Positions 1 to 32,474 of a stretch of DNA of 32,474 nt are shown one piece after another. The translations under genes were made by a program, and so were the position numbers. The DNA comes from a virus, in the IMG/VR virus record IMGVR_UViG_3300022665_000235, positions 1 through 32,474 of that record; one strand, 5' to 3'. The notes beneath the pieces are model-generated. The model was given only the letters and a program-made list of their open reading frames with translations, was not told where the DNA came from and did not search any database. Numbering within the stretch: the first letter of the stretch is position 1; each line of letters opens with the position of its first letter.

Positions 1-1152
1 GAGCTGGATGACGCTTCTCCTTCCTACCAGGAGGAGTACGAGATATTTGAGTGGTGGGGAGATTATGACTTTGATAATGATGGGATCGAGGAAAGGCTTC
101 TCATCACATACCATAGACAGACTCAGACCATCATCAGGGCCCACTTCAACCCCTACTGGCACCGGAGAAAGCCGTTCCGAGAGTTCGAGTTCTGGCCTCG
201 GCACGATAGGTGGGGAGGGATAGGGATAGCTAGGATGGTGGCCCCGATACAGGATGAGGTCTCGACACTTCACAATCAGGGGATCGACAACCGCACGGCA
301 GGGAACACGCGGATGTGGGAGGTGGTCTCAGGTTCTCAGGCCGACCATAGCTTCGATGGCACGGCTCCTGGGCGGAAGATCAAGGTCGATCAGTTGGGTA
401 AGGAGATCAACCCTATCGAGTTCGCATCCAAGGCCGATGGGTTCAGTGATGCTGAGGACTTAGCCCTCCGGTATGCTCAGCAGAGGACGGGTGTCTCGGA
501 TTTCCTCTCCGGCACCGATAAGGGTCAGGCGGGTGGTAGAGAGACCGCTACGACCACGATGGTCAAGCTTCAGGAGGCTAGGACGCGCTTCAACTGGACG
601 ATGGATTCCGCTCGGGCGGCGATGGCCGATATCGCCCAGATGACAGTATCCCTGCTTCAGCAGTTCGGGGACGATATGAACTTCGAGTCCCTGCTTGGGG
701 ATGAGGCTGCTACGCGGGTCAGGGAGTTTTTGACCCTACCAGAGGATGAGGTGAGGGAGCACGGGAAGATCTCGGTCACGGCTTCTTCCGCTTCGATGAA
801 CAAGGAGGCCGAGAAGCAGAACCAGATAGCTCTCCACCAGCTCAACACACAGCACACGCTGCAATACGAGATGCCGCTGGTACAGATCATCCTGAACCCA
901 CAGGCTCCACCGGAGTTGAAAGAATATGCTATGGAGAAAATTAAGGGCTCGCGTGTCCTCTTGGATCGCATACTTCAGACGTTCGACTCCAAAAACACAA
1001 ATGAGATCCTGGGCTCCCTCGTCGCACTTGAGGCGATCCTTGGACAAGGTGGACCCCAGGGGACAGCGGCTGGACCTGGGGGAGCGGGCGGACCTCCGCA
1101 ACCATTTGCTCAGCCCAATGTGGAAATTCCAACTGAGGCTGTACCAGTATGA
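1..1152 (+). CDS. Portal protein, 5' end cut off by the window
   Basis: The frame is open from base 1 and gives 383 residues to the TGA at 1150-1152. The visible part includes an acidic/aromatic stretch (EYEIFEWWGDYDFDNDG), a WPRHDRWGGIGIARMVAPIQ segment, and a helical region with SGTDKGQAGGRETATTT and a glutamine-rich C-terminal half. This pattern, followed by a scaffold-like gene and a capsid gene, fits the dodecameric portal of podovirus-type phages, through which DNA enters and leaves the head. The last about 40 residues are Gly/Pro/Ala-rich and probably disordered. The first ATG in frame within the window (235) is internal and not the true start. The family call rests on composition and position, not on an alignment. 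Confidence 0.7.
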   Translation, partial: ELDDASPSYQEEYEIFEWWGDYDFDNDGIEERLLITYHRQTQTIIRAHFNPYWHRRKPFREFEFWPRHDRWGGIGIARMVAPIQDEVSTLHNQGIDNRTAGNTRMWEVVSGSQADHSFDGTAPGRKIKVDQLGKEINPIEFASKADGFSDAEDLALRYAQQRTGVSDFLSGTDKGQAGGRETATTTMVKLQEARTRFNWTMDSARAAMADIAQMTVSLLQQFGDDMNFESLLGDEAATRVREFLTLPEDEVREHGKISVTASSASMNKEAEKQNQIALHQLNTQHTLQYEMPLVQIILNPQAPPELKEYAMEKIKGSRVLLDRILQTFDSKNTNEILGSLVALEAILGQGGPQGTAAGPGGAGGPPQPFAQPNVEIPTEAVPV

Positions 1153-1327
1153 GTGGGCGCAGACGGTCGAGAATCTCATCGTTGAAGAGGACCCGGAGAA
1201 GAAAACACGGCTTCAGGGCAAGCTTCAAGGCTTGCGGCGGGCGGTGGATTTGCCTTACATGCTTTTAGACGGAGAGGTAGAGGATGGCGCAAGAGAACGA
1301 GAAGGACGAGAAAGACGTATTGGGTGA
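1118..1327 (+). CDS. Small hypothetical protein after portal (69 aa)
   Basis: This 69-residue frame overlaps the end of the portal gene by 35 nt and the start of the next gene by 44 nt. Its core (EWAQTVENLIVEEDPEKKTR followed by LQGKLQGLRRAVDLP) reads like a folded helical protein. Short proteins of this kind often follow portal genes in environmental phages. The C-terminal 20 residues are highly charged and lie over the start of the scaffold gene. No good ribosome binding site precedes the ATG at 1118, so the start is uncertain and translation may depend on coupling to the portal gene. Function unknown. Confidence 0.5.
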   Translation: MWKFQLRLYQYEWAQTVENLIVEEDPEKKTRLQGKLQGLRRAVDLPYMLLDGEVEDGAREREGRERRIG

Positions 1328-2072
1328 AGAGTATGGTGCTCTGGCTGGGCACACGCCGGTGGATGGGCTCAAGATCATGATGGGGATGCAGAGTGAGATG
1401 GCGGCTGAGAACCAGCGTCTAAGGGCCGAGGCCACAAAGCCTTCACCTCCTCCTCCAAAACCTAAGAAAGCCCCTCCTGAGCCAAGGACGGTCGATCTAG
1501 ACGCTATCAGGGGCGAGGACCCAGAGAAGGCCGCCGAGGAGCTGAACCGCTATACCTCGGAGGTGGTGGGGGATGTGGTCAAGGAGCAGTTCGCCGCCCG
1601 GGACGAGATAGACTTCCCCGCTAAGCGTCAGCAGGCTAAGACTGCTGCGGCTGAGATGGTTCGTCAAAGGGGGATGGATTTCTCCGAGTTCGAGTCCACC
1701 CTGGATACCCACATGACCGAGCAGAATAGCGTGAGCAAGGCCTCTCAGGCTGATCCGAACATGTGGTTTCAGGCCTTCGTGTTAGCAAAAGGAGCCCAAG
1801 CTATGAGTGGACAACCCACCAATACTTCTGGGACACCCCATGTGGAGCGTCCCACCCCCTCTAGCCCACAGAACCGGACCAAGGCGGTCCTGACACCTGT
1901 AGAGTCGGAGGTGAGAGACAACTTCGCCCGTGTAGCCGGAGAGCCTATCTCTGATGATGAGTGGGCTTTTTTCCGGGACAAGGGACAAGGGAATGACGAG
2001 CCGAGGATGAACATCGATGACTACGAGGAATACGTCCTCAAACAGGCTAGTAAGCAGAAGGCGAGGCGATAA
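1284..2072 (+). CDS. Probable capsid scaffold protein
   Basis: The gene encodes 262 aa, strongly charged, with a proline/lysine-rich linker around residues 50-67 (PSPPPPKPKKAPPEP) and long predicted helices before and after it. The N-terminal part resembles a coiled coil (MQSEMAAENQRLRAEA). Scaffold proteins of tailed phages are helical, low-complexity and encoded between portal and major capsid genes, which fits here. There is no visible protease motif. The start ATG follows a GGAGAGG ribosome site at 1271. The stop overlaps the next start by one base. Assignment is by position and composition. Confidence 0.5.
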   Translation: MAQENEKDEKDVLGEEYGALAGHTPVDGLKIMMGMQSEMAAENQRLRAEATKPSPPPPKPKKAPPEPRTVDLDAIRGEDPEKAAEELNRYTSEVVGDVVKEQFAARDEIDFPAKRQQAKTAAAEMVRQRGMDFSEFESTLDTHMTEQNSVSKASQADPNMWFQAFVLAKGAQAMSGQPTNTSGTPHVERPTPSSPQNRTKAVLTPVESEVRDNFARVAGEPISDDEWAFFRDKGQGNDEPRMNIDDYEEYVLKQASKQKARR

Positions 2073-2623
2073 TGGCTTTTAAGAAACCCAAGGAGGATCG
2101 TCCCGTCCCCCGGGCAGATGTAACACCCGTGACCTCGGAGAAGCAGAAGGCGCTCCTGGAGGAGAAGCTCATCGGTAGTTCAGCAAAGGTCATTGACCAG
2201 ATGAGCGATGAGGAGATTGTAGAGATAGCCAAGCTGTATAGACCTTCCACGCCCATCAAGATTCCCAATCATCTACTCGACCCGAACTACGAATACCGCT
2301 GGGTCAACAAGACCCTAAAGAACTGGCGCAGGCGTAGAGGTACGGGTTGGACTCCCATCATGGAAAAGGGCGAGAACTGCCTAGAGCGGTTCCTGAAGAA
2401 TGGTGTGAGTGTTGACGAAATCCACATGGGTACCCACTTTGATACAGGCAGTGGGATGTTGTCACTCGACAAAGACTTAGTCTTGTGCTTCATCCTCAAG
2501 AGGGTTGCTGTGGCGATCCGCAAGGAGCTTTCAGACGCGCAACGTGCTCGGATGAGGGCTTCGAGAAGCGTGTTTCACGATGCAGGCAAGCTGGCGGGGG
2601 TCAGTACATACGATAGAGACTGA
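2072..2623 (+). CDS. Hypothetical structural-region protein (183 aa)
   Basis: I do not recognise this 183-aa protein. Its start overlaps the preceding stop (TAATG), so the two are translationally coupled. The N-terminal 60 residues are charged and helical. The centre is rich in Trp, Arg and Asn (EYRWVNKTLKNWRRRRGTGW), and the C-terminal third contains a hydrophobic helix (LVLCFILKRVAVAIRKEL) followed by basic residues. Its place between scaffold and capsid-associated genes suggests a role in head assembly or a minor virion component. That is inference only. Confidence 0.6.
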   Translation: MAFKKPKEDRPVPRADVTPVTSEKQKALLEEKLIGSSAKVIDQMSDEEIVEIAKLYRPSTPIKIPNHLLDPNYEYRWVNKTLKNWRRRRGTGWTPIMEKGENCLERFLKNGVSVDEIHMGTHFDTGSGMLSLDKDLVLCFILKRVAVAIRKELSDAQRARMRASRSVFHDAGKLAGVSTYDRD

Positions 2624-2681
2624 CCTTTCAGACGGCCAGAAGCGTCCCATAGGGGACTAGGACAAGGAAAAGGAGTCTATC

Positions 2682-3200
2682 ATGGCTTTTGTTCCACGCT
2701 TTACACTGACCGGCGCACCGCCCTTTGTTCGTGCCTATGCTATCACGGCTTCAGCGGAATGGGATGTCTACGATATCCTCACGCTGGATGGCGCCCGTGG
2801 TCTCGATGAGGCTGGAGATTCGACAACCGACATCATCGGAGCGGCGTTAGGGAACGTAGGAAACACTACGACCGGCCAGTCGGATGCCGACGAGTTGCGG
2901 TCGTACCTAGCGGCACTGACCACCGGGAAGCACGAACCCGTAGCCGTCATGACCTACACAACCGTGTTCGAGACGGATGATGGCAATAGTACGGGTACTG
3001 CGGCAGCGGCCGATGTAGGCGAGATCGCAGATCTAGAATTGGTCTCAGGGGCCTGGGGTATCAACAACGGTACCTCAGCCACTGCAGATACCCCCAACTT
3101 CCGGGTCATCGACATCGAGGAAACACGGGGTACGTATCTGGTCGTTCCAGCACCACTGGAGCTAGCTAACGTATTTCAGTTCTTTGACGCCGCTAGTTGA
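2682..3200 (+). CDS. Probable capsid-associated beta-rich protein (decoration candidate)
   Basis: The protein has 172 aa and is rich in Thr, Ala, Gly and Asp with short beta-type segments, lacking lysine-rich or coiled-coil regions. It starts with MAFVPRFTLTGAPPF after an AAAGGAG ribosome site at 2669. The C-terminal segment FRVIDIEETRGTYLVV resembles the C-terminal segment of the 205-aa protein two genes downstream (VEITKVDTNRGRYIVKF), suggesting a shared fold or duplicated domain. A soluble beta-rich protein upstream of the major capsid gene is often a head decoration or stabilising protein. The function is inferred from position. Confidence 0.5.
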   Translation: MAFVPRFTLTGAPPFVRAYAITASAEWDVYDILTLDGARGLDEAGDSTTDIIGAALGNVGNTTTGQSDADELRSYLAALTTGKHEPVAVMTYTTVFETDDGNSTGTAAAADVGEIADLELVSGAWGINNGTSATADTPNFRVIDIEETRGTYLVVPAPLELANVFQFFDAAS

Positions 3201-3236
3201 GTTGGTTTGCAATACTGCGGTAAAGGCTTTGATCTG

Positions 3237-3422
3237 ATGCAGAAGGTGCTTTTTAGGATTCTGGTTGGGGCTATCGCTGCCGCTATTGAGGGCGTTAGGC
3301 AGTCCCTTGCCGGGGCGGATCTGAGCGAGCTAGGACAGTATGCAGCCATCGCAGGTTTGGTGGCCGCTGCCCTAGTCTCAGGCTTGGGTATCCTGACGAA
3401 GAAGTACCTGAGCGACGGGTGA
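3237..3422 (+). CDS. Small membrane-type protein in the head module (61 aa)
   Basis: From the ATG at 3237 the product is 61 aa. It has an amphipathic N-terminus (MQKVLFRILVGAIAAAIEGV) and one clear hydrophobic segment near residues 38-54 (AAIAGLVAAALVSGLGIL), ending in KKYLSDG. A TTG at 3207 would add ten residues. Neither start has a strong ribosome site. Its TGA overlaps the GTG start of the next gene (GTGA). A membrane-type protein is unexpected among head genes; it could be a holin-like, capsid-internal or membrane-association peptide. Function unknown. Confidence 0.5.
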   Translation: MQKVLFRILVGAIAAAIEGVRQSLAGADLSELGQYAAIAGLVAAALVSGLGILTKKYLSDG

Positions 3423-4036
3423 GCTTTCTCTGGGTTCAGCGCAGCGATGATGAACTGAAATGGACTTGGAAAGAGTCGGAGAGTGGGCAGGGTATCGTCA
3501 CCGACAACTTCCGTAGGGTACGGAAAAGGTTCGAGTCCCAGTACGGTCTTGGAGTTCTGGGAGGAAGAGGAGAGGGAAGAGAAACGACTGGAGCGGTAGG
3601 AACGCTCTGGACGATCACGAGTGGGGTGAGCTGGGACTTAGGCGACCTACTCAGGCTCAACGACCCGGATAATGACGATTTCGACCTCCGGGAGCTGAGT
3701 AGCACGACGGAGACGGTGCAGTGCGCCGCAGCACAGAATGTTGTGGGCGGTGCTCTCCCGGTTTCTGAGTTTGGTGATTACCTGGGAAGTGGGTTCCCAG
3801 CAATCTGGAATGTGACATCTGTCGATAGGTTCAGCACGACGGATGTAAACAGCACGATCCCAGTTGAGAGCACTCACGTAGGCTTGAAGGTGCCGCTGGA
3901 TAATTCGAGTGGATGGCAGATTGACGTGAGTGGAGGTACGGAGACGGTGGAGATTACCAAGGTGGATACTAACCGTGGGCGCTACATCGTGAAGTTCCTA
4001 GATGCGTCGATACAGGCCAATCCACATGACGGGTAA
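3419..4036 (+). CDS. Hypothetical beta-rich virion-region protein (205 aa)
   Basis: The protein has 205 aa and begins at a GTG that overlaps the stop of the previous gene, so it is probably translated by coupling. It has charged, Trp-containing N-terminal strands (MSFLWVQRSDDELKWTWKES), a central Ser/Thr/Asp-rich part, and a C-terminal motif (ITKVDTNRGRYIVKF) related to the end of the protein encoded at 2682. Two such related proteins flanking a small membrane protein suggest a head decoration or spike set. It has no transmembrane segment or catalytic motif. Function inferred only from neighbourhood. Confidence 0.55.
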   Translation: MSFLWVQRSDDELKWTWKESESGQGIVTDNFRRVRKRFESQYGLGVLGGRGEGRETTGAVGTLWTITSGVSWDLGDLLRLNDPDNDDFDLRELSSTTETVQCAAAQNVVGGALPVSEFGDYLGSGFPAIWNVTSVDRFSTTDVNSTIPVESTHVGLKVPLDNSSGWQIDVSGGTETVEITKVDTNRGRYIVKFLDASIQANPHDG

Positions 4037-4108
4037 GTCGTAGTGTAAATCTGCGAGGCACCTCGGGATCGGTTTCGCGCCCCCCGTTGTGTCCCTAAAG
4101 GAGGAAGA

Positions 4109-5032
4109 ATGGCTATCACAAACTTTCCACGAGGAGTGTCGAGCTTCGGGATTCCGTTGTTCGGCAGTGGGCCGATTTTTACCACCGGTACGGTGCGATG
4201 GGTCCATTCCGGGATAGGGACAAACGACAACAACGGTCTCGACCCGGATCGGCCGTTTGCAACGATTGATGCGGCCATTAATGCAAGCACTGCAACATCC
4301 TCGACTCATGCGGGTGAGGACTTTGTAGTAGCCATGCCAGGCCACGCGGAGACTATCTCCGGGGCTAACGGGTTCGATATCGACGTAGCTGGAGTTACGG
4401 TCTTAGGACTAGGACGGGGTACCCTGAGACCCACGCTGACGTACTCGGCCACGGCATCAACCATCGCGGTAGGGGCCAACGGAACGGCCCTCATCAACTT
4501 CCTGCATGTAGCGTCGATTAACGCGGTAGTGACGATGATGGACATCCAAGCGACCACAGGCTTTCTCTTGGAGGCTAATGAGTTCCGGGATGCGGCGTCC
4601 ATTGGGATTACGGACACGATCACCCTCACTGACGAAGTGGATTTGGTGCTCCGCAACAACCGTTTCTACGAGACGGACACCGGAGTGGGGCAGTCCTGCA
4701 TTCTAGGGACCACGCCACTGCGGTTGGTTATTGACGGGAACTATTTCCACAAGGATGCCCAGACGGGTATCATCGAAAATGGGAATGCCACCGTGTTGCA
4801 GGTTGTCAACAACTACATCCGGACCCTTGCAGCAGAGGACTTAGCGATTGTATCGGGCTCGACGGCTACGGGCTGGATCGACAATAACATGATCCGGTTG
4901 CAGGATGATGCGTTCAATATCACGGAGGCAATCACGATTACGACCAATATCCAGTTGGGTCGTAACTGGGTGGTTAACGCAGATGAGCAGCGGGTAATAG
5001 AACATAACGCTGTCCAGTCTACGGATTCGTAA
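4109..5032 (+). CDS. Right-handed beta-helix virion protein
   Basis: The gene encodes 307 aa with repeated short strands ending in Asn/Asp/Gly turns (LVLRNNRFYETDTG, LVIDGNYFHKDAQTGI, VVNNYIRT, WIDNNMIRL). This is the sequence signature of a parallel beta-helix (pectate-lyase-like) fold. The segment WVHSGIGTNDNNGLDPDRPF near residue 30, followed by ATIDAAINA, is the cap typical of phage proteins that carry this fold. No obvious catalytic Asp pair can be assigned, so it may be structural (head spike or decoration) rather than a depolymerase. It has the strongest ribosome site seen here, AAAGGAGGA at 4097, and sits just before the major capsid gene, which suggests a high copy number. Confidence 0.65.
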   Translation: MAITNFPRGVSSFGIPLFGSGPIFTTGTVRWVHSGIGTNDNNGLDPDRPFATIDAAINASTATSSTHAGEDFVVAMPGHAETISGANGFDIDVAGVTVLGLGRGTLRPTLTYSATASTIAVGANGTALINFLHVASINAVVTMMDIQATTGFLLEANEFRDAASIGITDTITLTDEVDLVLRNNRFYETDTGVGQSCILGTTPLRLVIDGNYFHKDAQTGIIENGNATVLQVVNNYIRTLAAEDLAIVSGSTATGWIDNNMIRLQDDAFNITEAITITTNIQLGRNWVVNADEQRVIEHNAVQSTDS

Positions 5033-5049
5033 ACATAGGTTGATAGAAG

Positions 5050-5087
5050 GCTGTTAGGAGACAGCGCTCACGCCATAGGGCGTTTTT
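5050..5087 (+). terminator. Two small hairpins before the capsid gene, the second with a T tract
   Basis: Hairpin one pairs GCTGT (5050-5054) with ACAGC (5061-5065). Hairpin two pairs ACGCC (5070-5074) with GGCGT (5079-5083) and runs into five T residues (5083-5087). The second resembles a short intrinsic terminator but has only 5 bp, so termination would be partial. It could also be an mRNA 5' stabiliser or processing site for the capsid message. Confidence 0.3.
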
Positions 5088-5108
5088 GGAAAGTAGCGAG
5101 ATAAAAAA

Positions 5109-6011
5109 ATGCCAATGTCACGCGGGGCCTTCCCGGTCATTACGGCCAGGGCGGGGCTCAAACGGGCGTACTTTTTGGAGTACAGTCAACACAAAATGCT
5201 GTACCCCACCGTCTTTAAAATGAATGACTCTACCCGGGGCTTCGAGGATTTCGTAAAGATCTCTGGGTTGGGACGCATGTCATTGCTGGGTGAGGGCGAG
5301 TCGATCTTCTATGATCAGGCCGTGGAGGGAACACGGATCAGTGTTGGTCATGCGATGTTCGGGCTTGGCTTCCAGGTATCTCGGGTCCTCATGGACGACG
5401 AGCAATACTCGATCATGTCTCGGATGTCTCAGGCCCTGGCTCGTTCGGTACAGTACGAGCAGGAAGTACGCGCTTGGGCAATCTTCAACGACGCTCAAGC
5501 AGGTGCTACCTTCACCGGCTTCGACGCACTAGCGCTCTTGAGCAACAGCCACACGCTGTTGAACAGTACGGCTACCCAGGACAACCGCATCCAAGCGGAT
5601 CTGTCGGTGAGTGCACTAGAAGCAGCGGTGGATCTGTTCGCCACGGTAGTTGACGAATCCGACATGAATCTTGCGATCGACCCCAAAGTCCTGGTGGTGC
5701 CAGCACAGAATCGCTGGCTAGCATCGACGCTCCTGGAGTCAGAGTATGACCCAGAGAGTGCCAACAATGCTATCAACCCTCTCAGGGATGTGGGACTCGG
5801 TTGGTTCGCAACCCCATTCATCACGGATACCGACTCGTGGTTTGTCCTGGCAGATAAAGGCGATCACGACCTGAATTTCTACTGGAGACTCAAGCCGGAA
5901 ACCGAGGACACGACAGACTTCGACACGAAGACCCTGAAGTTCAGTTCCATAATGAGATTCGCGGTTCTCTTTAACGAATTTCGAGGGGTTGTAGGGAGCA
6001 TGGGGGTATGA
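5109..6011 (+). CDS. Major capsid protein, HK97 fold
   Basis: The 300-aa length and C-terminal half match the phage major head subunit family: a VDLFATVVDESDMNLAIDPK segment, a KVLVVPAQNRWLASTLL strand-helix, NNAINPLRDVGLGW around residue 218, a TDTDSWFVLADK strand and the closing LKFSSIMRFAVLFNEFRGV. These make up the HK97-type shell subunit, closest in feel to Mu gpT-like major capsid proteins. No N-terminal delta domain or protease is seen, consistent with a separate scaffold. The start at 5109 has only a weak ribosome site (GAG eight bases upstream) for what should be the most abundant phage protein, so mRNA structure or position may compensate. Confidence 0.85.
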   Translation: MPMSRGAFPVITARAGLKRAYFLEYSQHKMLYPTVFKMNDSTRGFEDFVKISGLGRMSLLGEGESIFYDQAVEGTRISVGHAMFGLGFQVSRVLMDDEQYSIMSRMSQALARSVQYEQEVRAWAIFNDAQAGATFTGFDALALLSNSHTLLNSTATQDNRIQADLSVSALEAAVDLFATVVDESDMNLAIDPKVLVVPAQNRWLASTLLESEYDPESANNAINPLRDVGLGWFATPFITDTDSWFVLADKGDHDLNFYWRLKPETEDTTDFDTKTLKFSSIMRFAVLFNEFRGVVGSMGV

Positions 6012-6050
6012 AAGTCGTTACATAGCAACGACTTAGCGGGGAGGTAAGGT

Positions 6051-6689
6051 ATGGGTTTGTCCTTCGGGGGGTTCACCGAGGCGGTGATGGCTGCGCTCGG
6101 GCACCCCCCTCCAGACCTGGTCTCCAAGGATGAGGTAGCTGGGGTTATCAACGATGCGTACTTCGAGGTGGCGAGGAAGTTTCGTCACCGGAGGATGCAG
6201 AGCGATACGACTATCTCTACTACCTCGGGGACGAATGAGTATGCCCTACCATCAGATTATTTCTGGATGCGAGTGGTGAGGGATGAGACCAACAACGAGA
6301 ACCTGTTGTCTAGAAGCCTAGCCTTCATCCAATCCAGGAACGATGGGATCAATTCCCAGCCCCTGTATTGGGCTACCGAGGACTACAACATTATCCTCGA
6401 CCCCACCCCTGACGATACGTACACGATTAGGCTCTGGTACTTCGCCCGACCCGCCCGGCTCGTGGTGGCCGTGGATAAGAGCATCTTTGAGGACGAGTGG
6501 GATGAGATCATCAAAAGAGGTGCGGAGGCCAAAGCCTTCTACCTCATGGGGGAATACGATCGACAGATCCATGCTAAGAATCTTCAGAGAAGTCTGATGA
6601 ACGACATCCAGGAGACCCAGGTGCTTGAGCAGGCCACCGGGGTACAGGTAGCTGGACCTCTTACGACTTTGAACGAGCCGAGGCTCTGA
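6051..6689 (+). CDS. Head-tail adaptor/connector protein
   Basis: The protein has 212 aa and is mostly helical, with a DEVAGVINDAYFEVARKFRH opening helix, a beta segment with EYALPSDYFWMRVV, and a C-terminal helix that binds neighbouring rings (GAEAKAFYLMGEYDRQIHAK). The N-terminal helix, ALPSDY strand and YWATEDYNIILDPTPDDTY turn are typical of the P22 gp4/T7 gp11-type adaptor family that sits under the portal. It follows the capsid gene directly, as in many podoviruses. A GGGAGG ribosome site lies near 6039. The stop overlaps the next start by one base. Confidence 0.7.
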   Translation: MGLSFGGFTEAVMAALGHPPPDLVSKDEVAGVINDAYFEVARKFRHRRMQSDTTISTTSGTNEYALPSDYFWMRVVRDETNNENLLSRSLAFIQSRNDGINSQPLYWATEDYNIILDPTPDDTYTIRLWYFARPARLVVAVDKSIFEDEWDEIIKRGAEAKAFYLMGEYDRQIHAKNLQRSLMNDIQETQVLEQATGVQVAGPLTTLNEPRL

Positions 6690-9253
6690 TGCCGACACTA
6701 GACGCTGAGGGAGGGATTGTCATAGATGTTGGGACGGCTGTCGCTCCGCTTCCTGGAGAGCAGATAGGCCAGCTACAAACCAAGCAGTACGAGACGCTGT
6801 CTTCCTCCGACATCGACACGCTCACTATCGGTACGGGGTCGAGCCCCTCGCTGACTATTCAGAGAGTGGTGGCGGGCTCCACTGTAGGCTCCTGGCAGTG
6901 GACGATGGACTCCTCTAACAACCTGATCCTAGATCGGGTTACCGGAACGGGTATCTACGTCTGGAATGAAGTGGGAGCTTCTGTAGACTTCCGGATGGAG
7001 GGCGATACCGACACGGAGGTGTTCTTCCTAGATGGGAGTGAGAACAGGGTTGGGTTCAGCACCACGACTCCGGCAACCCTGGTGGACATACAGGGAGCCC
7101 TGACAGTCAACGGCATCCTCTCGCAGGATGACGTAACGGACACTACCTCTACTACTACGGGCTCCATCCACACAGATGGGGGGATAGGAATAGCCAAAGC
7201 TCTTTGGGTTGGGACCACATCCAGGCTAGTAGGCAATGTCACCATAGACGCTGGACTTCTAGCTGCCGGGAATGACCAAGGAGCAATTGGAGCGAGCGGG
7301 ACAGCATTTAGCGATCTCTTCCTCGCCTCTGGTGCCGTTATCAACTTTGCTGCTGGGGATGTTACCATAACCCATGCGACCGACAAGCTGACCCTGGGTG
7401 GCACAACAGTTGAGTTCGACTTCGCTAACCACGAGATGACGAATGTAGACATCAACTCCGGAGCGATTGACGGGACTACGATAGGGGCGGCCTCGGTAGC
7501 CGCAGGATCGTTCTCAGCGGTTGTTGGAACCACCGGAACTTACTCTGGAATTCTCTCAGTTGACGATACTACGGACTCTACCTCCACAACCACTGGCTCT
7601 ATTCACACAGACGGTGGGCTTGGAGTCGTACTGGACACCTTCCTTGGTGCAGACGTTACCATCACTGATCAAGTGACCATTGGAGGTTCTATTGAAGCCG
7701 GTTCGATCTTCAACATTGAGCCTGGTGTAGCAGCGAGAGATATTCTCACCAGTGTTGGAACTGGATTGCACATTGAAGCAGACTCTCAGGCCATTAATGC
7801 CACTGGGAATGGTGAGACGGTTGCTATTGGAGCCCTGGCCTTTTTTGGCATTCCGACGTGGACCTCAGTTGGAACCACGTTCACTATCTCAGACGCTGCT
7901 ACCCTGTATGTTCAAGGGCCACCCGTTGGTTCAACGAATGTCACACACACCCGTGAATACGCCCTGTGGGTGGATGCTGGAGACACGAGGCTTGACGGCG
8001 ACCTGATTCTGGATGGAACCCCAGAACTATTTATCAATGATACCACCAACGCCAACATGACAATAGGACTGACGATTAACCAGGGGGCGAATGACGATGT
8101 TATTCTTGCCCTTAAGTCCAGTGATGTTGCACACGGTCTTACCAGTACCCTAGAAACCGACACATACTATCAAATCCAGAAGGCCAATGCCACATTAGGC
8201 GGCGCCTTTATTCGCACCTTGGGGGAAGATAGCGCCTCGCTACAGGTTGTATGGCAAACCCGCACCTCTGGTGGGCAAGCAGATACCACCAAGTCCACTC
8301 TTGGCCGTAGCCTCATTGAATTTGTAGCCGAGGAGCATGATGGGGCTGATAGCGCAACCAATGTCACGGCGGATGGGAATGTGTTCGGAGTTCGCGCCCT
8401 CGTTGGCGGTGCGTTTATCACTCGTTTTATTGTAGATGAAGACGGAGACACTTGGCAGAATGGCAGCATTTTTGTCAACGAGTCTGCCAATGCCAACATG
8501 ACAATAGGACTGACGATTAACCAAGCAGGAAATGAAGATCAATCATTCTGCATAAAAAACACTGATGTCGGTCATGGATTGACCACAATAACCGATATTG
8601 ATGTAGAGACAGACGATGTGCTAACCATTCGGAAAGCACAAACTTTTGGTGGTGCTATATTACAAGCCACGCATAACGACGCAAGTAATACTCCAACATT
8701 TCGCTTTCTTGCCTATGGTGGAACAGCAACAGCAGTTAAAACAACCTCCGGTCGGTCGTTGATAGAGTTTGATGCCTATGAACATAACGGCGCAAACGCG
8801 CTTGCGAATATTGCTGCTAACGGAAATGTGTTTGGAATAAGAGCGCAGGTAGGTGGAGCGATAGTAGCTCGCTTCATTGTAGATGAAGATGGAGACATTT
8901 TCACAGTCACCGTTGTGGATGTTACTGGTACAGGAAACGCTGTACCTTCAACAGCATTTGATGAATATGATGATGCTCAACTCATTCGAGCATTGGACGT
9001 GGCTCGTACTCCAGCAGCCCTCATTCGTTCGCAGTGGGATGAACATGTAAGGTATAACGAACAGTCACTAATTGATGCTGATATTCTTGGTGCTCCCATT
9101 GATGAAGGGGGCATGACCAACGTCACCCAACTCCAACGCCTCCACAACGGCGCGATCTGGCAGGCTTATGTCGAACGTCAAGAAATGAAAGAGGTAATTG
9201 CGAGACAACTTGGTCGTATTAAAAAGCTGGAGCGGCTGCTACCGGCAGCATAG
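6689..9253 (+). CDS. Long tail fibre/receptor-binding protein with repeated modules
   Basis: The protein has 854 aa, almost free of Cys and rich in Thr, Gly, Asp and Asn, in short beta repeats. A TSTTTGSIHTDGG motif recurs at about residues 153 and 297, spaced 144 residues. A longer module (ANMTIGLTINQ ... GRSLIEF ... NVFGIRAQVGGA ... RFIVDEDGD) occurs twice, spaced 147 residues, at about residues 450-590 and 595-740. The C-terminus has an ALIRSQWDEHVRY helix and a charged coiled-coil end (QEMKEVIARQLGRIKKLERL), suited to trimerisation. No S74 peptidase chaperone motif is visible. The likely role is host attachment. The last about 700 bases are visibly more AT-rich than the flanking genes, suggesting exchange of the receptor-binding part. 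Confidence 0.75.
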   Translation: MPTLDAEGGIVIDVGTAVAPLPGEQIGQLQTKQYETLSSSDIDTLTIGTGSSPSLTIQRVVAGSTVGSWQWTMDSSNNLILDRVTGTGIYVWNEVGASVDFRMEGDTDTEVFFLDGSENRVGFSTTTPATLVDIQGALTVNGILSQDDVTDTTSTTTGSIHTDGGIGIAKALWVGTTSRLVGNVTIDAGLLAAGNDQGAIGASGTAFSDLFLASGAVINFAAGDVTITHATDKLTLGGTTVEFDFANHEMTNVDINSGAIDGTTIGAASVAAGSFSAVVGTTGTYSGILSVDDTTDSTSTTTGSIHTDGGLGVVLDTFLGADVTITDQVTIGGSIEAGSIFNIEPGVAARDILTSVGTGLHIEADSQAINATGNGETVAIGALAFFGIPTWTSVGTTFTISDAATLYVQGPPVGSTNVTHTREYALWVDAGDTRLDGDLILDGTPELFINDTTNANMTIGLTINQGANDDVILALKSSDVAHGLTSTLETDTYYQIQKANATLGGAFIRTLGEDSASLQVVWQTRTSGGQADTTKSTLGRSLIEFVAEEHDGADSATNVTADGNVFGVRALVGGAFITRFIVDEDGDTWQNGSIFVNESANANMTIGLTINQAGNEDQSFCIKNTDVGHGLTTITDIDVETDDVLTIRKAQTFGGAILQATHNDASNTPTFRFLAYGGTATAVKTTSGRSLIEFDAYEHNGANALANIAANGNVFGIRAQVGGAIVARFIVDEDGDIFTVTVVDVTGTGNAVPSTAFDEYDDAQLIRALDVARTPAALIRSQWDEHVRYNEQSLIDADILGAPIDEGGMTNVTQLQRLHNGAIWQAYVERQEMKEVIARQLGRIKKLERLLPAA
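8024..8905 (+). repeat. Duplicated 147-codon module inside the tail fibre gene
   Basis: Two consecutive modules, about 8024-8464 and 8465-8905, align over their whole length at protein level. They share an identical 32-bp DNA stretch (8051-8082 and 8492-8523) exactly 441 bp apart. The rest has diverged, and the second module is richer in A/T. The identical DNA block within diverged modules suggests either recent gene conversion or a recombination anchor. Confidence 0.8.
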
Positions 9254-9261
9254 GAGAAACG

Positions 9262-9510
9262 ATGGCATTGAAAAAGATTCGCCGGACCAAACCACTGCTG
9301 GTTCCTGTTGCAATCAACTACACGACAAAGACGTTCGTGGGATTTAGTGTGATGACGGATGACCAGAACAACGTGACAATCACCGCTCACTGGTTAATCC
9401 CCCGGGATGATGGGACGATGGATAGGGCTACAACCGGGGTCGATGCTGCACCCATCCGTGCTATCACCGGCTTCAACGCAGTGGTAGATGCTATAGTAGC
9501 AGCCAGTTAA
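9262..9510 (+). CDS. Hypothetical protein after tail fibre (82 aa)
   Basis: The product is 82 aa, with a basic N-terminus (MALKKIRRTKPLLVPVAI) and beta-type segments (TTKTFVGFSVMTDDQNNVTI), ending in AVVDAIVAAS. The start follows a TAGGAG ribosome site, eight bases after the fibre stop. A small protein directly after a fibre gene could be a fibre assembly helper or a minor tail component, but nothing in the sequence proves this. It is the last gene before the structured RNA region at 9571. Confidence 0.6.
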   Translation: MALKKIRRTKPLLVPVAINYTTKTFVGFSVMTDDQNNVTITAHWLIPRDDGTMDRATTGVDAAPIRAITGFNAVVDAIVAAS

Positions 9511-9570
9511 TAGGAGGTGGACACCGAAATATTTAGTCGTATTCTGTATATGGGTCTCTGACACCGTCTC

Positions 9571-9872
9571 ACCCCGTGGCTGTGTGCCTGTTCCGCCACC
9601 AAGACGGGAAGGAATTCAGGTTCGAGGAAACTCAAATGGCTGACTGCACCTCTGAAAGCAGCGGGCTCGGCGTATAGGGGACCGAGCAGCCCCGATGAGT
9701 CTTGGGGGAAGGAAAAGAAAGTCCCGCCGGGCCCTGCTCATCACCCGGCGGGAAGTGGAACCTGAATTCGGCTGACTACAATCTCCAGGTGGTGGCAATA
9801 TGGCTAACTCGGTGCCGTTTGTCCACCCTCCCGGTTCTTCCCCTTCCCCAAGGGGTTCCGACCCGGTGTGTC
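9571..9872 (+). ncRNA. Structured RNA, copy A (about 300 nt, unassigned class)
   Basis: No credible gene covers 9511-9905. The region holds nested complementary segments. The closing helix is a perfect 12 bp (9612-9623 with 9758-9769). Inside it are GAG-GAAA-CTC (9624-9633), CTGC/GCAG (9644-9647/9658-9661), GCTCGG/CCGAGC (9665-9670/9682-9687), CCCC/GGGG (9690-9693/9704-9707) and a 10-bp hairpin (9722-9731/9744-9753). The loop GATGAG (9694-9699) is complementary to CTCATC (9737-9742) in the 10-bp hairpin loop, giving a kissing or pseudoknot contact. A 5' hairpin GTGGC/GCCAC (9576-9580/9595-9599) and a 3' hairpin GGTGG/CCACC (9788-9792/9823-9827, inner GGCA/TGCC) flank it. A homologous copy with compensatory changes lies at 23559-23889 on the other strand. 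The RNA ends 33 nt before the next start codon. I do not recognise the class; it could be a cis-acting leader, an antitermination element or an independent phage RNA. Confidence 0.75.
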
Positions 9873-9905
9873 TATAACTGTGAAATACTAGGAAATAGGA
9901 GGGTT

Positions 9906-10175
9906 ATGCGTAAGACGCAGACGAAGCCCAGCCGGATATCGAAGAAAGAGTCTGATCTAGATATCCTTCTGACGAAGGAGCAGGTAGCGCAGATCCAGTC
10001 ATTACAGGCTCAGATCAACGAAGCTCAGAACCGGCAGGGACTTTATATCAAGGCTATCCTGGATAGTGTAGGGATTGAAGGTCAGGTACGGATCAAAGGG
10101 CCTATCAAACGTGGAAACAAGTTCTACCTCGAAGTGACCAAGATCACTAACCCAAAGACGAACGGGGAAGTATGA
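9906..10175 (+). CDS. Hypothetical protein between structured RNA and holin (89 aa)
   Basis: The frame is open further upstream, but the ATG at 9906 has a strong AGGAGG ribosome site five bases before it, and upstream codons lie in the structured RNA. The 89-aa product is basic at the N-terminus (MRKTQTKPSRISKKE), has a helical middle with heptad-like spacing (VAQIQSLQAQINEAQNRQGL) and ends in a small beta unit (RIKGPIKRGNKFYLEVTKI). Its stop overlaps the holin start (ATGA), so both are co-translated, which hints at a lysis- or particle-related role. Function unknown. The RNA leader may control it and the genes behind it. Confidence 0.7.
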   Translation: MRKTQTKPSRISKKESDLDILLTKEQVAQIQSLQAQINEAQNRQGLYIKAILDSVGIEGQVRIKGPIKRGNKFYLEVTKITNPKTNGEV

Positions 10176-10642
10176 GTATTTTCTCCATTCTCGGGGGACC
10201 TATTAAAAGCTTAGTAGATTCCATCGGAGGGATCATAGACAATGTCCATACATCCGAAGAAGAAAAGCTCGAAGCCAAAGCGAAGCTCAAAGCACTCGAA
10301 ACGGAAGCAACGGCACAAGTCCTCTCACACGCCGAAAGCCTCTTCAAGACCAAAGGCAGCGTACTCATAGCCGAGCTACAACAGGGAGATGCCTACACCA
10401 AACGGGCACGCCCTACCGTGGTCTATGGTGGACTACTGATCCTGGCCGTCAACCACATCATTCTACCCTGGATAGCATTCTTCGCCGGTATGGAGATCCC
10501 CAAGATCGAGATCCCAGCAGTGTTCTGGGGTGGTTGGAGTGGAATCGTGATGACCTGGAGTATCGGACGCTCGTTTGAGAAGCGTGGTGTGCAGAACAAA
10601 GCCGTTAGTGCTATCACCGGAAGCATCTTCGGTGCCAACTAA
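10172..10642 (+). CDS. Holin of the 3TM/gene-transfer-agent type
   Basis: The protein has 156 aa. A helical, charged N-terminal region (residues 25-60) is followed by RARPTVVYG near residue 78 and hydrophobic segments at about 82-104 and 114-133 (IPAVFWGGWSGIVMTWSIGR), ending in SFEKRG. A charged N-terminal helix, the KRARP(T/W) entry and a GW-rich second membrane segment are the signature of the 3TM holin superfamily first described in gene transfer agents. It would form inner-membrane holes at lysis. No endolysin gene is adjacent; the DUF5675 protein in the leftward arm might supply wall cleavage. Confidence 0.75.
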   Translation: MSIFSILGGPIKSLVDSIGGIIDNVHTSEEEKLEAKAKLKALETEATAQVLSHAESLFKTKGSVLIAELQQGDAYTKRARPTVVYGGLLILAVNHIILPWIAFFAGMEIPKIEIPAVFWGGWSGIVMTWSIGRSFEKRGVQNKAVSAITGSIFGAN

Positions 10643-12227
10643 GGCTCCCTTCCAGGGATTTGTCCCCTCCGGACCCCCTGGAGCCGAGAGTTTCAAACCA
10701 CAAATTCGTCCGATCTGGGCCGGTCCTTTTCCCTTTGGTAGAAGCGGGATGAACACCCGCCAGTCAGCTACTGAGATCAAGCCCGAGCAAGCCACCAATA
10801 TCCAGAACGCACTGATCGAGTTGGATGGCCTGCAGCTAGCCTGGGGGTATACGGAGATCAATTCCGCCATCACTGACACCGATCTGGTGGTCCGGAAGAT
10901 CGCGCTGTTCCGGCAACTGGATGGGACCACAGAGTTGGTGCGGATCACTAATGACTTTGCCTACCGCTGGAATGAAACAAACTGGGCCCAGATTGCTTTA
11001 GCAGCAGGCGCCGCGATGGTCGGGACCGACGTTGTCGTGGGTGCGGCGATGATTCAAGATTCATTGCTGATCGCTAAGAATGGGGAATCAACGCTGATCC
11101 GCTACACCGGCACGACGGGCAATGGGGGGCTCACGGCTATCTCTGGTTCCCCGGCAGGAAGATTCATTGTGCCGTTTGCCGATCGGGCCGTAGCGGCTCG
11201 TACCACGGCTAACCCCCAGATCGTCCAGTGGTCGATCTCCGGGGATATCACCGACTGGACTGGAACGGGCTCGGGATCAAGCTCCTTAGTGGAAGATCCC
11301 TCTGGATCGATGGACGAGATCATGGGCCTGTCGGTCCAGGGTGATCATCTCATGGTCTACCGAAGACACTCTATCTGGGTTGGAACGAGGACGGGTATTC
11401 CCTCTCCAGCTATTGCTTTGAACTCCAGGGTACAGGGGGTGGGGTGTGTAGCTGAGAGGTCCCTGGTCAATATAGGCTCTAAGGGGGACATCTTCCTGGG
11501 CTCCGATGACGTCTATATCTACCATCCAGGAGATAGGGAGCCCACGAGAATCGGTACTCCTATCCAGAACGAGATCTTTGACAACCTCAACAGGAGCGGG
11601 ACGGAGCATGTTCATGCTGCCTACGTCCGGGACCGGCAGAAGTACTCCCTGTTCATCCCGGTCTCTTCGGATACGTTTGCCACGAGGAGCTACGAGTTCG
11701 ACATACGACGCTTCCGGGCGAACGGGGATCTGGTGTGGGAACGACGCGATCCCAACAATGGAGGGGACAACATCTCAGTCTCCTTCGGTGGGAGGACAGG
11801 CTCCTTTTCCGACCCGGACTCGGAGCACAAGCTGGTCCTCGGAACCGATATAGGGGAGACGTTTGACTCCGACACTTCGGATACTACAGATGATGGAGGC
11901 ACGATTACCCTGACAGTTGAGTCTCCGGAGTTCAACCTGAAGGACCGCTGGGTGCAGATGTTTATGGTGGATATCGGCTACACCGCCTCTAGCGACAGCG
12001 ACATAACCCTGACTATCTCTACCGATGGTGGGGCTAATTATGTGGGAGCCCAGACGTACACTCTCCCTGCCTCCACAGCCGTCAGACCCTATCCTCTTCG
12101 TGTGAGAAGTGCTGTAGGAAGATCCGTCTTGTTCCGTCTGCAATCCACAGATACCAACAGGCCGGTGTTTAGGACCTATAGGCTTGCCTTGCTGCCCAGG
12201 GGTGAGTTCAGGGGCAGGTACCGATGA
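10632..12227 (+). CDS. Tail hub / DNA-stabilisation protein, P22 gp10-like
   Basis: The likely start is the GTG at 10632, inside the holin end (11-nt overlap, GGAAG site upstream), giving 531 aa; the longer upstream frame is a shadow. The N-terminus ends in GMNTRQSATEIKPEQATNIQ, the entry typical of packaged-DNA stabilisation proteins. The body is a series of beta blades (IVQWSISGDITDWTG, MVYRRHSIWVGTRTG, GDIFLGSDDVYIYHPGD, KYSLFIPVSSD), consistent with a propeller-like tail hub. It ends with a Ser/Asp-rich beta domain. The role would be to plug and extend the tail below the adaptor. The stop overlaps the next start (ATGA). Confidence 0.65.
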   Translation: MPTKAPFQGFVPSGPPGAESFKPQIRPIWAGPFPFGRSGMNTRQSATEIKPEQATNIQNALIELDGLQLAWGYTEINSAITDTDLVVRKIALFRQLDGTTELVRITNDFAYRWNETNWAQIALAAGAAMVGTDVVVGAAMIQDSLLIAKNGESTLIRYTGTTGNGGLTAISGSPAGRFIVPFADRAVAARTTANPQIVQWSISGDITDWTGTGSGSSSLVEDPSGSMDEIMGLSVQGDHLMVYRRHSIWVGTRTGIPSPAIALNSRVQGVGCVAERSLVNIGSKGDIFLGSDDVYIYHPGDREPTRIGTPIQNEIFDNLNRSGTEHVHAAYVRDRQKYSLFIPVSSDTFATRSYEFDIRRFRANGDLVWERRDPNNGGDNISVSFGGRTGSFSDPDSEHKLVLGTDIGETFDSDTSDTTDDGGTITLTVESPEFNLKDRWVQMFMVDIGYTASSDSDITLTISTDGGANYVGAQTYTLPASTAVRPYPLRVRSAVGRSVLFRLQSTDTNRPVFRTYRLALLPRGEFRGRYR

Positions 12228-12865
12228 CCGCTATAGCTGTAGAGCCTTACTTCAAGGCCAAGGGAGAGATGAGCGGTCAGCCGCTGGTCCTGGACGATGT
12301 GAGGCTTGCTGTCCTCTGGGACAGGATGAGCCAGTTCGGGAATTTATTTGCTACGGCAGAGGAAATGAGTTTCCCAGTCTTCAGGGATTGGCTCGAAGAT
12401 CCAGGTACTCTGGTCATCGGATTCTACCACGCAGATGAGCGTGAGCCGGTTGGATTGGGCATGGTCTACGGCATCCTTGGTAGCGTAGATGTCAAGATTC
12501 AAATATCATTCTTTGACGGGAGCTTGAAGCAAAGGGAACCCGTGGTCAGGGCTTTCATCGGCTGGGTGTTCGATACCGTCAAGACTAGGCGGGTCTCCGC
12601 GCATCTGAGACACGACGCTGAGGCCATACAGTTTTTCCTCAAGCGGGTAGGGATGTGCTTAGAAGGAAGATTAAAGGACTGGATCGAGAACGATGAGAAG
12701 CACTTTGACCTCTACTTGTACGGGGTTACCAAGAGGGAGTGTACCTCTGCATGGAAGGGTGGACAGTCCTCGGCGCAGCCCAGGGTACGGATGATGAAAC
12801 GGCGGAGCGTCACCCATGGACAGGGCGTTCCCGAGGTAACGGCGAAGGGCTTTCCGGGGGGGTAG
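12224..12865 (+). CDS. GNAT-like acetyltransferase fold protein
   Basis: The protein has 213 aa. The first about 165 residues fit a GNAT fold: VGLGMVYGI near residue 76 (strand before the acetyl-CoA loop), VVRAFIGWVFDTVKTRRVSA (helix), HLRHDAEAIQFFLKRVGMCL and a closing LYLYGVTKRE strand. The tail after residue 170 is basic and probably disordered. GNAT-like genes lie among tail genes in many podovirus-type environmental phages; their substrate is unknown, and some may be structural. The start is ATGA-coupled to the hub gene. The classical Q/RxxGxG/A motif is weak, so activity is uncertain. Confidence 0.6.
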   Translation: MTAIAVEPYFKAKGEMSGQPLVLDDVRLAVLWDRMSQFGNLFATAEEMSFPVFRDWLEDPGTLVIGFYHADEREPVGLGMVYGILGSVDVKIQISFFDGSLKQREPVVRAFIGWVFDTVKTRRVSAHLRHDAEAIQFFLKRVGMCLEGRLKDWIENDEKHFDLYLYGVTKRECTSAWKGGQSSAQPRVRMMKRRSVTHGQGVPEVTAKGFPGG

Positions 12866-12868
12866 GCT

Positions 12869-14863
12869 ATGCCAAGGCATATTACAGGAACAACTGCACG
12901 GCCCGAAGGTAGCACCCAGGTCGACTTAGCCCCTCAATTCCTCAAGAAGGGCAGGGAAGGCTTTGCCGGGCTTTTCACTTTCCTGTTGCAGCAGGCAGCT
13001 GAAAAGGGTGGTTTCCCGGCTGAGCTTATAGCTCGATTATTTGGAGGAAGAGAAGATGGGGTAAGAGAAGATGGGGGAAGAGAAGATGGGGTAAGAGAAG
13101 AGGGGGGAAGAGAAGATGGCGCCCTTCCAGCTGAGGTAGCAACTCTTCCTGCGCTACCCGTCCTACCTACCATCCCTGGGTTGCCAGGCTTTCTAGAGGG
13201 AGAGGGCAGAGGTCCCAACGTCGCTGCTGCGGTAGCCGTTCCAGCGATTACGTCTCTGTTTGCCTCGCTGTTCGGAGGTGGGGGATTACTACGTGGAGGA
13301 GCACCGGAGCTTCCTACACCGGTGGTTGGAGGTGAAGGCAATATCACTCCTATCTTCCCCGACATGAATCAACAGCAGCTCCAGCTCTTTTTGCAGTTGC
13401 TTCAGCAGTTGAGTACCGGAGGCCCTGCTGCGGCACTTTCCGGAACTGGAGGACCCGCCGCAGCCCTAGGCCCTAATCCATTGACTGCTGATGCAGTAGC
13501 ACCTTCTGATCCTCTAGGATTGCTACTTGAGCAACAGAAGACGGCGCCTAGTTTGACGCCAGAAGGGGCAGCTCCCGGAGGTGCTCTAGTCCCCCAACTT
13601 CCAGCCGGTATTACTGGAGATAAGGCACCGCCGACTTTACCAGGAGGGGAACCACCTCCGGCTGACTTTGATCCGTTAGCAGCAATAAGGTCCTCTCTTG
13701 GGTTTGATCCAACTGGTGTTGTAGACCCCAATCAAGCTCCATTAAATTTCCAAACACTTGGCACTGCTTTATCAAATGGTGGCGGCGGTGGATTTCCGTC
13801 GACTGAGGAGATTGTTCCAGGTGCCACGGATATTGGTAGTACGCTCCCACTAGATATTGGAGATGTCGGAATAGATCCAGTAGAGATTGATCCAGGGATT
13901 GATGGTGAAGGGAATGGCGGCGGAGGGAATGGAGTAGACCAAACCCAAGCTGATCAACTCAACAGCTTCCTAGAGCAGATCCAGAGTGGGAATCAGTTCC
14001 AGGACTTAGCTCAGTTCTTCAGCCTGCCTACGTTCGAGGGCCCCTTCACCACTCCGGCTACTGATCTTCAGCGTCAGGCTCTCGGAGCTAGCTCTGAGTT
14101 CCTCGGGACGGACCTTGGAGAGCGTAACCAAGTGGCCCAGGATGCTCTCCAGGAGCTTATCAGGACCGGGGGAGAGGGTGCCCCAGGGGTAGACCCGCTG
14201 GGTCAATTGACGCGGGAGACCTCCGCCGATCCGACGTTGAATGAGTTCCTCAAGACAGGAGGGGGAAGGTTCGATCTCTCACCACAGTTCAGTGCTCTTG
14301 AGGCGATCAACAAGCGAAGACTGGATGAGCAGATTGCTCGGCAGAGAGAACAGTTCGGAGTGCTCGGAGGACGGTTTGGAACCGATATAGCCAGGGGAAG
14401 AGGAGAGCTAGAGTCTCGCTTCTTGGAGGCGGAGTCCGGACAGCGGGCTGAGATTGCTGGGCAGTCGTTCAGAGAACAGCAGCAGCGTCGCCTAGCCTCG
14501 CTGGGTCTTGCTAGTGGTAGAGATATCGCCAGAGAAGGACTGGGTGTTCAGGCGCGGGGTCAGGAGCTAGACCTTCAGACACTTCTCCAGAACGTCTTTG
14601 CGGGGCAGCAGACGAGAAGGTTACAGGGCTTGGGGCTTGGTGAACAACAGCGACAGACCGACATAGCGGCCAGAGGGCAAAGAGGTAGGGAGATCACCGA
14701 AGGCTTCAGGCTTGGAGAAGCCGAACGTCAGATAGGTGACACGGCTATCCAGAGACAGTTAGCGGAGTTCGGCAGAACCCAGGGTGCATTACTTCCGATG
14801 CTGTTACAGTTCTTCTCTCAGGGTGTAGGAGAAGAGACTCTTGTACTTGACGAGGAAGGGTAA
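12869..14863 (+). CDS. Putative ejection/internal virion protein 1 (664 aa)
   Basis: The gene encodes 664 aa in two halves. The first is Pro/Gly/Ala-rich and of low complexity, with five tandem REDG-type pentapeptides near residues 60-84. From about residue 465 the protein is helical and full of Gln, Arg and Glu (RRLDEQIARQREQFGVLGGR, FREQQQRRLASLGLASGRDI). Helical, Gln/Arg-rich proteins after the tail hub are typical of podovirus DNA-ejection proteins (compare P22 gp7, gp20, gp16 by position only). It is followed after three bases by the next large gene. No enzymatic motif is seen. Confidence 0.5.
   Translation: MPRHITGTTARPEGSTQVDLAPQFLKKGREGFAGLFTFLLQQAAEKGGFPAELIARLFGGREDGVREDGGREDGVREEGGREDGALPAEVATLPALPVLPTIPGLPGFLEGEGRGPNVAAAVAVPAITSLFASLFGGGGLLRGGAPELPTPVVGGEGNITPIFPDMNQQQLQLFLQLLQQLSTGGPAAALSGTGGPAAALGPNPLTADAVAPSDPLGLLLEQQKTAPSLTPEGAAPGGALVPQLPAGITGDKAPPTLPGGEPPPADFDPLAAIRSSLGFDPTGVVDPNQAPLNFQTLGTALSNGGGGGFPSTEEIVPGATDIGSTLPLDIGDVGIDPVEIDPGIDGEGNGGGGNGVDQTQADQLNSFLEQIQSGNQFQDLAQFFSLPTFEGPFTTPATDLQRQALGASSEFLGTDLGERNQVAQDALQELIRTGGEGAPGVDPLGQLTRETSADPTLNEFLKTGGGRFDLSPQFSALEAINKRRLDEQIARQREQFGVLGGRFGTDIARGRGELESRFLEAESGQRAEIAGQSFREQQQRRLASLGLASGRDIAREGLGVQARGQELDLQTLLQNVFAGQQTRRLQGLGLGEQQRQTDIAARGQRGREITEGFRLGEAERQIGDTAIQRQLAEFGRTQGALLPMLLQFFSQGVGEETLVLDEEG
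13046..13120 (+). repeat. Five tandem 15-bp repeats in frame
   Basis: Units start at 13046, 13061, 13076, 13091 and 13106, with consensus GRAAGAGAAGATGGG (second base G or T). They alternate between GGAAG and GTAAG openings, suggesting an original 30-bp doublet that duplicated. Each unit encodes one charged pentapeptide (GREDG, VREDG). The number of units can change without breaking the frame. Confidence 0.9.
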
Positions 14864-14866
14864 GCC

Positions 14867-16852
14867 ATGCCGGTTATTCGACGCCCACGACGGCGGCGCA
14901 CCCCTGCGATCGACAGAATACTCCAGCTCATCAGCGTTGGAACGAGAGTAGCTGGAACGGTCAAGAGTATCCAGCAACGCGAGAGATCGCTAGCACTCAG
15001 CAGCCGGAGCCTTGACCTGGCGGAGGCACGGCAGCTTGAGCTTGAAGACCAGCAGCTCATGGATGAGTTCCGCGAGACAAGAACCCGGCAAGCGGCGGAG
15101 CTTCTTGCTGCCGATCCCGCATTGCTCCAACAGAAAGCGAAAGAGGCAACGGACGCACTGCTAGCCAGTTCTGCTCGTACACCAATCAGTGGGGTTGAGA
15201 TCGAGGCTGGGTTAGGATCCACGGTCACGATGAATAGTGCCTTGGTTGCCGAGCAGCTCCTGGAGCGTAACAAGATGGTAAACGCCCAGGATGCAACGGA
15301 GCTACTGGCCTCAAGCATCACACTCGATCAAGTCAAAGATCCGGCTAGACGGCAGGCATTCCGGAACATGCTCGCCCGACAACAGAGCACACGTACCGGC
15401 CAGGAAGTCCGACCGGAGGATATCCCGGACAATGCACTCATCCATACGGGATCTACGTCGCTTGGAGATCTAGTCAACGAGATGCAAGTGGTACGGTTGC
15501 TTCAAAACCCTGAGACGACTCATACCCTTTCCGGACTAGCCCTCTCCCGTGCGATCACAGGGAAAGCGGAGCCGTTGTCGGTGATGCTCGCCCGAGCAAG
15601 CGCGTTCGACATGAAGGTTGTGGAGATGCAAACCTTAGCCTTGAAGGGCGATCCGCAAGCTGCACGGCTTGCCAGGGACTGGCTGGGGCTTCCGGCAGAA
15701 CATGACATCGTTATGGACATTCCTGACGCAGTGGCAGAGAGCATGGGATTTGAGACCCCGGTGCGTCTCCTGGTTACCGAGGACGACCAAGCCAATCTTC
15801 TGGCTGGAGCAATGCGGGCACACATGGCAGAGACGGTTGGGCAGGCTTCTCGGGCAGCAGATATTCGCCAAGCGGCGGTAACGTCCTACGCCACACTGCT
15901 CCGGAACAAGATGCCGATTGGTGTTGATGAATCTCTCTTTGTCGCCAACGGCTGTGCTAGGGATTACCGACTTGCACAGGCGGCTTGCGGATTCTCTGGA
16001 ACCGAGGAGGAGTATGACGCTAGTGCTGGTGTGGCTGGAATGCGGGATATCGACAACCAGTTTCGTGACCTCCGGCTCCATGAGGTCACCATGGTCTATC
16101 TCCAGGATGCGGAGCAGTACAGTCCGATGCTCCGCTCGATCGGGGTGATGAAGTTGCTCGAACTCGATCCCAACGATCTCGGGGACGTGGAGAAGGCCAT
16201 TCCGGTACTGGAGAAGATGAACCAGGAACTGATAGCCAACGGGAAGCCAGCCACCTACGCCGTGCCGGTCTTCAAGGACGAGTCCGGCCGAGAGGCAAAG
16301 ACTGGAGGGATGTTGTGGTGGAAGAAGCAGGCTGACTGGTTCGCCTACATGGAACAGGTGGGGAGAATCAACACAGACGTGCGGCCTGGGCTCGAGCCTC
16401 TACTGCCTCCAGGCCCTGGTCAGTCCCAAGGCCCTCCGCAACCCACGGGGCAGCCTCAGATTCAAGCAGCGCAGGTCATCTCTGCGTACAGGGAAACCCA
16501 GAAGCTCACGGTGGCGCAGATGCCCACTGAGGAGCGTGAGGCCTATCTCGGAGATCTCCGTCAGGTGATGGTGAATGGAGTGCCGATCTTCACCGATGCG
16601 GATATTGCGGCGATGATGGAGCTTCCCCCGGGTGGGACCCCAGCCGCAGAAGCGACCTTCGAGCGTGAACAGACCCCACAGGAAGAGATCTTTGCTCTCC
16701 GGGAAGAGGAGAAGAACCTCAAGAGTAACCGGGCCTTCCTGCTTGCTGACCTGGAGGGTGGGCATGAGGCGGAGATCGCCACTCTCGACAAGACCATCGA
16801 GCGCATCCAGGCGAACATTGCGAAGCGCCGCGCCGCTCTCCGGCCACAATGA
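14867..16852 (+). CDS. Putative ejection/internal virion protein 2 (661 aa)
   Basis: The protein has 661 aa and starts with a very basic segment (MPVIRRPRRRRTPAIDRIL). Most of it is helical, with alternating Ala/Leu/Arg/Glu, a Pro/Gln-rich linker near residues 510-535 and a coiled-coil-like end (AEIATLDKTIERIQANIAKR). A cysteine pair lies in the middle (CARDYRLAQAACGF). Size, position after the tail hub and helical content fit an internal head protein ejected with the DNA. The start follows a GAGGAAGGG ribosome site. The stop overlaps the next start (ATGA). No catalytic domain recognised. Confidence 0.5.
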   Translation: MPVIRRPRRRRTPAIDRILQLISVGTRVAGTVKSIQQRERSLALSSRSLDLAEARQLELEDQQLMDEFRETRTRQAAELLAADPALLQQKAKEATDALLASSARTPISGVEIEAGLGSTVTMNSALVAEQLLERNKMVNAQDATELLASSITLDQVKDPARRQAFRNMLARQQSTRTGQEVRPEDIPDNALIHTGSTSLGDLVNEMQVVRLLQNPETTHTLSGLALSRAITGKAEPLSVMLARASAFDMKVVEMQTLALKGDPQAARLARDWLGLPAEHDIVMDIPDAVAESMGFETPVRLLVTEDDQANLLAGAMRAHMAETVGQASRAADIRQAAVTSYATLLRNKMPIGVDESLFVANGCARDYRLAQAACGFSGTEEEYDASAGVAGMRDIDNQFRDLRLHEVTMVYLQDAEQYSPMLRSIGVMKLLELDPNDLGDVEKAIPVLEKMNQELIANGKPATYAVPVFKDESGREAKTGGMLWWKKQADWFAYMEQVGRINTDVRPGLEPLLPPGPGQSQGPPQPTGQPQIQAAQVISAYRETQKLTVAQMPTEEREAYLGDLRQVMVNGVPIFTDADIAAMMELPPGGTPAAEATFEREQTPQEEIFALREEEKNLKSNRAFLLADLEGGHEAEIATLDKTIERIQANIAKRRAALRPQ

Positions 16853-19800
16853 CCGAGTTTACGGCAGGGGCTCCGACACGACTTGCCACCCTCCAAGCTG
16901 AACTAGACGCACAACTGGAGGGGACGGGTGACGTAACCCGAGCCTTTCTCTCCATGGAACCGGAGGGAAGGGCGGCCAACCTCCAGAGGTTACTCGACAG
17001 GCAGCTCTCCTCTTTCGGTGCGGTTGATCTCAACCTCCTGAATGATCCCCGCCCCGAAGTGCAGCGGGTAGCCCAACAGGGCCTGATTCAACCACCCGGC
17101 CCAGAGAGTATCGCCCAGCACGGCACTCCACCCAACGTCACCATGATCGAGTTCATCGACGTGGGTGGAAAGAGCTTTGTGGCAGGCTTGGCCTCGGGCC
17201 TGATAAGGCCGTTGGAGCACGTTCCCATCATCGGTAGTCAGATTGTCAGGCCCTATCTGTCCCCGATAGTCGAGCGATTAAATCAGAGCGCCTTGAAGGC
17301 TGTGGCAGAGGCGATTGCCGACATGCCGGGCGCCGACGTGCCGGGGTTGCTACAAGCTGTAAGCACCGGAGGCACACTGCTTGGGTCCTTCGCTGGGATT
17401 CTGGTGCCTTTCACCATGATACTCAAGGCTAGCCGGGCGCTCCTAGTGGCGGGGAAGACCGGCAGTGCTGTTGTTGGACCGGGCATCGCACCACTGTTGG
17501 CTGATATGGCTGGGTTCTTCGCCTATGGGGCGCTAACCAACGAGCCGGGGTTGATCCAGTCGTTCGTCTCAGGCGACCAGACCGTGGAGACACACCAGCA
17601 GAACTTCTTTCGTGAGCTTCAGGACCGCATAACCACGGGGGTCTTCAGTGCCGGAGAGTTGGGTGGGCTCTCCATCGCTTTGACCACAACGGTAAGAGCC
17701 GTACAGGCACTGCGTCAGACCCGAGCCATTGCAGAGGCTACACGTACCCAGGTGGCTCTGGGTGAGATATTGGAAAGGGGGCGTCCCGTCACTCCCGGGG
17801 TCAGACCCACGGAGAAATCCCAGATGGCCCAGGAACTCCTGGCCGGGGTGGAGAACGGCAACACGATAGATGCGGCGGGTGGGATCTTGGCCCACGTACC
17901 AAGTGATGCTAATGTCGCTGCCGCTCGGGCTCGGCTGGCTATGCAAAACGAGATCATCGCTCGTAACCCTCAAGCCCTCCAGATGATCGTGGAAGGCGAA
18001 CAGCCCATCGTCGCGGCCATGCAATCTCTTCGTGGATTGCCCGAGGGAAAGGGGTCTTTCCTCGTCTGGAACAAGATCGAAGACGTCTCGACATTCATCC
18101 CAAGAGTGCGAGCAGCGGCTCAGGCGGAGGCTAGGATAGCTATTGCTGAGAACGCCGTCACTGATGGGCTCGCCCACACCAGCGGGGAGATCGCCCGGCT
18201 AGCAGCAGAGGCTCCTAACGTCCCCATCTTCCGTGCCTACGGTACAGGGCCTGGGGTCAAAGAGGTCCTGTCCTCCGATGTTGCCCGGGCTGCTCGGCGT
18301 CGTCCTCAAGGAGTAGATGTCCAGGAGTTCATCCTCCAGCCTTCGAGTGCCGCTAAGATCAAACGGGTGGAGACCTACGATGAGCTTCTGGCCGGCGGGA
18401 AGGACTTCAGAAAGGTCCTCAACGGCCTCAGGTCGGCCCAGGCCGAGCTTTTGGTGGTAGAGAAGGGGAAGGGTGGCCTGCAAGAAGTGATTCCCCTCAC
18501 AGACGACGTGATGCGCTCTGTTCGTCCGGTAGAGGAGGGTCTCCTTCAGGGAAGAGGTCCCGTCCGAACCGCTGTGGAAGGCGCAGAAGTGATCGGCTTG
18601 GGCCCAGAAGCTGATATACCTGCCCAGGTAGCCCTGGCCCGCCGGTTCTCGGACATGGAGTTTGCTACCCGCCCCGTTCCCGGAGAACCTGGGCTGGTGG
18701 ATGTGCTCGCCTGGCAGAAATCTTCGCCTCTCACCGAAGAGGCCATCAAGGCCTTTGCCGAGGGTGAGTCGTTTATCGCTGGGCAGACGGTGTACTACCA
18801 GGGGGCTGAGTACAGCTTCGTCCGTTCTGCTGGGGAGAAGTCTGTGGTGATCCGCACCTTGGAGGGACGGAACAAGACCGTCCGAACCTCAAATGTGCTG
18901 CCAAGTGCGACGGGTACCCCTGTCTCTGTGTCTATGGAAGCTGCGATGGCCGAGCGGTTCATCGGCTTTGCCAACGAGCAGATAGATCTCGCCGCTTCTC
19001 AGGCGTTAGGACGCAAGGGTCTCACTGACCTAGCCAAGACCCTGGATGATGCGGGGAATATGAAGCGGGATATCAGGCTCAAGGGTGAAGAAGTGGTCTT
19101 ACCGGAGGAGCTAGGGGTAGACGTGGCGAGCCGGGTGAAGGCGGAGGCGGCTGATCTCAAAGCTGGGCTCGATGCTGGAGATCCCACCGTACTCATCCAG
19201 GAGCCTCATCCTATCCTGGGTGAGTTTGACGCCATCTGGAACCGCTGGGTCAAGGCCGAGGGGCTGAGCCTCACGGCTGCGGAGTCGGAGACCTTGAAAG
19301 GCGTGGCGGCTAGGACTTTCCGCGAGCGGCTTTACTCTGAGCTTCCGGTGATCGACAGGGAACTCTACGAGTCTATCAGTGACGAACTGGCTGGGACGAT
19401 AGCCAAGGCCCTGGAAGAACGACCCCTGGAGGCGTGGGCTGCTTTGGAAGGAGTGCAGATCCGGAAGTTGCCCGATGGGAGGGTAGAGATGGGGCGGGTT
19501 GGGACCAGACGAGCCGAGGTGTTACCCGACGAGGAGACTGCTCTCCGTGTGCTTAGGGAGGGAAGCTCGACGGTCAGGGAAGACCTTCAGCATGGGTTGG
19601 AGTATCTCGGGGTCTCTATGCCGGGCAGGATCAACAGCGCGATGCCTGGCTTCCAGGCAGAAGGGGACATGATCTTCAACCGTCTCGCTCCCGATGCTGC
19701 TAGAATAGTGACTCGGGCTCACCAAGCAACAGAACACGGTGTGCCTGGAGCACAGCTCAAGAGCATGATGCGGTTCTTCTCCCTGCTGGATGAGCAGACG

Positions 19801-21753
19801 GGGATACCTTTTGTACGGGCACAACACCGTCTCACTACAGGCAAGAAGCGTCAGCTCACCGAAGCCTTCCCGTTCCTCAAGCGGATCGATAAGGCTGGAA
19901 AGGGTCTCTCTGTTCGGGAAATGGATGCCGTAGGGGAGTTCTGGAGAGACATCGAGAACATCCCGAACTTCATCAACAAGACCGATCGGGTAGCGGCGGC
20001 TCGTTCGGCAGGACTGAGCCAGAAACAGATCACCTACATGGAGGATCTACACGACACGTTCAACGCCCTGTTCATCGAACACGCTCAGAAATACTTCGGC
20101 CTGACGTTCGAGAAGCATTTCCAGTTCACCTATTTCCCTCGCATCCAGCCGCAGTTGCAGAAGGGCGGGTTGTTCCGTGGTGACCAGTTCCTGGGTAAGA
20201 ACGCCTCCGTACCCGGGACGTGGGAGCGGTTCATCTCCAAGTACATGCGTACCGGCGAGCTAGCCCAGACAGAGATCAATCCTACGCTGGTAGCCAAGAG
20301 ATACGTCAATAGCTTCTTCTTCGACAAGAACGTCAGTAGTGCCTACGAGGAGCTGGCTGGGTTGACCCGAATGCGGCTCAAGGACTTGACACCGGAGGCG
20401 CAGAAACAAGTCCAGCAGACGTTGGGGCTCAAGGCTGGGGCCGATGCGTTTGTACTACCCGATGCAATACGTGCTCCAATCAACGAGATGTTGGGCTACA
20501 TGAGAGGCTACCCGCAGGAGGCTGCCGAGAAAGGGGCGGCGTTCTTCCAAGCGTTTGCTCGGAAGCTCGGAGTAGATCTACCACGGGAGGCCGTCTCAGA
20601 GTTTGTGAATAACCAGATCGCGGCGTGGTATGGCGCGGCTATGGCTGGAAGAATGCGTCCGATCGTGAGGAACGGTATCCAGAACATGTGGAACCTCTAC
20701 ACCCGATTGGGTGGCCCAGCTATGGGTAAAGGCTTCCGCGTTGCCGCTACCGATGAGGGTTGGCAGGAGGCTCTTGCAGCAGGAGCCTTCCGGCTAGAGG
20801 AGAGGGGTGTAGCTGCCGGTGAGGTGGTCTTCGAGCGGATAGCGGAGACGCTACCTATCAAAGCGATCAAGGGTGGTGCGATTACCGGTCCACTGGCTGC
20901 GACTATACTCCGTGGCTTTATGAGACTAGGCCGTCAGGCCAAGAGAATCGGTGAGTTCGGTCTCAAGCCTTTCGGTGGGTCTGACACCTGGAACAGGGTC
21001 TGGGCCTATCACGCCCAGGTGGAATACACCAAACCGTTACTGACTCGGCTCCGTAAGGGCACGATAACCCAGGGAAAGTTTGAAGAACGAGCACTCTTTG
21101 GCTGGGGGCAGGGAGAGCGGAAGGAGTTTCTCAGGCTCCTAGAGCAGAGGGGTGACGAGAAAGCCCTGGAGTATCTGGGTGTTGCGGCGGCGGATCTATC
21201 CAACTACGTGTACGGGCTCTCCGCTCAGCCACTAGCGTTACAGTCCACGATCGGCAGGCTGTTTGGGACATTTGGTACCTGGCCTCTTTGGCAGAAGGAC
21301 CTGATCCTAACGAACCTGAAGAACACCAACGCAGCGGGGAAGATGTTGATGGCTACCCGGTATGCTACGGTAGCTGGAGCGGTAGGTACTATCGGCTGGA
21401 GCTGGGGTGTGAACATCATGAGTTGGTTCGGCCCCTTGGCTCCGCTCTCCTACGCGATGGGTCCCGGGTCCGACTTCGCCGTTGACCTTAAGTTGGCGAT
21501 AGAGAGTCCGTGGGCTAAGCGACTGATGCTGGATTATGGAAGGCTCTCCTTTCCGGGGCAGTTACTCTACAAGGACATCACCAATGCGATGAGGGATAAG
21601 GCTAGGTTGGGAGACGGACGAGCAGCGATCGCGGCCATGCTGTTTGGACGCCCCACCGAAAGAGGGCCCCACGTCTTCCAGTGGCAGGAACAGCAGATTG
21701 CGGAGACCCTCACCCAGCCGACGTTGCCTTTGCGTCCGGCTCTGTTACGCTAG
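16849..21753 (+). CDS. Very large internal virion/ejection protein (1634 aa)
   Basis: This is the largest gene, 1634 aa. Hydrophobic segments lie near residues 180-225 (LLGSFAGILVPFTMILKA, IAPLLADMAGFFAYGALT) and near 1500-1545 (ATRYATVAGAVGTIGWSWGV, IMSWFGPLAPLSYAM). Between them are long helical, charged stretches, and around residue 1060-1150 a conserved-looking block (NIPNFINKTDRV, QKQITYMEDLHDTFNALFIE, FQFTYFPRI). Very long proteins with this layout at the end of podovirus late operons act as ejection proteins that cross the envelope, like T7 gp16 by analogy. I see no clear lytic transglycosylase motif. It is ATGA-coupled to the previous gene, and its TAG shares a CTAG with the stop of the convergent gene. 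Confidence 0.55.
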   Translation: MTEFTAGAPTRLATLQAELDAQLEGTGDVTRAFLSMEPEGRAANLQRLLDRQLSSFGAVDLNLLNDPRPEVQRVAQQGLIQPPGPESIAQHGTPPNVTMIEFIDVGGKSFVAGLASGLIRPLEHVPIIGSQIVRPYLSPIVERLNQSALKAVAEAIADMPGADVPGLLQAVSTGGTLLGSFAGILVPFTMILKASRALLVAGKTGSAVVGPGIAPLLADMAGFFAYGALTNEPGLIQSFVSGDQTVETHQQNFFRELQDRITTGVFSAGELGGLSIALTTTVRAVQALRQTRAIAEATRTQVALGEILERGRPVTPGVRPTEKSQMAQELLAGVENGNTIDAAGGILAHVPSDANVAAARARLAMQNEIIARNPQALQMIVEGEQPIVAAMQSLRGLPEGKGSFLVWNKIEDVSTFIPRVRAAAQAEARIAIAENAVTDGLAHTSGEIARLAAEAPNVPIFRAYGTGPGVKEVLSSDVARAARRRPQGVDVQEFILQPSSAAKIKRVETYDELLAGGKDFRKVLNGLRSAQAELLVVEKGKGGLQEVIPLTDDVMRSVRPVEEGLLQGRGPVRTAVEGAEVIGLGPEADIPAQVALARRFSDMEFATRPVPGEPGLVDVLAWQKSSPLTEEAIKAFAEGESFIAGQTVYYQGAEYSFVRSAGEKSVVIRTLEGRNKTVRTSNVLPSATGTPVSVSMEAAMAERFIGFANEQIDLAASQALGRKGLTDLAKTLDDAGNMKRDIRLKGEEVVLPEELGVDVASRVKAEAADLKAGLDAGDPTVLIQEPHPILGEFDAIWNRWVKAEGLSLTAAESETLKGVAARTFRERLYSELPVIDRELYESISDELAGTIAKALEERPLEAWAALEGVQIRKLPDGRVEMGRVGTRRAEVLPDEETALRVLREGSSTVREDLQHGLEYLGVSMPGRINSAMPGFQAEGDMIFNRLAPDAARIVTRAHQATEHGVPGAQLKSMMRFFSLLDEQTGIPFVRAQHRLTTGKKRQLTEAFPFLKRIDKAGKGLSVREMDAVGEFWRDIENIPNFINKTDRVAAARSAGLSQKQITYMEDLHDTFNALFIEHAQKYFGLTFEKHFQFTYFPRIQPQLQKGGLFRGDQFLGKNASVPGTWERFISKYMRTGELAQTEINPTLVAKRYVNSFFFDKNVSSAYEELAGLTRMRLKDLTPEAQKQVQQTLGLKAGADAFVLPDAIRAPINEMLGYMRGYPQEAAEKGAAFFQAFARKLGVDLPREAVSEFVNNQIAAWYGAAMAGRMRPIVRNGIQNMWNLYTRLGGPAMGKGFRVAATDEGWQEALAAGAFRLEERGVAAGEVVFERIAETLPIKAIKGGAITGPLAATILRGFMRLGRQAKRIGEFGLKPFGGSDTWNRVWAYHAQVEYTKPLLTRLRKGTITQGKFEERALFGWGQGERKEFLRLLEQRGDEKALEYLGVAAADLSNYVYGLSAQPLALQSTIGRLFGTFGTWPLWQKDLILTNLKNTNAAGKMLMATRYATVAGAVGTIGWSWGVNIMSWFGPLAPLSYAMGPGSDFAVDLKLAIESPWAKRLMLDYGRLSFPGQLLYKDITNAMRDKARLGDGRAAIAAMLFGRPTERGPHVFQWQEQQIAETLTQPTLPLRPALLR

Positions 21754-21989
21754 ACTTTCTGGGAAGCCGAAGGCTCCTTGGACTGGTATCTCCAGGGATG
21801 GGGGTTGGGGTCTTCCCGAAGCTCTTGCTGTAGAATTGACTCGTTAGGTTGGTCCAAGATTCTGATGCCGGTCTCTCCCACCTTGCGTGGATAGATCATC
21901 ACCCTCCAGCAAAGACTGCAGTACTTCTTTCCTCCACGGGTGAACATACGGTCCCGGGGCCAGTCGGTGTGGCACCGAGCACAGTTCAT
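21750..21989 (-). CDS. Small zinc-ribbon protein (79 aa)
   Basis: The product is 79 aa with two Cys pairs, CARC at residues 3-6 and CSLC at about 24-27, separated by a basic loop (RDRMFTRGGKKY). This makes a treble-clef or zinc-ribbon unit of about 30 residues, followed by a polar tail. It is the last gene of the leftward operon, ATGA-coupled to RusA, and its stop shares CTAG with the end of the rightward operon. A nucleic-acid-binding role is likely for such a ribbon, but the target is unknown. Confidence 0.65.
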   Translation of the reverse strand: MNCARCHTDWPRDRMFTRGGKKYCSLCWRVMIYPRKVGETGIRILDQPNESILQQELREDPNPHPWRYQSKEPSASQKV

Positions 21990-22333
21990 TCTACCCTCCT
22001 ACTTACCATGACCTCCATACGTGGATTTTCCCTGCTGAGACTACGGTAGGCGTGTATCTCGGCTATCTGACTGTCGTTCTCAAATGCTATTCCCTGTAGC
22101 GCATCCAGCATGATGGAGTAGCGTTTGTCCAGGTCTCCACGGAGAGCCTCACGGTACCAGTGGATCGTCACGGCTACCTCCGTTGGCTTCTCGATGATCT
22201 CCATCCTGCTCATGAGGGCGAGTGTTCCAACCGTCTCCTGGTACTCCCGCGCTTCGCTAGACTTGACCATACGGCCCTTCCATAGCCTCCACCAACGGTT
22301 AGCCGAGGGACACACTGGAAGGGTCAGGATCAC
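21986..22333 (-). CDS. rusA: RusA-type Holliday junction resolvase
   Basis: The 115-aa product has the expected length. The N-terminus (MILTLPVCPSANRWWR) matches the RusA entry strand and N-x-x-W/Y turn. The acidic catalytic set is present: D67 and D69 in RGDLDK, and D87 in AFENDSQI. K70 and D77 (IMLDALQG) also sit where the family has conserved residues. RusA dimers cut four-way junctions that form during recombination-linked phage replication. The start is a GTG overlapping the stop of the 39-aa gene (GTGA), so translation is coupled. Confidence 0.85.
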   Translation of the reverse strand: MILTLPVCPSANRWWRLWKGRMVKSSEAREYQETVGTLALMSRMEIIEKPTEVAVTIHWYREALRGDLDKRYSIMLDALQGIAFENDSQIAEIHAYRSLSRENPRMEVMVSRRVE

Positions 22334-22449
22334 TTCTTACGCCTCGCTTCAGCAGCGTCCATGACCCGTCCAACGTGCCGTCCTAGTGCAGAGTCAAAGA
22401 TGAGCCACTTCATACCGGCGACGAGCCAGTACAGGGGACGCCACTTCAT
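22330..22449 (-). CDS. 39-aa coupled microprotein
   Basis: This very short frame is tied into the operon at both ends. Its ATG overlaps the preceding TGA (ATGA at 22446-22449), and its TGA overlaps the GTG of rusA. The peptide begins MKWRPLYWLVAGMKWLIF, which is hydrophobic and Trp-rich, and ends basic (EAARRKK-like). It may lie along a membrane or bind the neighbouring resolvase. The tight coupling on both sides is the main evidence that it is translated. Confidence 0.6.
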   Translation of the reverse strand: MKWRPLYWLVAGMKWLIFDSALGRHVGRVMDAAEARRKK

Positions 22450-22916
22450 ATCCGAGGCCCAAAGAAAGGCACGCCAGCCTCCCTGTGTCTCTGTGTGTCG
22501 TGGAATATTTTGGTTGTCTTCATCTCGTCTAGTTCAGCAAACTCTAAGACTGAATCACAGACGGGGCAGGGGCCCCACATCCCTGCTTGGTACCATTTCA
22601 TGGTCTCATCCCGAAGGGAATCGGGTTTCGGTGCGGCTTGAATGCGTTTGGCTAAGGGGTACAGGTCGGCAGGCCTTGGGAACCGTCTCGTCTCCGTGGT
22701 CAGGTATTCCTGGAGAGCCTGCTTCAGTATCTCCATTGAGAACCAACCCAGAACCTTAGAGTAGGTCTCAGCCATCTTGTCTATCTGAGTATCCCGGGGG
22801 ATAGGGAACACTGTCGCAGCCTCCTGGAGCAAGTCCAGCATCTCAATGGGACCAGTTCTCATTGCCATGGTAGCGGCAGGCTTGCTAGGTATGGGCGGCG
22901 GTAGTCCTTTATCCAT
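22446..22916 (-). CDS. Replicative-helicase loader-like protein
   Basis: From the ATG at 22916 the protein has 156 aa; a TTG at 22931 or an ATG at 22868 are alternatives, and none has a good ribosome site. The central part (QIDKMAETYSKVLGWFSMEI, LKQALQEYLTTETRRFPRPADL) resembles the helical domain of phage helicase loaders/G39P-like proteins, where a Trp helix is followed by an FPRPADL turn. The C-terminal part has one CPVC pair and may bind zinc. It sits between replication-type genes and rusA, supporting a role in DNA replication. Homology is judged by motif only. Confidence 0.5.
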   Translation of the reverse strand: MDKGLPPPIPSKPAATMAMRTGPIEMLDLLQEAATVFPIPRDTQIDKMAETYSKVLGWFSMEILKQALQEYLTTETRRFPRPADLYPLAKRIQAAPKPDSLRDETMKWYQAGMWGPCPVCDSVLEFAELDEMKTTKIFHDTQRHREAGVPFFGPRI

Positions 22917-23179
22917 CTCCGAATAGCCCAAAGACCGCGATGCCAGCGGTGATTCCAGCAGTACCGTGATCGTTTGAATGGCGGACCTCCGCAGGGAGCG
23001 AAGAGGCCGTTGCTAAACCGCCTCGCTGCTCGGCACCCCCCACCGTGGAGGTGACGTTCGACCCATACTGGGCTGACCCCGCCTACACGACTGAGCAAGT
23101 ATTCCCGTGTGACACGGTAGGGCTCGGGCACGTCCTTCCAGTTCACCATCGGTTCTCTCTTCGGACCGTGTTTCCTCAT
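22859..23179 (-). CDS. Hypothetical Cys/His/Trp-rich protein (106 aa)
   Basis: The gene is ATGA-coupled to the one before it, with GGAG six bases ahead of the ATG. The 106-aa product has an N-terminal VNWKDVPEPYRVTREYLLSR helix region that may bind DNA, then a cluster of Gly, Cys and His (HLHGGGC, CGGPP, YCWNHRWHRG) suggesting a metal site. The end is basic and aromatic (WIKDYRRPYLASLPLPW). Family unknown. Its place between two replication-type genes suggests replication or regulation. Confidence 0.55.
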   Translation of the reverse strand: MRKHGPKREPMVNWKDVPEPYRVTREYLLSRVGGVSPVWVERHLHGGGCRAARRFSNGLFAPCGGPPFKRSRYCWNHRWHRGLWAIRRWIKDYRRPYLASLPLPWQ

Positions 23180-23526
23180 TTCTGCTCCTGCAGCTGACGC
23201 CGGGCTTGATCGAACGGGGTCTCTGTGGACCAGTCTTCTTCCCAGCCACCACCGTCTCCGAGGAAGGTTGCGGCCTGCATCACAAACACCGACCCGTTTC
23301 CATGATGGAAGCCACAGTAACGGCGGTACTCATTTGCCTTCTCGATAAGCAGGTCGGAGGTGACGCCCTTCTGGTGGATGAGTCGCCCGAAACACTTCCG
23401 CGCCTGGGGCCAACGCTGACCTCCTCGCCGCAACGGATATACTTGCTGGAACCGCTGAAAGAGGATGTCGGTAGCAGTCAGTCTTTCTTTCGTTTCCGTC
23501 TCTTTACCACAGTGAGGGCACTTCAT
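23176..23526 (-). CDS. Replication-type protein with N-terminal zinc ribbon half-site
   Basis: The protein has 116 aa. CPHC at residues 3-6 starts it. The body is a helical domain with LFQRFQQVYPLRRGG, RWPQARKCFGRLIHQKG and a closing AATFLGDGGGWEEDW. The pattern F-x-x-F-x-x-x-YP, then an A-x-K/R helix, then a T-x-L-x-x-x-x-W end is common in C-terminal domains of phage replication-initiation proteins. It is the first gene after structured RNA copy B, whose end lies 32 nt upstream; a TAGGAG site precedes the ATG by nine bases. Levels of this protein are therefore a plausible target of the RNA. Confidence 0.55.
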   Translation of the reverse strand: MKCPHCGKETETKERLTATDILFQRFQQVYPLRRGGQRWPQARKCFGRLIHQKGVTSDLLIEKANEYRRYCGFHHGNGSVFVMQAATFLGDGGGWEEDWSTETPFDQARRQLQEQK

Positions 23527-23558
23527 GGCGCATTTCTCCTACGTTTTTTAGATAGAGA

Positions 23559-23889
23559 ACAGACCGGGGGGAACCCCTTTGGGGAAGGGAGAGAATGGAC
23601 AAGAGGGGTGAAGCAGTGCATATTACCCTCGCCTGTGGAATTGTAAGCGCCCGACTTCCTTCCGGGTCCTTTTTCAGATTGATTCTCAGGTCCCCAGCCC
23701 TGCCGGTGACGAGCAACGATCCGGCGGGGCTCCCTCTTTCCTTCCCCCAAAGCTCGTCGGGGCTGCTCGGTTCCTAAGCCGAGCCCGCTGCTTTCCGGAG
23801 TGCAGACAGCCCATTGAGTATCTCCGACCTGAGTATCCTTCCCATTTTTCGTGGTGGTTCACAGGAACGGCCACAAGGATCACGGGGTA
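23559..23889 (-). ncRNA. Structured RNA, copy B (about 330 nt, unassigned class)
   Basis: This is the homologue of the RNA at 9571-9872, on the opposite strand, in a gene-free stretch (23527-24000). Read on the - strand it keeps the order of elements: ACCCCGTG, a GTGG/CCAC hairpin, GGGAAGGA, closing helix CTCAGGTC/GACCTGAG (+ positions 23826-23833 and 23685-23692), a GAG-ATA-CTC hairpin, CTGC/GCAG with a GAAA-type loop, GCTCGG/CCGAGC, CCCC/GGGG, a GCCGG/CCGGC hairpin, an AATATG-loop hairpin and the end CCCTTCCCCAAAGGGGTTCC. The loop contact is GACGAG (23753-23758) with CTCGTC (23708-23713); copy A has GATGAG with CTCATC, a compensatory change. Two closing-helix pairs also change from U-A to C-G. 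No open frame explains the conservation. Confidence 0.75.
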
Positions 23890-23934
23890 GGAAACCTTTC
23901 CTAGTATGCCCTCAAAAAATTCTGCCGTCCAGTC

Positions 23935-23981
23935 TTGCAAAATGCGAGACTTAGAACTCCTAAGTATTGCAAAATGCAAGA
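23935..23981 (-). promoter_or_regulatory. Operator-like array upstream of RNA copy B
   Basis: Two 15-bp direct repeats, TTGCAAAATGCRAGA, lie at 23935-23949 and 23967-23981, 32 bp apart (about three helical turns). Between them is an inverted repeat, ACTTAG (23949-23954) and CTAAGT (23960-23965). Part of each repeat is itself dyadic (TTGCA/TGCAA). The arrangement suits a DNA-binding protein acting on a promoter that makes RNA B and the replication genes. I could not assign clear -35/-10 boxes. The rest of 23890-24000 shows a GTGTA/TACAC inverted repeat at 23982-24000. Confidence 0.45.
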
Positions 23982-24000
23982 GTGTAAAGATGTTATACAC

Positions 24001-24225
24001 CTACTTCCTGAATCCTTTGACTGTCCAGATACCGAGCCAGGCGAGCCCCCGCACAGTGAAGGTACCACCGACCCAGCCGACTACAGCACCTGTCAGCCAC
24101 ACCAACACTTCGTACTCGAACCACCCATAGCGTACGGTGTTCACGATGAAGAAGACTGTCCAGGCGACTGTGATACCACCACCGATAACGAGGCTCAGAC
24201 GTCTGATACCTTCGGGTGTCTTCAT
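24001..24225 (-). CDS. Small two-transmembrane protein (74 aa)
   Basis: The product is 74 aa with two hydrophobic helices, about residues 10-31 (LSLVIGGGITVAWTVFFIV) and 40-58 (VLVWLTGAVVGWVGGTFTV). They are joined by a short NTVRYGWFEYE loop, and the ends are basic. It could be an inner-membrane protein made early, for example an antiholin, superinfection or host-takeover factor. None of these can be shown. It starts about 30 nt after the dyad at 24257-24280, which may control it, and is followed by the operator array. Confidence 0.6.
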   Translation of the reverse strand: MKTPEGIRRLSLVIGGGITVAWTVFFIVNTVRYGWFEYEVLVWLTGAVVGWVGGTFTVRGLAWLGIWTVKGFRK

Positions 24226-24256
24226 TCGGGGCTCACCCGCCGCTGGGAAATATCAC

Positions 24257-24280
24257 GGGACATATATTAACCTATGTCCC
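24257..24280 (-). promoter_or_regulatory. 24-bp dyad, site 1 (operator or RNA hairpin)
   Basis: GGGACATA (24257-24264), spacer TATTAACC, then TATGTCCC (24273-24280), a perfect 8-bp dyad. It overlaps the stop codon of the HNH gene and precedes the two-TM gene. It matches the site at 26847-26870 in 20 of 24 positions, including the whole ATTAACC core of the spacer, and one arm pair changes C-G to T-A in both halves. Confidence 0.55.
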
Positions 24281-24623
24281 CTAGCTGCTTGTCGAACTTG
24301 TCGGTGTTTGTTCTAGCGATGCACAGGAGATCGATACCGAACTCTACGATGAAGGCGTTGGTCCTTCCCTCCTGCTTCGAGTGACAGCCTCTTACGATCT
24401 TGTCGGTTTCCCAGTCGATGTGGTCACGGCACAGGTATACGCAGTTGTCCCGGTCCCTTCCTCCCTGGCTACGCTTCTTCAGGTGTGCCGCCTCGGCTCC
24501 TTTGTGGCCGCAGACGCAGCAGGGCTCCCTCAGTGACTTGAACCAGTCCCAGTAGAGCTTGTCCTCCTCGGACTGCTTGAACATTCTGCCGCCTCGGGAT
24601 CTAAGAGGTTTGTGGCGCCGCAT
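24267..24623 (-). CDS. HNH endonuclease
   Basis: The protein has 118 aa. Cys pair C35/C38 (PCCVCGHKG), then H47 (EAAHL), N60 (DRDN) and H68 (LCRDH) form the ordered H-N-H set, with C65 as a further zinc ligand. The basic N-terminus (MRRHKPLRSRGGR) is typical of phage HNH/DUF968-like nucleases; an ATG at 24584 with an AGGCGG-type site would remove it. From the first ATG the gene overlaps the previous one by 23 nt. HNH proteins near replication genes can act in recombination, packaging or homing; no intron is seen here. Confidence 0.7.
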   Translation of the reverse strand: MRRHKPLRSRGGRMFKQSEEDKLYWDWFKSLREPCCVCGHKGAEAAHLKKRSQGGRDRDNCVYLCRDHIDWETDKIVRGCHSKQEGRTNAFIVEFGIDLLCIARTNTDKFDKQLGDIG

Positions 24624-24837
24624 TGGTGGCCTTGAATCTGGCGTCCTTCTTCACTATCGGTTTCGTGAATGGAGATTGTATTCCACGGCGCAGGCCTTCG
24701 TGGCTCTTGATGACGTCCAGCAGCCTGCGCTCGGCCCATTCATCATCGAAGTTGTAGGCCTTCTTCAGCCTCCGGAGAGCCCGCTTTTTCCACTTGGCTA
24801 GCTGCTCAATCGAGAGGACCTTGATCGGCTTACCCAT
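24601..24837 (-). CDS. Hypothetical basic helical protein (78 aa)
   Basis: The protein has 78 aa, many Lys and Arg, and is almost entirely helical (VLSIEQLAKWKKRALRRLKK, WAERRLLDVIKSHEGLRRGI), ending in a polar tail. The composition suggests nucleic acid or partner binding. The ATG at 24837 has a GAAGG element about nine bases upstream, lying in the last hairpin of the structured region 24844-25183. Function unknown. Confidence 0.55.
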   Translation of the reverse strand: MGKPIKVLSIEQLAKWKKRALRRLKKAYNFDDEWAERRLLDVIKSHEGLRRGIQSPFTKPIVKKDARFKATNAAPQTS

Positions 24838-24843
24838 TGGTGG

Positions 24844-25183
24844 AGCCTTCGGCTATCCCCTGGTTTGCTGTCACAAGGACGGGGCACGACAGGTTGCACC
24901 GGATCGCTAACCCGGATTACCTGGTTCCGATGGTGGCAGGTGGCGTGCTTTTGTCCATACTTCCTGCCGTGCGATCCCGTCCTCTCTCGTATGCTGCCAT
25001 ACGGGTGGGCCGGAACTTACGCCTATCCGTCGCGGCACTTGACCGCCGCCATTGGTGGGTCCGTCCCTTCCGGCTTCGGCATCCTGGCACCTACCCGTGC
25101 AGCATTTATAAGGTTGATGCGGCGTGGGGCTGCGTAAGTCCTGGGCCCCATCCACCGAAGTGTGTATGGGCCACGCCGCATCA
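24844..25183 (-). ncRNA. Candidate structured RNA C, unrelated to A/B
   Basis: The stretch 24838-25286 has no convincing gene but many nested complementary segments. The strongest are a 13-bp perfect stem (25115-25127 with 25171-25183) and a 13-bp stem with a 3-nt bulge (24991-24997 with 25099-25105, and 25001-25006 with 25093-25098). The first contains an inner CCCAT/ATGGG stem and a CAC-UUCG-GUG tetraloop when read on the - strand. Inside the second are GCCGGAA/TTCCGGC (25009-25015/25068-25074) and GCGGC/GCCGC (25032-25036/25045-25049). Towards the 3' end lie GGCAGG/CCTGCC (24935-24940/24963-24968), ATCGC/GCGAT (24903-24907/24971-24975) and GGACGGG/CCCGTCC (24877-24883/24976-24982). Short 6-7 bp pairs are expected by chance in GC-rich DNA; the two 13-bp stems are not. 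The class is unknown. Confidence 0.45.
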
Positions 25184-25286
25184 TTGCACTTCTCGAACAG
25201 TCGTTTTTTTTCTTCAAAGTTCTCTCTCCGTTCCGGGCCATGCCTCGTCGGGTACCCCTCCACATCGGTGTGAGGTCCTTAGCCAT

Positions 25287-25796
25287 TTAGCCCAACCTCA
25301 AATGGGTGCCGCGCTCGACCTGGAACCCCTCGGGGAGGTCCACTTCGTCGGACTTCCACCATTGGTAGGCAACGGTGCTATCTAATGAGATCTCTATCCG
25401 CTTGAATGGTGCCGGGATGTCCTCGACCTTTCTGATCCATCGGATGGAGGGTCGGGAGTTCTGCTGGATACGCGCTTTCACTCTCAGGGTCTCGATCCGA
25501 TCCCTCCCGACCCGTTCCATGTTGAGCTTCAGGTAATCTTTCAAGGCCTTAGCGGCTCTCTCTTTGGTTTTGGCTCTCCGGGAGAACATCTCAGCCTCTT
25601 GAGTCTCAGCCTTAGCTGTAGCTAGGAGGTTCTTGATGTAGAGGCCGGTGTTCTCGACCTTCTGATCGATAGCCTCGGAGAGTTTGTCCCAGGCCTCGGA
25701 TAATTCAGGGGTCAGCTCACCCTCGGCTTCGAGGAGTCTCTGACCTAGCGCCTCGTACTCGTCGGCCAGGGCATACAGTGGGAGTATTGCGGTCAT
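25287..25796 (-). CDS. Gp157-family protein
   Basis: The protein has 169 aa in the layout of the Siphovirus Gp157 family: a short N-terminal LYALADEYEALGQRLLEAEG segment, a long coiled-coil-like helix with EKVENTGLYIKNL-type spacing (IDQKVENTGLYIKNLLATAK), a KAAKALKDYL region before the TLRVKARIQQNS strand, and a C-terminal beta unit. Members are common in phage recombination/early operons next to SSB or recombinase genes; the biochemical role is not known. The ATG overlaps the previous stop (ATGA). Confidence 0.7.
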   Translation of the reverse strand: MTAILPLYALADEYEALGQRLLEAEGELTPELSEAWDKLSEAIDQKVENTGLYIKNLLATAKAETQEAEMFSRRAKTKERAAKALKDYLKLNMERVGRDRIETLRVKARIQQNSRPSIRWIRKVEDIPAPFKRIEISLDSTVAYQWWKSDEVDLPEGFQVERGTHLRLG

Positions 25797-26461
25797 GGTT
25801 GCTCCTCTGCTTCTGGGAAGTCGGCAAAGTTGGTGGTCTTCCTAGCCTCGTGGCTTGCGTCACTTAGCGTGTCTCGGATGCTTTCCAACTGCTTCTCCGT
25901 GAAGCTCGTTACTCCCTGCTCCTCTAGCTTCTTCATGATCGTGAACCCTCCTGCATGGACGGCATTCATGTCTAGGCTCTCAGTCGGAGCGGTGTAGAGC
26001 AGGACGTGGTTGTGAGCCGAGAGGGCCATACAGCCAAGGTGAAATCGTGTCACAGCCCCGACCACGTCCTTCAGGCTGTCCTTACCCTCTTGAGCAGGCT
26101 TTGTGGCCTGTGGAGCAACCCCAGGCTCCTCAGCCCCATCCAGGAGGAAGAATCGGATGAACTTCTTGGTTCCTTCCTCCTCTTTCACGAGCTTGATCCT
26201 CGTGTTGGGCATCATGACGTGGTAGAGGTCGTGATCGGGGCCCGTCTCCACCCTCAGGAAGCCCTTGGCCTCCATGGATTCGACCAAACGAAGCGGGAGG
26301 TAGACGTCTCCCTCGCCCTCCGGTGTCCAGGTGCCCATAAGCTTAAGCTGTGGGTCCCAGCCCTCGGCCTTAGCCTTGTCCGAGTAGTTGAAGAAGGCTT
26401 TAGAGACCGTACCGACCAGGGACACGTTAGTCTTGAGGCGAATTGTCAGTCGCTGAGGCAT
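25793..26461 (-). CDS. Hypothetical early protein, possible ssDNA-binding (222 aa)
   Basis: The protein has 222 aa. The first about 110 residues contain strands and aromatic residues (VSLVGTVSKAFFNYSDKAKA, WDPQLKLMGTWTPEGEGDVY, LYHVMMPNTRIKLVKEEEG), which could form an OB-like domain. After a polar linker the C-terminal part is helical, and the last residues are acidic (FADFPEAEEQP), as in single-strand-binding proteins. Its neighbour is a Gp157-family gene, and SSB or recombinase genes often sit there. This is a guess from context; no family was recognised. Confidence 0.5.
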   Translation of the reverse strand: MPQRLTIRLKTNVSLVGTVSKAFFNYSDKAKAEGWDPQLKLMGTWTPEGEGDVYLPLRLVESMEAKGFLRVETGPDHDLYHVMMPNTRIKLVKEEEGTKKFIRFFLLDGAEEPGVAPQATKPAQEGKDSLKDVVGAVTRFHLGCMALSAHNHVLLYTAPTESLDMNAVHAGGFTIMKKLEEQGVTSFTEKQLESIRDTLSDASHEARKTTNFADFPEAEEQP

Positions 26462-26642
26462 CAGTCCTCCAGTCGTCTAGTACTACCCAGAGGTTATGCG
26501 GATCATATTCCACGTCTGTCGAGTAGCCGTAGTCGTTCCACTCCATCATGATCCGCTCGGCCTCACTCCTGTTTTCCTCCCTGGATATCACACCTATCGT
26601 GTCATCCTTGAAGTAGCGCACCACCCATGGCTTGTCAGTCAT
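26427..26642 (-). CDS. Hypothetical acidic protein (71 aa)
   Basis: The protein has 71 aa, aromatic and acidic (PWVVRYFKDDTIGVISREE, WNDYGYSTDVEYDPHNLWVV). The mix suggests a small alpha/beta fold. It overlaps the preceding gene by 8 nt and the following gene by 35 nt, so it sits tightly in the operon. Function unknown. Confidence 0.5.
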   Translation of the reverse strand: MTDKPWVVRYFKDDTIGVISREENRSEAERIMMEWNDYGYSTDVEYDPHNLWVVLDDWRTDASATDNSPQD

Positions 26643-26823
26643 GGAGCACCTTCTTCAACCGCTCTAGCACTCCGGAGACCTTCTGTTTCGTGACAGAGAA
26701 TTGCCGCACGATATTACCCTTCACTATTCTCCTTCCCTTCCGGAGATAAATCAGTATGGACACGGTACCTTGCTCGTCCTTCGTGTTCGATCCCCGATGT
26801 TGCCGTTTCAGTGGTTTCGTCAC
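26635..26823 (-). CDS. Small basic protein, possible winged-helix (62 aa)
   Basis: From the GTG at 26823 the product is 62 aa and strongly basic. The sequence GTVSILIYLRKGRRIVKGNI followed by VRQFSVTKQKVSGVLERLKK resembles a short winged-helix unit, in which the second helix would contact DNA. A weak GGGGTG site precedes it. It begins about 25 nt after the dyad at 26847-26870, so this may be a regulator that controls, or is controlled by, that site. The fold is a guess from pattern. Confidence 0.45.
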   Translation of the reverse strand: MTKPLKRQHRGSNTKDEQGTVSILIYLRKGRRIVKGNIVRQFSVTKQKVSGVLERLKKVLHD

Positions 26824-26846
26824 CCAGCACCCCGTCAGAATATTAG

Positions 26847-26870
26847 TGGGATATACATTAACCTATATCC
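26847..26870 (-). promoter_or_regulatory. 24-bp dyad, site 2 (operator or RNA hairpin)
   Basis: GGATATA (26849-26855), spacer CATTAACC, then TATATCC (26864-26870). It lies in the short gap between the ribbon-helix-helix gene and the 62-aa basic gene. The core and spacing equal those of the site at 24257-24280. The arm change T-A here against C-G there keeps the symmetry, which means the dyad itself is selected. Confidence 0.55.
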
Positions 26871-26879
26871 TGTATTTGG

Positions 26880-27164
26880 TCAAATGCGGATGTTCTTCTT
26901 CAAGATGGGGCCGTGCCGTTTATGGGCTAGGTCATCGGCCAGGAGCCTACAGATCCTCGCTATGGTGTCTTTGGGTAGCTCCTCGATCTCGTCCAGGAAC
27001 CGTTCCATGGCGGAGCGCAGGAACCAACTGAGACTCTTAGCTGGCATCACCTCGCACCAGCGTTTGTAGGTCCTGCGCGAGAAGTAGATACTGATCGGGA
27101 TCATCCTAGCACGCCGATCGGGCTCGCCCGGATCGAGGAGTCTCTCGACGTCAGAGAGACTCAT
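26880..27164 (-). CDS. Ribbon-helix-helix (Arc/CopG-like) protein
   Basis: The ATG at 27164 with GAGGAAG just before it is preferred over the upstream ATG at 27200; it gives 94 aa. The segment ARMIPISIYFSRRTYKRWCE, then SLSWFLRSAMERFLDEIEEL, fits a beta strand followed by two helices, as in RHH DNA-binding proteins, which act as dimers or tetramers. It may be a repressor of early transcription and is a candidate ligand for the dyad 10-30 bp beyond its stop. It overlaps the previous gene by 14 nt. Confidence 0.5.
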   Translation of the reverse strand: MSLSDVERLLDPGEPDRRARMIPISIYFSRRTYKRWCEVMPAKSLSWFLRSAMERFLDEIEELPKDTIARICRLLADDLAHKRHGPILKKNIRI

Positions 27165-27402
27165 GGTCTTCCTCACGGAACATGATGGGGTTTGCAGCAT
27201 TGGCGGCTTTCTCGTCGGCTTCCTCGATAGCCTCCTCTAGGCGTCTCTCGATGGCCCTGGCTAGCTCTTTGTAGCCGATTTCCGATAGGACCCAGATACA
27301 GAACTGGAGTATGTCCTGGAGGCTCTCACACCGCTCTAGCTTAGCGAGCAGCATGTGCTCGGGGTGTTCTCTCGTTACGATACGTCCGGCAGCGTCAGTC
27401 AT
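27151..27402 (-). CDS. Hypothetical helical protein (83 aa)
   Basis: The start at 27402 forms an ATGA overlap with the previous stop, which is better than the longer frame from 27438. The 83-aa product starts with MTDAAGRIVTREHPEHMLLA and continues in amphipathic helices (LQDILQFCIWVLSEIGYKEL, AIERRLEEAIEEADEKAANA). It may be a small helical-bundle partner protein. Function unknown. Confidence 0.55.
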   Translation of the reverse strand: MTDAAGRIVTREHPEHMLLAKLERCESLQDILQFCIWVLSEIGYKELARAIERRLEEAIEEADEKAANAANPIMFREEDHESL

Positions 27403-27578
27403 AGGGCGACCTCTTTTTGGATGCTGTCTCGAATCCATCTAGCTAGGAACTTGGCCCACTTCCAACCCATATCCGGCTGTCTTTCCGCGAATGTCTCCAA
27501 TTCCCTGTCGGTGAGTTGGTCTATCTCAATATTTTGCCACTTACCGTCACGTTTGATGCGAATGTATGCTCCTGTCAT
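27399..27578 (-). CDS. Hypothetical protein (59 aa)
   Basis: The start at 27578 follows AAGGAGGGAAGG and overlaps the preceding TGA (ATGA), so it is preferred over 27599. The 59-aa product begins with a small beta unit (MTGAYIRIKRDGKWQNIEI) and continues with a helix (DQLTDRELETFAERQPDMGW) and a Trp-rich end (KWAKFLARWIRDSIQKE). Function unknown. The strong ribosome site suggests substantial translation. Confidence 0.6.
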   Translation of the reverse strand: MTGAYIRIKRDGKWQNIEIDQLTDRELETFAERQPDMGWKWAKFLARWIRDSIQKEVAL

Positions 27579-28480
27579 CCTTCCCTCCTTATCCACCATG
27601 GGTCAGCAGTGCAGGTTTCTAGGAAATCTTCCTCTGTTTCGATCGAATCAGCCAAGTTGAGGGCTTTCCAGGGGCAGAAGTGTTCACCAGAAGAGGGCCA
27701 GTTGGGCCAGGCATTGCGGGCTGGTTCTCCTACCTCAAAGTGCTTTCTGGTTAGCTCTCTACGTCTGACGATCTCTTCACCTATCACATAGGCGTTCCTG
27801 ACGAACTGCTCTATCTGGTATGCCGTTGGTACTAGGTATGTGGTAATTCGACGGTCGATCGTCTTTGTTATCTGGATACCATCCAAGATGATCCCACCAT
27901 ACCTAACATCTTCACGAATGGTCTCAGCCTCCTTCATGAGTCTCCAGGCATGGTGACCTAACCAATGAAGGCCCAGGAACTCCGGGGAGCCCTTGAAGCG
28001 ATCTACGAAAGCATCGCCGTCCGTGCGGTGCTCACTGAACTTGTGGATCACGAACCACAGCACCCCCTCAGCGAGCACAGATGCGTCCAGGAGCCCTCCG
28101 TAGCTCAAGGTGGCCCCTATGGGCCTTGAGAAATATTTAGGGCCTTGTAGGCGGTTGTAGGCATGGGTCCCGGAGGTATAGGCGGCAATGGTCCGAATAC
28201 AGCGGGTATTGGTACGCCACTCAAGACGGGGGTATGGGAACCCTAGCCCCCTATATCCGTTTGGATATTGGTCGTACCATGCGTGAAGCTCCTTCCGGCA
28301 GGCTTCCTCAAAGACTTCCCCATGGTGTTTGGGTGGCCTCAGCCCCAACCAACTACTCCAGTAGTAGCAGCGAGGGTTGTGGGCGTAGTCGGCCAGTTCT
28401 TGGTAGTCAATCTCCAGAGGATGCTCGGTGCGCTCGGGCGCAGCTCGCTCGATGCTAGGCTCGATGGCTATCTCAGGCAC
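27575..28480 (-). CDS. PD-(D/E)XK-like nuclease (Cas4/RecB-type exonuclease candidate)
   Basis: The start is probably the GTG at 28480 (AGAGGTGG site), giving 301 aa. An N-terminal YAHNPRCYYWSSWLGLRPPK segment contains a Cys (C38) and is followed by GEVFEEACRKELHAW, as in RecB-like nucleases. The core strands are SYGGLLDASV (D132) and LWFVIHKFSE (K147). The C-terminal EHFCPWKALNLAD and FLETC add Cys residues that may hold an iron-sulfur cluster. The usual acidic residue two before the Lys is Ile here, so the catalytic set is incomplete in my reading, or the motif is shifted. It would process DNA ends in recombination. Overlaps of 8 nt and 4 nt with neighbours show coupling. Confidence 0.5.
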   Translation of the reverse strand: MPEIAIEPSIERAAPERTEHPLEIDYQELADYAHNPRCYYWSSWLGLRPPKHHGEVFEEACRKELHAWYDQYPNGYRGLGFPYPRLEWRTNTRCIRTIAAYTSGTHAYNRLQGPKYFSRPIGATLSYGGLLDASVLAEGVLWFVIHKFSEHRTDGDAFVDRFKGSPEFLGLHWLGHHAWRLMKEAETIREDVRYGGIILDGIQITKTIDRRITTYLVPTAYQIEQFVRNAYVIGEEIVRRRELTRKHFEVGEPARNAWPNWPSSGEHFCPWKALNLADSIETEEDFLETCTADPWWIRREG

Positions 28481-28634
28481 GAGCCACCTCTTTCTTGGCG
28501 ACCATCTCTTCAAATCCTGCCGTGGCGATCAGTACCAAGGCATGTTCGAGGGCTCGCTTCTCCTCGTCGGAGAACTTTTTCTTGCCGTTCTGACGCAGGG
28601 TTTTGATGGTTGTGTAGGCTTGTTCGGATGTCAT
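28473..28634 (-). CDS. 53-aa coupled protein
   Basis: This short frame starts at an ATG that overlaps the preceding TGA (ATGA, 28631-28634) and ends overlapping the GTG start of the nuclease by 8 nt. The peptide is helical and lysine-rich (TTIKTLRQNGKKKFSDEEKR, ALEHALVLIATAGFEEMVAK). It is a good candidate for a small partner or regulator of the nuclease. The tight packing is the evidence for translation. Confidence 0.6.
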   Translation of the reverse strand: MTSEQAYTTIKTLRQNGKKKFSDEEKRALEHALVLIATAGFEEMVAKKEVARA

Positions 28635-28882
28635 GGGCAGCTCCGTATCAGATGTTGGTCATCGCAAATTGAGCAGGTGGTGTTCCCGGTCCATTCGCAG
28701 TCTTCTTTTGGGCATCGTTGGATAATTCGTTCTAGGTCAAGCCGGAAAAAACATCTAAGGCAGAGTGCGACCTTGTGGACACAATTAGGGTTGTGGTCGT
28801 GTTCATCGTCCTTGCTGTAGCCTAGGAGAGTAGTAACGGTATTCGTCCGCATATCTAGGTTGCCGCACCGTAGGCAGTTCAT
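28631..28882 (-). CDS. Cys-rich zinc-binding protein (83 aa)
   Basis: The ATG at 28882 forms an ATGA overlap with the previous stop and is chosen over 28912. The 83-aa product has at least four Cys pairs: CLRC (3-6), C..H and CLRC in CVHKVALCLRCF, C..C in CPKEDC, and CSIC (TTCSICDD). This suggests two or more zinc sites in a ribbon-like protein. Such proteins often bind nucleic acid or host transcription factors. Function not known. Confidence 0.6.
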   Translation of the reverse strand: MNCLRCGNLDMRTNTVTTLLGYSKDDEHDHNPNCVHKVALCLRCFFRLDLERIIQRCPKEDCEWTGNTTCSICDDQHLIRSCP

Positions 28883-29382
28883 GTCTTTCGGCCTTTTCTC
28901 CCAGCAGGCCATTGCCGCAATCGTTCCCTAGCCCGCCTCAGGCTGTTCTCATGGAACTTGGCTCGGTTGTCGTCCATCTCTTTTGGGGTAGGTAGGGTGC
29001 CTTTAGCCCTGGCTAGCTCTACCCCTCTCCTGTGTTCTTCTTTCTGGCTATCCGGGGCTAGGTACTGGAACGACCCGCCTTCGTCGTCTTGGATCTTGTA
29101 CTCCTCTCCTGTTCCTGGGACTTGCATCCCGGCGTCGGCATAGATCGAGTTGAACTCTTTCTGGAAGCCGCTGTCCCTGGATTTCGGTGTGCGTTGGTAG
29201 TCCTTCCCCATCCTGGTAGGAGCGGTTCCATCGGAGACCTTTATCATCCCGATGCTGTAGAGTCTCGTGGCTGTCTCACCGCAGTCGGGGCACGTCTCCT
29301 GGTGATCCACGATTGTCACCATGTCGTGTGTGATTTCCCAAACCCAGTTACACGGATAGCAGCCATATTCGTATCTGGCCAT
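28879..29382 (-). CDS. FmdB-type zinc ribbon protein
   Basis: The protein has 167 aa. The N-terminus (MARYEYGCYPCNWVWEI) has C8/C11, and CPDCG gives C31/C34, in the order and spacing of the FmdB/CxxC-SSSS family of short zinc ribbons. The remaining about 120 residues are polar and helical (RAKFHENSLRRARERLRQWP), with no recognised domain. FmdB-like proteins are thought to be regulators, but no target is known. GGAAG lies eight bases before the ATG. A 33-nt gap separates it from the previous gene. Confidence 0.65.
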   Translation of the reverse strand: MARYEYGCYPCNWVWEITHDMVTIVDHQETCPDCGETATRLYSIGMIKVSDGTAPTRMGKDYQRTPKSRDSGFQKEFNSIYADAGMQVPGTGEEYKIQDDEGGSFQYLAPDSQKEEHRRGVELARAKGTLPTPKEMDDNRAKFHENSLRRARERLRQWPAGRKGRKT

Positions 29383-29415
29383 AAGGTTTCTTCCGTCTGT
29401 GGAAGGGTGTTATAT

Positions 29416-29529
29416 TCATAGGAGCCTGCCAGCGCATGGCTGACAGACCCCTACTAACCGACCACATAGGAGTGACCCTATGCGATTGAAGTGGTCTTGC
29501 CGCTCGTGGCCGCAGGTGCATTTGTCCAT
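29416..29529 (-). CDS. 37-aa zinc-finger-like microprotein
   Basis: The ATG overlaps the preceding TGA by one base (TGATG at 29527-29531). The 37-aa product has C4/C6 and H8, then H12, and later C25 and two further Cys (VCQPC) near residues 32-35. This spacing could hold one zinc ion. Such tiny zinc-binding proteins are common in phage early operons and can bind host proteins. Function unknown. Confidence 0.55.
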   Translation of the reverse strand: MDKCTCGHERQDHFNRIGSLLCGRLVGVCQPCAGRLL

Positions 29530-29873
29530 CAGACTTCTCCAATCGCGTAGCTCTCGTAGTGGTCGCTCAGGATGTTTCCAGCGGCGTAGGCGTCTATCTC
29601 TTTCTCTCTCCACAGGGCCAAAGCTTGCAATGGCTCTCTTTGTCCCCTAACAAAGGGCCCTACCCGGATAATGAAGCGGTCGATGTCTTCTCCTAGTTGG
29701 ATAGTCCAGTGAGCGGGTTTCAGTCCTCCTACCTTCCCTCCGAGGGCTAGCCGCACCTGGTTAGCCATGAAGCGTCTAGGAAAGAAGACTCTCACCGCTA
29801 GACCGCCCTCTCGCTCGTAGATGACCCCACTAGCGTCGAAGACACCACCAAGCCAAGAGTCGATCGCTGGCAC
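29529..29873 (-). CDS. LAGLIDADG-like protein, probably not cutting DNA
   Basis: The protein has 114 aa with one motif, WLGGVFDASGVIYE at residues 7-20, aligned to LAGLIDADG plus the following strand. The rest (LAVRVFFPRRFMANQVRLAL, GGLKPAHWTIQLGEDIDRFI, IRVGPFVRGQREPLQALALW) fits the single-domain homing endonuclease fold. The position that normally carries the metal-binding acid (second D of DADG) is Ser (S15). A dimer would thus lack catalytic acids, suggesting a DNA-binding or regulatory use, or decay. The start GTG overlaps the previous TAG by one base. No intron is near it. Confidence 0.55.
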   Translation of the reverse strand: MPAIDSWLGGVFDASGVIYEREGGLAVRVFFPRRFMANQVRLALGGKVGGLKPAHWTIQLGEDIDRFIIRVGPFVRGQREPLQALALWREKEIDAYAAGNILSDHYESYAIGEV

Positions 29874-30004
29874 TATTCTTGTACTTTCTGGTAAGCTCGT
29901 GCGCGGGTCATCTTCCGGTGTGTCCGATTAGCAAAAAGCAGCCCATGAAGGAACCCAGCGCTATAGAGGGTTGTGACGATTCCAACCATCCACCACTCTA
30001 TCAT
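29873..30004 (-). CDS. 43-aa single-TM protein
   Basis: The true start is the ATG at 30004, which overlaps the stop of the 58-aa gene (ATGA). A longer frame upstream is a shadow. The product is 43 aa with one membrane segment (MIEWWMVGIVTTLYSAGFLH) and a basic end (RTHRKMTRARAYQK), so the end with Arg and Lys is likely cytoplasmic. With the gene before it, it forms a pair of small membrane proteins that may act together. Confidence 0.55.
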   Translation of the reverse strand: MIEWWMVGIVTTLYSAGFLHGLLFANRTHRKMTRARAYQKVQE

Positions 30005-30177
30005 GTCCACGTAACACGGCTGATCGCAGCCAGTGTAGCTGGGTCGGCGTTCCGGAGAGCCTGATGTAGGAGGTTGATATTGCGTTCCATGTCGGCAAAC
30101 TTCCCCATGGTCACGATGCTCATGAGAAAAACACCGATGACGGCTCCGATGACGAGTCCAGCGATGAAGCAAATCAT
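30001..30177 (-). CDS. 58-aa single-TM protein
   Basis: The gene is enclosed by ATGA overlaps at both ends (30174-30177 and 30001-30004). The 58-aa product starts with a hydrophobic anchor (MICFIAGLVIGAVIGVFLMS) and continues as a helix (DMERNINLLHQALRNADPAT). The layout, anchor then cytoplasmic helix, resembles small phage membrane proteins (Rz-like or holin-regulator size), but no family was recognised. Confidence 0.6.
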   Translation of the reverse strand: MICFIAGLVIGAVIGVFLMSIVTMGKFADMERNINLLHQALRNADPATLAAISRVTWT

Positions 30178-30779
30178 GCCTTCTCCGTGGGTACGCTCGT
30201 ACCCGTGGTGGGTGCGGCCCGTTTCACTGGGAGTAACGCCATTTTGTCCATCTTCTCAAGCCACCGTCTCAGCTCTGAATCGGCGAGCAGCGTTCTAATC
30301 GCCGCTTCGTCAAAAGGCCGTGTGCTCGGATCTTTGCTGTCAAACATTTCCTCGATATGCACAGCCAGCGACCCCAGAATTACCGCCAAGCCTAGAGGAA
30401 TCTCTTGGTCAGCCATCGGTCTCTCCCTCTCCCGTAGTACATTGGGGAAAATCCCCATACGTCTCTCCATCTCGCAGACCATATTCTGCATGACGGCCAG
30501 TGGGTCAATATCCTCATCGCACTCATAGATGTCGTTGTAGGTGGCAGTTAGACTCTCGGCCAGCGCTGAACGCCCCGCTGCCTGAAGCCAGCCAATCACA
30601 AAGCAGTCACAGACATCTCGAAACCTAAGACCGGCCACTAATGTCTTTCCGCGTTCCCCTTGATCCGTGTGCGGCTGGCCATCAAAGGGTCTGTTCGGGT
30701 CAAACCTGTTGTCGGCCATCTGATAAATCGCGTCGTTAATCGTCCTCACAACATCGTCTACACTGTCTAGGTCACCCAT
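30174..30779 (-). CDS. Hypothetical acidic helical protein (201 aa)
   Basis: The start ATG at 30779 follows GGGAGAG by five bases. The protein has 201 aa, acidic and mostly helical (LDSVDDVVRTINDAIYQMAD, DPLAVMQNMVCEMERRMGIF, IPLGLAVILGSLAVHIEEMF), with a Pro/Thr-rich C-terminus. The middle (FRDVCDCFVIGWLQAAGRSA) has two Cys. Family not recognised. It overlaps its neighbours by 13 and 4 nt. Confidence 0.55.
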   Translation of the reverse strand: MGDLDSVDDVVRTINDAIYQMADNRFDPNRPFDGQPHTDQGERGKTLVAGLRFRDVCDCFVIGWLQAAGRSALAESLTATYNDIYECDEDIDPLAVMQNMVCEMERRMGIFPNVLRERERPMADQEIPLGLAVILGSLAVHIEEMFDSKDPSTRPFDEAAIRTLLADSELRRWLEKMDKMALLPVKRAAPTTGTSVPTEKA

Positions 30780-31420
30780 CGGTCTCTCCCTTGGTGGCTG
30801 TTGAGAGCAACACTCAACTCGGCGGCGTGTAAACGTAAAAGCCGAACCTCTTCATCACCCCAGCGAGCTTTCTCATGTTCACCGCTGGCACTTGCTTGGT
30901 TCATCATGACAAATAACTCAGCGGCTTCATGTTCCCACCGTTCGACTAGCCGTTCTAGGTGTCCTCCTGGCGCGTCCTCAGGGTGGGCGTAGACAAGGGC
31001 TCGGAGGTTTAGGACGTTCCCTATTGGCTTGCGGCTATGAAGTCGTATGGGATCACCGCTCCCGGTTTCTTCCCATCGCCACGCTATGGGTTGCTCGGCG
31101 TCTGAGGGTTGCAACACACCGTCTTTGTAGACGTGGCCTTGACGCTTCGGATGGTAGATGTCCGAGCAAACTGGATTCTCGAACTTATTGCAGGTTGGGC
31201 ATGGGGGCTCCATTTTAGGAGCCCCGTTCACATCGGTGCTACGGTCGGTGCGTGGACCGGAGTCATCGGGCATCACCTCCTTTGGGGGCGCGTCTGCGGT
31301 GGCATCCACACGCACTTTGCCGGGGAACGTGTATTCTCCCTCTTCGGTAGTACGGCACTGGAAACAATGTCGCGCCCCATCGTGATAGTACCAGCGATGC
31401 TTGCAGCTCGTTTTTCTCAT
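30767..31420 (-). CDS. Hypothetical zinc-finger-containing protein (217 aa)
   Basis: The protein has 217 aa. The N-terminus has C6 and H8 (SCKHRWYYHDGARHCFQC), which with the later C19/C22 can form a zinc site. A second pair follows at PPCPTCNKF. The C-terminal half is helical and rich in Glu and His (HLERLVERWEHEAAELFVMM). It is ATGA-coupled to the DUF5675 gene. Function not known. Confidence 0.55.
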   Translation of the reverse strand: MRKTSCKHRWYYHDGARHCFQCRTTEEGEYTFPGKVRVDATADAPPKEVMPDDSGPRTDRSTDVNGAPKMEPPCPTCNKFENPVCSDIYHPKRQGHVYKDGVLQPSDAEQPIAWRWEETGSGDPIRLHSRKPIGNVLNLRALVYAHPEDAPGGHLERLVERWEHEAAELFVMMNQASASGEHEKARWGDEEVRLLRLHAAELSVALNSHQGRDRWVT

Positions 31421-31914
31421 GCGGCCTTCGGTTCGGTTGGGGAGTCAAAATCTTCATATCCGATCCACACATCCCGGCTTTTAATCATGGTAGCGATGAT
31501 CGGATAGACTCGAAGGTAGGCGGAGGTACTAGAGCCTATCCTTCCCTCGCTGGTCACATTCTCTTCGGCAGTATCCCCAACCAGCAAACACCCAGCAGTA
31601 TCGTCGGCTCTGTTCCCGATATGAAGTAGGATATCGGTAAAGCCAGGGACGTTGAGCATCTCGATCATTCCCATGTGGATGTCGGGAAACTTTCGCCTGT
31701 AGCGTCTGTGGTGGTCGCCATAGTCTCTGAGGGCTAACCTGTACCGTCCTGCCGGGATTCTCGTCTCCTCGGCCCACTTTATGGTACGATATTCGTCCTC
31801 AAGGGTATAGCAAATCCACTCCCGTTTCTCGTTCTCGATACGGAACAGCAGCCCGAGGGTTGACTCGTTCTGGCTAGAGTAGCGGAGGACCAAGAAGTTC
31901 ACGGGCTCAGTCAC
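31417..31914 (-). CDS. DUF5675-family protein, possible murein-active enzyme
   Basis: The start GTG at 31914 has AAAGGA seven bases upstream and gives 165 aa; an ATG at 31938 is possible. The family features are the strands RYSSQNESTLGLLF and CYTLEDEYR, the IPAGRYRL turn, the NVPGFTDILLHIGN block and the DDTAGCLLVGD end. H98 and C109 lie in an H-x-GN ... GC arrangement, as in YkuD-like L,D-transpeptidases, so a cell-wall role is plausible though unproven. It is the only wall-related candidate in the window and stands in the leftward arm rather than beside the holin. Confidence 0.65.
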   Translation of the reverse strand: MTEPVNFLVLRYSSQNESTLGLLFRIENEKREWICYTLEDEYRTIKWAEETRIPAGRYRLALRDYGDHHRRYRRKFPDIHMGMIEMLNVPGFTDILLHIGNRADDTAGCLLVGDTAEENVTSEGRIGSSTSAYLRVYPIIATMIKSRDVWIGYEDFDSPTEPKAA

Positions 31915-32077
31915 GAAATAGTCCTTTCTCCCGACCATGCTCGAAGGCTTCGTCGGTCAGCCGTCCTTCGCGGCAGACAGCGCACTCGTCATGCTCCTCG
32001 CCGTTGTTGTACTGGCCTTCCAGTAAGGTGCCGCACTTACAACAAGGCTTGGTTTCTCCGAGATAGTAGGTGGTCAT
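31907..32077 (-). CDS. 56-aa zinc-ribbon protein at the head of the leftward operon
   Basis: The start is the ATG at 32077 with a GGGGCGGGGA element before it and an ATGA overlap with the 25-aa frame. The product has 56 aa and two Cys pairs, CCKC (residues 13-16) and CAVC (about 33-36), with a GEEHDE loop, forming a small zinc ribbon. The C-terminal tail (EAFEHGREKGLFRD) is charged. Being second in the operon, it is probably made very early. Its start codon is exactly the outer edge of the 125-bp inverted repeat. Confidence 0.6.
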   Translation of the reverse strand: MTTYYLGETKPCCKCGTLLEGQYNNGEEHDECAVCREGRLTDEAFEHGREKGLFRD

Positions 32078-32151
32078 TTCCCCGCCCCCTGGATTAGGTA
32101 AACCTGTTGACAGGTCATACACCCACATTCGAATTCGTGTGTCACAGTCAT
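32074..32151 (-). CDS. 25-aa leader microprotein
   Basis: The ATG at 32151 follows GAGGGA by seven bases. The 25-codon frame (MTVTHEFECGCMTCQQVYLI at its start) has three Cys (C-x-C-x-x-C) and ends at a TGA that overlaps the next ATG (ATGA). The ribosome site and coupling favour translation; it may be a leader peptide or a tiny metal-binding protein. The complete frame is also present in the opposite direction in the second arm of the inverted repeat. Confidence 0.5.
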   Translation of the reverse strand: MTVTHEFECGCMTCQQVYLIQGAGK

Positions 32152-32199
32152 GGCGTATTCCCTCACTTTGTGGGTCTGTACACCCTACAACAACCTGCA
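32075..32199. repeat. Inverted repeat, arm 1 (125 bp)
   Basis: This arm is the exact reverse complement of 32350-32474, the last 125 bases of the window, with no mismatch. It carries the ribosome site and the whole 25-aa frame of the leftward operon except the first base of its stop overlap. Next base pairs inward (32200/32349) do not match. Confidence 0.95.
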
Positions 32200-32397
32200 C
32201 CCTACAACAACCTGCATGAATCGTACCGCAACTGCAAGCTCACTTCAGCAACACCCTCCCTCTCGCCCCCGTATTCCCTTGGGTTAGCCCGTATACACCG
32301 TAACTATTAAGGACTTAATACCTTAGGATACCACACCAGTATAGGATTCTGCAGGTTGTTGTAGGGTGTACAGACCCACAAAGTGAGGGAATACGCC
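32152..32397. promoter_or_regulatory. Leader/promoter region between the inverted arms
   Basis: The centre (32200-32349) contains no gene. It holds a perfect dyad, ATTAAG-GA-CTTAAT (32306-32319), AT-rich DNA on either side with TATA-like boxes on both strands (TATACA at 32292, TATAGG at 32341), and the two-copy 17-bp repeat. It is the only place upstream of the leftward operon where a promoter could be in this window. I could not choose definite -35/-10 boxes. Confidence 0.45.
32181..32214. repeat. Two tandem 17-bp repeats, third copy in arm 2
   Basis: CACCCTACAACAACCTG occurs twice in a row (32181-32197, 32198-32214), and once inverted at 32352-32368. Repeats of this length just upstream of an early operon can be operator or iteron sites. 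Only the first tandem copy belongs to the mirrored arm. Confidence 0.8.
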
Positions 32398-32474
32398 ATG
32401 ACTGTGACACACGAATTCGAATGTGGGTGTATGACCTGTCAACAGGTTTACCTAATCCAGGGGGCGGGGAAATG
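32350..32474. repeat. Inverted repeat, arm 2 (125 bp), at the window end
   Basis: Reverse complement of 32075-32199. Read on the + strand it contains a ribosome site and the 25-aa frame from its ATG at 32398, running off the window edge at the last codon. The window stops exactly at the position that mirrors the ATG of the 56-aa gene. Confidence 0.95.

Follow-up and report, generated by a model that had tools for sequence, protein, structure and literature searches.

Our analysis indicates that this uncultured phage carries two diverged copies of one conserved, folded element, which, judged from its sequence, is a credible and well-defined orphan candidate RNA that falls short of a demonstrated class, and which we tentatively interpret as a control RNA that acts in cis, as a leader or between cistrons, on the two operons that follow it. 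The window (the whole stretch of DNA analysed, an entire IMG/VR virus record of 32,474 bases) comprises a plus-strand arm at ~1-21.8 kb, with a portal fragment and head protein, fibre, holin and tail genes, and a minus-strand arm at ~32-22.4 kb, with Gam-like, HNH, DnaD-like and other genes; the genome is probably incomplete because the record starts inside the portal gene. At the very end of the record, 32075-32199 and 32350-32474 form a perfect 125-bp inverted repeat, whose appearance suggests a terminal hairpin or an artefact of fold-back assembly. Self-blastn and bounded segment alignment identify two homologous versions of one element of ~300 nt (302-330 nt):

9571-9872, plus strand: copy A, in the structural/lysis arm, between ORF 9262-9510 and ORF 9906-10175
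23559-23888, minus strand: copy B, in the replication-side arm, between ORF 24001-24225 and ORF 23176-23526

Self-blastn pairs 9606-9765 with 23843-23686 (77.9%, E 9e-26) and 9835-9871 with 23595-23559, and a covariance model built from copy A alone scores copy B at 114 bits (E 2e-32). When A was compared with B against dinucleotide shuffles, the core alignment scored 166 (null 22.7 +/- 3.7) and the 3' domain alignment 56 (null 18.9 +/- 3.3), the likeness of the 5' domains was marginal (p=0.015), and both flanks were at chance level (5' flank p=0.63, 3' flank p=0.29). Because the domains beat the shuffles and the flanks do not, both ends of the element are sharp. The two aligned gene-free stretches described in the earlier note are thus located correctly to within one base, B running from 23888 to 23559, and its placement of one copy per arm also holds, with A on the plus and B on the minus strand, each along the coding strand of its own arm. 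Neither self-blastn nor the covariance model detects a third copy in the record.

A protein-coding explanation can be ruled out for either strand, in agreement with the initial claim that no conserved protein is encoded. Stops occur in all six frames and none shows purifying selection (in the ungapped core, 0/6 frames are stop-free or have pN well below pS), the indels between A and B are off phase, and mismatches are spread evenly over codon positions.

A conserved fold is seen in a central 164-nt core, in which seven helices occur in the same order in both copies, with 40 pairs and 96.3% of pair cells paired across A and B; the proposal of at least seven shared helices therefore holds for this core. 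Sliding the alignment by 1-3 columns reduced the paired cells to 28-50%, a contrast that is partly built in since the structure was derived from A. RNAalifold on the hand alignment gave -52.2 kcal/mol, compared with -33.1 +/- 4.1 in 300 column shuffles, none of which (0/300) was as low, and the consensus energy lies 4.6 SD below the shuffles. Separate MFE predictions for the A and B cores give one plan, in which the P2 helix closes the core around the P3b, P4 and P5 hairpins:

9604-9766, plus strand: structured core of A, seven nested helices and a loop-loop contact
23685-23845, minus strand: structured core of B, the counterpart of the A core
9615-9623, plus strand: P2 5' strand, UUCAGGUUC, pairs with 9758-9766 and closes the core (in B, CUCAGGUC/GACCUGAG; separate MFEs of A and B)
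9758-9766, plus strand: P2 3' strand, GAACCUGAA
9666-9686, plus strand: P3b hairpin, CUCGG/CCGAG, with an invariant stem and a variable loop that has a 3-nt deletion in B
9690-9707, plus strand: P4 hairpin, CCCCGA/UUGGGG, with loop 9696-9701 UGAGUC (in B, CGAGCU; separate MFEs of A and B)
9722-9753, plus strand: P5 hairpin, UCCCGCCGGG/CCCGGCGGGA, with GCUCA (9736-9740) in its loop, the complement of 9696-9700 in the P4 loop

The P4 and P5 loops can form a contact that reads UGAGU/GCUCA in A and CGAGC/GCUCG in B, and this is the longest shared helix with compensatory change (U-A to C-G plus U-G to C-G). Further compensations independent of register shifts are found in P2 (U-A to C-G) and, about once, at the foot of P5. 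The fit counts 8 compensations, a number that register shifts in P2 and P5 make too high; judged soberly, the two sequences show about 3-4. Most core pairs are identical in A and B, and four helices show no variation at all. RNAalifold prefers a different nested arrangement, in which ~9694-9710 pairs with the P5 region; this arrangement rivals P4/P5 and shares the GAUGAG/CUCAUC helix with it. Its helix, formed within 9694-9740 by GAUGAGUCUUGG and CCGGG..GCUCAUC, has a compensatory change of its own, and a two-state RNA is possible according to these predictions. The antisense strand of the core folds about as well as the sense strand, and for this reason the strand was assigned from gene direction and G-U pairs.

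On either side of the core, sequence conservation between the copies extends into the 5' and 3' domains. Three further features of the element stand out:

9606-9613, plus strand: invariant purine motif, GGGAAGGA, with a second copy, GGGGGAAGGAAA, at 9704-9715
9777-9802, plus strand: 3'-domain motif, UACAAU-N-CAGG-N-AAUAUG (in B, 23645-23619)
9840-9855, plus strand: 3' hairpin, CCCCUU(CCCC)AAGGGG, in separate MFEs of both copies, with no T run after it

Both copies of the purine motif are complementary to CCUUCCC(C) at the 3' end, and the 3'-domain motif matches twice in the window and never in 100 shuffles. The consensus fold of the 3' domain is no better than chance (p=0.25), and the full-length MFEs of the A and B elements are unremarkable (z -1.5 and +0.4). 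The absence of a T run excludes the 3' hairpin as an intrinsic terminator.

We favour control in cis because each copy follows the coding strand of its arm, leaves 32-33 nt to a start codon that has a good SD, has no terminator in between, and precedes a gene that is unrelated to the one after the other copy:

9906-10175, plus strand: gene after A, 89 aa, of no family, start codon 33 nt past the element, SD AGGAGG
23176-23526, minus strand: gene after B, 116 aa, DnaD/replication-initiation-like, start codon 32 nt past the element, SD AGGAG

No intrinsic terminator was found at either copy or before the next start codon. The like folds of the two cores, with their compensatory changes, also speak for action in cis, as do a promoter-like pair just upstream of A (TGGACA-N16-TATTCT, 9518-9545, 9/12) and the mostly paired state of the SD in the predicted full-length folds. 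In A, the SD is predicted to pair with CCUCC at ~9827-9831 inside the element (P about 0.99), and in B with UCUCU at the element end and spacer start (P about 0.5-0.76). Against this stands that the SD pairing is no better than in shuffles and draws on different segments of the two copies, so that SD sequestration, although predicted in both copies, is neither significant nor homologous and was rejected as a conserved device. Likewise, the promoter-like pair is a mere consensus match, and a promoter common to both copies is unsupported, the 5' flanks being non-homologous. It should also be considered that tight gene packing alone can place any intergenic element near a start codon, that 300 nt is large for a simple leader, that the downstream genes are unrelated, that only two sequences are at hand, and that folding does not indicate the strand of the RNA. 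Known cis-acting leader RNAs (riboswitch-like or autoregulatory) are similarly folded, non-coding and directly upstream of a gene with an SD; in contrast to these, our element matches no known family and is followed by two unrelated genes.

If control in cis is correct, a structured element that was copied once within the phage would act on the transcript that carries it, directly upstream of one operon per arm (9906 onward, late; 23526 onward, replication). The folded core may receive one common signal, for instance from RNA polymerase, from the ribosome or from a protein of phage or host origin, and the 3' domain together with the 32-33-nt spacer may then govern ribosome access to the next SD or polymerase passage, with the outcome that the replication gene would be coordinated with the lysis/tail operon. 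We infer transcription of the sense strand, action in cis and control at the level of translation or transcription; control of SD access would provide a concrete mechanism, one that the predicted folds support weakly.

Several further features of these regions were noted. Upstream of B, 23930-23984 contains a direct repeat, GCATTTTGCAA, and a palindrome, ACTTAG-GAGTT-CTAAGT, which are operator-like. At 24257-24280 (minus strand), a hairpin resembling a terminator (GGGACATA..TATGTCCC), whose tail contains T residues, lies at the end of the HNH-like ORF and upstream of ORF 24001-24225; about one such terminator-like site is expected by chance. The holin gene at 10172-10642 encodes a GTA_holin_3TM protein (PF11351) related to Salinibacter phage holins.

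The main rival to a cis-acting leader, and one nearly as likely, is a trans-acting phage RNA (an sRNA, protein-binding scaffold, decoy or particle RNA) that would be transcribed from B early and from A late and processed out of the operon transcripts, the two loci serving two times of infection. A simple leader would not usually have so complex a core, with its loop-loop contact, or such long conserved motifs left unpaired (GGGAAGGA, UACAAU, AAUAUG), and the sharp bounds of the element and the unrelated genes downstream would also suit such an RNA; however, no terminator or shared promoter bounds the element, and it has no homologue or known partner. Among large phage RNAs, the earlier note had drawn an analogy with GOLLD and ROOL, which are large non-coding RNAs of phages whose structures include loop-loop contacts (PMC12286853). 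The likeness ends with size and loop contacts in general terms, and we consider the analogy unsupported: the element matches neither Rfam covariance model, it is smaller than GOLLD members, which often exceed 800 nt, and duplication within one phage is not part of the definition of either family. Moreover, GOLLD and ROOL are often, though not strictly, found near tRNA islands, whereas ARAGORN detects no tRNA or tmRNA in the 32.5-kb record, which may be incomplete.

We consider it quite unlikely that the element acts by put-like processive antitermination, in which the nascent RNA would bind RNA polymerase and let it pass the terminators further along each arm. To promote such read-through, put RNA works through the beta' zinc-binding domain. 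The comparison, which was raised at the outset, gains from the two-arm layout, since HK022 putL and putR are two related structured RNAs, one per opposing transcript and on the coding strand (PMC9378689), a likeness that here comes from gene layout only, and about 12 kb of lysis and tail genes follow A. It fails on size and plan, as a put RNA measures about 70 nt, has two stem-loops and lies near an early promoter (PMC9378689), whereas the present element is ~302-330 nt, with a core of seven helices, and has A far inside the late arm and B near the end of its arm. In addition, only about 1.1 kb of arm remains beyond B (ORFs end at 22446), scans of stretches beyond A and B detected no terminators, and there is no sequence or Rfam match between put and the element. 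Least probable in our view is a mobile or DNA-level element (for example a small insertion, or a site of recombination or replication) whose folding would take place in single-stranded DNA and which would not act as RNA. Two sharply bounded copies in inverted orientation with unrelated flanks, and an antisense strand that folds as well as the sense strand, would be compatible with this; against it, the sequence shows neither a target-site duplication nor a terminal repeat shared by the two copies, the genome holds no further copies, and the G-U pairs in P4 and in the loop-loop helix favour a sense-strand RNA.

Searches for relatives leave the element family known from two sequences in one virus. 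The Rfam scan that had been proposed as a check gave no match at the gathering threshold (Rfam 15) and noise only up to E=10. Blastn against annotated phages (both copies) and plasmids (copy A only) returned nothing useful. Pattern scans of 2.9 million IMG/VR viral contigs and GTDB contigs gave matches that all lacked the rest of the element; the IMG/VR patterns, exact and gapped, were GAAAGCAGCGGGCTCGG, GAAAGCAGCGGG..CAGCCCCGA, CCCCGA..GGGGAAGGAAA and TACAAT..CAGG..GG-AATATG. The covariance model R2 found no homologue in about 1,900 bacterial genomes from seven phyla, a weak negative; its lone match (L078, E=7e-4) was rejected as chance-level, since a search of so many genomes is expected to yield one. 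L015 (75%) and L048 (63%), the nearest viruses by head protein identity, have no copy in their available sequence, which omits the matching places; in L015 the gene content differs after the fibre gene and the contig ends soon after. The element is also absent from the available sequence of the holin and head-protein relatives examined. The 854-aa fibre-like ORF at 6689-9253 has internal repeats about 435-447 bp apart, and L015 carries a different, shorter protein in its place. The head protein (5109-6011) is a distant relative of a protein of a Methanomicrobiales virus (BK063670).

Finally, of the suggestion that the element represents a new RNA class, the conserved, non-coding, folded nature and the lack of an Rfam match stand, and a spread over many phages does not, the searches being empty; a new RNA is therefore credible for this phage, and a widespread class unproven. 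We regard it as rather doubtful that the element defines a new class of phage RNA in which a loop-loop contact locks a compact core of several helices and two diverged copies serve as a common switch coupling replication to lysis/tail expression. The two diverged copies in one genome, one per arm, nevertheless provide a natural internal control. If transcribed and functional, the element would count as a structured phage RNA of fairly large size and outside the known classes, and the same complex RNA would operate in two phage operons, as in HK022 with its much smaller put.

Follow-up and report, generated by a model that had tools for sequence, protein, structure and literature searches.

Two related elements lie in opposed gene units of an uncultivated phage

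The window, that is, the whole stretch of DNA that was analyzed (32,474 nt), corresponds to positions 1-32,474 of IMG/VR virus record IMGVR_UViG_3300022665_000235, an uncultivated phage. Up to position 21753 the genes lie on the plus strand and include a portal fragment, the capsid, the holin, and other structural genes, and beyond 21753 a block with DnaD-like, HNH, and Gam-like genes lies on the minus strand. Each of these units contains one copy of a related sequence:

9518-9890 (approximate), plus strand: copy A, delimited by alignment with copy B and by CM match; core 9610-9770
23545-23931 (approximate), minus strand: copy B, matched by a CM built on copy A alone; core 23838-23681

Copy A occupies the gap between the ORFs at 9262-9510 and 9906-10175 in the rightward structural/lysis unit, immediately upstream of a small ORF and the holin gene. 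Copy B sits between the ORFs at 24001-24225 and 23176-23526 in the leftward unit, immediately upstream of the DnaD-like replication (initiation) gene. Both copies are intergenic, run in the same sense as the flanking genes, and end near the next start codon.

The CM from the core of copy A alone recovered copy B with a score of 106 bits (E 1.7e-23), and it found no third copy in the window. blastn aligned 163 bases of the two copies at 78% identity and a further 38 bases at 84%. The similarity sets in at TGGAC and tapers off ahead of the next start codon; the genes on either side are dissimilar. Copies A and B are paralogous intergenic elements that have diverged on opposite strands. The element is most likely a structured RNA of roughly 310-370 nt. 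A 29-nt stretch just 3' of the closing helix in copy B (23656-23684, minus strand) is missing from copy A.

Other repeated sequences were observed in the window. Directly upstream of copy B, positions 23934-23981 contain repeated and inverted TTGCATTTTGCAA-like words, which are possibly an operator or promoter region. The 854-aa protein gene at 6689-9253 has internal repeats at 8030-8900 with a spacing of ~440 bases (81% and 70% identical), and the ORF at 12869-14863 includes five 15-bp units arranged head-to-tail (13042-13116). At the contig end there is a perfect 125-nt inverted repeat (32075-32199 and 32350-32474) with 150 nt between the arms, which is possibly a fold-back assembly artefact.

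The core is predicted to form a multi-branched domain

Comparison of A with B outlined the core as a multi-branched domain, which is closed by helix P1 and has hairpins H3-H6 inside and H1 outside on the 5' side:

9615-9622/9759-9766, plus strand: closing helix P1 of copy A, UUCAGGUU/AACCUGAA
23833-23826/23692-23685, minus strand: closing helix P1 of copy B from the comparison with A, CUCAGGUC/GACCUGAG
9564-9607, plus strand: H1, the 5' hairpin of copy A, CCGTCT/AGACGG with inner GTGGC/GCCAC; copy B has CCCGT/ATGGG at the same place
9644-9661, plus strand: H3 of copy A, CTGC/GCAG, stem invariant between A and B
9665-9687, plus strand: H4 of copy A, GCTCGG/CCGAGC, stem invariant between A and B
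9690-9707, plus strand: H5 of copy A, CCCC (9690-9693)/GGGG (9704-9707), bearing the first loop of the contact
9722-9753, plus strand: H6 of copy A, CCCGCCGGG/CCCGGCGGG (9723-9731/9744-9752) plus a basal pair, bearing the second loop

P1 differs between A and B by two double changes, as expected from an earlier note on this DNA that had proposed two compensated pairs in the closing helix. The basal pair of H6, U9722-A9753 in A, is C-G in B. The pair probability of H5 was ~0.83 in A and 0.59 in B, and that of the inner part of H6 exceeded 0.97 in both copies. As a counter-observation, H6 of copy B contains one internal C.A mismatch at a site that is C-G in A.

Standard pairing was found in 98.8% of the cells for 41 pairs including the seven loop-loop pairs, and it fell to 32-43% when the partners were slid by 1-3 columns. 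The paired sites were more often identical between A and B (72/81) than the unpaired sites (48/75; Fisher P 2.6e-4). When the structure was fixed, only one of the 41 pairs was broken against a null mean of 10.0, and none of 5000 trials was as good, which is partly because those sites are conserved. The consensus fold of the core in the sense direction scored z -5.0 against column shuffles; the folding energies of the single sequences were no better than those of shuffles (z -0.39 and +0.22). Functional constraint, which the earlier note had also claimed, is well supported for a structured RNA by the two diverged copies, the conserved pairing, and the lack of similarity in the flanks. We conclude from this two-copy comparison that the fold is probably under constraint.

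The loops of H5 and H6 are complementary in both copies

The earlier note had proposed a contact between two loops, and all four of its loop strings were found at the positions given (GATGAG, 9694-9699; CTCATC, 9737-9742; GACGAG, 23758-23753; CTCGTC, 23713-23708). The U-A to C-G compensatory change between them was borne out as one double change between the copies. The complementarity turned out to be longer than first described and comprises seven pairs, GAUGAGU/GCUCAUC in A and GACGAGC/GCUCGUC in B:

9694-9700, plus strand: loop 5 of copy A, GATGAGT, the 5' side of the contact, complementary to 9736-9742
9736-9742, plus strand: loop 6 of copy A, GCTCATC, the 3' side of the contact, complementary to 9694-9700
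23752-23758, minus strand: loop 5 of copy B, GACGAGC, complementary to loop 6 of copy B
23708-23714, minus strand: loop 6 of copy B, GCTCGTC, complementary to loop 5 of copy B

The seventh pair counts as a half change, with U9700.G9736 in A and C-G in B. Pairing across the copies would be poorer, with a wobble between loop 5 of A and loop 6 of B and a C.A mismatch between loop 5 of B and loop 6 of A. H5 and H6 are adjacent, with a linker of ~15 nt.

Column permutations confined to the loops rarely produced seven consecutive pairs common to A and B, either between H5 and H6 (P = 0.0018) or between any of the 15 loop pairs (P = 0.0023). Counts that were blind to the structure gave weaker values: over the whole element, three covarying stems of at least seven pairs were present against 0.8-0.9 expected (P 0.04-0.07), and the total of double changes gave P 0.03-0.04. 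The observed covariation was reached by 53 of 500 shuffles with a covariation-counting tool. If the loop strings are instead read as a nested helix, the fold is worse than the two hairpins by 7.9 kcal/mol in A and 4.8 kcal/mol in B; RNAalifold chose the nested form on the sense core. A loop-loop contact is the best reading, given the strong prediction of the two hairpins in A and in B and the poorer energy of the nested form, and the loops of H5 and H6 very probably pair. We take the complementarity to be real and unlikely to have arisen by chance, but two sequences are too few to make the case conclusive. As for the pseudoknotted tertiary fold that the earlier note had claimed, the loop complementarity stands and is best read as a loop-loop contact, but a single double change does not bear so strong a claim. 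Two molecules could also be joined by this contact, because covariation does not distinguish pairing within a molecule from pairing between two.

A long-range helix competes with H5

A second conserved pairing shares bases with H5, including its G-run:

9700-9709, plus strand: 5' strand of the competing helix in copy A, complementary to 9844-9853
9844-9853, plus strand: 3' strand of the competing helix in copy A, within the conserved 3' segment
23752-23743 with 23586-23577, minus strand: the counterpart helix in copy B

It raises the question of whether complementary loops amount to a stable kissing contact, as H5 may be metastable and either this long-range helix (9700-9709/9844-9853) or the nested helix may be the stable form. 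All 10 pairs of the long-range helix are kept in A and in B. Its one double and one half change equal the covariation of the loop contact, and the helix is present in the minimum-energy fold of copy B; the preference of RNAalifold for the nested form points in the same direction. However, a fold constrained to contain the long-range helix is 14 kcal/mol worse in A, as compared with 1.3 kcal/mol in B, and the helix crosses the well-supported P1. In each copy the two hairpins are better than the nested form by 5-8 kcal/mol. We consider these readings, in which the loops form no stable kissing contact, quite unlikely. A switch that alternates between kissing loops and the long-range GGGG/CCCC helix is possible. 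An extended form of this idea, in which a phage RNA of a new class, ~310-370 nt long and with one copy per opposed unit, acts as a two-state switch between the kissing domain and the long-range helix and couples lysis/late and replication gene expression, seems distinctly improbable.

The gene strand is the more likely strand, and each copy contains a short ORF

Each element also contains a promoter-like sequence on the opposite strand:

9797-9825, minus strand: promoter-like TGGACA-N17-CATATT of copy A, antisense to the element, identified by sequence pattern
23596-23624, plus strand: promoter-like TGGACA-N17-CATATT of copy B, antisense to the element, with hexamers identical to those of A

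The window contains exactly two instances of this 29-nt pattern, one per element and both antisense, and the hexamers of the pattern are kept although the spacer has diverged (5/17 bases match between the copies). It could start a functional transcript from the opposite strand. Consensus folding of the core was slightly better in the antisense direction (z -6.5 vs -5.0 in the sense direction), and H6 of copy B is uninterrupted only in the antisense direction, where a G.U pair replaces the C.A mismatch. On the other hand, the hexamers agree with the sigma-70 consensus in just 9 of its 12 positions, and their letters may instead belong to a terminal helix (TGGACA 9518-9523/TGTCCA 9820-9825), a purine-rich stretch, and an AATATG start-like site. 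In addition, the unpaired positions of the gene strand are purine-rich (A 31-38%), which is usual for structured RNA read in that sense and favors the gene strand, and the loop contact includes a U.G pair when read on this strand. The sense reading is thus more likely, and an antisense transcript, although improbable, is a real rival.

The conserved AATATG begins a short ORF in each copy:

9800-9877, plus strand: short ORF of copy A, MANSVPFVHPPGSSPSPRGSDPVCL
23523-23621, minus strand: short ORF of copy B, MHCFTPLVHSLPSPKGFPPVCSLSKKRRRNAP

The two ORFs have 25 or 32 codons, differ by a 9-nt in-frame gap, and share the purine-rich stretch and AATATG; that of copy B overlaps the following gene through a terminal ATGA. 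Codon changes read by eye did not favor third positions. The short ORFs could encode a shared leader peptide.

Searches for relatives and known RNA families

No family in Rfam 15 scored above its gathering score in the window, and each copy gave only chance-level matches (E up to 5). The Rfam models of GOLLD and ROOL gave no match at any threshold tried, including permissive ones, and neither tRNA nor tmRNA was found in the window. An attenuator based on an intrinsic terminator was rejected, as neither region has a terminator-like site (a G+C-rich hairpin followed by a U-run). A cobalamin riboswitch and a group I intron were rejected too: short strings resembling cobalamin riboswitch boxes are present but their order is wrong, and GACTA of copy A, considered for a group I intron, is missing from copy B. 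A UAGUC/GACUA helix joining the 5' and 3' parts was discarded, being weak and clashing with other pairings.

A third copy was not found when IMG/VR was scanned with four DNA patterns and four protein scans and genome contigs with one pattern; in the pattern matches inspected, the structure was not formed and the model scores were at chance level. blastn against phages and plasmids returned nothing or chance pieces. The models detected nothing in ~80 loci of capsid relatives or in 19 whole virus records besides that of the window. They also detected nothing in 686 prokaryote genomes, a result of little weight because stricter filters apply to large samples and the host was not identified. The nearest phage relative (L005, capsid protein 75% identical) is the sole close one, and its sequence ends before the copy A region.

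Possible roles of the element

In purine and cobalamin riboswitches, a multi-branch domain is locked by hairpin-loop pairing. The element resembles them in having a multi-branch domain that hairpin-loop pairing may lock, whereas it has no Rfam match and its cobalamin-like boxes are misordered. The pRNA of phi29 is a small phage RNA that works by loop-loop pairing, with intermolecular contacts; the element shares the loop-loop pairing, here a probable one, but comes from another kind of phage and is without an Rfam match. GOLLD and ROOL are large RNAs encoded by phages, and covariation supports their kissing loops (PMC12286853). The likeness lies in these kissing loops: in the element, two hairpin loops are complementary over seven pairs in both copies and covary. 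In contrast to GOLLD and ROOL, the element is shorter, lacks an Rfam match, has no tRNA genes in the window, and is present as two paralogues per genome. HK022 provides a precedent for a phage with a pair of similar cis-acting RNAs, putL and putR, whose action on RNA polymerase suppresses termination (PMC9378689). The likeness here is in layout only, namely that structured RNAs of similar sequence occupy two transcription units of the same phage (PMC9378689), with A on the plus strand in the rightward unit and B on the minus strand in the leftward unit. The put RNAs are ~70 nt, consist of two stem-loops, and lie behind early promoters, whereas the element is several times longer, multi-branched with a loop-loop contact, and placed mid-operon; the core by itself measures 160 nt and has at least four hairpins.

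A rival reading is a trans-acting or self-assembling non-coding RNA in two copies, in which the contact would join two molecules as in phi29 packaging RNA or GOLLD/ROOL cages. Covariation is blind to this distinction, phage ROOL and GOLLD do use intermolecular kissing loops (PMC12286853), and both copies have a promoter-like sequence at the 5' edge (TGGACA-N16-TATTCT in A, TGGACG-N17-CATACT in B). Against it stand the absence of an Rfam match even at a permissive threshold and of a terminator-like site in either region, the better fit of each loop to the partner in its own copy, and the spacing of the neighboring H5 and H6 (~15 nt), which fits an intramolecular contact; we regard this role as unlikely, though it keeps some weight. 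Two copies on opposite strands with dissimilar flanks, the position of copy B beside a replication gene, and the short inverted ends TGGAC/GTCCA could instead reflect a DNA element with no RNA role, either a single-stranded DNA structure such as a lagging-strand initiation site for each strand or mobile or duplicated DNA such as an inserted repeat. This is very improbable, considering that the conservation runs past the inverted ends to ~9871, that no target-site duplication was seen, that one copy has G-U at some of the conserved pairs, and that A and B each follow the direction of the transcription unit around them.

The placement of the element in gene sense, its end just before a start codon, and the presence of one copy per opposed unit suggest a cis-acting RNA. 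Our tentative reading, which we rate a little short of an even chance, is that sense transcripts of the two operons each carry a cis-acting structured RNA whose H5 and H6 loops kiss and which controls the downstream genes. The kiss between H5 and H6 would be intramolecular and would lock the domain. To judge from its position, the RNA would act in cis inside each long mRNA. It may control transcription read-through or translation of the downstream genes, and the two opposed transcription units would then answer to one signal or carry the same polymerase-modifying RNA. Since only two copies are known, neither the fold nor the job is proven.

Known structured phage RNAs of this size are few, and for most of them a function is lacking. 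A diverged pair in one genome provides an internal comparison that supports the fold without outside relatives, and the presence of one copy per opposed unit suggests a specific and testable role in cis. If confirmed, the element would define a family of RNAs not described before. It might then also solve, in another and unrelated way, the problem that HK022 meets with its put RNAs.
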